The notes under the pieces: model-generated | The model's input: the letters and a program-made list of their open reading frames with translations, nothing else | Database searches by the model: none | What the model was told of the DNA's origin: nothing | From: Branchiostoma floridae | Lineage: Eukaryota; Chordata; Leptocardii; Amphioxiformes; Branchiostomatidae | Assembly (NCBI RefSeq): GCF_000003815.2 | Contig: NC_049986.1 | Location: forward strand, 12,717,876-12,781,875 | Reading direction: 5' to 3' | Length of the DNA: 64,000 nucleotides | In this document: piece after piece, positions 1 to 64,000 of the stretch | Numbering within the stretch: the first letter of the stretch is position 1 | How the letters are laid out: each line of letters starts with the position of its first letter | Translations under genes and position numbers: made by a program

Positions 1-164
1 TTTTTCGTTTCCGCAAGCTACCCGACCGGGCCCCGGGATGGGAATTGGGACTTAAACTTTACCAAACATGACAAACATATCAAACTGGCACCCCAGGAGC
101 AGAAGAACATAGTTGAACTTTTTTACGATTACAAAAAAAATAAACCACTATGAAGTTGTCCTAC

Positions 165-1482
165 CTTGTGGTATCCCTCCTCTGGAAGATCAATTGTCAC
201 AGCACGCCAGGAATTTACGTCTTCGCCAGAAGCCGTCCAGGCAAGCTCGCTGGTAATGTGGTACGTCCTACATGTATATCACATAATGTTAAAACAATAT
301 GAATCAGAAATATCCCAATGATGAAGCTGAAAATCTATGTATTTTTCATCAAAGTGAAACCGTGTCCTATAAAGAACAGTTGATTTCTTTATTCTGAAGG
401 GTATTGTGATTACAACTGCCCCAATGGACTGAAATATAGGCAAACCCTGGTCAAGTTAAGACATTGTCTACAGTATTGTCAATCGACATGAACAAGTCAC
501 AACGTCACGGTGTCATCCTCCTACGGCCCAAGTTATGACTGAAGTCAATGCGTGACGTACATGTACATAAGATCCCTGTCACACATTCAGGACCTTCCCG
601 AAACTTTCCACTTCCCAACCAAGGTCGGCTTTGGGTTGGTAGTACCCTCGGACCGCATCTAAGCAGAATATGACTTTGATTTTCAAAAGTTATATATGGT
701 AGGCTGGCGCAGAACGACGACCAGTTGACAACCTCGTCGACCAAATCCCAACCACAAAAGACCTTGCGCAAGACTGACTTTCAACTAACTTGGTATACAG
801 CCGTATTATAGCCGCCGAGTCTCTTCTGTCCTCTCCGTATTTGTGGAGAGGACAGAAGAGACTCGGGAGCTATAATACGACTGGATACCAGGCTAACTTT
901 CAACCATGGTGTGGAGATAGTCGGGAAGCCATGGTCGGCAGTATGTGACAGGGGCTTAAGAAGGATACTACAGGGCACCAAAGGCGATGTCGTTTGACGT
1001 ACCGTGTCGCCAAGTAGACGTTAAGAGTGCCCATCTCGCTCCCGTACATGTGATAGTAGAACTGCAGCTGTTGACATCCCTCGGTTTGGAACTCTGCACT
1101 GGAGATCCGAGCCACCTCCCCCTGAACACGCGGGCTGGACGCCTCAGTATACAAGTACCAGTCTGCGGAAACAAATCCGTGATCACGTGTTAGGTGATGA
1201 ATATACGGGTTATAATTATGTTACAACTAAAGTCATAACTACCACCAAGATTATAGTGGTGTTCAACATACTGGTTCAAGCCTTAATGGTGACTTCCAAA
1301 TGGCATTGGAAGATAATCAGCAGTGGTAGACAATATCAGTTGAAAGAGATGCTAACTTCATCCGCATCGTCACACAAACACGCGCCCAAACTCCGGCTCG
1401 AGGGTCTGGCAGGGATCATAAAAGGTTTACCTCCTGATTGGGGACGCTAGCTTAAATCTTTTACAAAATAGACTGTGTAACT

Positions 1483-1534
<52 letters not shown>

Positions 1535-4500
1535 CCCTTAGTAAAAGATACCTAAAGTAGGCTGTTATAACTGTAGAAACGTAAATTCCTATCTCATTGA
1601 CATACTGGAATTGTATCCTGAGCTCGGCCCTGTGTCAGAGGACGCAGTTACTCCACTGTTCCTGGTCCAATCAAAGTCGTCGGTTTGGCGATCTTGTTGG
1701 TAGCCACAGATGCTCGCCTCAAAGTTACACTGGACTGGGTCTGGAAACAACAAGGTTGAACTATTAGATTAGTCATGGACATACGATGTTGTGTTAGCTA
1801 TAGACGCACAAGGGGAGTGGGAGGGAGGGAGACAGAGAGATACAAGAAAGATAGAAAGTGTGAAATACGACGTCAGTCATATGTATATATGTATATCGGG
1901 CACATCTACGGACATGTTTGGTCATCGACACTTTAGTGTAAGTTGCCTTTTTTGTTCTACAGAATTATTAACAGATTATGTAAGGTCCTGTTCAAATTCA
2001 GACAGACTACACTGGCTATTATAGGGCTAGGGAGAAGAATTTGCCTGAGAAGTTTTGCTACCAGAGGAGTTGGTCGGCCGTGCAGGAACCTAAGCGTGGA
2101 CTGACTCCCCTGGCCAATTTCCCGATTTTTTTCTCCAAATTCTACGATTCCCGCACGCCCGTAGGAAGGCCTAGTGGAGGCTTACCGTAACAGATGACGT
2201 CCTGTCCCGACCACGTGCCGTCCGCCTGGCAGGTCCTGGAGGACGAGCCCTGGTGGAAGCCGTGCAGGCAGGTGAACTGGATCACCGTGCCGTACATCGT
2301 GCCGCTCCCGATGATTTTCCCAAACGCTGGCCGCGACAACTCAGGACAGTGCACAACTATTCAGACAAAACGTAGTGAGAAATGATGCGGTAAGCATAGT
2401 CTTATACATAAAACCACTTTGCAGCAAAGTGTTTTTTATCGATAGAGAAAGATCCCGCCAAACTATCTGGTTTAACAGTTGTTAGATACGGTATCCTAAT
2501 GTTCCGTTACAAAGTCGTGAAATAAACCGATACACACTGCGCCATACCCCCCCCCCCCAACACACACAGACATACTAAGTACCCATCCATGCACATTAGT
2601 ATGTCAGAAACTGTAAAGCTGTCGGCCTCAAAAGAAACATGGGCCCATAAAATAGACGAAGTTGGCACGTGAAGTAGATTAAGTGAACGTATACATCATG
2701 GCACATGTCATATCATAAGTATATAGAAATAAGTATTGTACTTTCAGATTTCATCTACAGACACAGAGGAAAATGAAACTTGAGATGCAATTTCTTTCTC
2801 TAAATACCTTCACACGTGGTATCGTTTCCACTCCAGATCCCATCTTTGGTGCACGTCCTCTGACTGGACCCGGTCAGCTCGTACCCGACGTCACACGAGA
2901 AGCTGTAGGTACAGCCGTACGTGGTGCATGTGGAACTGGCGGTGCCGTGGTCAGGCGTGGGGAGGGGCAGACAGTCTTTGACTGGATGGATGAGAGAACA
3001 TAGATGGAGGGCGATACTTCTGTAGACGTTAATTCTCCTAAACATCGTTTTGCTAATTTTTGGTCACATAGATAAGACACTTAATAAAAATATTACCAGG
3101 ACAAGATCCATGAAGATGGCTGTTGTAACAAAATCATACAAGATGAACATTATAAAACAAATAATGATAATAATGCCCAGAACAATAATCATAGATAGTA
3201 ATATTCTAGTTATTTCCAGTACGTCGTCTTTATGAGTTCACACCAACTTTTACATGTATCAAACAGATATGGATGTACAGGTCTTTCCAGAAGGTCCCTT
3301 ACTCTGACAGGTAGGTTCTGCAGAAGACCAGCCGCTCGCCGTGCAGGTGGCGCTGTCCTGTCCGATCAGGTCGTACCCTTGGTCACAGTTGTAGAACACG
3401 GTGGCACCGGTCAAAGTGCTCGAGAACGTGTTGCCCCCGTGAAAGGATAGTGCGGGGGTCGCGCAGTCTGCAGCTGTGTGGTATTAAAGAACGGAAAGTA
3501 TATGTTTAAAAATCTATCGGCTATTGATTATGGCATAGGTCCCAATTAGAAAAAGCGGCCCTGCCAGGCATTTCACGGGCTGTTCTTTTGGCATTTTCAG
3601 GCCCCATGTGACACTTTGCGGATCCCGGGATATTTTGGGGCCCGGCCGGGAACAGGGTTGAATTTAAGTCAGACTTACGATGCGCCTGGGACCCGGTAAC
3701 AAATGGTCCCTGACTTACCCGTGGGGAACACCCCTCCGGTATCCACCGGGACAAATTCGTTTGTGGTTACGGAGCCCGGCCGGGGCTACATCTCTGACGG
3801 GCACCGGTGCAATTGGGACCTAAGCCTAACAGGTGCCGCGCGGTAGACATTGTGATCGATACAGAATTGCGCCCTTCAGGCGGGATCATCAGGAGCACCA
3901 CCATGGTCAGAAAGAAAGGTCAATCACCAGGCCCCAAAATACCTTGTACCAGTAAGACCGTATAGGTCTGGTCACCGAGATTGTAGTGGTGGGGATTTTT
4001 ACCGGCTAGCTAGTGAGGGGATCCAACCTCTGCTTGGAGAATAGTAAGACCGTACATTTGGCAGAGATAAACGTCATGTATGAAGCAAGAATTTTTTTGT
4101 TGATTTGTAACAACGCCTACTGTCTCATCAGTCATTGGGTACTACTGCATACTGTCCTTTTTGTGTAATGATTCTTGATATTGTTTAATTTTCAGAAATA
4201 TAGTTGATATTACGTCTTCCCAAAGCCCCACAAATCTAACCTAGGTGTCATGGCCTATTCTAGCAGGGAACTTGGCAGGAAAACGATGGACCGGGGTAAG
4301 AATAGTATGGACAGACTACGCAATCCTAGCATGGTTAATTCTGATGATAAAGTTCTGTGTCCCTTCTCGACGTGATGCGTTTCTTACCCCAGTACGACAT
4401 GTTGAATCCGCCCATCGAGAAGGACGCGTCCGACTGGAAGCGTACGAAGATCTCGTCCGCAGCCTCTGTCTTGAACACGTCTACAGGCATGTACTGTCCG

Positions 4501-7500
4501 GATAAGGTGAGCATCAACTTCCCTGATTCTGAGGACCCCTGCGAATGGATGAATAGAGTAATGATGAGCTTTGGAAGGCGGAAGAAGGAAGGAAGGGTTG
4601 TATTTTCATGACCTGTAAAGCTGAATATGAACGTGACCAAACATCCCACCTGAAAAATGTCGAGACCAATCTAATGTGCTTTACGTGTATATGTCAATTT
4701 TAAGTTCCTATGCGTTTCAAAGGCCAATACGCACATACACATAAACTTGTTGAAACAAGACCGAAAGCTCTGTTGTAATACCGCAGAAATCTACCAGGGT
4801 GCCCATATTCAAACTTGACCTTTATTTTGACAACATCTATATGATTTTGACATCATAAATTTAGATATCCTTAAACAGCATCTTGTGATGTGCTGCCTAC
4901 AAAAACAAGTTCACTGACAAACATACCCACAAATGGCACCGAAAATAAATCTCAGCCAAGGTAGAAAGAAGATCTGCATAGTTATACGTGCCTCATACAC
5001 AGTGAGGATGTCATAATTGTGTTCGGTATTGAAGACGTTGAACTTGAAGAGCACGATGTGGTTATCCCTCGGCTTGATGTGCCAGGTGCAGGTTTGGGAG
5101 TTCTCGTAGTTCCCGGGGAAGTTCGGGCTCAGCAGGACGCCTCTGTCGTGCGTCAGGAGCTGGTTATTACCGCAGATAACTGGTGAAAAATGCATTAATA
5201 GATAAGGAAAGTTTATGACTGTAGCGCTGCCGTTCACGACGAGTTCTTCCTTTCCTTCCAATTTTACACTCTGGTGATTGGTGAGTCTCTGTTTTCTTGA
5301 AAAAGACCAATAAAGTTAGTCCAAACCAGTGAATATCGGAGTCTCAGTCGCCATCATTCTCATGTCCTTAGGTCAACTTAAAGTACATGGTAGAGACATA
5401 GGGGGCTCACACGTGACAATGGACAAAGATAGACATTACTGTAAAAGAGAACACTCAAATACTAGTGTTGGTTACATGTATACAGACAGGTTGAGTATGC
5501 CTTCTTTGCTGGAAGTAGAGAAAGACAAAGAGCCCAACGTTTTCTACAATCTGCGACTTCTGTGATTTAAGAGAAAAGTGAGCTTCTGTTCGTCCGTGAA
5601 TATGAGAGAGTTGGGGAAGAACGTCATTGTGACTTCTTTAAACAATGTGGTTCTTTCGGTGTGGTCAAACGAGTAATTGGAAACATAATGCATTTCGTTT
5701 TCGACTGATTTAGATGTACAGTATCTAACTAGAGTTCGGGGACCTCATACCTCCATGAAATATTCATTGCTTTTTGTGGATGTTATGTATGTTGATGGTC
5801 GGTTGTATTTAAGAGTAATGGATATTACTGTTATGGGTATCTGCTTGGAGCAAAGCCCCATTAACAAACACTTAAAGCACGATGCCTGTTCCAATATATC
5901 GCAGATATAGGGGTGATTTTTGATATTATTACATCGATTATAACGACAGATACGGCGCCCAAAATCTCATCGATTCGAGCTTTCATTACACCTCACCAAC
6001 ACAACAAGTATGAAACCAACCCATCCAGCCATTCTTGAGTAATCTTGTATACAGACAGAGACACCCCCAAACAGCTGTCACCATCTGCTTGGAGCTAAGC
6101 CCATTAACAAACACATACAGCACGATGCCTGTACCAATATATCTCACATATAGGGGTGATTTCTGATATTATTACATCGATTATAACGACAGATACGGCG
6201 CCCCAAATCTCATCGATTCGAGCTTTCATCACACCCCACCAACACAACAAGTATGAAACCAATCCATCCAGCCGTTCTTGAGTAATCATCTACACAGACA
6301 GAGACACATAACAGAAAATATAACCTCCATTTCATGACATTTCATGGAGGTAATAAATGACATTCGTTTTACCCAATATTCCGGTTGAACAGTATAAAGT
6401 TGGCCCCTTACGTAGAGGTTAAAGAAACATGGACTGACTTTCACATGCCGGAGGTGTGATGAAGTCCCAGTGCCCCTGGGACTCGCAGGTGACCGTTTCG
6501 GACGGGTTGTTGAAGGTGTAACCGGGTTCGCAGGTGTACGTGGCGACTTCGGCATACGTCAGTCCCGTGTACGTCATCTCTCCGTGAGTCACAGGGGGCG
6601 GGACTTGGCACACAGTGGCTGCCAAATAAGGGCAATAGATGAGCTTTGGGGTTTATGAAAAAAATACAATCCTCCAACCAACATAGAAATTTTCGTCCTG
6701 GTCTTATTTAGGACCATATGGCCTTCCAGACGTTTGAGATAAGCCACGGCTAAAAGGTGGCTGGTAGTCGGTAGCAGCCCCCGTCCCAGTTCAATGATAC
6801 TTGAGCTTTATCTATGTGTCGTTTCCATGGGTCAAGAGGTATCATTTTAATTGTTTTTCTTTATATATCCTTTTTTCAATACTATATCTGAAAGTTACTG
6901 GAACATCCCCCCCTCAAATATGATTTCTATATTACTTCACAGTTCCTTCAAGAATGCATGCATTTACGCTATACATATGAACCTTCAAGAAACTTACTTA
7001 TGAGAAATGTGAATATTCTCTTATATCTGCATACTCTCATACCTCAGACTCTCATGCCCTATACTCTTATACTTCATACTTCTTATACTCTAATAACTTA
7101 TGATTAGAGTCCCATACCCTATACTCTTATACCTTATACTACTATGCCTTTTACCCTTATACGACGAAAGATCTCATACGTTGGCACGTGACGTTGCCTG
7201 CCTCCCAGGTTCCGTCTGCTGTGCAGTTCTTGGCGGGGGTTCCCACCAGCATGTAGCCGGCGTCACAGCTGAAGTACGCGGTGTCCATCGAGTACGTGAC
7301 GGTACCGTTTGTCAACACTAAGTCCGCACACTGGCGATCTGCATGTTTGAGAGCAAACGGATGAATGGATGAATGAATGAAGGAAGGAACGAATGTCTCG
7401 CCAAGGTAAGAGTAAAATCGGACCTGATGACCACTACTCCTACCAGGTAAGGCTAACATCGCATTTCCAAACCGGGGCCCGGCCGGGCAGTTTGTGGAAA

Positions 7501-10500
7501 CGAAAAATAGAACTGTATACGTAAAAATGTGCACAAATAATGCCCACGACAATTCTCTTTACGCTTTGTGTAGTTTGGTGTCTTTTATATCATACTTAAC
7601 GTTCCCTAAAGCTGCCCGGTCGGGCCCCGGTTTGGAAATGTGACGTTGGTCTAAGCCGCATTCAAATCCATCCTACAATTACTAGTCATATGTTATCACA
7701 GAACCGATCATGGATCACCAGACAGCGACATTTTGTACGACACACTCTCGACTGCATTAATATAAGGACGTCCCCAACTTGATATCATAAAAGCTGTCGT
7801 GTGACGTAAGTGACAAGGGTTCACAGCAAAAGGAGACTTACTGTATTCTTCACACACCACGCCTGCATCCTCGCTGTGGCCACAGTTATGACTTCCCCAT
7901 CCATTGCTGGAACAGTCAAAGATGCTGTCCTCGTTTCCCCCGCAGGCAAGATCGTCCAGGTAGATATTACCACTTCCTGAAACATACCAAAGATACCTTA
8001 AACGTTACCTACAATTTGATGGTGTCTAATGATATCAAAGCTACTATGAGGGCTTTAACATACAGGGTCAAATTGTATTTTGTATTCTACTTGACCCCAT
8101 CGACATCACTTGTATTGTAAGGTATTGACTTGTTAAGGCCCATCTTAGAATCTGAACTTTTGTCGATGAGATGTGATCTCCAACCAGTCAAGCTCACTTC
8201 TCATGTAGAGCTATTCTTCCACTGGTCGTGGCAGAAAAGACATACTATGTAAAGTATTCACAGGTCTATCGACAAGCACAATGAACAGTGGACGACGGCT
8301 TAACGTCAATTGTTTCCGGTAGCGAGCGACACAGCCAGGATTCAAACTCACGTCTTCTTGGTCCAGAGGCATGGTAGCTAGCCACTGGACTACTCACGCT
8401 ACTAAACGATGGTATCAATCAAACATTATTCACCTTGTCCATAGAAAGCAGACGATTTAGCCTCCAGTGCCCGTGGGTAGCGCAGCATGCGGCAGATGAC
8501 GTGAGCTTCGGGCATCCCAAATGAGTCATCACAGATCGTCCCCCAGCTCTCCGACTCACTCCGGCGGATCTCTACTCGTCCTTCCCGCGCGGTGGGTCCG
8601 TTCCTCAGCCTCACCAAATGGCTGTACTGAGATACCGGAGGTGCTGTACAAACAGAGGAACATTTATTTGAAATATGTACAATAATCACTATCATTGTAT
8701 CATCTTGTATAAGTGGCGGCGCTAAAATAAGTTGAATGTGACTTTGAGTCCGCCGTCACTTTGTCCTCGTCCGTTTATTTGTATTTTTACATGTATCTTT
8801 CAATAAGAAAAAATAAAAGAATTACTATCATTACAAATTTCATGATTGGCACTATCGTCTGAATGTTTATTTCATTTCTTAAAATCATTTTCATAGTCTG
8901 GAATAGAATGGAGACATTACCAATGAATTCACTTCACCGTAAAATATTACGTTTTTTATTAAAAAAAAACGTTTCTACATCACTAATCCAGCAAATTCAA
9001 TGTTTTTGTGAAGAGTCTCGTTTTGAACTGAGAAACAGTGAAATAAGACACCATCTCCTTGGAAACATACAATAAAAGCGATAGAAAAGAACGAAAACAA
9101 GCATTCGCATGAAGGACGGACGCACCGACGTTTTGTCCCTCCAGTCGTTCGTAGTATTCGTAGTTACTGGAAGTGCCCATTTCGACGGACGTGGTTAACC
9201 TGTTGTTTTCACTGGTGTAACATTTGGAAGTGGCCGTATTCACTTCGAACGACCGGCAGTAGTACGAGGTGGCTTCAATGCACCTAGGAGTCGGACGACC
9301 AAAATATATGTAAAAATCGCAAAGTCTTTAAGTGTATCAGTATTTCACATTCGCGTTACTGCCCTGTCATTATTCAAAGCTGATAGGGTGTTTGCGGTCA
9401 CATAATATGACGTAATTTAGTGTCCGCCATTTTGCTGAGTTTAACATACGCGCGAACCCAATATGTACATGTATTATAGAGAATTGCTAAACTTTCTTTC
9501 AAACACTAAGATAATGTAGGGGCTTACCCCTAAATTTTCGGTCGATCTCCGTCGACCTTGTTCACAGAATGACCCTTTCTCTCTCCAGCAGTGACGTCGG
9601 GAAGACACCACTTTTGCAGGAGGGGGTCATAAATATCAGAAAGTCTATGTCGCCCCCTGTCCCCGAAAATTTAGTGGTAAGTCCCTACATTATCTTAGTG
9701 TTGGAAAGAAAGTTTAGCAATTCTCTATAATATATTCTACCAACACATGAACTTTCATGATATGTACATGTATGTCAGAAATAAATGGTTCCCTCTACTT
9801 CAGCACCAAACTGTACATGCAGTATTTCTTTAACTCCGAGAATCATTGTCTGTATCTTCCGAATAACTGGTCCAACATGGCGACGGTGGTGGCCATTTTA
9901 TCAGATGTCAAAAAGAGAAATTTTCATTGGACACAATGGCACTCATAAGCTGATGGAGTGAAGTTTGGAACACTGCGGCACAAAATCATCGGCCCCAAAT
10001 ATGCTAGCCTCTACCAGGCTACGAATATGCTATTAGTATTACGAGTACCTTTAAGAATGGGGAGTCAAGATGCTGGATCTAATAGGAATGAGAAATCGTT
10101 AATATGAAGGTTGAAAAGTGGGGGACTTATGTTACAGCCTTGTCTCACCCCGCAGAATGACTAGAGTACGATGACAGACCATGTGGGGTTTGAACATAGA
10201 ATTCTATGATGTGATACATTGATTTTACTAGTCTAAAGAAGTTACCTCCTATAAAAAGATAGAATTTTATAGAATACTCCGTTTTGCCATACCGAATCGA
10301 AAGCTTTTCATAAGTCTACGAAGCATGCATATAGCTTGCCTCCAGGTTTGGATGTCTGTTGGTCAATAAACGTTTTTATACCCCCACACATTAGGCGCGA
10401 TTCGATCGGACGACGAGTCTGCGAGCTCTAATTTACGAGGAGGCATGACCCTGACGGGAAGGGGGAACTCTGCCATTTCTTCGTATTAGGACGAAGAGAA

Positions 10501-11141
10501 GCGATCATACCTTCTTGCACACTCTGCAGCGTTGAGGTTGTCAAGTGTCTCCGCGTTGTCACCGCCGGAGTAGATGCCGTGAATATGTTGAAAGTATTGT
10601 AGGAAGTCTGCCAACAAAGGACAAAGGACAAACTTATCATCCGTCTAAGGGAAATGTGTGCAGCATATACAGAAATGCCACGCAGAACAAAACAAGTAAG
10701 AAGTAAATGCATACATAAGAAATGAGGGCAGAACTACGGGAAAAGGGTCACGGGTTATTGATGAACGGCCGACGTAGAAATATTAAAGCTCCGTCTTAAA
10801 GTAGGTTGTCAAGCAAAGTTCGTCAAGAATTTTGTAACCTCACATCATCTTTTGAGCAAAATCGATTGATATCCTTATGCAAGTTTAAAACCGTGGACTT
10901 CGAAGCTTCGTTGGTTACGGGTTATATTTCTGCTTGATACGGAAACCCCATTTCACTCTACATTTCGAAGAAAAAACGATGCTTTTGCTTCTGATGAATT
11001 AGAACATATGGAAATGTAAAAATGAGACCGTCATACTAAAATATCGCAGCAGTAATGACAGTAAAAAGAAATACAAGTACCTTGTGCGTTGGCAAAGGAT
11101 ACCAGCGCCGCAGCGATTACGCATACCTGTACGGCTCTCAT
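165..11141 (-). CDS. Secreted PAN-SRCR-sushi-CUB-sushi-MAM mosaic protein, 3' end outside window
   Basis: Fifteen exons found by splice sites and phase: 11081-11141, 10511-10607, 9126-9283, 8434-8643, 7842-7976, 7180-7338, 6439-6618, 4992-5179, 4388-4538, 3303-3473, 2808-2981, 2186-2356, 1606-1740, 1003-1162, 165-267 (2253 nt, 751 codons). Order: signal peptide (MRAVQVCVIAAALVSFANA), PAN/apple domain, SRCR in two exons with six cysteines (group A pattern), two sushi, one CUB in two exons, three sushi, then MAM, whose last part lies beyond base 1. Modules are bounded by phase-1 introns; the CUB is split at phase 0. Exons from the SRCR on match the divergent plus-strand gene at 12766-23722 in order, phase and mostly length. 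The CUB has only its first cysteine pair. The exon ending at 4992 uses a GC donor. A secreted recognition or adhesion role is inference. Exon models are confident; the 5'UTR is not defined. Confidence 0.88.
791..890. repeat. 100-bp near-perfect hairpin
   Basis: Arms of 46 bp (791-836 and 845-890) pair with about four mismatches around an 8-bp loop. It lies in the intron between two MAM exons of the minus-strand gene. A short foldback transposon or a structured RNA are both possible. Confidence 0.85.
1484..1530. repeat. (AT)n microsatellite
   Basis: An uninterrupted AT dinucleotide run of about 45 bp in an intron of the minus-strand gene. Confidence 0.95.
1995..2165. repeat. Dispersed repeat C, copy 1
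   Basis: About 165 bp from CACTGGCTATTATAGGG to CCGCACGCCCGTAGG, similar along its length to 31925-32090 in the same orientation. Probably an old transposon fragment. Confidence 0.65.
3536..3822. mobile_element. GGCCCGG-rich inverted-end element
   Basis: Ends TAGGTCCCAATT (3536-3547) and AATTGGGACCTA (3811-3822), with internal GCCCGGCCGGG palindromes at about 3641 and 3773. The first 55 bases of the window look like the end of a related copy. Confidence 0.6.
4990..4991 (-). other. GC splice donor inside the CUB domain of the minus-strand gene
   Basis: The exon ends TATGAG followed by GCACGT, where the paralogous plus-strand exon (ending 17551) has TATGAG followed by GTGCTT. Only cutting here keeps phase 0 into the next exon, which starts at 4538. 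The nearby GT at 4986-4985 would break the frame. This is therefore read as a GC-AG intron. Confidence 0.65.
5840..6310. repeat. Tandem duplication of ~245 bp
   Basis: Two copies starting CTGCTTGGAGC at about 5840 and 6087, sharing the GATATTATTACATCGATTAT stretch and ending at AGACAGAGACAC. An inverted, partial relative occurs near 15125-15175. It lies in an intron of the minus-strand mosaic gene. Confidence 0.85.
7015..7162. repeat. Degenerate tandem repeat of TATACTCTTATACC type
   Basis: About ten imperfect copies of a 12-16 bp CT/AT-rich word immediately downstream (minus strand) of the first sushi exon, which ends at 7180. Simple-sequence expansion. Confidence 0.7.
7450..7656. mobile_element. 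MITE family A, copy 1
   Basis: Inverted ends CATTTCCAAACCGGGGCCCG ... its reverse complement; the inner part includes AACGAAAAATAG. Related copies are at 15886-16056 and 22729-22926. It lies in an intron of the minus-strand mosaic gene. Confidence 0.75.
8130..8403 (-). mobile_element. tRNA-derived SINE
   Basis: On the minus strand from about 8402 the sequence begins GTAGCGTGAGTAGTCCAGTG and has an A-box-like TAGTCCAGTGG (8382-8392) and a B-box-like AGTTTGAATCC (8338-8348), spaced as in a tRNA-type RNA polymerase III promoter. A non-tRNA body follows to about 8130, where the 3' boundary is uncertain. It lies in the intron between the two SRCR exons. Confidence 0.65.
9472..9731. mobile_element. 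Foldback MITE with ~70-bp inverted arms
   Basis: Arms at about 9473-9541 and 9662-9730 are near-perfect reverse complements (TAGAGAATTGCTAAACTTTC...), with about 120 bp between them. It lies in the intron between the two PAN exons of the minus-strand mosaic gene. Confidence 0.85.
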
Positions 11142-12765
11142 CTTGGTTCGAGGAGTACGCTATCACAAGCTGTACTTGTGCAACACTGTTACCCCTCTGC
11201 TGAAGGACGCCTGTATTTATCTGCGGGGAGGCCGTGGGACGTCAGCACGGGGGCGGGACCATGCGGTGGGACGGGTGAGAACAGTACAGGTGGCGAACGG
11301 TCAACGTACGCGCGGGGTTCGCCCGCAGGATAGAGGCTACTCATGGGGTTTACTCAATGCTACTTTATTTTTCAAAACTAGGGCTTACATGGACTATTTT
11401 GATCGTATTCACACACATATGCTGTCAGAATGATGGACTAAGAAGAAGAAGACAGAGCAACAATTCTGAAAATCTCTTTTCATCCCGAATATTGTTATCT
11501 CGGAAACGCCTTACGAGCCACTGCTCTGACTAGACTATGAAAAAGTGTAAAAATACAAACAAAAATGTACAAGTCATGACATGCACACCATGGGGCCATG
11601 TATGTAGGTGTTGCAGCTTTCATGTCGCCGCCCAGGACAGATGGGAGGGCAGGGGAAACGGTAGCGTGGGGGCGGGCTTTGTCTTGCCGCTCGGCAGGTG
11701 AACAAGAGTTCAACTTCAGACCAGTAAAAGTCCTTCATTTCTTCTGTCGTGACATGATACACATGGAATAATGTAAACTGCTTCTGCAAAAGTTCAACAA
11801 ATTATGTTAAAGTCAATGTATAGGTAAGTTTTTTTGTCATGTATGTATGTACGAGTATGGATGAACGAATACGGGATTGAGTGCATGCATAGCGTATGAA
11901 TGAATGAATGAGTACAGGGTATTGCCCTGCCATCACGAGACAGAAACCTGACGCACGTCAGACGTTTGCGCCAGGAAAGGCCACCTGATAACGGTTCTAG
12001 CCAATATGTTTAACGTTTTCTACACTGGCAAATAAAACCCTTCCTGTTTTTGACGTGACCATTTGAAGATTCCGGATATTGGCTTGGCCAGTCACATGAG
12101 CTGGTATATTAAATCCATATGAGATTCGTAACAAATTATGTTAATACGTAGCCGTACGCGTATGAATAGCGCATCCATTGCGCATGAGGGGTGTATGCTG
12201 TACGCAAACCTATTTTTCACTGCGAATAGGTGCGTATGTATGGCGCGTTCCGTGCGTATTCCGGACTTATGGTGATCGCTAGGCTAGGATCCAAATACTC
12301 AGAGATAAACTGTTATATCTAGTCACATCCGAATGTCTGTGTATGGGGTCAGTTGCGCACAAGCTTAAGGATAGTTACATGATTACATACCGGCTCGTTG
12401 AAACAGATACAGATCTCCGGATGTTGTATTGCGTCCACGTGGTTTAGAACAAGTAGGTTTAGAGCACCCACCACACAGCGGCACACAGGTGTCCGCCCCC
12501 AAACCACTCTCACACAGTCTTAGTTTAGAGCAGTCCACCGTGGTAAATAGGTAGGTTTGATGTTGCTCCATTCACTTTGTCTTGCAGCCTAATGACAGCA
12601 TTATCTGACAGTTTTAAATACCATCCAGACATTCATTTTATCTTGTCTTATTTTCAGCGTGTGCAAGTTGTAATTTCCATCGCCAAACTTCGCCTTTGGT
12701 ATCTGTGGAGCCGTGCGCTAAAGGGACAGAGAGAGGCCAGCCAGCGTCGCCATTTGTGGTCAAAC
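11142..12765. promoter_or_regulatory. Shared 5' region between two head-to-head paralogues
   Basis: About 1.6 kb separates the start codon of the minus-strand mosaic gene (11141) from that of the plus-strand one (12766), so both promoters and 5'UTRs should lie here. I see no clear TATA box or CpG island. The stretch holds a degenerate GAAT/GTAT-type simple repeat near 11845-11915 and a cysteine-rich open frame with a good splice donor at 12391-12571 on the minus strand. A polypyrimidine-AG at about 12650-12656 could be an acceptor for a 5'UTR exon of the plus gene. Calling it a bidirectional promoter is inference from geometry alone. Confidence 0.5.
12391..12571 (-). CDS. Possible cysteine-rich alternative first exon
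   Basis: An open frame from ATG 12571 runs into a strong donor (GTATGT at 12390-12385) in phase 1, the phase used by the module junctions of the minus-strand gene downstream. The peptide has a dense cysteine cluster (DCSKLRLCESG, then CVPLCGGCSKPTC) with no family I can name. There is no signal peptide and no convincing acceptor on its 5' side. It could be a first exon that splices to the PAN exon at 10607 in place of the signal-peptide exon, part of a separate gene, or chance. Confidence 0.3.
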
Positions 12766-15700
12766 ATGGAGACATTTCAAGTCTGTCTTGCCCTTCTGTG
12801 TCTGGGCGTCTTGACAGGTAAGATTGCTTTATTTGTACTTTGCGTTCGTTGTGGTCGCAAAGATAAAGCATATTTGTAAAAATAGACTGTTAAGAAAGGG
12901 TAAAATGTATAAATTTGCAATCTCTCTTCTACAACGTAAAAAGTATGAAGAAACTGCAATGCTGTAGGGTCAACGGGTCGATCCTGAGAGGTCTCAGTAG
13001 GATGCAAAGTTAATGGATATGATGTTCATGTATATTGTACATGTACGTACGCGCGCACACACACACACACGCACACACACAAACACACACACACACACAC
13101 ACACGCACACGCGAATTCACTTGGCTCCACTATCACATCTGACACCCAACTTTTTAACTTGAAACTGTTAAAAGATGAATGAATGTGGCATAGATATATC
13201 TGTATCATTGTACATGTGCACTTTCAGCTTCGTACGGAGCCTATGTGAAATGTTGATTGAAAAGCCCCTGACCGGTACGTGCATATTGATATTACTAGAA
13301 TAAATAAGTAGATGACATATGGATATCAGTATATATGATACCCATATAGCATATGGACAGTTACTAGCAGTACGATATGTATCATACGGACAAGCTAGCC
13401 ATCAAGTAAGCAAGGGTGATAAAATCTTGGATCCTATTTCACCATAGAAGTAGCAGAATCATGTGGTGGCAATCTGGTAGCCACGGAGACGACACAGTTT
13501 CTAACGTCCCCGAACTATCCCAACAACTACGTGGACAACCTGAACTGTCACTGGACTATCCAGGCTCCGTCTGACCACACCATCATCGCAGAGGTCACCG
13601 ACATGGACATCGAGCAGGACAGTGGCTGTCCATACGACTCTCTCTGGTTCTACGAAAATGTAAGTTTGTCATGCTACGGTAGAGTGCGAGCAGGGAATTT
13701 GAGCAGAGTAAAATACGTTCTTCTCCAAGGAAAAATGTATAAATGTACCAGGGGAAATAAAATCCCGACAAACGCTATTTAACAGGAATTGCATGTGACA
13801 TGTAATCCATTTTGTGAGACCATCAACCGATGATGCTGTTAAAAAAAAATAAAGTTTTAGGAGATGACAAAAGTTTGATCTTACTACATTGAAGGAACAG
13901 TTTATATTTTTTAGCCCACAAGGGTCTCTTTGCAATTGTTGTCTTTATTTCGGAATTGCTGTCAAACATTGCTTGCTGGCTTAACGCTTACAAACTGTTG
14001 TCTTTGATTAACGAACACACGACCAGCACGTGTAGTGTTTGCGTGTAGATCTAGCTTACTGATTTGTAAATGCCAATGCAATGCTTTCTCACAGGGTATC
14101 ACCAGTAACAAGTACTGTGGGGCCGGTAGCGTTCCAGCCTTCGACACTACGACCTCTCGTCTGGATGTTTACTTCGTCACCGATACTTCCATTCAAGCAA
14201 GGGGCTTCCAACTCAGCTACAGGGCAGTCTGTGAGTGGACAATCAAAAATTTTGTTTTGAAAGAGAATGTTATTATCATCAATGTGATAATAACATTATT
14301 TTATAACATTATATGCACAGTTTTGTGGTATTTGCTGAAAGAAGTGCTATGAGAGATGACAGCTGATTAACGTGTGTATCTGCACATGTGCCATGGTATC
14401 AAACGACACCACGGCACATATGGCTACATGTATGTGCTCATGCCATGTTGATACACATACGGGCTACGTGCACATGCCATGTTGATATACGTTTCATCAT
14501 CACTGTGATTTTGCCAGTCTATATCAGGAAACAGCAGTTTGGATAAAACCCATGTCAAAAATCATCATTTATGATCACATGCCACCATATCAATGTAATG
14601 ATTACGTATTAATTTGGGATCTTTCGTGTTCCACTGCCTCAGGAAAAGAAGTCGAACTCAACAAGTTACAGTTTAGAGTTAGCTTTTAGACAAGAGTAGA
14701 CATATTCTATACTGTTCTACAATTTTGTTTGTTTGTCTCCTTTTATGGGGCCTCGTGCAAATAGTCGCAATGAACTATTATCATTTTAAAGAAATGTCAT
14801 TAGGTAACTTTATCTATATCCGTTGTGTCTTAGCCGCAGGAGGAAGGATACGGCTTGCAGGAGGGTCCACCCCGAACAAGGGCCGTGTGGAGCTCCTGTC
14901 CGGCGGGTACTGGGGGACCATCTGTGACGACCTGTGGGACATCAATGACGCACACGTCGTCTGTAGGATGCTGGGATACCACAGGGCATTGTCCTCCCAT
15001 GGCTCGGCCTTCTTTGGTCCAGGTGAGCATCCATGAACACTTGCGCTATTACTCTGTGACGGAGGGTAACCTCAGTCGCATTTCGCATTGTCGCATTCGC
15101 ATGTAGTTTGGAATGTCGTCGGTAGCTGTTTGTATAATCGATGTAATAATTTCAGAATTCACCCCTATATACCTGGCATTGTGGTTTGGGGGTTTGGTAA
15201 TTAGTCCAAGCAGATATGGGGTTACCGGTTTGTGGTGTCTAATGTACACAACAGCCGTTGCGGCAGATGAATACCTAAACAGACTCTGGCTTTCTAGGAC
15301 ATTGCATTGGTTAATGCCAGCCTGGTGTTATAATGCTTTGGCCTCTTTTACATACAGGATTTTCTTAGAGGTTAGTGGGACGAAGTTTTAGGACGTTTTC
15401 ATGACACAATTCAATCCCAACCAAACCAAGTCCAAACAAATACCATCCGTAACTCCGCCTCCGGCTTCCCTCTGCAGGTTCGGGAGACATTGTTCTAGAC
15501 GATGTGCAGTGCAGCGGGACCGAGGAGACGATATTCCAGTGTCCTGCCGTTACTAACTCGGACTGTACCCACTCAGAAGACGCAGGAGTCATTTGCGACC
15601 CTTATAGTAAGCCCTTATTATGGTCTCATATATTTAGCCGGCAACTGGCCGAGATATAAGTATACATTCGTAAATCAGGTTATGATAGGCAAGGGATAGA

Positions 15701-18700
15701 CAGCCGGGAAACCAACCTAGACTAAATTTCATACATTGGTCAATCCTTTTATGGCGATCAAATTACTTATGTTTCTGTCTTAAATTTTGCAACTATAAAC
15801 TATTGATATTACCAGTGTCGGAAAATTAAAAACACTTTCAATGTTAAGCTAGCGACCGTTGCGCATTGCATGGTTTTGACTGTCTTAGGCTAACGTCACA
15901 TTTCCAAACCGGGTCCCGGCCGGGCTGTTGGTGGCAACGAAAAATAGACACAAATAATGCTCTTCACGTCTTGTGTAGTTTGACGTCTTTTATATCATTC
16001 TTTTCGTTCCTGAAAGCTACCCGGCCGGACCCCGGTTTGGAAATGTGACGTAGGCCTTAAGCGTTGCATAGAATGTTGTTCCTAATTCCTGTTGACCCTG
16101 ACCCCTACCAGTCCGCCCGTGCGCTGACCTGCCGGACCCAGCGAACGGTTACGTGACGTACGACCAGGCCTACGCGCTGTACCACTGCGATCGTGGATAC
16201 GAGATCTCCGGGACGCCGAATCGGACCTGCGCGGAGAACGGAGCCTGGGTCGGCCCCGAGCCGTCGTGTAAACGTCAGTATATCGTGACTTCTTACGTAT
16301 CACAAAAAGCTCTAGCTCATTCTCTTACCCTGATAGTAGTAGATTGGCTTTTCACTTGAGCAGCAGTTTATTTTAGGTCGCTTGTAGAGACTGCTATAAA
16401 AGGCAAAGTGACTTGAAACCCAAAGTCTTTTTGAGCGGCATTTGATGGTACAAGGCAAAGGCCGTCAACTCGCTATCCGTACGATATTGTACTATGAACT
16501 TTTCCGGTGGTTTTCAATTAAGTCTTTGGAGAGCGATAACAACGACATTTTTTAGGTGAATTGCCCTGTTTTCTACCTGGACGGCATTGGAAGTCTTTTC
16601 TCGGCGGGTCTGAAGTGCTTTCGCACCGCGTGTCTTTATGGGCCACGGTAGGATTTCATTGAGTACAGGTATCTACTCCCCTCAATACATGTCCCATAGG
16701 TGTCAGCTGTCAGTTGCCTGATGACCTGCCGAACGGGTACTACACGTACGTCGGTCTGCAGTACATGGACACCATGACGTACAGCTGCGATCCCGGGTTC
16801 ACGTACGGTCACCCAGACAACAACAAGAACACGTTTGTCTGCGGTCCTGACGGGACGTGGGACTACACGACCCTACCAACCTGCACAGGTGCAATCTTTT
16901 CTGCTGTTATACGACGTAGATTAAAGTCAAAGTTAAATAATCCTCATACCAAATGGTATATAGGGCGGCGCATATCTCCATTTATTTGCCCTTGGGTCAG
17001 ACAGTTTTGCAAGCACTACAGAAGGGCGCCAGTGAAAGCACTATGTGTTCAACTACCACACCCTTTCCCATTAGTGGCTGTTGTAGGTAAAAGCAACCGT
17101 TTACACCCAAAATCTGATGCAGTAGAATTGAGTAGAGCACGAGGAATGACAAGTCTACTAAATACACCCGCGTTAGATCAAGATAGGATTTATTTACCCC
17201 AAACTGTGAGATATTTAAATGCACCCAACTGTTAACAAAAATGTTAATCAATCGCGTGTGACTCCATGTGTACTGTGGAATTTCACGCCTGCATTCTGGT
17301 TCTCCCTGCATACCTGTGTTCAATACCATACAACCATCCATTATACGAGTATGATTACTACAGCAACCTGTGGCAATAACGACCTCCTGACCGACGACAG
17401 CGGAGTGTTGTACAGTCCAGGCTTCCCCGGGAACTACCAGAACCGCCAGCGCTGCACGTGGGTGCTGAGACCCAGGGATAACCACCTCGCGCTCTTCCAG
17501 CTTCACTTCCTACAGACCGAACACTTCTACGACAAACTGACAGTCTATGAGGTGCTTTTTTATTACGAGATAATATCTTTGTTAATGATTAGTCAAGATA
17601 ACAGTTCAACAACCAAAATCGGAGGTGATGTGGACATTAGTAGGCATCTGACATTAAGAAATTGTATTTAAAGGATGTGCCAGAATAAAAATCAATACTT
17701 TAACTTTCTCATCAACGAAGCAATAGCTTTTGACTGACAAGTTTGTTCTTTGAACGTAAGGGTTCCAGTGAAAGCGGCGACGTCATCGTTTCGTTGTCAG
17801 GGAGGTATCCACCAGATGACGTGTTCTCGTCCAAGACCACAGACGACATTTACGTTGTGTTGGAAACCGATGCCACGAACACCGACCGGGGCTTCAACCT
17901 CACATACTGGGGTGAGATACTTTTCACTTGGCGATTGAAAATGAAGCGTAAAGAGACCATAAGAATGGCTGCAGAATATCTCCAATCACGTAACCAGTGT
18001 TCCTGGCTAATCTAATGTAACCATACAAGTCCCCGTCATTCCGGAACGGATTTCATGACTTCATTGCAATTGTCCTTAGTTGTCTATGTAATAATTATGA
18101 TTGTAAAACTGCCACTATATTAGTACTATGACCAACATCAACAGCTATACCGTATTCTATGCGAGACGAACATTTTGCACTGCTTGTTCTTGCCAGTTGG
18201 AAATACAACTTTACCTGACCATATCAAAACGCCGATGGTGCTCACTAGTGAGCAATGAAACAACAACTCACCATTTCTGGGTTATCTTCTTTCTCTGCAG
18301 CTTCCGACTGCCCCTTCCCTCCCTCCATCTCTAACGGAGTCAGCAGCTTCTCTGGACAGCTGGCAGGTGCGACGCTGCAGTACAGCTGTGACCCTGGCCA
18401 CGTGCTGATAGGTGCTCCCAACACCACCTGTGTGGAAGGTGTCGGGTGGTCTGCGCCGGAACCCACCTGTCAAAGTACGACACTTGCTTTTCAACGTAGC
18501 CTTAACACACTTGTGGCTGCTTTTACGCAAGAACAGTATCATCATATACGCTCAGCAACGTATAAAAAAGTATTTCACAGGAAAGTACTTACGGAATTTG
18601 GTAGGTGAGTATTGGCGAAATAAAGAAACTTTTAGGTTTGTGGCTTCTTTATAAACAGAACAACATTCTCTTTACGATTCTTGCCTACACAGTTGTCACC

Positions 18701-21700
18701 TGCCCCGCCCTGCCATCTCCAAGCCAATTGGTCGTCTCGAATCACGTGTGTATGACGTACGGCTGTTCGGCCTCGTTCTCGTGCTCCACCGGGTTCGAGC
18801 TGACCCCTGACAGCCCCGGCCAGACGGTGTGCCAAGCAGATGGGACGTGGAGTGGACAGGAGCCTGCTTGTCAGGGTAAGCTGGGGTCAAGTCAGACTGA
18901 TTCTATCGATGGCATCCTCGGAAGAAATCCAATCTGCTGGGAGAGGGTAAATAGAAAATGACAATCAATCGTAACAAAACCTGACCGTGGGCTGATAGAT
19001 TTCTTAGGGTATAATCAGCATCTCAACGGACGACTTTTTAGATTTTATCTTATACTATACTATAACAAACATAGTCATGAACAAAATCTGTGACTTCGTG
19101 GAGGGAAGTGTCTTTCATTGGCTCCAAATCTTGACTTTCCAGTACCTTGCATTTTCTCTTTTGCAGAATCTGGTAGGTAGAGAAGCTCTAAATCTTTGCT
19201 CGTAAAAATCCAATGTTTCGTATAATCGCTACAGTGATCCATTGCCCAGCCCTGCAGCGGCCAGAGTACGGGAAGATCCTCGGCAACGAAACCGCCTGGG
19301 GTTCCGTCATCGAGTTCGAGTGCAAGTACGGGTTTAGTCAGGGCAGTACCTTCCGGACCTGCCAGGGGGCGGGCACATGGTCCGGAAATGACGTCATCTG
19401 TAAGGGTAAGTCACAAGCAAATGGTATTGTCTCAATGTTTCACCATCATTTTCTGTCCTATCTCATTACATTTCAGGAATGTTTGCATCTCAAAATTACA
19501 TTATAACTTGTATTCAAAGCATGTCAAAACGTCGTTAATGACTCTATATTTCATTATGTTAATGTGCCTCTCCAGCTCCAATACAGTGCGAGTTTGAAGC
19601 CGACTTCTGCAGCTACGAGCAGGGCAGATCTGACGACTTCGACTGGACAAGAACCAACAGAGAGACTACCTCACCAGGCACAGGCCCCAGTAGTGGGTAT
19701 GGGGGCCTAGGTGAGACGTTCATTAATGTATCAATAATGATATTAAACTAACATTGCAACACCTTAAATATTTCAATCCTATCCTGTGATCGAATACGGA
19801 CATAAAAGCTATATCTTTCCCTTCCGCCATGGCATACGTGGAGTACATATAACTAAGTAGTTTATACCAATACGCATCGTTCAGTGGATTTCGCTAACGC
19901 CGTAGATAGATTGGACCTTCAACTAGTTAAATTGTATCCTGCTGTTTTTTCATATGTTTGTTATTCTGTTATCAGTCATGTCTGTTATCAGCACCCTCAC
20001 ACTCAGGGTTGACAATCACGGCAAAGCCTATGATATCACCCCTGACAAATCAGCCACAGTATTCGGTTATTAGGGGTGCCTTGCTTATGAATATTAATGA
20101 GCTTGCCCTTATATGGGCAGTCAGCCGTTGGGGATCGGGCGTTGGCATGGTGAGCAAACAAAGTCATGGTAATACGTAACATGATTGGCTGATAGCTTCC
20201 CAGCGGCCTTTGCGAGACAGCTTGCGACAACAACAAGCCCAAGAAAGGCCTATTCTCTGATTGGTCGACAGCTTGTTTGTGGCGACAATCATAATAGCCA
20301 CTAATAGGGCATGGGATAGCAGGGCCCCATAAGGTAGTGCCGTTGGGGACCGGGCGTTAGGAGGATGGTTATCAGTGACCTGTACCTAGCCCGTCGAGGC
20401 ATGAATGTACAATAAAGGTCTTTCATTCATTCATTGACAATTAGCCTACTCTCCAATATGGTAGCTGTTTGGCACCTAATTTCTAGGTTACGGGCTTAGG
20501 CTTCCTTCACTAATACTCCGTGAATAGTTTCGTCAGGTTGGTACATTCTAAATACTTTACGTTGTGACAGCATCTGAACTGTGAGCAGCGACACCTGTCC
20601 TGCAGTGCAATTTCAACCAGTCAGAATTATCCTGAAGAAGGTGACAGGCGATCACCGAAACGTTGGTTGTGAATAAAACAATGGTTGTGTAAAATGAGTC
20701 TCTTTATTTTCTAGCTAATATTGTTTTCTTCTCCAGGCTACTACGCGTATATCGAGTCCTCGCCCCCGCATAGAGCGGGTGACGTCGCCCGACTCATCAG
20801 CCAGGAGTTCGAACCGGAGGGCTGTGCGCAGCTGCAGTTCCACTATCACATGTTAGGGGACGCCATCGATACCCTCAATGTGTACATAGAGACAAGGTAA
20901 TTATGGCAACGGAATCGGGGATCCGGGAAGTAAGATAGTCAAGACTGCCCAAGAAGACCACTGAGAAGTGTGAACAGGTGGTCACTACAGACAGGTCCCT
21001 TTATACTTGTGTCAGTATGGTAACTGGCCAAAAAGTGGTCCCATTGGCCTGGTGGTGCTTTTGTAGAGATGGTCACATGTACAGGTATGACTCTACTGGA
21101 CTTGACGAACCATGGATGCTTCAAAATCGATATACCTAAACCTTTTTTTCCTATCAACTATTGACATCTAATATATTTCATGTTGAATATGTGTCGACTG
21201 TCTAGTTCTATGTAAATTTACCGAACCTCACACCTCACATCACCAGTCCTTTGATATTGAGTAGTAAAGGAAGCCAGGTATCTTTAAAACCTCTCTCTCA
21301 TTGAAGGACCAACAAGCTGGTAAGGGAGCTCGTGTGGTTCAGAAAGGGGGACCAGGGGTCGGCCTGGCAAGAGGCACGGGTCTCCTTCCCACCAGAGGGA
21401 TATCATAAGGTAAGTCTCTGTTTACACGGAATCCTCTTGAGTTTTTTTGTGGCAACCAAAATGTTTCCCTCAGTACACAGAGCATAACATAATACACAGT
21501 ATTGTGCATATGGAGATTCCAAAGACATTTGTCAGCATCCTTTGAAATCTAAACAGAGTGGAAATCTTGACTGAGGATCAAGGAAGACATCTTAAGTAGT
21601 ATATAATGTTTTTTCTTCCCCTCTCCTTTCAGGTGATCTTCGAGGCGTTTGTTGGAAGCTCACACACGAGCGACATTGCCATAGACGCCGTGCGGCTGAT

Positions 21701-23722
21701 ACAGCAGCCATGTGCAGGTAGGAACACACAGTTACAGAGGATTTCGACAGCATGGGCTACTAATGCAAAGAAAAGTAAAGAAAATATTGAGTTTCTGTGC
21801 TAGAAGAAAATAGAAATAGTGGGAGACAATTTTATTGTCCCTATAAGCTCTTTCGCAAATTCGACTACGCATGCACGGGAGACGGGAATTCTGGGTAATA
21901 TGTGAAAGGTGAAGGCCCCTGAGTCCCTGACTATAAACATTCCGCCAGTTGACCATCTCAACATTGTTACGCAAATCGAAACAATGGTCGAGACCAGTTG
22001 ATTATGTCTTAGAGGCCTTAATCTTTGACATTACCCATAGATCCTGTTGCCCGCGCATTCGCAATTGAGTCTGCGAACGAGATTAGTGTCCAATTGTTAC
22101 TGTCCTCAAGACTCTATGATGAAGAAAATCATCATCATAATTTGAGATGACAATTAGGTAACTATCACGGTACACTATCTGTACTATAAAAGAAGAGGTA
22201 ATATGACTATATTATTGGCAGATCCCACAACAGAGCAACCGACGACAGCAGAGCCAACCCCCACCATACCTCCGACTGAAGAGATCACCACTTTGCCGTA
22301 CACACCTAGCGTCACGGTACAAACTGATGCAGGGATAACCAACGTAACAACCACCGCACCAGCCACTGTTAACGTAGAGCCGAGCACAACTCCGGTGACA
22401 ATGGTTGATTCTACAATGGTCACTACTGGCCAACCAAGCGCATCGACATCTATCCAAGAGATCACCTCTGTGCCACCAACGACACTAGCGGCCACTCTGG
22501 TTCCCGTAACAGGTTGTTACAACTTTAATTTGGCCGTCCCGCCCTCCTTCCTTCCTTCCTTCCCTCCTTCCCTCCCTCCCTCCCCACACACACCAAAAAA
22601 GAAACGAAGCTGTCATATCGACAATGCAGACACACATATTACTTAGGGCAGAGGTACTGTCAAAATTTGAAGTGTAATGTTACGCCGATAAAAGTATGAA
22701 TAATACTAACAAAAGCTGTTCCCTTTTAAGACCTACGTCACATATCCTAGACGGGGCCCGGTCGGGCTGTTTGCGGAAACGAAATATTAAAGTTTATGCC
22801 AAAAAATATGCACAAGACATGCCGTTGCATCATTGTGGGTTGGTTTCATGTTTTTGTTGTCTTTTAAATCGTATCTTTCGTTCCCCAAAACTGGCCAACC
22901 AGGCCCCTTTGTGGAAATGTGACGTTTATAGCCTATATATGGTGGTGTTCACCTACTTTCTCTTGCTCCTGCAGACTGCAGGATAGACCAGCACATCCCT
23001 GGGGATGGCATAGACATCATCAGCTCCCCGAACTACCCCGAGCAGTACCCTCCCAACCTGGACTGCTGGTACGTCATCACCACAGACCCGGGCTACTCAC
23101 TGCAAGTCAACATTTTGAATTTTGACCTGCCTGGCAGCCCTACGGACAATAACGTCACATCCGGCGGATGCACGGATGATTATTTGGAAGTCCATGCGTG
23201 AGTCAAGAAATTATTCAATAGCTATTATAGCAATTTCTACTTTTAAACTCTTGTCGATTGTCCTTTGAAGATATTTCCATGGCAGTAGTGGTCAGTAGTT
23301 TGGTGCTTGTTGAAATTACAGTTTCCTGGCAATCTAATGTTAAATTTCTGTTAAGGTTTCTTCCCTGGCTAAATTGGTATTTTAGGCTTCTTTTATTTTC
23401 TCAGTAATAAATTAGAGAAGAATGAATGGAGTTATAATGAATATTGATAGCTTGGCACAAAAGAATTCTAGATATGATTTTTTTTAATCTATGGATGGCG
23501 TCATAGAGTTTCATTCCCCCTATGAAAACCAAGAAGTCTTTTGTCCGACATTTCAGACCGCTAGGAGGTCCGCCCTCCCAGCGGTACTGTGGACAGGCGT
23601 TATCCCCGGGAACAACATTCTCGTCCAACGCGACGTTTGCCCTGCACTTCGTGACGGACGGAGTCAACGCCTCAGGAGGGTTCAGCGCTATCATCCGCAG
23701 TGTTCCTTCGTCATTGGCTTGA
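12766..23722 (+). CDS. Secreted CUB-SRCR-sushi-CUB-sushi-MAM-stalk-CUB mosaic protein (1032 aa)
   Basis: Nineteen exons: 12766-12817, 13448-13659, 14095-14230, 14834-15022, 15478-15606, 16112-16273, 16700-16888, 17364-17551, 17761-17911, 18301-18474, 18693-18875, 19235-19405, 19576-19710, 20737-20896, 21307-21409, 21633-21717, 22222-22512, 22975-23197, 23557-23722 (3099 nt including stop). The start is the ATG opening [18 protein letters not shown], a signal peptide. Then CUB1 (four Cys), SRCR (six Cys, two exons), sushi 1-2, CUB2 (only the first Cys pair), sushi 3-5 (sushi 4 has an extra Cys pair), a complete MAM, a Thr/Pro/Ser-rich exon likely to be an O-glycosylated stalk, and CUB3 (four Cys) ending in TGA with no membrane segment. 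Extracellular recognition, adhesion or complement-like binding is inferred from the modules. Junctions agree in phase throughout. AATAAA follows about 70 nt after the stop. Confidence 0.92.
13050..13112. repeat. (CA)n microsatellite
   Basis: A CA-rich run with a few GC and AA interruptions in the first intron of the plus-strand mosaic gene. Confidence 0.95.
15886..16056. mobile_element. MITE family A, copy 2
   Basis: TAGGCTAACGTCACATTTCC ... GGAAATGTGACGTAGGCC are inverted ends of about 35 bp around a short centre. It lies in an intron of the plus-strand mosaic gene, just before the first sushi exon. Confidence 0.8.
20380..20440 (+). repeat. 3' tail of a retroelement with ATTC repeats
   Basis: CCGTCGAGGCATGAATGTAC followed by AATAAAGG and (CATT)n resembles the 3' end of a truncated LINE or dependent SINE. 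Its 5' boundary is unclear. It lies in a MAM intron of the plus-strand gene. Confidence 0.45.
22222..22512 (+). other. Thr/Pro/Ser-rich stalk exon of the plus-strand mosaic gene
   Basis: A single phase-1 exon of 291 nt encodes about 97 residues dominated by Thr, Pro, Ser, Ala and Val with no cysteine, placed between the MAM domain and the last CUB. Such segments are usually extended and heavily O-glycosylated; here it would act as a spacer. Whether the minus-strand paralogue has it cannot be seen because that gene leaves the window inside MAM. Confidence 0.85.
22729..22926. mobile_element. MITE family A, copy 3
   Basis: A diverged copy with ends ACCTACGTCACAT and GGAAATGTGACGT and the GGGGCCCGGTCGGGC core. 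It lies in the intron before the last CUB domain of the plus-strand gene. Confidence 0.7.
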
Positions 23723-23793
23723 GGGCAAACCAAGTATCTAAGTTCGTAGACGAACATAAAAGTCGCTATATGCAATGGTAGTATGCCACATAC

Positions 23794-23799
23794 AATAAA
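23794..23799 (+). terminator. Polyadenylation signal of the plus-strand mosaic gene
   Basis: A canonical AATAAA begins 72 nt after the TGA at 23720-23722 and is the first one downstream. The cleavage site was not resolved. Confidence 0.6.
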
Positions 23800-24230
23800 G
23801 AAAACACTTATAACACACAAGACGCTCGTTTTTTTTAAAGAGATATAGATATCGTTATATTGTCCTTGCAGTACAAATCATTACGCCCTAACCCCGGCTA
23901 CTATAGCTACATTCTTCTGTCAATTCTGTCAGCTATGGCAGCCTTTTAGAAAGTTAAAAGTAAGTACTTGAATTTTAGTATGTCGTTAACGAGATTGATA
24001 AGTCATTGAATATCATGGCGAGCATCATGTCACCATGCAACATGAGCAACTGTCCTTTTCTTTTGAAAAGTTTGAAAATGATATCCTATCATCCGTTTGA
24101 GCAGTTATAAAGACGGGAACAATGATTTGAATGCTCGGTGATACCTAGTAGACATCAGAGCGGATCTATATATTGATAATCCATCGTGTTGTCAATGCAT
24201 AAATTGATTGTCGACAGCTACGATATCATC

Positions 24231-24236
24231 TTTATT
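24231..24236 (-). terminator. Candidate polyadenylation signal of the oxidase gene
   Basis: AATAAA on the minus strand, about 120 nt after the stop codon at 24357. It is a plausible 3' end but short enough to occur by chance. Confidence 0.4.
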
Positions 24237-24356
24237 AGATCCGCGTTATCATTGTGCATTTTTCCGAGATGCCTTATATGTGTGGCACGAGGACTTCTAA
24301 GACTCAATTCAATAGTATTGATGTGCAAAAAGGAGACTTTAAAGTCAAATTTCGAC

Positions 24357-27300
24357 TCAGAGGCGGGATTTTGTGACCTTCTCCGTCATGATGACCTTGA
24401 CGATCTCAGCGACCTCTCTCGCGCAGCCGTGAGACCACGTGACCCCGTTTGCTCCATGGCCATAGTTCAGCTGACGAAGAAATTCCAATAATAACTTTTC
24501 CTTGACATGAAAAAACCCAGTACTCTCCTTCTCCTGTATACCTCTGCTTCTATCCTATTCAGATTACGTCTATGTCATATGCTATTGCCATATAAAGATC
24601 CATTTACCGCAAAATGGTTCACAAAAACAAAAGATCAAAATCAAAATGAAAGTATGTTTGGCATCTCCGCTAACTTTGAAATTGCCACATTAACAAAATT
24701 GAACTGCCCTTTAGAAGTAGCCTATCAGTAAATACGTACCTCAAAAGAACGCCCAGATTTGGAATCTACCAGTGTTTCCCTTTCCAATCTTATTCCTCCT
24801 TTGCGCATGGGCCGCAAGCCAGTCCACTCCTCTACAACCTCTGCACCCTGAGATGTCGATAGAATTATGGTTGTTTTAGCCATCAACAGTTTCAACACAT
24901 TGGCACATATTTTAAAGGACATCAGATATACATTTGAAGCAGCAAGATGACGTAGAAGAACTGTGTACAGTAAGAACCAACTAACAAAATTAGGGTGAAT
25001 TTAGAATCGAAGTTAAATGCCTTACCTTCAGTTGCGGGTGCAAGGCGAGAACTCCCTCCCATATGGTCTTAGTGTCACGTGGGTCGTTCGTCACGCGGTA
25101 GTCCCCCTCCTGTTTTATCCCACCTATCACCACGTCATGAAGGCTGCGACAAAACATTGGAAAAAAAGACTTAAACCGATGACCTTGAAAAGTGCAGAAC
25201 CAGTTCCCGGTCTTAGACGTTCTCCTGTCGACATTAGCATGTCTTAAGTTAAATTCATTTTTCTTGCTGTTGAAGACTTTCAGGTTTATTGTGCGACACA
25301 TTGCATACTAGTAGTTAAGTTTCAATGCTTAGTAACTGACGAGGAACTCAACTCACTTGGCGTATATGTACGGATCACCCTTGATGGTTGGATGTGGTCC
25401 GGACGTTCCCACAAAGTACCGTATCCATGGAGCTTTAACCTGTGTGAAAGTACCGTATCCATGGAGCTTTAACCTGTGTGAAAGTACCGTATCCATGGAG
25501 CTTTAACCTGTGTGAAAGTACCGTATCCATGGAGCTTTAACCTGTGTGAAAGTACCGTATCCATGGAGCTTTAACCTGTGTGAAAGTACCGTATCCATGG
25601 AGCTTTAACCTGTGTGAAAGTACCGTATCCATGGAGCTTTAACCTGTGTGAAAGTACCGTATCCATGGAGCTTTAACCTGTGTGAAAGTACCGTATCCAT
25701 GGAGCTTTAATCTGTTTGAACCAGCTTTAACTGCTATGGTATGAATCTTACGGTTGGTGTCTAACCTAAAAACGTCTTAAGGGCCACATCTATCGGGGTA
25801 TCTGTCATTTTACTAAGCGCGATGTATTCCTTAGAACGGAAAGTGACTTTACTAACCCGCATGACTTGTCCTCTGACAGGAACCACAGCCTTGTCTTGAA
25901 CAAGAGATCGGGCTTCCAGGCCGGTGCAGTTCACAATCACATCGTAGTGTGGAGCTAACTTAGAATGAAAAAAATATGATGAGGCGTTAAAATATGGTCA
26001 TTATACCCAGAGCACCGATGAAAACAAATTGTCCTATCCTATAGCAATTGTAATATTCAGCAACTCGATCACGTTCTAATTCAGAGTTATTCATTACATT
26101 CGACTTGCAAGAGATAGGTTTCCTGTTTTCGTTGTACGCAGGTTAGAGATACAATAGACGAAAACGAGTAGGTAAATCAAACATACTTCCTCCAGTGATC
26201 CGACTCTTCTCCTCACGAATCCGACCCCTTTCTCTGCTAACCTGAATTGACAACCAAAAGTCCATCTGATTTCACCAGCGTCTTTTTCGGATGAAGAATC
26301 AATTTTGAAAATGATTATAAACGATCGAAATTCTGTGGTTGGACCGTTGGAAAGACATCACGAAATACAAGATGACCTTAGTCTTCTAGAAAGATCCATA
26401 GAATTGTTACTTTGTATGAGCCCAAGGAAGAAAGTCTCTCGGTTGACAAATGAACGCTGTGTAGAACCAGCCGTGTCTGAAATACAGGAAATAGAGTTAC
26501 GTACACACTACTTGAACGGAAGTAAAAGAATTGTTTGCTGTCTTACAATAGGAGACAAAGGAGGCTTCGATTTGATTGAAACCTTATTGACCAAACATTA
26601 CTTAGGAACACGAAGATGCTAAGTAATTTATAGCTGCACGAGCAGTTACTTAGTATGTACAATGTATAGAGAAAAGCTGTACATGTAAAGCTCCAAGGGT
26701 GTAAAACAAAATTTCTTGTTGTAGAAACATTTTCCATCCACCTACTTGTATCCAGGAAACAGGTTGTTTAGTTCCCAAGCTGTCAGGTGACGGAAACCAA
26801 CAACAATGTCCTTCCATGCAGGATCCTAGGAAAGAGACGATGAAGCAAATCGACTTTCATCTTTCAAATGAGGTACTTGTAGCATATAACAACCCTTACG
26901 TAATACTAACTCTTTGATTTTTAGCATGTAGGTAAAGATTATAAATCTTTGTCGAATCATGAGTACGATTTTGTCAAAAGAGTAACAGTACTTATTTCTA
27001 CTGCTGTAAAAGAACTGCTACTTCCTTTTCTAGTAAATGCATGTAAGTTCGCGGGGATTTGCTTTCGCGGTAGTGGGAAAATGGATTGTTCGCGGTGGTT
27101 TTGAGTTCGCGGTAGCTCCATAGACTGCAGTCTCATAATGTAATGGAAAATTGCTCGCGGTGGGTTTGAATTCGTGGTGAATTGGTCACCGCGAACATCT
27201 CTGCTTTTATAGCATTTCAACCCACCGGTACGTGTTCCATGAAGACGTAGTAACCAGGCTGCAGGAAGATGCCGAGTTCGTGTGCATAGTCCGTCTTCAG

Positions 27301-27931
27301 CATGGAGGTCAGATAGTCAAACGACCACTTCAGCCATCTCCTGAAGAAATCACGAACATTGAGGTATAAAAATAGCGTCCACTAGTGAAAAAAATGAGAT
27401 AGAACCCCTCTATCACATTAATTCACTAGTAAGAAAAAAATTGTGTCTACTAGTGAAAAACCCGTACCCTTCTATTGCATTAATTCACTAGAAATAGGTG
27501 AAAAAATACCGTCCACGAGTGAAAAAATACGATAGCACCTCTCTATCATATTGATTCACCAGTGAGAGGGAAGATGTGATCTAAATGAACTGGTGAAATA
27601 ATGCGATACCATAAATTGTGACAACTATTATCACGTGTAAGTAAATTTAGTTAACACGGTTTTCGACTGAAAAGCTTTTTTGAAGTAAAGTAATGTGATA
27701 ACTAGACAGTACTTCAAAGTCAGCTTGCAATACTCACAATTCAGCTGCAGTCATGTGTTCCTGAGACGGAGGTTTCCAGATCCCCCCGGCACCGTAACTC
27801 GTGTTGTCCGGACAGAACTTCTCAGAGATGACGGTCAGGTCTATTTGTCTGCGCGCATGTGCAGCCTCTTCCATGATGCGGAGGGCAGAGGTCATACCCA
27901 CAATTCCCGCTCCAATCACGGCGACTTTCAT
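24357..27931 (-). CDS. D-amino-acid / D-aspartate oxidase-like flavoenzyme, peroxisomal (320 aa)
   Basis: Nine exons: 27738-27931, 27232-27340, 26746-26825, 26187-26241, 25857-25958, 25357-25439, 25026-25143, 24740-24847, 24357-24470 (963 nt). The protein should oxidise D-amino acids to 2-oxo acids, ammonia and H2O2 with FAD. Visible signs: an N-terminal FAD-binding GAGIVG loop directly after the start; VIVNCTGLEA in the second FAD segment; RGQVMRVKAPW; GDPYIYA, holding the likely active-site Tyr; VVIGGIKQEGD; GLRPMRKGGIRLE, with the substrate-binding Arg; and NYGHGANGVTWSHGCA near the end. It ends in SRL, a peroxisomal PTS1-type tripeptide. KQEGD resembles D-aspartate oxidases slightly more than D-amino-acid oxidases, but I would not choose. 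About two dozen residues usual between GYK and LAEKG are absent. The 25357-25439 exon is preceded by a minisatellite that duplicates its acceptor. Confidence 0.9.
25414..25721. repeat. 34-bp minisatellite, nine copies, containing a splice acceptor
   Basis: Nine head-to-tail copies of a 34-bp unit, eight essentially identical and the outermost (near 25689-25721) diverged. Read on the minus strand each unit holds the intron end CACACAG followed by the first 26 bases of the oxidase exon (GTTAAAGCTCC...). The copy at 25414-25447 is continuous with the real exon; the other eight lie in the intron. Near-identity suggests recent expansion or ongoing homogenisation. Confidence 0.95.
27035..27217. mobile_element. 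MITE family B, copy 1 (oxidase intron)
   Basis: Rich in TTCGCGG and CACCGCGAA in both orientations. Its start (AAATGCATGTAAGTTCGCGG) matches, reversed, the end of the copy at 36950-37142. Confidence 0.6.
27378..27565. repeat. Three tandem foldback units with CACTAGTGAA / TTCACTAGT
   Basis: Units of about 55 bp, each a short inverted repeat (ACTAGTGAAAAA ... TTAATTCACTAGT), at about 27378-27431, 27450-27493 and 27508-27565, in the first intron of the oxidase gene. Confidence 0.7.
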
Positions 27932-27999
27932 AGCGTCCTGTTATTCATACTTGAAAATATGGATTTGTCTACGTTTTTACGACACGTGATTGCTTACTA

Positions 28000-29500
28000 T
28001 TTGGCGCAGTGTATCCTCATCCTATTTAACTAGTAAAACCAGAAAGACGAGCTACTGCGAAACGATTAGAATAAACGACTGTAATAGTGTTAGAAATAGA
28101 TCCTATCCTTCTCCCGAAGCTGCAAAGTTATGTATCTGTACCGCCGCAGTGAGGGGTAAGCAAAAATAAAATCCCAAAAGAATATTCACATGCAAAATTT
28201 TCAGAATGCAAAATGTATTTTCAAACCAAGTCCAATGTTATAGAGCTAGCAGACTCCGCCCCTGAGGCGTCGCCAAAATTACAGAGGAAGAAGTGAAGTT
28301 TAACAGAAAGCTCTACTGACTCAGAATATTCTATTAGATGCGAAGATAATAAATCTGTAGATAAGTAGGACCTGTATACCTTGTTAAGTAGAGCGTAATT
28401 CATGGCCAGACCGTTCAAATCTACGTCAACTATATAGTGGAGCCAGTCTGTTCGAACATTAAGTAATACGTGAGTCCCTACCTTTCTGAATTTAGCGTAG
28501 ATAGAGAATGCGGGCCTCTGGTGGGTTAACAATAATGCACATACTGACCTTGAATCGTCGGTCAAGATGGTAGATACAGTGCTACCCGTGCTCTTAAAAC
28601 TACCGTCGGCCAAACTATGGACTAAACATGTCAGACCGTGCAGGTATAAAGTCCGATACTCCAACGTTAACGTTTAACAGACCTTCCCCTGACTTGAATC
28701 GGAAGCTCTTTGCCCCCGAACACCCCGAGCCAAGGTTGGGCTTGTACCAAAATGAATTGTCAAGTCTCCGAAGTGTTGTCCTGTTCCACACAGGAAGGTA
28801 GTTGACAGATCAATAATGTTTGCAGATAAATGTGCAAATGTCAGGTGTAGCTAGCACGTCGTTTTGTGTAATATGTCTGATACATTCATAATCATGAGAG
28901 TCAGATACAGAGATATGAGAGGTCACGAGAACACGCAAATTTGAACTTTAATTGAAGATACTTATTCAAAGTGTTATCCTACATTAGAAACATACAAGAT
29001 GCTTTAGTATCCATAGCCTGTAACTTAATTGACAACAGAATACGAATCTAAACCGTACATATACCTGTAGCAGACATTCAATGCTAAGCCTGTGTTGGCA
29101 TGGTCTATATGGAGACATAATAAAATGGCCCAAAAATATTTCCTTTGATCATGACGTACGTGCATTAGTGTTTCGTTGGTTCGTGTTTCGTAAAGACAAT
29201 CATGTAGTTTGGAACAATTTCAAACCAATAACCCCTTTACGGCAAAAGATTTGAGTTAATCTTTTTTATCACGACCGATCTACCCTTGACCATCAAAGAC
29301 GGGTAACAATCTTAAAGCAAGCTGATTTCGGGTTCAAAGATCGCCAAACCAGTTTTATACATGCACGTGTTTTGGGTAAAAGTCGACTTGGAGCCGTTGA
29401 GCAGACTTGCAGTACTGACTCAGAAACGCCTGTATGAAACTGGCCTACAGGAGTATCATGATATGGATCTGATACAGGTAAGATAGACAAGCCAGTTTGA
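28000..29500. other. Intergenic stretch between oxidase and CAP genes
   Basis: Apart from the unrecognised 147-codon frame at 28221-28664 I see nothing I can assign. The oxidase promoter should lie near 27932-28200, but no TATA box or CpG-rich block stands out. Confidence 0.5.
28221..28664 (-). CDS. Unrecognised 147-codon open frame
   Basis: An uninterrupted ATG-to-stop frame of 147 codons between the oxidase and CAP genes. No domain, signal peptide or repeat is recognised; it reads as moderately hydrophobic. Its 3' part contains CCCCTGAGGCGTCGCCAAAA (on the plus strand near 28258), which recurs near 31300 inside an intron, so transposon-derived sequence is the most likely explanation. A real gene would be a surprise. 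Confidence 0.2.
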   Translation of the reverse strand: MEYRTLYLHGLTCLVHSLADGSFKSTGSTVSTILTDDSRSVCALLLTHQRPAFSIYAKFRKVGTHVLLNVRTDWLHYIVDVDLNGLAMNYALLNKVYRSYLSTDLLSSHLIEYSESVELSVKLHFFLCNFGDASGAESASSITLDLV

Positions 29501-29531
29501 TAGAGATAGGCTTAATTAAGCTTGTTTATAT

Positions 29532-32500
29532 CTACAATGGCGGGACGACGTTTTCAGCGAACTCGTCCAGTTTGTTGCCGACAGGGAGGTAGTTAGCGGT
29601 GACGTAAGTGGTTGTGCGGGTGTCGTCCTTCGCCCAGCCCACCCCCACCTCACGTGCAGACTTCCACACCAGCTGGGTGAAGTGTCCTGAAAGGGGGATG
29701 CGTAATTGTTAAGGTGGCATCTCACTGCACTTGGAGCACCGGTGCGGCACTGCGGGGTTTGAAATATTACTCAACAAATTTCAGAGATAAAGGACGAATT
29801 TTCTGACGTTTTGTGTATTTTGCTGTCATACTTTCTACGTATTACGCAATATCTAATTTATACAAAAACGGCGAAAATAATACAACTGTGCCGCAGTGAA
29901 CGAACCAAAACACTTTTGTTAAACTTCAATTTTGGGTTATGGCTCGTTATGGTAGAGGTGCTTAAATTGTAAACACTCATATCTCGCCAACAAAGCACCA
30001 GGTCTGAACGTGGTTTTCAGCAAACAACTTCCTACCAAGAGACCTTTCTAATGATATCAAGGTTGGTCTACTCCAGAAAATGACATGAGAAATTCAAGAT
30101 ATGATAATCAAATTTCCACAGAAAATGGTAGTTATGAAGGTTGTTAGTATTTGTCGTTGATCAAAAGCTGAGAGTTTCTGTTACCTGTTCCTTCCTGATG
30201 TCCGCCTTGGTCAAAATTGTAGCGGTTGATCTCGTCGTACCACATGTCCACAACCTCTGTCGCTGTTGAGGGAAAACATCAATTTCAGCTTTCTGTATAC
30301 GTGTACCGTCTTATCACTGTTCGGTAGTTCTCTACAGATAAAAGAAAGTCATGGCAGGCATAGTGTGGTCCCCGTTCCGTTTTTCTAGAGGTGTGTGATT
30401 ATCATAGGACCACAGCAAGTACATTTTTTGGATGACATCCTCTGCTGACTGCAAAAATGATATAACGTTTATTGCAAATTCTTGCCCTTGGGGTAATTGC
30501 ATTGCAGGTAACATAAAAGATACAAACAGTGTAAAAACAATATCACAAGTGTCAATAATGAGATGGGGCGAAAAAAACAAGATGTCTTCTCTTGATACCA
30601 TAAACGTTGTAACAAGAATTGAAGTGACAAAACATGCTACCATAGCCAACAAGTCATTCATTTCTGTATTTAAGAAGTGAACTTACGTAGTAAAAGTGAC
30701 ACTAGTGTGGTAGACTGGTAGCAGTTACTAAATTGGCAACTTCACTCATGACCATAGTAGAGTCACTTCCACAACTACTAGTATAATTATGGTCACCTCG
30801 CTAGTGTCACTCCTACAAGTTTAATCATTAGGCTATAACACAACATATTTTCCCATCTTGTTAATTTCTCGTCATATTTACCATTTCCTTAGATTTAATG
30901 AACGCGCTGATGCCATCCAAGATTTACTTGCTGTGGCCTAATGTATGGTATTATGTGCTGGACCAGGTAGACACATGAGGTGTAGATGTAAATGTAAGAG
31001 CTTACCCTTCGTAGGCCGGCATCTTTTGCTGTACTTTTTTCCGATGTTCTCACCATACTCGTGATTCCCGCTGTGTTTGAGTTGGCGATCCCTGGCCATG
31101 GTTTCTGCCCACATCTGCGCATGCTCGGACAGCTTGCCAGGGTCCAGGGTCACGGGGTCGCAGCCATGTTTGGCTCGATAGAAGTTCTGCCTCTCGATCA
31201 GCTCTTCAATAAAGTTCGCCTCAGCTATGAGTATGAGTCAGGAAGTGACATGTAATGATGACTTACGGTTTGGCAGTACGTCATGAAAAACGCTTCACCC
31301 CTGAGGCGTCGCCAAAACGTTTAGGTACATTTACGAGAAATACGAAAGACGACGCGAGGATATACTGTCAACTGGGATAGGAAGCACAGGAACAAGGTCT
31401 AACAATTAGCCTGGGTACCGGCCAGCCCGTGTACATTTCCACTGTCTTGTGAGACCGAAGAATGTCGGAACATCAAGACTTACCTTCCTTGACTTTTTCG
31501 GCGGTCCAGTCAGTGTCGTCTTCATCATCTGAGTCCTTTTGGCTCGGCTTTCGCGCTGATCCCTTTTGTCCTTGGGCAGGTTTGTCTTTGTTACCTCCAG
31601 GCGTTGGTGGCTTCCCTTGACTACCAGTACGTGTAAAGTTACAGATAGTGAAAAATAAATTCATTGAAAACCATGTGTGTGGCGTATACACACAGTATCA
31701 CTACGCTGATATACGGTACAGTGCGCCAATATCCCGTTTGGTCTTTTTCTCATCGTATTTGATGAAGATGATCATCTCTGAGATTCTCCTATCAAACCGT
31801 CTTCATCTCAGTAACAGTCGAGTCGAATGTGACGTTTGTGTAATCGCTTTTCTTCACATGTTCTGTTTGCCAGCGACGTTTTCAATATATATACACTATA
31901 ACTCGAGTTTCGTCTCTACCAGACTGAATACGCTGGCTGTCATAGGGAGAATAATTTGCCAGGGGAGTTTAGCTACTAGAGAGTTTGGCTGGCCGCATAG
32001 GGGAAACATTACCCTTAGCGTAGACGGACTCCCCTTGCCAATTTCCGACTTTTTAGCCGAATTCTACGATCACCGTACCCCGTAGCCAACAACATTGTTA
32101 AGCAAAATTTGGATTCAAATAAAGTCCAAGGCTAATGGGATTTCAGCGTCATGTAGATCAGCAAACACAAACAGTACATGTACAAAGAGAGAGGAGAGAG
32201 AGAAGATAGGACATGAGAACAGTAACCGACAGCAACAACAACATGCAGATATCCAGATGCCCATTTCTTAAACATTATCCTGTGTGCACACCTGTCCGAC
32301 AATACGTTCTCCGGGAATTTGCCGATGACGTTTCCAGGCGGCGAGTAGTTGACCACCACGATGACGTTACCTTCGGCGTCCTTCGCCATCCCCAGTCCGA
32401 AGTCACGACTGTCCTTCCAGACCACCTGTGTGAAATGAGCTGAAATGGTGTAGATCAGCTCATCATCAAAGTCCATATTCATGGCGATCTAATTACAAGT

Positions 32501-33643
32501 TAGTTGGATACAATTCAGCTCATCAGAAATTCGTAGGGTCTACAGGTAATTTCTTTCGTGTTCATGTAACAAATAGCACGAGAATTCATTCATAGCTTTT
32601 CTTGTTTCTTCCTGCCGAAATTAAACAAGGCCCTATCAGACCTGTCCCGTCCTGATGCCCCTTCTTGGTGAAGTCGTACTTCTTCTTCTCCCCGTACCAC
32701 ACGGCGCACAGCGACTTCCCGGACAGGGGCTTCTGTCCTCCCGCCGGCTTCATGCCGACGTTCTGGCCGTGTGGGCTCTCGGTGTTGTACTCCAGATTAC
32801 CAGTCTATGGGAATCATCACAAAAACATTTCAGATCATTTTCTGTCTTTTGAACGTAGAGGATTTGAATGTCGTGGTTTGCTTGTGTACCGTACATTACA
32901 ATGAAAAATTGGTGCACCGTTGATGATGAAAGGAAAGGGCCAGGTCGTCGCGTTGACAAGAAATGGCCGGTCGACATCTCGGATCTATCCATTGAACCAA
33001 CATGGCGGTCATTTTTTTTTTGTTATAAAAGTTGGAAACCAATGAGTTTATGCCTAGTCTGCGTCTCAATGAACATCTAGATCTGTCACCCTCCCGAGAG
33101 CCTTACTGACTGGTGCTACATTGCACTGCAGCTAGGTGTCGCTGTTGCAGGGTGAAAATGCGGTCCCAAACCCGAGTTCTTAACCCCCCCCCCTTATCAC
33201 GGGTCATATTCTGAATTATTTTCACATTTTAATGTGAATCACATGTCATGAGAAGGTTAGAACTGCTGACATTGCATGATACGGAATAAATCGGGCAACG
33301 CGACACATTCCGTAAAGCTTCAGATGTTTCAGACTGAATCCATTATCTTTCACTCGCGAGTCATGACGGATTGATATAACAGATAGCATTCAGTATTTTT
33401 CACTCGTGACTGAGAATGATCAGATAGCCTTCACTGCTCTTTATCGGTGATTGCTCAAAGATAATGATTGTCAGTTACCTGTGCCAGATGCTCCGCCCAT
33501 TTCTGCGCTGACTGACAGAGGTCGCTGCTGATCTTGAGTGGCTGTGCCCCGTGTCGGGATCGGTACTCGTTGTGTGCAGACAGGCACTCATCTCTGAACG
33601 TGTTGAACACTCGGTCGCCTAGTAACGACTTGGCAGACGGCAT
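29532..33643 (-). CDS. Two-domain CAP-superfamily protein, GLIPR2/GAPR-1-like (354 aa)
   Basis: Seven exons: 33479-33643, 32642-32804, 32292-32439, 31484-31620, 31006-31224, 30185-30262, 29532-29686 (1065 nt). CAP domain 1 (exons 1-3) has AHNEYRSRHG, AHFTQVVWKDS and VVNYSPPGN. A linker exon of about 45 residues is rich in Gly, Lys, Gln, Asp and Glu with a run SDDEDD. CAP domain 2 (exons 5-7) has NFYRAKHG, HSGNHEYGENIG, GHFTQLVWKSA and TANYLPVGN, ending at TAG. The Met starting MPSAKSLLGDRVF is the first plausible start. It is not a signal peptide, so a cytosolic or Golgi/membrane-associated location as in GAPR-1 is inferred. CAP proteins are not generally enzymes; lipid or sterol binding is common in the family. 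Domain 1 shows GQN in place of the GEN of domain 2. Confidence 0.9.
31925..32090. repeat. Dispersed repeat C, copy 2
   Basis: Matches 1995-2165 (ACGCTGGCTGTCATAGGG ... CACCGTACCCCGTAG). It lies in a CAP-gene intron. Confidence 0.65.
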
Positions 33644-33649
33644 GGCTGA

Positions 33650-36350
33650 GAAAATGTGATTTATGATAAGAAAAAAAAGCCTGTTGATTCGTCATAAATC
33701 ATGTGCATGGGCCGTCATGAAATCACGAGCTTTCTTCAGGTTTCTTAGGATGACGTAGACTAAAGTTAACACTTTCAATGGTTCATGATGGTCGTACATT
33801 TCATACTTGAATAAATGCTCTACTGGGACGAACAAAATGTTTTGATATCTCTTTGCGTCATATTATGTTACTTATACCTCGTTACATTGCATAGTACTCA
33901 GCAGTTTGCAGACTCGACGTCGCTGTGCAGTTCAACGTGTTAAAAATTAAAAACATGTAGACTTAATGCTCGCATATACTTGAAATGGTGCGGATCACAC
34001 AAATACTAATGTTTACCGTGTAATGGTACTACAGTGGTATAGACATTTAAACAAAGCAACTGTGTGAACTTATTCGCCCTCGCTGAGCAGCAAATGATAA
34101 TCAGACAAACTATCTATTTCTAACGACGCGTCAGGTCAGTCATGTCAAGCGTTTTTTTATCAAATTTATCCAAGTAATTAAATCCTGCCCTTGCTTCAGC
34201 ACGTGAACAGTACAATCGGTCACCTTTTGTACCATTGTAACAAAGAGAAGATGTGGCGAAATAAATTGGCTGAATTTTCAGTACAACTACAATATACCGA
34301 TTTCGTCTACCAACTTTATTTAACAGAAATCATCCAGCAAGCTTTCAAGGCGTAATTCCACGACATATGTACATCTTTCCTTTCCTTTCACGAGCACTAG
34401 TAAGTCACGATTTCTAAGAGTGAAAAACAGAAGTTTGAAAAATTCTTTCAGTAGATATCTTCCAAGTTGTTAAACACAAGGCTCGCTGAACTAACGCGAA
34501 GCATTGTTGTGGACACTGTGTAAGTGATATTGTAGCCCGGTTGGTTGTGGTTACTTTTACACTAAAAACTGTACTTTTAAGCTTCAACTACATGGCTTAA
34601 CTGTTTCACACTCATCATAAGCAATGTGTAACCAGTCAGTTTCTACAAAATGCTGTAGCAAATACACATATCAGGCCTTTGTGGTAGTTTGAGTGTAGGG
34701 TTTGTTCAATAGATAATACTACTAGTCACACTAGAATAAGCTGCCCCCAGGCAAATTTAACACCCCACAGAGCATTTGATAAAATTATCATAATCCTTGA
34801 CTTATGCTAAACAATGACACATATACCAGCACCATTATTAGATAGAAGCGTAGTACACAAGAGGTTACACATGGACATATTTGATGTAGAATTAAAACAT
34901 GGTGAAACAAAACAAATCTCTGTTCTTACTAACTTCTTAGTATCTGTCCTTCATGCTCAATGGGTATCTAATCCCACCACTACCTTATGACGCGAACCAA
35001 GCCACATGCAAATCAAAATGCTTTTCTCAAATCATACATAACGTTGATGTAAACAAGACTTAAGATGCGCAATTCCCCATACACACATGAACAGCTAGTG
35101 ATTACTATTTCTTGAATAGAGGTTGACAGAGTTGTGAGCAAAGACATTCAACAACGTGACATCTAACAATACCCAAAGTTCGACCAAGGACAAACAAGGT
35201 GAATTGACCTTGGCAAATTCTTTAAACAAAACATTGCAAAAACAATGAGGCAATGCAATGATTCTACGTACAGTAATCACACCGATGGCTGCCTGTATGA
35301 ATCTAGTAACACATACGTACCTTACCTAACACTTGGCTTGGTTGGTTTCCTCACTGCTGGGTTTAGAACAGGGTTTAGAGTAAGAGTGATAGCTGGGTGT
35401 GTACACCTCTCACACGCTACCGTCTGCAGCAAGGGTCAAGGCTGCTGACACCAGCCAATGATAGAGATGGTTTCACAATGATGTCATCCAAGTGTCACTT
35501 AACTTTACATAAATTATGCATGAGAGGTCTGATAAGGCTGGCATATTAGAGTGGTCTTGTTTGTGGTATGTACTGAAAGTGTATTAATCCTCAATCTCAC
35601 CCTCATCATTCACACCACAGTCATCCCTCAGAATTAAAGACAGCTGGAGCCATATCGTTCCTTTTTCTCAGCCGGATAGACATTTAATATCTATGGTTAC
35701 ATGCCTCTTATCCTGAGACAAATTACATTTGGATTAAAAAAAGGGAACTATATCAGGGGTCATATACATCAGATCTGTATGACAGATTCTGATAAATGCC
35801 ATAGATGATGTGCCAAATATATTTGACCCACAAGCCATAGACTTTTGGTAAAGTATCTATGTATGTTCACTGACAAAAGATGGTGGATGCCATCTGAAAG
35901 GTCTGACCATTTCCAAAATCATATCCAGTTGCTTTTAAAAAGTAACTGCTTTTTGGCGTATCTAAGTATGTCTCGCAAACATAGCTACAAGTAAGGAATG
36001 GTTAATAAGTACTGCATTGATATGTTTGATTTGTGCTTTTATGTTGTTACATATTGCCTGCTCACCCGTACATGATTCCACAAATATTCATATTATGAAA
36101 CGTGCTCATTCATCCTTTTAGTGGTATTATCATAATTTTCTTACATACAAAAGCATTTCAACTCCAGCACCATAATGATACATTGTACCACCATTTCTTA
36201 CAGCAACAAAAAGGGAATGTAAAATTTTATCTAAAAAAAATAATAATAATAATATTACAGAAAATAAGAGAAAAAATAGATGAGAAATTTAATCATTCTC
36301 TTTTTCATAGAAAAAGAAATTTCATCTTCATAGTAAATTTATCTTTCTCA
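33650..36350. other. Intergenic stretch between CAP and transporter genes
   Basis: AT-rich, with no credible coding exon. An acceptor-like TTTTCTCAG directly before the CAP start (33648-33656) suggests a non-coding first exon somewhere upstream. Poly-A/AAT runs near 36230-36260 lie in the probable 3' flank of the transporter gene. Confidence 0.5.
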
Positions 36351-39300
36351 TTATGTTGAGTGACGTGAAGACAGGAGCAGTGCTAACGACACCAGTCCTG
36401 CCACTGCACAACCCAACTGCACTGCAAACAAGTCCTTCCATGCAAACGACCCCATGAGATTGTCCATGACTACTGCAGCCAGCGAACCCAGACAGTCCAG
36501 GATGCCCGTCACAGTGGGCGTGTGACGCTTGCCTCCAAACGACATGTAGAATATCGTGATGGGGAGGAAGAACGGGGTGGTTACGGAGAAGCCGAGAAAG
36601 AACGCGACCACCACGGCGAGTTTGACGTCAATGTTTTTGTACTGCCACAACGTTCCTATACACATGACAGTTATGAGGAGGAATGTAGAGATCATGATGC
36701 ATTTTTCCTGCCGGCGAAGTCTGTCGTAGAGACCGCCACCGATGACGAGAGAGACGATGGCGCCGGCGGGAGCGAGGGCGGCGGCCTGCGCAGCCTGACC
36801 TGGCGTGAGGTGGAGCGCTTCCTTAAAGTACAGAGGCATGAAGATCTGAAGTTCAAACACTCCTGGAGAGGAAAATACAGGATTAAGAAAGTTAGCTTTG
36901 CTTCTATGACACAGAAAATTACAAGCTATCATCAGAGAGAACTGTAAATAAAAGTACTGTAAATACAGTACCTTTTTTGGTGGCTTAATGTTCGCGTTTT
37001 TTGCAGTGGTCGCTTCACCGCGAACTTAAAACCACCGCAAATATTTTTCCATGACAGCAAGAGGCTACAGTGCATACCACTGCAAAAAGTCCTTTTCCCC
37101 GCTACCGCAAAATTAAATCCCCGCAAACTTAAATGCATTTATAATAGATGTACATGGTTCCCACCTGACAGAGCCATAGAAGCCACAGCCACCACCCAGA
37201 AGACAGGAGTCTCCATCATGTAAACCAGGGCCTGTCTCACACTCATGGGGTCCATGGGGTGGTCCTGGGGCTTCTGCTGTAGGGGAGAGAACGGAAGTCT
37301 TGTAGATACATGTAGGTTTACGACAAGTTTTGGTGCAGAGTAGAGTACAAAATCACCAATGATTGCATAAAGAGAGTGTACTTCTGTACAAACATTTGCA
37401 GACATGTTTTCATCAGGATGAATAAACATCCGTCAACTTGTCATAGAAAAAAGGGTAAGAAGAGAATGTGAAATGAAAGACTAGGAGAAACTCTTGAGGG
37501 AAAAAAGCAACACAAACATTTGTGGCAGCTATCTTGAAATGTGGAAAATATTTGCCTGGTTGAGTTTTGTGAAAAATACAGAAATGAAGAATTGATGACA
37601 ATGGAAAATAAGCAACTACAGTAGAAGCCAGTTAATTGCACAACGGATAAACGCACACTTCAGTTAACTGCACGGATTCCCGAAATCCCAAACCGGGCCG
37701 GGCCAGCTAGATAACTTCGCATTATTGCACCAGCCGGATAATTACACGAGGTTCACTGGCAAATAGGCCGTGCAATTAAGTGGCTTCTACTGTATTACTG
37801 AATTCGAAGACTACGCCTACCTCCACCTCCAAACAATACTTCCCTGTATGTCTCTTAGAACACTATGCATAGACTTTAAATATAAGCACTACTTGTCTCA
37901 CCTTTGCAGGGGATTCTGTTTCTCGTGTTGCCGGCGCAAGCCCAAGTTTACTGGGAGACTCGTACAGAATAAACTGTTTCAGGCACACAATCATTACCAT
38001 GGCAACTGCCGGGATGGTCACTACAGTCCTCCAGTGGAGACCTAACAGGAGAAAGACAAAATCACCAACATCTTATTTTCAAAGACAAAAATTGTGATGT
38101 TTATACTAAAACAATGAATAAAATGTATTGCTCAACTACTACGAGGGGCGTGCAATTAGTAATGGTCCTGACCCATTTCCCATAGCAGGAGATTAATGAA
38201 ACTTGGCACAGTTATTAGTCTTTCTCTTCATAGGAATCACCCAGAGTTATGCATTTCTCCCATCGTTTGATGCAGCTCTGGACACCGATTTTGTAGGACA
38301 CCCCAGGTTGGTCCTCCAACTGATGCCTCATCAATGGCACAAGAGGGACGACCAGGTCTGGGAGCTGTTTCCACAGACTTCCAGCCACGTTTGAATTCAG
38401 GATGCCAGCGTTTTACAAGGTCATATGATGGGGCATCATCACCATAAGTTTCATTTATTTCATCAAAAGTCTTCTTTGGTGTGCGTCCTTTCAAATACAA
38501 AAACCGGATCACTGCGCGACACTCAACTGGGTCCATTTCACACCTGGTCCATTTCGCACCTCACTAAGTTCAAACACCAGTAAATCAGAAACCACAATTA
38601 GTTCAGAGCTGTCTTTTGCAACATAACCCATAGAGATATGAATTATTACACATACAAAATTTCATTTAGATCAGACAACTGGAAGTGGGTCAGGACCATT
38701 ACTTATTGCACGCCCCTCGTATACAGGGTACCCAGAACAACATATGGCAACAATTATCTAGTAGCAATACTACAAGACTGATCTATTGTACATCCAAGAA
38801 GATAAGACTAAAAGATAGAAGTATATAATAGTATCCAGTGGCGGCGGCACCGGGAAAATATGTTGGGGGGGCGTCGCCCCCCCAGAAAAGCAAGCTGAAA
38901 CCTTGTGTATTTTTTGGATGATGGAAATTTCATTAAATCAAGCTAGTCTAACGGCAAAATTTACCCCCGAAAATGCAAGAAATTGCGTTTCAAAGAGTCC
39001 CGATTTCAAAATTTCGCCAGACCTCCCTTTTGACGGCCCGCGTCTTCGGCCCAGCACAATATGTTGCGGGAGTGTCGCTCTCAAAAATCTTTTAAACTGA
39101 ATTTAACTATCGTACTTAGCCTAGTTTAGAAGCTGTGAAGACTGTGGCCCCAAAATGCAGGAAATTACGTTTCAGACGGTCAAGATTTCAAAATTTTCTC
39201 CGGACCTCCCTAGCGATAACTTGCGCCTCGGGCGCTCATATAACGACATGGTAAAAATTTGTGTGGGTCATCGCCCTCAAACGATTTCTTTCTTTGACAA

Positions 39301-42300
39301 AAATGGCATTAGATTTAGCATAGTGTGCCAGCAAAATTTGTCCCTAATACTACAGAAAATGGCATTTCAGAGGGTGCAGATTTTGAAATTTCCCCAGACC
39401 AACCTTGCGACAGCTCGCACCTTCGGTACTCGAAATCACGAAAATATTTTGGGGGCATCGCCCTCGCTATTTAAAACCATGTGTCTTTCTTACAGAATTG
39501 CCATCAAATTTAGCTTAGTCTGGCAGCAAAATTTGCCCGTCAAAACGCAGGAAATGGCGTTTTAGAGGGTCAAGATTTCAAATTTTCCCGGGGGAGCATG
39601 TCCCCGGTCCCCCCTAGGATTGTCGCGCGCGCTACATGTGCTGCAAAATCCTGTCAGTAAAGTTCGCCCCCCCCCCCCCCAGACGAAATTTGCTGCTGCC
39701 GCCTCTGGTATCCAGTATTTGATTATACTGCTGCTGGGATCCCTGACACAGGGGTAGGCAACAGTCGGCTAGTCTACAGAAGATAGGAATGGAAATTCAA
39801 GTTAGAGAGAAAGTTCTTTTTCTTGGTTAATAAAAATGTGCTTTAGTGTTGTACTGTCAAGTCAATACCCAGAAATGTGGACATAAACCCTTAGTATGAA
39901 TCTATGATGCTATCATATCCCCACACTTCTTTTCTGGGCACTCTGATATACTTAGAAGCACAACCCACAGGTTATATTAACCTTTTACCAACTGCCTACA
40001 CTAGTAACCAATGCAGGTTTGTTGCCAAAGGCTATCTTAGCAGGTGAAGGTTCATAAAATAAAGAGAGAAATCCCACCTCTGGACAGCATGGAGCCGATG
40101 AGAACAGTAGCGATGACACTTCCCGCCTGGAAACCAATGGACATTCCTCCCAGAACCTTCCCATAATCCTGCTTGTCAAACCATGCTGACAGCAGCTTGG
40201 TGATCGCTGGCCAGATCGCCTGATGAAAGGGGGAAGACTTGAGCTTTGTGGGGGGTCTTGGTGTGTGTGGGGGGTATGGCAAAGACAGAAGAAAGAAGAG
40301 CTTTTTGGATAAAGAAGACGGTAAAGATCGAACAAGGCAGAGCTTTTTGACATAAGAAAGATAAAGAGAAGAGAAATTCAAAACAAGGTAGATGGAAGAA
40401 ATATGAAGTAATTTATAACAGGTGGTTGTTCATGTTGAGAAGTTGTTGCTCAAACTGAAGTGTGCAATACAATAAAGCAGAAATAGTGGGGGAATAGGAT
40501 AGTCAAGCCTGATGATACATACTAAACAACAGTATATCATACTAAATGACTGTTAACTACAAATTACGATTGAAAATGGCACTAGAAAGGCCGACATTTG
40601 CTTGAGAGCAAATACAGCATATTTCAGCCATCTCCCTCATGCAACAATAGGCCTTGAGGTCGTTGACCCCTTAGGCCATTGGAAAATGACCCAAAAATTT
40701 CCCAAATATATCATTTTAAATTGTTCCATGCCAAAAATTATAAATGGGTCATTTGAATAAATATCTAGAGCACCCCTTTACCAAATTTCGGGTCATTTGG
40801 TTGTAAAACGAGGGAACAGGAGCCAAAAATGTCCAATTTTTGTCAAAAAATGGCCATAAAATCGCAATATTGAGCATTATGTTGTACTGTATGGAAAAAC
40901 TATTATTGATTTCATGTGCACATAATTGAAGGGCACTTTTATACCAAATTTCAGGTCATTCGGTTGTAAAACGAGGGTACAGGAGGCAAAAATGTGCTTT
41001 TTTTGTCAAAAAATGGCCAAAAATTGCAAAATTAAGCATTTTGTTGTACCATATGCCAAAAGTGTTATTAAATCTGGGTGTGCATATGATCAGGGCACCT
41101 TTGTACCAAATTTCATGTCATTCGGCTGTAATACCAGGGTACAGGAGCCCAAAATATACATAAAAATTGACAAAAACCTCAATAAAATCATTTTAAAGGC
41201 AGATATGAAAAAAATGAAAAAAACGCCCGAGGGTATTGGCCCACTCTACCCTTGTGCCAAATTTCAAGTCAATCGGTTCAGGAACAACGGAGATACCGTG
41301 TTCCGAAGATTTGACAGGAGAAAGAAACATTACGAATACTAGAAAGGCCGACATTTGCTTAGGAGCAAATACAGCATATTGCAATCCATCTTCATCCTTG
41401 AAAAAATCCCCAAATTCAACAATTTGAAGTCATGTTTGCTCAATGGGAAAATGAAGTACTGTGGGCACTTGTCCTACACACCTTCATGCCGAATTCTAGG
41501 TCATTTGGTTTCAATATAAGGGCATAGGAGCCAAAAATATACATTTTTTAGTTAAAAATGGCAAAAAATCCCAAAATGACTCATTTTATAAGTGCGCTAT
41601 GAAGAAAGTGTTGATGGGATCCTGTTGTCATATGTCCAATTTACCTTTCTGCCAAATTTCAGGTGATTTGGTTTACATACAAGGGCAAAGAAGCCAAAAA
41701 TATACATTTTTAGTCAAAAATGGCTGAAAACCCCAAAATAACTAATTTTTGAAGTCATCTATGAAGAAAGTGTCAATGGGGTCCTGTGAGCATATGTTCA
41801 ATGCACCTCTGTACCAAATTTCAGGTCATTAGGTTTTCATACAAGGGTATAGGAGCCAAAAATATACATTTTTTGTCAAAAATGGCCAAAAAGCCTAAAA
41901 TAACTCATTTTTGGAGTAAACAATGAATAAAGCGTTGATGAAGTTCTGTGGTCATATGTCAAACGCACCTATGTACCAAATTTCATGTCATTTGGTTTTA
42001 ATACAAGGGCATAGGAGCCAAAAATATAAATTTTTAGTCAAAAATGGCCAAAAACCCTAAAATAACTCATTTTTTAAGCGATCTATGAAGAAAGTGTTGA
42101 TGGTTTTCTGTGCTCATATGTTTAATGCACCTCTGTACCAAATTTCAGGTCATTAGCATGTAATACCAGGGCACAGGGGCCCAAAATATACATATTTTAT
42201 CTAAAAATGACCAAAAACCCTAAATATCATAAATTCTAAGGCCTCTATCAAGAAAGTGAAAAAAACGCCTGGGGGTATTTGCTACTTCTACCACCCTGCC

Positions 42301-45300
42301 AAATTTCAGCTCATTTGGCCCAAAAATGAAAAAGTTGAATCCATTTGAAGATTTGACAGGAGGAGAACGAAAGGAAAAACAATATATTGCAATCCCATAC
42401 TATGTATGGATTGCAATATAACAATATATTTCACCATACCTATGGTATGGCTGAAATATAAATATCATGTGATACATGTATCTACAGCAAATCACAGACA
42501 GACAAACTGACACAAGAAAATGGCCAATCCATATCAGTGGGGATGTAAAGTGAGATCATTCTATCCCCAAAATCTTCAGTATAATCATCCCATGTATTAA
42601 ACTGTTGCTGACACCGCCCTCTCAATTCAGGAATACTCATCAAACAAGTGAAATAATACAGCACTCAACAAACTTACAGTGAAAAGCTTCAGTAGCATGT
42701 AGGAACCAATCAGCATGGAGGCGGTAAACACCCTGGCGTAGGCTATGGCAAAGAACGCCACTAGCAGCAGAGACACAGTCAGAACTCGCGTCCCTCCGAA
42801 CGACTCTGAGGCCACCCCGCAGAGGATTTTGCCCAGGATGAATGCACCATTCCCACAGGCCAGCATAGTTCCTGCTGTACGCTGTAACAGATAACATTAC
42901 ATATCTACTTTAGTACTGTTTAATACTGTTTTTTTTTTTTTTTGGCTAATTTTTTTATTCTCTTTTTTGCTTGCTCGCATCAGTTTTGGGGTTCCCAGAT
43001 GATGATCCATATATTCAAATCAACGTGGTCTAAGTTGACTACTTTTAGTGAACAAATATTTCTGTCTGTAATTATTATTATAATTTTTATGTTTGGTTGA
43101 AACTGTAAGGCAAAAGATTAATTGAGATTATCAAAATGTTGGGTTAACTTTACAACTGTGCATTGAAATTTTGCCTTAACTTCTACGGTACAAAAGAGAC
43201 ATCTATTGACTGTTTTCAGAAAGACAGGTGGCATCAGGAGTAATTTAAATACCTGAATATTATGGTCGTCTTTGTGAATAAAGCCATTTTATGAATAATG
43301 GTTTTGTTTATGAATATCAGTAAACTATTCTGGTTCTACGGTGTGGGGGGCATACACCTAGAGGCAAACATGCCTAGTTTCAAAGGTTGGATGCCACGTT
43401 ATTCATAAGTGCACTATTGCCCTATGGTCATGGTATACTGGATCGCATATGACAGAGGTCTCAGAANNNNNNNNNNNNNNNNNNNNNNNNNNNNNNNNNN
43501 NNNNNNNNNNNNNNNNNNNNNNNNNNNNNNNNNNNNNNNNNNNNNNNNNNNNNNNNNNNNNNNNNNCCCAAAAGTAGTTCGGGTTCAAATAGTGCACCGC
43601 TGTACTTGCAAAGGCCGTAGTTATTCTTCCGTGCACAACAGCGAGGTGGAAACTGTGGTGAATGGTAGAGGAACATATCGGTGTTGATACGGTATAAGTT
43701 GGATTACGTTGCTTCTTCGGCCAGCGGGAATTTGCGCCTTGATACTGTTACCGGCACTTCCTGTTCGTCGCCTGCAGTTCCATGACCTCCGCTGGGGGTC
43801 AAATCAAAGTGTCTTTTATAGAAAAACGAGCAGGCAAATCTATGCTCATTTTCAGATATTTTGTAGGTAGTACCCTCGACTTCAACATACTAAATTCTTG
43901 TAAATTGTATCTGCACCTTTCTATAGGGTTTGAGTCGTCGAACCACCTCACTTTGGGGTCCTTAACCATGTAAATCCCCATAGGCGAAAAACTGTGTTCT
44001 GAGACCTTGAACCACAGCGTGAATTCCCCAGGGATGGGTAACAGCATTGAATTTGACTGACATGTTAGGAATTGACGTTGGCTGACTTGATCTGTAACAT
44101 TTTTGTTACCGTCAGACCCGCCGTTACCATGGCAACGGCCGCCAAGACCGCTCCCTATGCTTAAGTATAGGACTTAGTATGGTCCAAAGCCCGCTCGATT
44201 CCCCCCCCCCCCCTTTCCGCCCTAAAAAAGGCTACCCCCCTACCCCAATCACCCAGAACGGTAGAATATGGTCTGGCAAGCACCTTGTAGCAGAAAAAGT
44301 CAACCAGAATATTACATTTGTTGAGATAATAACACCAATTAGCGGCCCCTCAGATAGTCCTTGTACAGGGCCGACACCTGTGCTAGGCGCCGAAGTGCAA
44401 AGTTGGCCATATCTCAGGAACCATTTGGATTTATGCTCTAAAACTTGGTACGGTTTTATATCTTGACTAGTTTTATTGTATGAATGAAAAGAAATCCAAG
44501 GTCAAGTTGGTTCAAGGTCTCAGAACACAGTATTTATACGCGACCCCCGTCCCCAAAAGTAGTTCGGGTTCAAATAGTGCACCGCTGTACTTGCAAAGGC
44601 CGTAGTTATTCTTCCGTGCACAACAGCGAGGTGGAAACTGTGGTGAATGGTAGAGGAACATATCGGTGTTGATACGGTATAAGTTGGATTACGTTGCTTC
44701 TTCGGCCAGCGGGAATTTGCGCCTTGATACTGTTACCGGCACTTCCTGTTCGTCGCCTGCAGTTCCATGACCTCCGCTGGGGGTCAAATCAAAGTGTCTT
44801 TTATAGAAAAACGAGCAGGCAAATCTATGCTCATTTTCAGATATTTTGTAGGTAGTACCCTCGACTTCAACATACTAAATTCTTGTAAATTGTATCTGCA
44901 CCTTTCTATAGGGTTTGAGTCGTCGAACCACCTCACTTTGGGGTCCTTAACCATGTAAATCCCCATAGGCGAAAAACTGTGTTCTGAGACCTTAAATCGA
45001 AGACCGGTCATATGCCTCGTATGCATTTCGAATTGGCATTATGTAGACATCTTTTAAAGGTTTGTTACACAGTTATGATTGACTTCATTGAAAAAAGAAA
45101 GACAGGTCCCTTTGTGGATATCGGACTCACCTTGTCGAACTGGATTGTTTTGTCCTGCATCATGGCGGGCATAACAGCTTCCGTTGCCGTGCGGCAGAAG
45201 ACGCTCCCCCAGTATCCTAGGAACAGCCCGAGAAAGGCAAGCCACTGCCAGCGACGCTTCGACATCGCAGAAACAATCTGGGTCTTCGTTGAAGTCGACG

Positions 45301-45307
45301 CTGTCAT
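36351..45307 (-). CDS. Major facilitator superfamily transporter, organophosphate/GlpT-like (428 aa)
   Basis: Six exons: 45131-45307, 42678-42881, 40078-40219, 37902-38041, 37165-37276, 36351-36862 (1287 nt). The length and hydrophobic profile fit a 12-helix transporter. Exon 1 gives the cytosolic N-terminus and first helix (LAFLGLFLGYWG then CRTATEAVMP). Exon 2 carries GAFILGKILCGVASESFGG, typical of the helix 2-3 loop. Exon 3 has WFDKQDYGKVLGGMSIG. Exon 6 encodes the last helices, with MSFGGKRHTPTVTGILDCLG, which resembles the GlpT/SLC37 organophosphate:phosphate antiporter branch. That family placement is moderate and the substrate is unknown. The start is the ATG at 45307. Introns are loaded with repeats and include an assembly gap. 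Two 41-bp direct repeats lie just upstream of the start. Confidence 0.88.
36950..37142. mobile_element. MITE family B, copy 2 (transporter intron)
   Basis: Contains CACCGCGAACTTAAAACCACC and ends with CCGCAAACTTAAATGCATTT, the reverse of the start of the copy at 27035. No coding capacity. Confidence 0.6.
37616..37794. mobile_element. MITE with CTACAGTAGAAGCC ends
   Basis: About 25-bp inverted ends (TACAGTAGAAGCCAGTTAAT... / ...AATTAAGTGGCTTCTACTGTA) around a centre containing the AAACCGGGCCGGGCC word. It lies in a transporter intron. Confidence 0.8.
38142..38719. mobile_element. Internally deleted mariner/Tc1-type transposon
   Basis: 578 bp with about 34-bp inverted ends (CGAGGGGCGTGCAATTAG... 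and its complement) and TA on both sides, the target-site duplication of the Tc1/mariner superfamily. It contains a transposase N-terminal fragment on the minus strand. It lies in an intron between exons 3 and 4 of the transporter gene. Confidence 0.85.
38237..38536 (-). pseudogene. Mariner transposase N-terminal fragment
   Basis: 99 codons including FLYLKGRTPKKTFDEI, YGDDAPSYDLVKRW and APRPGRPS, the helix-turn-helix and linker pattern of mariner-family transposases. Family members are around 340 residues; the DDD/DDE catalytic part is missing, so the element would depend on a transposase supplied elsewhere. Confidence 0.8.
38837..39707. mobile_element. Inverted-end element with internal ~150-bp repeats
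   Basis: Ends are AGTGGCGGCGGCACC and an imperfect reverse complement (GCTGCTGCCGCCTCT), flanked by TAGTATCC and TGGTATCC, a near-perfect 8-bp duplication. The body holds several degenerate repeats of a segment with GCAGGAAATGGCGTTT and GGGTCAAGATTTCAAA. Similar wording (CGCCATTT, TCTGGACC) occurs in the hAT-like element at 61624-63322, suggesting one family. It lies in a transporter intron. Confidence 0.65.
40582..42390. repeat. Array of about ten ~160-bp repeats in two blocks
   Basis: The phrase CCAAATTTCAGGTCATTTGG recurs, diverged, near 40780, 40945, 41106, 41258, 41491, 41656, 41815, 41977, 42139 and 42298, a spacing of about 160 bp, each with an A-rich part resembling GCCAAAAATATACATTTTT. 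Two blocks each begin with ACTAGAAAGGCCGACATTTG (40582, 41337) and end near GAAGATTTGACAGGA (about 41310, 42350). It sits in the transporter intron between exons 2 and 3. The element type is unknown. Confidence 0.8.
43457..44008. repeat. Repeat block, copy 1 (contains the N gap)
   Basis: Sequence from CCCAAAAGTAG (43567) to CTGTGTTCTGAGACCTT (44008) recurs essentially exactly at 44552-44993. The block starts with GGTCTCAGAA and ends with the inverse motif, so it is bounded by inverted repeats. A matching 63-codon frame (starting MTSAGGQ) is in both copies, but I read it as part of the repeat, not a gene. Confidence 0.85.
43467..43566. other. Assembly gap of 100 N
   Basis: Exactly 100 unknown bases in the first intron of the transporter gene. 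The homologous stretch of the second repeat copy (44525-44551) is only 27 bases, so the true gap may be short and the 100 N nominal. Confidence 0.95.
44514..44993. repeat. Repeat block, copy 2, with 18-bp inverted ends
   Basis: 480 bp bounded by AAGGTCTCAGAACACAGT and its reverse complement. It is essentially identical to 43567-44008. The segment between the two copies (43991-44531) is itself flanked by 24-bp perfect inverted repeats that overlap these ends, so the order of insertion is ambiguous. No transposase frame is visible. Confidence 0.85.
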
Positions 45308-45383
45308 GGCGTCGTTGTTTAAACTCTATTATAAACAGTAATCCGTGCCACGTTCATCGCCACGTTTCCTGGCTACATATTTA

Positions 45384-45482
45384 CTGCACTTTGAATATGA
45401 ACTGCAAGACGGCGCTTTTAGACCACTGACCAATGATAGCTTGCACTTTGTATGTGAACTGCAAGGCGGCGCTTTTAGACCA
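45384..45482. repeat. Two 41-bp direct repeats upstream of the transporter start
   Basis: TGCACTTTG...GCTTTTAGACCA occurs at 45384-45425 and 45442-45482 with only a few differences, 77-175 bp upstream of the transporter ATG at 45307. The position fits a duplicated promoter or 5'UTR element; the function is inference. Confidence 0.7.
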
Positions 45483-45489
45483 TATTGCT

Positions 45490-48400
45490 ATCGATATCGG
45501 TCTGATGAATCGAAATCATCAGGCGGTTCGGATCTACGACTTGATGAAACGGTACCGTTTTACACGATTAGATATCCTGATTACGAATCTCATTCTTGTC
45601 CTGTACGTTTGCCAATTACTTCCAAAAGCTTTGTCTAAACCAGTTTTGTGATTGAAAGAATCAAATAACGTTTACACAACTTTAGCCAACAAAGTAACTT
45701 TTACAAGACTAACAAGTTTGACCTTCAGATCTTGGGGATGGGCTCGTGGTGCAACAAGTTTGTTTCAGTCTTTGCTTTCGCGGCTTTCATCCGACAAATG
45801 TAGTGTAACATTGCAATTTATGGAAGCCACGTTGTAATTCAGAATCTATTCCATTGCCCGACATAACGACAACCCGGCTTATACGTTAAGTTCATGAAAA
45901 AGTTTGTAACATAATTCATCATGGAGGGGCTGCCAGTTGGGTTGTACACAGTAACTGTTACAAGTTAGCATTTACACTTTTAAATTAGTTTTCCACAAGG
46001 ATGGCAACGATATTGATAGCAATATGTAACCGTTATGACCAAGGACATTACATAACGTCCTTGATAAGTAATTATGACATAAAAGTGCTATACTATCCTC
46101 TCCTTTTAATGTTAACCACTGTAGTACTACTTAACTTTAATAGTTGTTAATGTCAAAATCATTCAACATATTGTGTGTTTTCTTCTCTGAGTCTTCTTGT
46201 GAAATAGCCTCTAAGACTCCAATATATTTCATATGCTGTCCTTACAAGACATTCAATATCTCCCCTCTTTTGTCCAACAACAATACTAAAGGGACTAAAA
46301 GGAGGTTCTTTAACTTTCCATCCCCTGGCCATTGACAAAGCACTTGTGTGCAAGTCCACTTGAGAACTGCTGTAATCTCCATAATCAGGCTCGAACCTCT
46401 GTCTGACCACCAGTCAAAAGCGTGACCATTCGACATGATTACATTTGCATAATTCCATTATATTTCCTGTCCATTAGGGTGATGCAGTCTTTGTTGGAGT
46501 CACCCTGACTGACCACTGTTTGAAGGGTCAGCTATTGAGTACACGCTGCGTTTGTGCTGGGCTGGACAAGCGGACTCCCAGCGACCTGGGCTCCATTGTT
46601 CTCACACTGGCTTGCTGTTTATGCTAGCTTAGAAGACTGGTGAGTTTCTTTTAGTTTCTACCTCTGTTCCCTCTTCAAAAATCTTTTGATACCCAAGATA
46701 GGCAGGCAGATAAAGCTATTTTTCTGTATGATGCAATACCATGTCTCTTTTCATAAGCTTTGACTTTCTACTTTTTCCTATATCATATTTGGGAAGAGAA
46801 AAATATTGTACACCTTGGTATGTGATATCATTTTTATGAAAATAATAGCACACAGTCAAAGCTTCTGATCTGATCTTTCACACGTTACAGTTCTTCTGGA
46901 TATTCCTCTTTTCTATCTTTCTTAGTTCATCACAACATTTTGTTTGAAATTGAAGTCAATTTGTAGAAAATCTCCTATTTCTTATAGCTTGTCAGAGATA
47001 CATCATGTGTAGATTCATGTTACTTTCGGTAATTGATTTATATGATGATGGTTCACTCATGGTTCATTGAGAATTTTTGCATTCACTTCTTTTCTATCAC
47101 ACAGAATAGAAAGCAAACAATGAATTTGAAACAGCATGGAAAAATGTGTTCTACATTCTTTATGCCCAAATTATAATCATGTAGCTACACCTGCTGGAAT
47201 ATTGTAAACTATGTTTGTCAAATTGTGTGTGAAACATATTTCCTGTGATTTTCTGGAGGCTTATTTGAATCAGTAACGTTCCCCACGTAAATCCAGTCAG
47301 GTGTCAGCATGGACAAGAGACCCATGGGGCATTACCTTATTTGGAAGCACATTGTTGCGTAGCATGTAATCAGGCCACAACCACCGCCCCAGGAAAAAGA
47401 GGGTACGCTATCATTGGGGCATCACTTCCGCACTGTGCCGGGCCGGAGGAACTTCCCGCATTTGTTGTTTTTTGTAAGACTACCCTGGCTGGTTAACGTA
47501 ACTACAGATTTGGGGTAAGGTAGATTCTTTCATTGATTGTGAACTATTTGAAAGTATTGGGTATTTAGAAAAGGGCTCTTATGTTATGGGGCTGTCAAAT
47601 GGTAGGTCTTGTAGCATGTGCTTCTGACGGCTTGGCAGTTAAACTAGTTATACAGGCCTTTTGGTTCTATAGCATTCTCGTTTCCCAACAAGCACTGGCA
47701 TAAATGCTGAACAGACAAATACCCTGACCTAACACCATGTCAAACAGTGAAGCAATGTGACATTTTGGCATTGAAGTAAAAAAAGTAGATTTATGCCTTT
47801 GGACTCAACTTTTAACAGAGAATAATTTTTGTACAGCATTTTACGTTCATTATTGCATGGCCATAAAACAAGAAATTAGCTTTTTTCTCTAAATCTCAAG
47901 AGGTTTCTTTTGCTTTTTCACTTTAAAGCACAAGAACACATTTTTGTCTTCATTTTTCCTTTACTTGAGAACAGTGTGACACTTTCCTTTTTCAATTCTA
48001 AAAGGTTAAGCCCTGTTTTGTTATTCAGGAGTTCATGTGGCTATTTTTTGTCAGCTGTGACACTTCCCAAGGCCATGTTTTCAGGCCTGAAGGCTGAAAC
48101 ACACCGTGAAGGCCTTGTACTGAGCACAGTCCAACAATGGACCAGTTCAAATATACCTTCAAGAGGGGTGACATAATGTCTGTGCCGTTACTCAAGACCC
48201 CGGTCCTCTCCACGGCTCCTTTACCATGAATTGTCGCTTTATCTGTAATCAATTGCTCGACAGTGCTTGAAAGCATGTTAGTGGACTACTCAAATTTAGA
48301 AGAATAAGTGCCTCGTTACCATTTTACACTGCAGTACAGTGCACATGTGAGTAACATCGGTTTCATCCATGGCCTTTTGGGTTTATATCATACAATGCGA

Positions 48401-48789
48401 TGCCAATTCTAGGAGAGCATGGCCACCCCCGAACTTGGAGATGTATTTCGCCATGTTTACATCCTTACATTGTTGTTGGCCTACCCTGCATTTAGGTGGA
48501 TCAAGTACCATTTTGTTTCGACAACATTGAGATAAGTACCTCCTGATTCACCCTGAAAGCATCTTGATACCCTCTCTCAGCCCTGCGTTTAGTTCCACCA
48601 GGTTCCACAAGAGTTGCTCTGTGAAGAGCAAACAAGATGGTTTTCCAGGGCCGGACAGTGCAGGGATTGTTAGACAGGTGTCCGGACTTTACACTGTCCT
48701 TTTAACATAGGAAGTCACCAATTATGACCAAGTACACTAAACCATGACAGGTAGACTTCATTGTTGTTTTCAACTCCTGTTTCGGACAC
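45490..48789. other. Intergenic, no coding exon recognised
   Basis: No frame with domain signs. A stretch at about 46490-46639 is richer in GC and ends AGAAGACTG before GTGAGT, a good donor, so it could be a non-coding plus-strand first exon. Otherwise AT-rich. Confidence 0.4.
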
Positions 48790-49013
48790 CTTTTTTTTTT
48801 ATTTTATTTATTTATTCATCTCAAAACATGTGGGTAGCCCCTTCAACTTGTTTGAAGTTGATTTCCAAGGGGGCCCACTACATAAATAACAAAAACGAAA
48901 CGTGTTACATTCAGTAAGACAACCAGAGGACAACAAACAATATATACAAATAAACCGAAGCGTCTTTACCAAGAACAGTTGTCAAGGTCAACTAAAAACG
49001 TCAACGGTGGAGG

Positions 49014-49283
49014 TCAGAGGTCCATGTGCAGAGGAGTGTGTCTTAGGGCAGCTTTAAACTGCCGTAAAGTTGGTGCATATCTAATGTCTGCCGAAAGGGT
49101 ATTGTAATATGTTGCTCCTCTGTATGCAAATGTGCGGTGGCCAGCTGTGTTTGTGTAATTGGGTTTATGAAGCAAAGAGGCTTGTCTGGTGTTATGGCTG
49201 TGTAACAGGTAGTTGTGTACAAAGGTGGTATCCAAGTATGTCGGGACAAGCCCGTTAATACATTTAAAGACCATCACACACAT
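49014..49283 (-). pseudogene. Out-of-frame C-terminal part of the LINE polyprotein
   Basis: 89 codons (MCVMVFKCINGLVPTYLD, later NTRQASLL, FAYRGATYYN, FKAALRHT) match the usual tail that follows reverse transcriptase in CR1/L2-group elements. It lies directly downstream of the main frame and is separated from it by a single-base shift near 49308, so it is a broken part of the same coding region, not a separate gene. Confidence 0.8.
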
Positions 49284-49309
49284 GTGTTCCTTTCTCCGCT
49301 GCGTAAGAA

Positions 49310-52264
49310 TTACTTCCAGTTGAGTCTGCTGTGTAGGTCTTGGACACTGGATCGTCGCTTCATTTGTAGGATGACCCTGGCAGCTCGATTTTGAAGAACC
49401 TGAAGTTGTCGCTGCTTGGTGATGTTACAATTTTCCCAAACAATGTCGCAATACTCAAGTAGTGGTAGAATCATGCATCTGTATAACATACTTGCAATGT
49501 TGACAGTGAGACATGATCTTAAGCGTCTTAGCAAACCTATTCTCTGTGATACCTTGGAACATACCATGTCAATGTGTTCGTTCCATGAGATATTGCAGTC
49601 AAGGAGAACACCTAGGTATTTGAATTGGTACACTTGTTCAACTGTTTCCTGATCAATTTGGAGTCTAAGTGGAGGTACTGCTCTTAGCTTCCCACTACTA
49701 CCGAATAGAATCCACTTAGTCTTAGCGACATTCAGTGTAAGACGATTTGAATGTAGCCATGTGGCAAGGTTTGCTAGTTCAGAGTTTAAGGTGTTCTCTA
49801 TGACTCTAGCGTCCTTGCTGGAACAGAAAATAGCAGTATCATCTGCATACAGACATACTTTACATACAGTAGAGACTGATGACGGTAAGTCGTTTATGTA
49901 CAGAATGAACAGTAGGGGGCCCAGAATAGAGCCCTGGGGTACCCCTAATGTAACTGGTAGGAAGTCGGATTCACAGCCATTTAGACTAACAGTTTGTTCT
50001 CTTCCAGCCAAGTAATCAGTGAACCAGTGATGCTCAACCCCATGTACACCAACCCAGGACAGTTTCTGTAGTAAGACATTCTGATCCACGGTGTCAAATG
50101 CCTTTTTCAGATCTAAGAAAACGGCCCCCACGAGTTTACCACTCGATATGTTGTGTAACATGTAATCTGTGGCATCAATAAGGGTTGTGGCTGTAGAATG
50201 TCCAGGTCTGAAACCTGACTGTTGGGTAGCAAGAATCTGGTGTTGGTGCAGATATTCTAAGAACTGCCCATGTACTTCCTTTTCAAATGCTTTCATAATC
50301 ACTGGTAACACTGAAATGGGTCTGTAGTTGTTTGGGTCATCTTGATCCCCCCCTTTGTGTATAGGTGTGACCCTGGCCCTTTTCCATTCTTTTGGAATGT
50401 GACCTGAGGAGAGGGACATGTTAAATATGTGAGTGACAGGTTTACAGATACAGGGAGCTGCAGCTTTCAATAGTCTTGAATGAATATGATCAAGACCTGT
50501 TGCCTTGTTGTTGCTCAATGTACTGAGTTTGTTAAACACAGAGTCATCATTAACCTGTTTGAATTGAAAGGTGGATGAGATCTGTCTGTACACTGTGGGG
50601 CACTGTAGGGTCAGTGTCTGTTGTGTGAACCTCTCTGCAAGCTTCCTGCCAACTGTAACAAAGAAGTTGTTAAAACAGTTTGCTATGCTGAGTGGATCAC
50701 AGAGATGTTGTCCTGCCCAGTTGAGAGTCTTTGTAATAACAGAGCTCTTTCTGGGTAAGATTTCCTTAACTGCTGTCCATATTCGGTTTGGTTCTGACGA
50801 GCAGTTTTCCAGCTTGTGTTGGCAGTAGTTGGCCTTTGCCTGCTTAACTAGTCTGTTTACTTTGTTCCGTGTGGCCCTGTAACCCTCCCAGTCTGTGCTG
50901 TCCCCAGTCTTCCGAGCCCTAGCTTTCATCTTGTCCCTTTCAAACATCATTTTCTTTATGTCTGCTGAGAGCCAGGGGGGCTGCATAGCTTTAGAGCGCT
51001 TGGAGATATAGGGAGCATGAATGTCACTAATGGTGATAAAGAAGGACTTAAATATTGACCATGCTTCTTCTACACAGGTAGCCTGGTAAACCGGGCTCCA
51101 ATCAAGAGCCTTAAGGTCAGTGAGAAAGTCCTCTTCTTGGAACTTTGTAAACTTGCGTGAGGTTACATACTTAGGGGCTGAGTTTGGGCGTTTACCCTTT
51201 CTAATACAGTACACTGCATAGTGATCGGAGAGGGTACAATTAACTACCCCATAGTCATTAACTCTATGTATGTCACTGCAGTAGACATGGTCTATAAGAC
51301 TACTCGAATGTTGGTTTACTCTAGTAGGTGTATTAATTACCTGCTGTAGTTGGAACTCACGGCTTAGGTATTTTAGAGACTTAGCACCTGGACTACTGTT
51401 TGAGTTAATGTCAACATTGAAATCGCCCAGAAGAAACAGTTCGGAGTCTGACTTGGTCAGACTCCATTTCTCAAGAGCATCCCTCAACAAGGAGAAAAAC
51501 TCCACAGGGCTTGATGGTGGTCTGTATATAGAAGCAATGGTGATGGGTTTAGTGTAAGGTATGTTTACTGTGCAGAAAACTGCCTCCAGGCCAGGCTGTT
51601 TTAGCTCAGGTACTTCTGTATGGCTGTAAGCCTCTGACACATATATGGCAACCCCACCCCCGTGTCTGTTCCTGTCATTTCTGTACAGGTGATAGCCCTC
51701 TATATGTAGCTCTGAGTCCAGGATCGTACTGTCCAGGTGGGTTTCACTAACCGTCATAACATCAACATTATTGGAAGACATAAATACATACAATTGATCC
51801 AACTTGCTATACAGACTACAGATATTGAGATGTACAATGGTTAGGCCCTTTGATGGAGGTATCTTATCAGTACTTTCCAAGATTTCTTCGTCATTCACAA
51901 TATCAGAGACGCTACTAGAAGTACTATTGTCATTGCTTGAAGAATCAAAAAATGAATCACTAAAGCAAGGAAGCATACAGGGGTTACAATACCAATACTG
52001 ATCTGAGTTCGCTAGGGTGAAGTATTCATGGGTATCCATACCCGTGCAATTTATATGAAACCACTTATCACATAAGTCGCAGCATATTCCCTTCTGATTC
52101 TTCCGCACACACTTATTACATATGCCACATGGGTCCTTAGGCCCAGGGTTGACTGCAACATCGCCAGACAAAATTAGCAAAGTGTGGAAACAGAGATGTA
52201 CACAGTTTACTGAAGTCGAAGTCACAGCATTTGAGGTGTTCTTTTCCCTGACATTTCCACCCAA
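49310..52264 (-). CDS. LINE polyprotein: 2A-like motif, PHD finger, endonuclease, reverse transcriptase
   Basis: About 984 codons from a TTG (no ATG is in frame at this end). Order by rough residue: a hydrophobic stretch then DVAVNPGP (35-42), a 2A-like motif; a Cys/His-rich PHD finger (46-97) ending WYCNPC; an apurinic-type endonuclease from about 141 (HLNICSL, SETHL, GDFNVDINS near 280, SDHYAVY); a reverse transcriptase with FLDLKKAFD (about 717), GVPQGSILGP and catalytic YADD (about 806). Known LINEs use these two enzymes for target-primed reverse transcription. All visible catalytic motifs are intact. The frame ends prematurely after LNWK, and the expected C-terminus continues in another frame at 49283-49014, so this copy is probably inactive or recently broken. 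Confidence 0.9.
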   Translation of the reverse strand: MGGNVREKNTSNAVTSTSVNCVHLCFHTLLILSGDVAVNPGPKDPCGICNKCVRKNQKGICCDLCDKWFHINCTGMDTHEYFTLANSDQYWYCNPCMLPCFSDSFFDSSSNDNSTSSSVSDIVNDEEILESTDKIPPSKGLTIVHLNICSLYSKLDQLYVFMSSNNVDVMTVSETHLDSTILDSELHIEGYHLYRNDRNRHGGGVAIYVSEAYSHTEVPELKQPGLEAVFCTVNIPYTKPITIASIYRPPSSPVEFFSLLRDALEKWSLTKSDSELFLLGDFNVDINSNSSPGAKSLKYLSREFQLQQVINTPTRVNQHSSSLIDHVYCSDIHRVNDYGVVNCTLSDHYAVYCIRKGKRPNSAPKYVTSRKFTKFQEEDFLTDLKALDWSPVYQATCVEEAWSIFKSFFITISDIHAPYISKRSKAMQPPWLSADIKKMMFERDKMKARARKTGDSTDWEGYRATRNKVNRLVKQAKANYCQHKLENCSSEPNRIWTAVKEILPRKSSVITKTLNWAGQHLCDPLSIANCFNNFFVTVGRKLAERFTQQTLTLQCPTVYRQISSTFQFKQVNDDSVFNKLSTLSNNKATGLDHIHSRLLKAAAPCICKPVTHIFNMSLSSGHIPKEWKRARVTPIHKGGDQDDPNNYRPISVLPVIMKAFEKEVHGQFLEYLHQHQILATQQSGFRPGHSTATTLIDATDYMLHNISSGKLVGAVFLDLKKAFDTVDQNVLLQKLSWVGVHGVEHHWFTDYLAGREQTVSLNGCESDFLPVTLGVPQGSILGPLLFILYINDLPSSVSTVCKVCLYADDTAIFCSSKDARVIENTLNSELANLATWLHSNRLTLNVAKTKWILFGSSGKLRAVPPLRLQIDQETVEQVYQFKYLGVLLDCNISWNEHIDMVCSKVSQRIGLLRRLRSCLTVNIASMLYRCMILPLLEYCDIVWENCNITKQRQLQVLQNRAARVILQMKRRSSVQDLHSRLNWK

Positions 52265-52489
52265 TGGGAATAGCAGAGTACAAGTGTGGTGACTTAGTGT
52301 GACGGCACTGAAGTAGGTACAGTTGACATGGCCAGACAGTTTGTATACAGTGGAATTAGACTGAGACCAGTGACATGGCTCATGTTGATTACAGGATATG
52401 CAAACTGAAGTATGACTATGGCAAATGTTGCCAAATTCACGTACATGGATTTGGCCATCTTTGTGCAGAGAATGATATTACTATGCTAA

Positions 52490-53974
52490 AATATTATGTA
52501 GGACGGGAGTAAGGCAGAGTTACACAATTTGCATATCTTTACATAGGATTTATGGAATGCATCGCACAGGTGAGAAAATCATACAACTGGTATTGTAATA
52601 ACAAAAGTGAAACAAAGGTAAAGTATATATTACTCACCTCCAAGTGGTACCTCGTACTAAAATCTATAGCGTCAGCTGGAGAGACCCCTAAGAGTAAGAG
52701 GCCCGTCCGCCCTCCCCACAAACTGCGGGGACTGGAGGCTAGGGCAAAATTCAGTTGACTACGCCGTAGAGTTTGGGTTGGAAATAGGGTATGGTCACTA
52801 CCCAGTCAGCAGGAGTTCTTAAATACCTAAATTAACATTGTGGCTGTACTCTAATCGGTCAGTACTATGTAAGGACCCCTTTAAGCCACATTTCTTCATG
52901 ATCAGCCTATATTATGGTTTGCTATCAGTGGGTTCATCATTATCATGCTATTCACTCTATTTGGTCTTATTTGATCGATATATCATCAATGAAAGCTTTT
53001 GCAAGCAGGGTCTTGATTTTCTTAATTTGATTCTAATGAACAGTGCAGGATAGAAACAAATCTGTTATCTGACAATAGATATTTAATGTTGTCTGGTGCT
53101 AACTTAACACACATTACAATGATAGTTTGGGGCTGGGGCTGATGTTTTTCTTCAGTATAACAGTATGGAATTATTACTGGAATAGCTAGTTTTTCGTCGA
53201 CATTTTGCCATGTCAATGTTGTTGTCTGCACTTAACAAAATATGCCAAAGATACGCTCTTGTAAACACAACACATGATATGTTATCGGAAAATTTGCGGA
53301 GTTTACGGAGCAAGAAATCCACTGGAACGGAGACCACCCAAAGTTGGGTTGTGAACTGGAAGATATACTAGCCAAGCTGATACTCTTGAATTTCTATCAG
53401 CTCTGGCTTCAACAATCAACAACAACAAATTACTTTTCCTATTTCTTCTCCCCTTGCAAAACTTCTGGCCGTGGTTATGAAGCAAAGCCTGAGTGAAAGA
53501 GGAGTTGTCACGGATGACGGATTTGTAGGTGGCACAGATTTCACAGATGAAGAGGCCCTAAGAATAGATGGAACTGGTAAATTGAATTCCTGCCAAGGAA
53601 TCCCTCTGCTCTTTTGGTGATTTTCTTCATGTCTGGGGTGCAACAATGGGCTTGTCTTGAAGTCTACATAGGGTTTTTGTCACCTCAGCAAAAGCAGTGC
53701 CCACCCCTACAGGCACGTAAATGTGTGGAGAATTGGCGTATCTTATGGTACACTTTTCCCTCACTGGATGTTCTCATTTATAAATCGTTAAGTAGGCTCT
53801 GTTAGAGAAGATTTCGCGGCAAGGTTTTCTCCAGAGTGACAGGCGAAAAATCTTGATTCAGTGAGTTCTCTTGGTGGAAGGGTGAAGTCATCTTATGTTA
53901 GGAATTCATAACTCTCATGCCATTCTTCAGTCCTTTGCTCAAGTTCATTTTTCAGGCAGATTTTTTAAGAGGTT
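52490..53974. other. Sequence upstream of the LINE, nothing assigned
   Basis: No convincing exon, RNA gene or repeat boundary seen. Short frames of 60-76 codons in all phases look like background. Confidence 0.4.
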
Positions 53975-56122
53975 CCTCTGTGAAAATTCAAGCGTCTCAG
54001 ACGGCGAAACGCCGTTTGCGACAACCGTCCAAGGCGTCTTAAATTATTGGGACGCTTTGGACGGTTACGGCGGCGGACGGCATGGGACGGGCTTTTGAAC
54101 GCCCGACGAAACGTCCAAGACGGTCCGAACGGCATAACAAACGCTTGGACGCGTCTAGATTGGCACTTTAGACGCGTCCGGTCGGACGTTCGGGACGTCC
54201 GAGACGGCGTCTGAAAGCGGGCAGCCGGACGCTCCCGCGCTCCGTCGGGCGGGCCCCCCGCTGGGAACAGACGTCTCTGCGGACGGACCAGACGCCGATT
54301 GCGACGGACGTAAATGACGTAATCCAGGGTGCTGGGACGGATCGGACGCCGGTTGCGACGGGCATAAACGGCGTAATCCAGGCCGCTGGTACGGGCGGTA
54401 GCCTCCACCACGCCTTCCCACGGGGGGTACAGATCGCAAAATTCGACAGAAAATGGAATGAAAGGCCAAGAGGCTGTCATCGCTATATTATTAAAGGTTA
54501 ATATCTGGGCCAAACTCCTAGCAAAATATTTTTTCTTCAAGACACAGTTTTAGTTAGTCAGGCAGTACGGTAGAAACTCATAACGGGCCGGTGCATTTAA
54601 TTTGGAACGTGCGTAGACGGCTGCCCGGACGCCGTTTCTGACGCCGTCCGGTCACGGCTATAATTTTATGGCCTGTTGGGACAAGCGTTGCCACATACCA
54701 ATCAAACAAATATTCAGCCAGGCAGTGAATTGTAGAAGACCACCCACCACCGGGCCGTCAGGTTTAGCTAAAATCAAACACAACTTGAACAAATTTCTTC
54801 GTAAATTGTTTACACGTACTCCGCGGCGTTTAATCAACTTTGCTACATGTACGAAATTCAATCCGGCCTTCAATCGTGTCCGCGGCTTTTTGTGCCGCCG
54901 TGCCGACACGTTACATCAGAATGGACGAGCCCACATAACATCAAAGGTAAATACAGGACGTTTGAAATTTTCTATCGTAAATTTTAATTGCACCAGTATT
55001 TGCTAAAGACTGGATATATAAATGTGAAATAACGTTAAATTTTCTACAAAGATCATAAGTCATTTTTTTTATTTCGAGGTAGCGAAATAAAGTCTTCCGT
55101 TTCATAAGTTCCTAACCCCAAGTAGTTGGAAGAGCCGACTAAGATTTTGATTGGCACCGGCAAAATCGGTAGGTGCTATCTCATTATCTGTTGTCTAAAT
55201 CTACATTTTAACAGCATTATCATTCTTAATAGAAACAACAGATATTTTTTACAAGTATTCTACAACGTGTTCATAATTCTTTTTATTTTGTGGCATCAAA
55301 ACAAGATCCTAAATTTTATCATTTCTTCGCGTATGTGGGGAGGGCACCCGTAACAACAAGTCGTCGGTAAACTTTGCAACAGATGATTGTACAAAAAATT
55401 AGAATAAAATGCGAAGTATTCACTTACCGGCGCCTGCAAAGTATCGACAATCAGCTAACGGAAGAACCGCTGCTTCTTTTGACGTCTGTCACATCTGTGA
55501 TTTCTGCTGTCCAAGGTTTGCTGCTTCGAGTAAGTAGTATAATTTTTCCCCCTTGTCGGCGCACGACAAATAATTTTTGTACATTCTTTTTAGTCTAAAT
55601 AACGGATACAGTCATCGCCGTAAACCCAACCTCATCACAATGTCGTACAAACATCAGCTGCTACGTCTAGACGTGAAGTCCTTGGTCCAAAAGTGCGCAA
55701 AATTTAACAAACGGACATGAAATCCACAGAAATAGTCACCTTCTGAACATAAGTCCTGCAACCGCCGGAGTGTTCAACGGTCTGAAATTCGAATTCACCC
55801 GCTGAAATTGGCGCATGTGCAGAAGTTAAAACGTCATGTTTCCCGTGGGGATCATAAGAAAAGACGCAGCCGTCTGCCGGCGTCGGGTGACTAAGTATTT
55901 TATAGCCCCATCAGTGGCCGTCTCCGACGGCAATGGAAGGTCTTTCAGCCGTTCGGGCGTTCACCATAAAAACTGACAGAACGGCACGGACGCTCACGAT
56001 GTGTCCGCGGCCGTTTCGGACGGCAATGAACGCGTCCAGAACGTCTGAAACGCGCTCGGACGCCATTGGACGCTTGTAGACGCCGTCCGGGCAGTTTCGG
56101 ACGCTTGAATTTTCACAGAGGT
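53975..56122. mobile_element. 2.1-kb element with 22-bp inverted ends and GACG-rich subterminal arrays
   Basis: Starts CCTCTGTGAAAATTCAAGCG and ends with its reverse complement near 56099-56120. Both ends carry hundreds of bases of degenerate GGACG/GACGCC motifs in both orientations, able to form much secondary structure. Within the left array a 57-bp unit is repeated twice (about 54293-54405). Open frames inside (up to 191 codons, minus strand) are Arg-rich translations of the array and not credible genes. No transposase is recognised. Confidence 0.7.
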
Positions 56123-59100
56123 TGATTATGCCATGAGAGGTTTAATTTTAGCCGCGCTCCTAGCGGCCAGCCCCACATTGGTTGTAGGGGCCCGGGTCAT
56201 TAACCCCAGCCAGCAAGAAATTGTGTACACAGTCTAGTTGAATTTCTGGTCACATATTTTGTTTGAAGTTTGTTTTCAAACATGAAGTACCAGTAGAAGG
56301 TATGGGATCCGGGACATATCATGTTCTTGATGGGAGGCATCTGTTGCAACTTCGTAAATTCAGTTAATTACAATCCAACATAAAGACATTTTCAAATACT
56401 TAGAATTTATTTTCTCTTTTGAATTTTCTCTTTCTGATAAACCTCTGGTGTTTACTAGACAGAGGAGCCATGTAAACACAGGGTCGCTAAAGAATTTGTC
56501 ACCAAGTCATCAACGCCTTTTTCCATTGGTTTATCACAACTAGTCTTCCTGTGGATTGTCAATCACTTGTTGTTTGATAAGAAATGGTGGAGGGCATTGA
56601 TGTTCTCCAAGCAGATGTATTGTTTGGGCTTTCTTTGTTTTTCTTCTTGAATATAAGAGTGTCATGAATTCAATACACTAGGGTATTATAACTTTTATTG
56701 AAGAAAATACAGTACATGTATTAGCCATTGGATGATTTCAACTGACAAATTAACTCTTTCTTGGTTCGCATCTTCTTCATTTAAACTGTAATTTAGTATT
56801 TGTAAAGGACTTAAAATTCTCTTCATCATATTGGCTTGCTGTATATTAAATCTTAATGCATCCCATATCTTCTTCTATGAATAAAGTTTGACAACAATTG
56901 TCTGACCAAGCAAAAGATTACTAGAAAATTAACCTCACACAGGTTTTGATTATCAGTGATTTATCATCACACCCATCCATTAATCTTTTGTCAGGAACTG
57001 AAGTCTAAATGCCCTTATAAGATGTCATCTTTCCTTTATGGAAAATCTCCTGCCTAGACAACCAGATGGGTTGTGTTTATCATCCAAACAAAGATTCCTC
57101 CATCATAATTTATCTTATTTATTTGGGCTAATGATAATCCCCAATGTGCCCACCCCCCTCCTCCATCAAATCTTGTCACCACTCAATCGCTATCAGCTGG
57201 CTTGAAGGTTTTCACAGGTTTTTGAGAAGTGTTGCCGATGTTGTTATAACTTATATGCTGGCAGGAGGTAGTGGCAAGCCCAGAATTATGCAAAACCAGG
57301 CAGGCAATGGTGTACATTTGTGATATTGGTAATTATGGTAAAACCCAATTAAACGGCATTGCCGGTATGTGCAAAAAACAAAATATTTTGATACCATCTT
57401 TCTTATCACCTTCATATCATGGCTGTATTCAATTAGCATGATTTTCCCAAGTAATTACAAGTAATTTTCAAGCTGTAGAAGATTATGTCTAAAAAGTCTC
57501 GAAATGTAATTTTCATAAACAGCATTGAACTTGAAGATATTCATTAGTGTCTTACATTACTGCCTGCTTCTTATCTATATCAATAGAAAGCTTTGCCATA
57601 AGGGCTGTTTCTGTGAACTCAAAGCTGCCCCCCTCTCCATTACCCAAATGGTTCCTCCCACCAACAAACATTGTTGTAACACATGTGGGTCGCACAGTAC
57701 AGACCAGCACACTGCAGGGCCTGTACTGCTGCAGGGAGCCACTGGGCTAGCTGTCAACTCTTCCCCATGTGCACGTGCTGAGTTCACTTCCAAAGTCAAC
57801 TTTAAGTCTGCCAGGTTGGCAACATTTCTTCCTTGAAGTCATCTAGGGAATTCTCTATTGGCTTTGGAATTCTGTCGGTCTTCCTAATCTTTTGCCAGTT
57901 TTGGGTAAGTGCAATGCATTATTGTATTAATTCCTAAAGTATCTACTGTACTTGTAGTAGATAGAGGAATGTGTTGTAATTGCTTGTAGGTTCAGAAGTT
58001 GATGCTTTTAATTAGTGGTAGTACCTTGACAAGTGTCTGCTGCAGTTCACTGCTTCTGTACTGTGTTCCCCCTGAGGAATTTTCCTTGTTGACATGGTAA
58101 CTGGATAAAGGAACTTTCAAATGGTGGAAGGGTTTTTATCAGATGAGTAGTTCAATAAGAAAAGTTCCAGAAAAAGCTCTAAATGGTGGCTGTGTTTCCA
58201 GTGTTCAGGCAGGTAAACTGTTGTGTTGGTCGGGAATGTGGAGAAATGCTGGTATCTAGAGTACTGGTAATCTGTTTGCAGTATACCTGTTTATCTTGGC
58301 TATTTTGCTTATCTGTGTAGCCGTCCTTCCTTACCCTGCAGATTTGTTTTGCCCTGAGAGTGGCACTCCACTGGTCCTTGTTTATGCAGGGCCATGCGCC
58401 TACATGGGATATTGAAGTAGGCAGCGGTAAATAACATCAGTTCTGCTCTGTCTTTCAAACATCGGGGTCTTTGTACCACGGAAAACCTCACAGGATGCAG
58501 GATGCTAATTTGTATGTTTTCAAACTCTTCACTTAATTTTTTTCCTTTCACATCAAGTTGGATCTTTTATTGTAGGACCCTGGCAGCTGTTATGATTATG
58601 TAAGTTTGTTCCTGCATTGATTTTAATGGAAAGATTTATGAGCTTTTGTCTTTTCTTGTTAGTCAGAGTGGTTTTGCTCATGCCCACCGCCAGGAAGGTC
58701 AGTAAATGGGGACAGAAATTTTTGCTGGGCACACGTTTTGAATTTGAAACATGCCCATCTGTATAGTAGGAGTATGAGCCCCCATATTCATGGTAAAGCT
58801 TTGGAAAGCCAAGTTTTTTCACAGCTGTGTGTGTTTTCTCTGTGTAGCAGTTTTGTTTTTCTTCCTTGACCTTGAGTCTTGAAAAGGTATTGCAATTTGT
58901 GATAACATCTGGAATCCATGGCAATCGATCACTGAAAGAACTTTTTGAAAGTTGCGCCCAAACATGTACAGACTACAGGGTTCAAAAGACATCTTTGATC
59001 CTAGCTCCTTTGTAGCGTGAGCTGTTTTCATCTAGCCTGAACTTGGCTTAGACAAGTTTGAACCTCTAATGTTTGATCCAAATTATTTCCATGACTTTCC

Positions 59101-60189
59101 ATCAGGGGATCTCTCTTAATGTTAAACATCACTGGTTGTTTTGCAAAGATAATTGTTTGAAGACTTCGTTTTATGAATTTGAACTAAATCAAAGTAGATG
59201 TATCTTATTATTTTGACATTCATACATTGAGAAATGTATGTTTTTCTACTACCATAATAGTGGATTTGGTTGCCACTTTCCATTGGTAAATTTATTACTT
59301 TCTGGCCATACATTCAGCACATGTCACAGTTTTATGGCAATTTACACTAGTGCAAAAACAACTTGTGATCTGTATTTTATGATGCTCCCTTGTTCAAGAT
59401 TGTGATAGTTCATTTTTCCCTTTTTCACCAAATCCAAAGTGGTCTGTTGGTTCGTTATCAATCACTAAGTGTCCTCCTGATAGCTGGTGGTTAAATGAAT
59501 CAAAGGGACCATGAGATGTGTCCTGACGACTCCATTCAACCCAGGCTGGTGCCAGAGTAATTCCTCAGTCTGGCCCAAGTGGAACATAATTTGTAAACCC
59601 AGCATTTTGCTGACCCTGTGGTGTTCAGGTCTGGTCCCCCATCACAGTAGGAAGCTGAAAACCAATACTTCTGTAACCCCAGGAGCCAGCATGCGGCTTG
59701 TGCTAAAACCAGGACTGTTCCAGGTTCAGAGTCCAACTTCAGAATTGTCAATCCACCTCATGGATCAACGTTCTTCCTGCTGTAAGAAATTTGTCGACTG
59801 ACTGACAAAGAAGGACAAAGCGCTACTTTGCACTATTTTGTTTTGCATTTTTTGCAATATTTTAACCTATGCAAAAATCTTATTTTACAAGTTTTGGTGA
59901 TATGTAGAACATTACCAAATGTAGTAAATAAAGTATCTTGTTATGTGAAAGAAAACTTCAGGAAAGGGCTTTCCAGCATTATCTTCCACTTCTGTAAGCT
60001 TCTCCTATTGGGTCAGTTATGGTCAAAGTGAGTTGAGTCTTAATCAAAATGTATGTTTCTGACCTATAGAGAAGAGATGCTGTCCCAATCCAGTGGTGAC
60101 CATTTGTAGTCCAGTGCCAAGAATTTAAGTGGTCTAAGTTGACCTTGCACTGAGCAGCTTAAAAACCCGTTTGAAATTGAAATTGAAAG
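56123..60189. other. Non-coding stretch, nothing assigned
   Basis: AT-rich with frames under about 125 codons and no domain signs. It could be intron of a gene continuing outside the window. Confidence 0.4.
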
Positions 60190-60650
60190 AAAAAAGTCAA
60201 AGAAGACTTCAAGTATTTTAAATACAAAATTAGATTGTGAAAGGAAAGAGGAGAAGCAAAATTTATGATCCACCTCCCCAGTGAATGATTGCCTGTCCAG
60301 TTTAGCCTAAGCAGCCCTCCTGGTGTGCAGCATTCAAACCTCTTTTCTTAAAAGATCTGTAACATCGCAAAGAAAAAAGGTAATCAAGTCTACAAAAATC
60401 TAATTTTGATAGGAAAAAAGGAAAAGCAAAGTTAAACATCCTCCCCAGTCAGTGATAGCCTGTCCAGTTTAGCCTGAGTTGTCCCCTTGGTTTGCAGCAT
60501 TCAAACCTCTTTTCAAAAATGATCTGTAACATGCAGAGAAAAAAGGCAATCAAGTCTACAAAATCAAATTTTGATCGATAAAATGGAGAAAACACAATTT
60601 ATCGTCCTCCCCTGATAGCCTGAGCTGTCCCCTGGTGTGCAGCATTCCTG
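60190..60650. repeat. Three tandem ~175-bp repeats
   Basis: The phrases GCCTGTCCAGTTTAGCCT and GTGCAGCATTCAAACCTC recur about every 175 bp, the third copy partial. No coding capacity. Confidence 0.8.
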
Positions 60651-61615
60651 AGAGACTGGTTCCCAGGGGGCGGGTCACTGGCCGCATAATCTGAACTACT
60701 TCTCCTGAACAAATCCTTCTGTCAGGGTCCAACAGTTCTGTAGATCCTATTTCATGTCAGACATTCTGCACAAGTCACAGTGTGGGAGAGAAAGAAAAGT
60801 GGAGTATGAGAGACCATGGCGGTCAGTTTATGACTGAAATGAGCATTGAGGTATCATAATCAATTAGCGCTAATTAGTATCTCATCCTGAATATAGGTAT
60901 GAAACCATGCAATTGATTTAAATCCCTTGTTGTTTTGTTTGCTCAAACTACCAGCAATGTCCAAAGTCCCTAGATTTAGGATGAGGCCTTGTTCCAGTTC
61001 TTCTGCTCCCAGTATGTCCTACTTCATACCTGTAGTTTTTGTAGCGCACCAACCCTGGTATCTGAGTACATGCAGATTTTTGCCCCAAATGTTTCACAGT
61101 GTGTAGGATGTCATCCACACATCTGACTGTTAACCTCTGTGAAGGCATTTTTCTCTTATCTTGTTTAGGTTGAAAAAAAAACTACCAGTATTTTCTTTAA
61201 TGGGTCTATCCTGTGCTTGTTGAAAAGATAAAGGTTAACTAATTAATTGTCATTTACATATATATGATACTACCCAGAACTTTTTACATTGACCCAATAC
61301 TTCATATATCATGATGCTGTTCATAGTTAGGAAGAAGATCTTATTCAATATCTTCTGTTTTTCCAACCAGCTCATCTAGTATCTCAATGGGGGAGCACAG
61401 GTTTTATTTTTCCTCCATGCCCTGATTACGTCGGAAGGAATCTGGTAAACAAGTAATCAAGTCATTAAAGTTGTGTGGCCTTACAGGTGACCAAACCAGT
61501 AGTGTACTCGCAGCTGTTGCTTGTACAGCACTGCCTCTCCAAACACCTCAATAACCTACAGGATTGAGGAGCAATCAGCAAATGATACGTCTGGCCATTT
61601 TTAGTATCTCTCAGT
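60651..61615. other. Non-coding stretch before the hAT-like element
   Basis: Nothing recognised in either strand. Confidence 0.4.
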
Positions 61616-61623
61616 CAAGTAAG

Positions 61624-63322
61624 AGGGTCTGCATGGGGGGTCTTGGTAACGCTTAACGGTGAATTCAGGAGGCCCGGTAACGGTTAACGGTAAATTCAGG
61701 AGGCCTGGTAACGCTTAACGGTAAATTCAGGAGTTACAAAACATAACACCGTTGAAAGTAACATTGACGTGCTTTCCTATTTATACAACGCTAGAGTAGT
61801 TATATCAATGGGGAAAATATCCGACTAATGACAAAGCAAAAGGTGCCCAGAACCCGGAGGAATGACAGGGGCATTGTCCATGACATCTGTAAATTGACGG
61901 AGGCAGAGTTCCCGGCCCGCCACAGAGACGGCGGTAGCAAATTTCTTATGGGGGGATTGGACTATTGTGAGTTTCAGCACCTGGAGCGCCGAAAGCTCGA
62001 CGCATTCCAGGGGGGTCCGGGGGTAATCTTAAAATCAAGACCCTCTTAAATGCCGTTTCCTGCATTTTCGGCAAATTTTGCCGACTAAGCTAGGTTGATT
62101 TTGACATTTTCATCAAATTACACAATGATTATAGCTTTCGATTCTACCCCCAGAGCCCCCGACATATTTTACCATTTCGAGCTCAGAAGGCACAGGACGT
62201 TGCAATATAAGTCCGGGAAAATTAAAATCTGGACCGTCTGAAACGCCATTTACTGCATTTTAAAGGACACATTTTGCTGTAAGACGAAGCTAAATTAAAT
62301 GACATTTTATTAGAGAGAAAAGTTTTTTGTGCCTACCCACGCCCCACATATTTTCACCATGTCATCTTGAGCGCCAAAGGCACCAGCCATCGCAAGGAAG
62401 GTCCGGAGAAACCTCATTTTGTGCATTCTAGGAGTACTTTTTGCCCGAAACTAAGGTCTCATTGATGTATTACTCCGCTAGTGGGGACCCTAAAAGAGAT
62501 CCGAGCCAAAAATGAACGGCTGCACGGACGCATGTTTTTAGCGGTGAGAAATTCCCTTTTAGCCAGCGGAACTGATCTCAAAAGTTAGATTGGTGAAAGC
62601 TTATTTGTAACTGAAGAAATTAGCAGGTAAAGTTTTGCAGCCGCGCGCTAGGTCGGAGGTACACAGTCGTGGGTTCTGAGTGGTGCGGTTGTACAATAGC
62701 AGCGAAAAAGTGCCTTTTGTGGGGATTGACTAATCGTAGTTTGTAATTGCTATAAAAAAAGTTCCTATGTATAGTTTACATTGGCAATTTTTTCCCACGA
62801 TATAGGGTAAATGTGCTTGACATAGAATGAAAAATCTGCTGAAATTTCACGTAGCTTCATTATGAACGCGCCCATTTAAACCACGAATTAATACATAGAA
62901 GTCTATGGGAAGAAGAAACTCATCAATGAGACCCTAAGCTAAGTGTACACTGAAATCTGTATGAGTGATAAAGTTTTTGAGGGCGACGCTTCCGCAACAT
63001 ATTTTACCCTGTCCAGAGCCGAAGGCCGGGAGGCTCGGAAAAAATTCTGAAATCTGGACCCTTTGAAACGCCATTTCCTCCATTTTCCGGGGTTCTATCT
63101 GGCATTTGACTTCGTGTATAGCGGGTTACGAAGAATTTCTTGGTAACGCTTAACGGTGAGTTCGGGATAACAAATAACGGTTAACGTTGAATTAAAACGA
63201 CCAATAACGCTTCACGAAGAATATACCGATAACGGTTAACGTTGAATTAGAGAGGGTCGGTAACGATTAACGGTGAATTAAAATGGCTCGTAACGCTTAA
63301 CGGAAAAAGGCATGCAGACCCT
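61624..63322. mobile_element. 1.7-kb non-autonomous hAT-like DNA transposon
   Basis: Bounded by 12-bp perfect inverted repeats AGGGTCTGCATG / CATGCAGACCCT and flanked by a perfect 8-bp direct repeat CAAGTAAG (61616-61623 and 63323-63330), the target-site duplication length of hAT elements. Just inside both ends are several copies of a motif built on TAACGCTTAACGG. No transposase frame is visible; the longest frame is 73 codons. A second element is nested at 62456-62932. Confidence 0.85.
62456..62932. mobile_element. Nested 477-bp inverted-repeat element
   Basis: Ends GTCTCATTGATG / CATCAATGAGAC with a 5-bp direct repeat CTAAG on both sides (62451-62455, 62934-62938). It interrupts the body of the surrounding hAT-like element, so it inserted later. 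No coding capacity is seen. Confidence 0.65.
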
Positions 63323-63539
63323 CAAGTAAGCTGAAGGCTAGTGTGCAAGTGGTATTGGTACTGGTAGGCAGTTGACCCAATGATGAATTCATTTTATTTT
63401 TTACAGAACCTTACTTAATAGGAACAATGCATCTTGAGTTGTTTATTTCTGTGATGCATTTTACCACATATTTACAAGTTGTTTACAAGGCTATGTATGA
63501 CAACACACAGCTGTATACAATACCCTGAACAAGTAGAGA

Positions 63540-63763
63540 TCAGTTATTCTCCAAGCAGAGGTTGAGCCACAGAGATAGTAGTGGTGAGAAGTGTGTCATC
63601 AAAAATCCAGATCCAAGACCCACCCTCTGCTTGGAGAATAGAGTTCAGTTATTCTCCAAGTGTTGGTTTGGTCGCAGAGATAGTAGTGGTGAGAAGTGTG
63701 TCATCAAAAATCCAGAACACTTCTATTTGCACAACCCAGCCTCTGCTTGGAGAATAGAGTTCA
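63540..63763. repeat. Two tandem foldback units with TTATTCTCCAAG ends
   Basis: Each ~110-bp unit starts with TTATTCTCCAAG and ends with CCTCTGCTTGGAGAATAG. In the first unit the ends are reverse complements over about 17 bp. A single CCTCTGCTTGGAGAATAG also occurs at 4027-4044. A short MITE, here duplicated. Confidence 0.8.
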
Positions 63764-64000
63764 GTGCCCCGAGGCATGTGAACTATGCAGGATTGTCCCC
63801 TGGATGCAGATGAGTACTGATGTGATGACCCTGGGTCCCTCCATGGGAGGCAGGGCCTGTCTTCACCTTGGCTGGCCTCCAACAGTCTTGGGTTTTCCTG
63901 TGGCATGTCCTACATAGGATAGAGCTGACTTGCTGTGAACATGATATGTTGTAGGACAACAAACACCTGCTGAGCCCTAGCCTGGATTCTATCGTATTAT

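Follow-up and report, generated by a model that had tools for sequence, protein, structure and literature searches.

Results

The window analysed here is a stretch of 64,000 nucleotides from Branchiostoma floridae. Its minus strand carries a D-amino-acid-oxidase-like gene (DAO), the coding part of which spans positions 24357 to 27931. Exon ends were set at GT-AG sites that keep the frame open. The resulting gene model has ten exons, namely, exons 1–5 at 27931–27738, 27340–27226, 26825–26746, 26476–26411 and 26241–26187, followed by exons 6–10 at 25958–25857, 25439–25357, 25143–25026, 24847–24740 and 24470–24357. All nine introns are of the GT-AG type and the exons join to a single open frame of 344 aa that ends with SRL and the stop codon TGA. 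The C-terminal SRL is presumably a peroxisomal signal. The Pfam domain DAO was matched in two of the four frames scanned, in one of them above the curated cut-off, and residues 1–339 of the protein align with residues 1–338 of the solved D-amino-acid oxidase 2du8 (E 9.6e-85). The match to the D-aspartate oxidase 6rkf was weaker (E 1.8e-57). The Pfam match and the alignment to 2du8 thus bear out the original prediction, made from the sequence alone, that the host gene encodes an oxidase.

Intron 6 (25440–25856, minus strand) comprises 417 nt, begins with the donor CGG/GTTAGT at 25856 and contains 30 AG dinucleotides. It is followed by exon 7 (25357–25439, minus strand; 83 nt), the first 27 bases of which are the innermost copy of a tandem array, with the productive AG at 25441–25440. 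The array had been assigned to the junction of exons 5 and 6; the gene model moves it to the end of intron 6, at the junction of exons 6 and 7. The proposed exon start at 25439 itself is correct, since the introns are GT-AG throughout, the reading frame stays open over 344 aa and the exon 6/exon 7 junction is passed without a gap in the alignment to 2du8.

Elsewhere in the window, an open frame of 1055 aa on the minus strand (49313–52477) resembles a retrotransposon protein by eye. A run of 100 N at 43467–43566 is probably an assembly gap. At 40779–42224, TRF reported a pair of arrays with a unit length of 162 bp, one of 2.3 copies and one of 4.5, separated by about 0.3 kb.

Anatomy of the array

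The 34-bp minisatellite extends over 25413–25720 with 9.1 copies (TRF period 34, 99% match). With a TRF score of 602, chance is no concern. In minus-strand orientation, the unit consists of GTTAAAGCTCCATGGATACGGTACTTT (27 exon bases) and CACACAG (7 intron bases), and not of 26 exon bases plus eight others as first described. Unit-by-unit comparison showed 34/34 identity in seven full units and 33/34 in the outermost one. The innermost copy continues into the true exon 7 of the DAO gene. Upstream of it, seven unit copies (25440–25677, minus strand) place exon-7-like starts at 25473, 25507, 25541, 25575, 25609, 25643 and 25677, each preceded by an identical CACACAG. Together with the start at 25439, eight of the nine unit acceptors are therefore identical to the letter (CACACAG/GTTAAAG). 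The ninth acceptor, in the outermost unit (25678–25712, minus strand; exon start 25711), has diverged to CAAACAG/ATTAAAG. A minisatellite that multiplies a splice acceptor was accordingly confirmed by the TRF array and the unit table, while the expected nine near-identical acceptors came down to eight identical ones and a diverged one. Just outside the array (25713–25732, minus strand; start 25730) stands a tenth acceptor look-alike, CATAGCAG/TTAAAGC, which is perhaps a decayed older unit or a product of chance. The possibility that the array is itself coding sequence was rejected, as stop codons interrupt the repeat in each of its six reading frames.

A query of 381 bases covering the array yielded a single match in its own genome, an assembly of 513,431,437 bases in 431 contigs, in a search that skips very common words. 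With one genome match in total, this query returned no second array allele in the unplaced contigs of the one assembly searched.

Boundary arrays in other amphioxus genes

Tandem repeats over amphioxus exon-intron boundaries have been described before. They were named 'mirages' in Adh3 (PMC3087553; Canestro et al. 2002, as cited in PMC3902484), where the units measure 10–72 bp, and mirage copy number differs between haplotypes (PMC3087553). The globin gene BflGb6 has 150–160-bp units, of which its two haplotypes carry 6 and 3 (PMC3087553), and PGBD5 and troponin C (TnC) are further amphioxus cases (PMC3902484). The DAO array shares three features of this class, namely, repeats of minisatellite size, the boundary of an intact gene within the unit and a location in a cephalochordate genome.

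A globin search of the same genome gave nine exon matches, and one locus, L010, contained an array of 158 bp × 4.2 over an exon start. Three of its four acceptors are duplicates that lie upstream, and its units have diverged; the array matches the 150–160-bp BflGb6 mirage and its three-repeat haplotype (PMC3087553). A search for the GFP family, intended as a species marker, gave no hit, and its controls gave none. The search with ADH gave 23 matches. Among solved structures, locus L042 (G000:C6:27453342-27456566) is closest to class III ADH (1m6h, E 2.9e-36) and has an acceptor-side array of 59 bp × 6.9 at positions 1122–1526 as well as a donor-side array of 33 bp × 9.8 at 1712–2035 (AAAATCAG/GTGAGA). 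Such a pair of arrays flanking the exon is expected of Adh3. A sorbitol-dehydrogenase-like locus, L059 (G000:C2:5230621-5233785, reverse strand), has an array of 143 bp × 3.8 over an intron-exon boundary at positions 1571–2125, with four acceptors, the innermost of which runs into the exon. It is closest to the ketose reductase 1e3j (E 3.3e-24) and the sorbitol dehydrogenase 1pl6 (E 1.8e-16).

Clear boundary arrays were thus found in four genes (the DAO gene of the window, L010, L042 and L059) against 117 exon matches from four families (71 + 9 + 23 + 14, several per gene; 118 cytochrome P450 matches stand outside this count). At the 14 aldehyde dehydrogenase loci, an array of 23 bp × 3.0 in L070 and one of 18 bp × 2.2 in L078 overlap exon matches by 11 and 5 bases, respectively. 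By eye, both looked like intron ends of the matches, and they were left out of the mirage count. In all four dissected acceptor-side arrays, it is the innermost copy that leads on into the remainder of the coding exon.

The DAO array shares with Adh3/L042 the boundary-spanning tandem repeats, with about 26 exon bases per 59-bp unit in the latter, and the continuation of the innermost copy into the exon. It differs in two ways: the intron end within the ADH units is still rich in pyrimidines, with acceptor scores of 4.6–6.1, while the DAO unit retains only 7 intron bases, and the donor side of the ADH exon carries another array. With BflGb6/L010 it has in common the duplicated 3' end of the intron and 5' end of the exon, the AG/GT junction and the innermost copy that leads into the exon; the 158-bp diverged units of L010, with a long intron part and 4 acceptors, set the two apart. 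The repeats of lancelet PGBD5 likewise overlap exon edges in the same lineage, but they are imperfect repeats of 60 and 108 bp (PMC3902484).

A further explanation is that the copy number or the perfect unit identity arose in assembly, upon a real but smaller duplication. The identity of seven of the eight full units could be read in this way, and an earlier genome draft mis-assembled the BflGb6 mirage (PMC3087553). Against this, an array of 308 bp is small next to the length of a long read, and a true array is favoured by the divergence of the outermost unit and by the correctly joined exon. The other mirages of this genome, whose units have diverged, also agree with what has been published. 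We consider such an artefact very improbable.

Among the listed matches from the open-licence literature, no paper was found on a mirage in amphioxus D-amino-acid oxidase. PMC2241627 treats NMDA in the nervous system of amphioxus, with a mention of D-aspartate oxidase. The DAO array is a new example of an amphioxus class that is already described.

Paralogs and origin of the array

A protein search of the same genome gave 51 DAO exon matches. Seven paralogous genes (L031–L037) were fetched and the junction was read in six of them (L031–L036). In comparison with L031, 87, 54 and 159 changes were counted at codon positions 1, 2 and 3 in 325 codons. Third-position changes outnumber those at the first or second position in the comparison with five paralogs, as expected of a gene that is kept for its protein.

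All six paralogs read have the intron at the same position, before VKAPW or its equivalent, and exon 7 starts with GT in each of them, so that the GT is older than the array. An array across the exon 7 boundary was found in none of L031–L036, L033 being readable only for the last 15 intron bases with N beyond. In L035, a tetranucleotide run lies just upstream of the acceptor and stops short of the boundary. Since the paralogs read have no array across the junction, the array is probably new in this gene. Outside the array, the flanking sequence closes with GGTTCAAACAG, which may be the decayed ancestral acceptor.

Four of the paralogs, L031–L034, lie together (G000:C9:8409000-8475000), first a pair on the minus strand and then a pair on the plus strand, and two of the four have identical first-exon scores. 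An inverted duplication or merged haplotypes are possible reasons for this layout. The chromosome-9 paralog L033 also contains arrays of 34 bp × 2.0 and 256 bp × 3.6 (4040–5007), away from the matched exon edges.

Coding consequences of acceptor choice

Ten model mRNAs were built, one for each of the nine unit acceptors and one for the look-alike at 25730. The protein was kept only with the innermost acceptor (exon start 25439), whereas the nine other acceptors led to a stop after 7–12 codons. The eight mRNAs from outer acceptors of the array read (V/I)KAPWIRYFHTG before the stop, and the one from the look-alike stopped after 7 codons. Use of the acceptors between 25473 and 25677 adds 34–238 nt and a stop codon in each case. 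Lengthened by one or two units, exon 7 would measure 117 or 151 nt. The prediction of a single productive acceptor, the one closest to the body of the exon, therefore held in the gene model.

Strength of the splice sites

Splice sites were scored with human base frequencies, which rank amphioxus sites only roughly. On this scale, the eight identical acceptors scored 1.53 each, the acceptor at 25711 scored −2.25 and the look-alike at 25730 scored −2.43. Being identical in letters and score, the eight acceptors offer nothing in themselves that favours the innermost one. The working acceptor has pyrimidines at 9 of 16 positions, the fewest among the nine DAO acceptors (10–14 in the others), and its score is the second lowest in the gene by the same human frequencies, with only the exon 6 acceptor below it (0.65). 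Some leakage or inefficiency is therefore plausible.

Each unit closes with TTCAC, a possible branch site, followed by AGs at +5 and +12 and by the acceptor of the next unit at +39. AGs that lie no more than about 12–15 nt from a branch point can be skipped (PMC1431707), which suits this spacing of the two AGs and the acceptor. The motif is weak evidence, because it is missing from the search zone in four of the nine DAO introns; in intron 6, the zone holds a copy at 5 nt only, and the copy at 39 nt lies just outside. RNA structure that hides the outer acceptors was not supported by folding, with 51 of 100 arrays of shuffled units equally or more stable.

The equal scores along the array, together with the stop reached from all nine other modelled acceptors, would suit a role in dosage. 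The outer acceptors would then be used often, the transcripts with early stops would decay and longer arrays would give less enzyme. Published mirages do vary in copy number, as with the 6 and 3 units of the BflGb6 haplotypes (PMC3087553). Strong tuning is argued against by the reports that mirages leave splicing undisturbed: the mirage data suggest no disturbance of regular splicing (PMC3087553), and the Adh3, TnC and globin mirages are reported neither to disturb it nor to produce aberrant mRNAs (PMC3087553, PMC3902484), though decayed products could have been missed in that work. Tuning by copy number is in our view unlikely, if the least improbable of the alternatives considered.

Possible splicing in two steps

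A recursive (zero-length-exon) splice site consists of an acceptor that is followed at once by a good donor, approximately CAG/GTRAGT. Recursive splicing with a strong donor was rejected for the array, where CAG/GTTAAA scored −1.27 as a donor (83rd percentile of the GTs in the window) and CGG/GTTAAA, as rebuilt after joining to exon 6, scored −3.25 (67.7th percentile) by the human frequencies.

Splicing of the array might also be self-correcting. As the exon starts with GT, splicing to an outer acceptor would create a fresh GT donor where the exons join, and a second splice to the innermost acceptor would remove the surplus units. The boundary CACAG/GTTAAAG does read AG/GT, and the exon of the working copy starts with GT in all four dissected arrays (DAO, class III ADH, globin and sorbitol-dehydrogenase-like). 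A precedent is seen in the potato RdRp gene, where exon sequence at a duplicated boundary serves as a newly gained donor (PMC4974935). There, too, the duplication crosses an intron-exon boundary and supplies an acceptor and a potential donor; the outcome differs in being a new intron confirmed by RNA reads, while the DAO frame needs none.

Several results speak against such re-splicing. The rebuilt donor is poor in comparison with the true donor, which scored 2.53 (97.3rd percentile) with the same frequencies. Exon starts with GT are common, with two of nine in the DAO gene and, by an automatic placement that is doubtful in some cases, 17 of 55 acceptors of the DAO paralogs (11 of 49 without exon 7). 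The GT of exon 7 predates the array, given its presence in 6/6 paralogs read. It has also been lost in some outer units, the outermost DAO unit having AT, the outermost L059 unit GC and one of seven ADH units GC. Finally, the pattern was noticed post hoc in four arrays that include the starting case. Re-splicing in the DAO gene therefore appears most doubtful. The broader idea that acceptor-side mirages persist only at exons starting with GT, where AG/GT lets the spliceosome re-splice its mistakes to the innermost acceptor, is scarcely more probable.

Discussion

It is likely that the DAO array is an amphioxus mirage that arose by tandem duplication across the intron 6/exon 7 boundary, is intronic and consists of equal acceptor modules, of which the innermost wins while mistakes decay. 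The minisatellite would have been born in one DAO gene and would be removed together with intron 6, and the ancestral pyrimidine tract would have been left upstream of the array. As the unit contains only 7 intronic bases, the signals upstream of the working acceptor would come from copied exon. They would now consist of TACTTTCACACAG and of TTCAC, a possible branch site 39 nt upstream of the acceptor, within the preceding unit. Because these signals lie in the copied exon and the preceding unit, the units may be regarded as local acceptor modules of equal standing. The branch point more likely lies within the array, since scanning from a branch point upstream of it would meet many AGs first.

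With equal modules, the innermost acceptor would win by exon definition, being the sole one joined to the full exon with a donor 83 nt away. Classical work on duplicated 3' splice sites points in the same direction, as the length of exon joined to a site reportedly decided the choice. Exon definition might not be enough by itself, since exons of 117 and 151 nt are of ordinary size. Transcripts from outer acceptors would reach their stop no later than codon 217, with three further junctions well downstream, and nonsense-mediated decay would probably clear them. On this explanation of the array as a mirage, no regulatory role is needed.

As mirages turned up in a small survey of gene families, a whole-genome census could test the intron-gain model and the idea that AG/GT boundaries sustain them. 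If that idea were true, AG/GT-based mirages would be naturally evolved self-erasing arrays and a standing stock for new introns. The DAO array adds a clean case for the choice of 3' splice sites, with eight identical acceptors in a row and one of them productive, and it is a natural experiment in which the pyrimidine tract has been replaced by copied exon.
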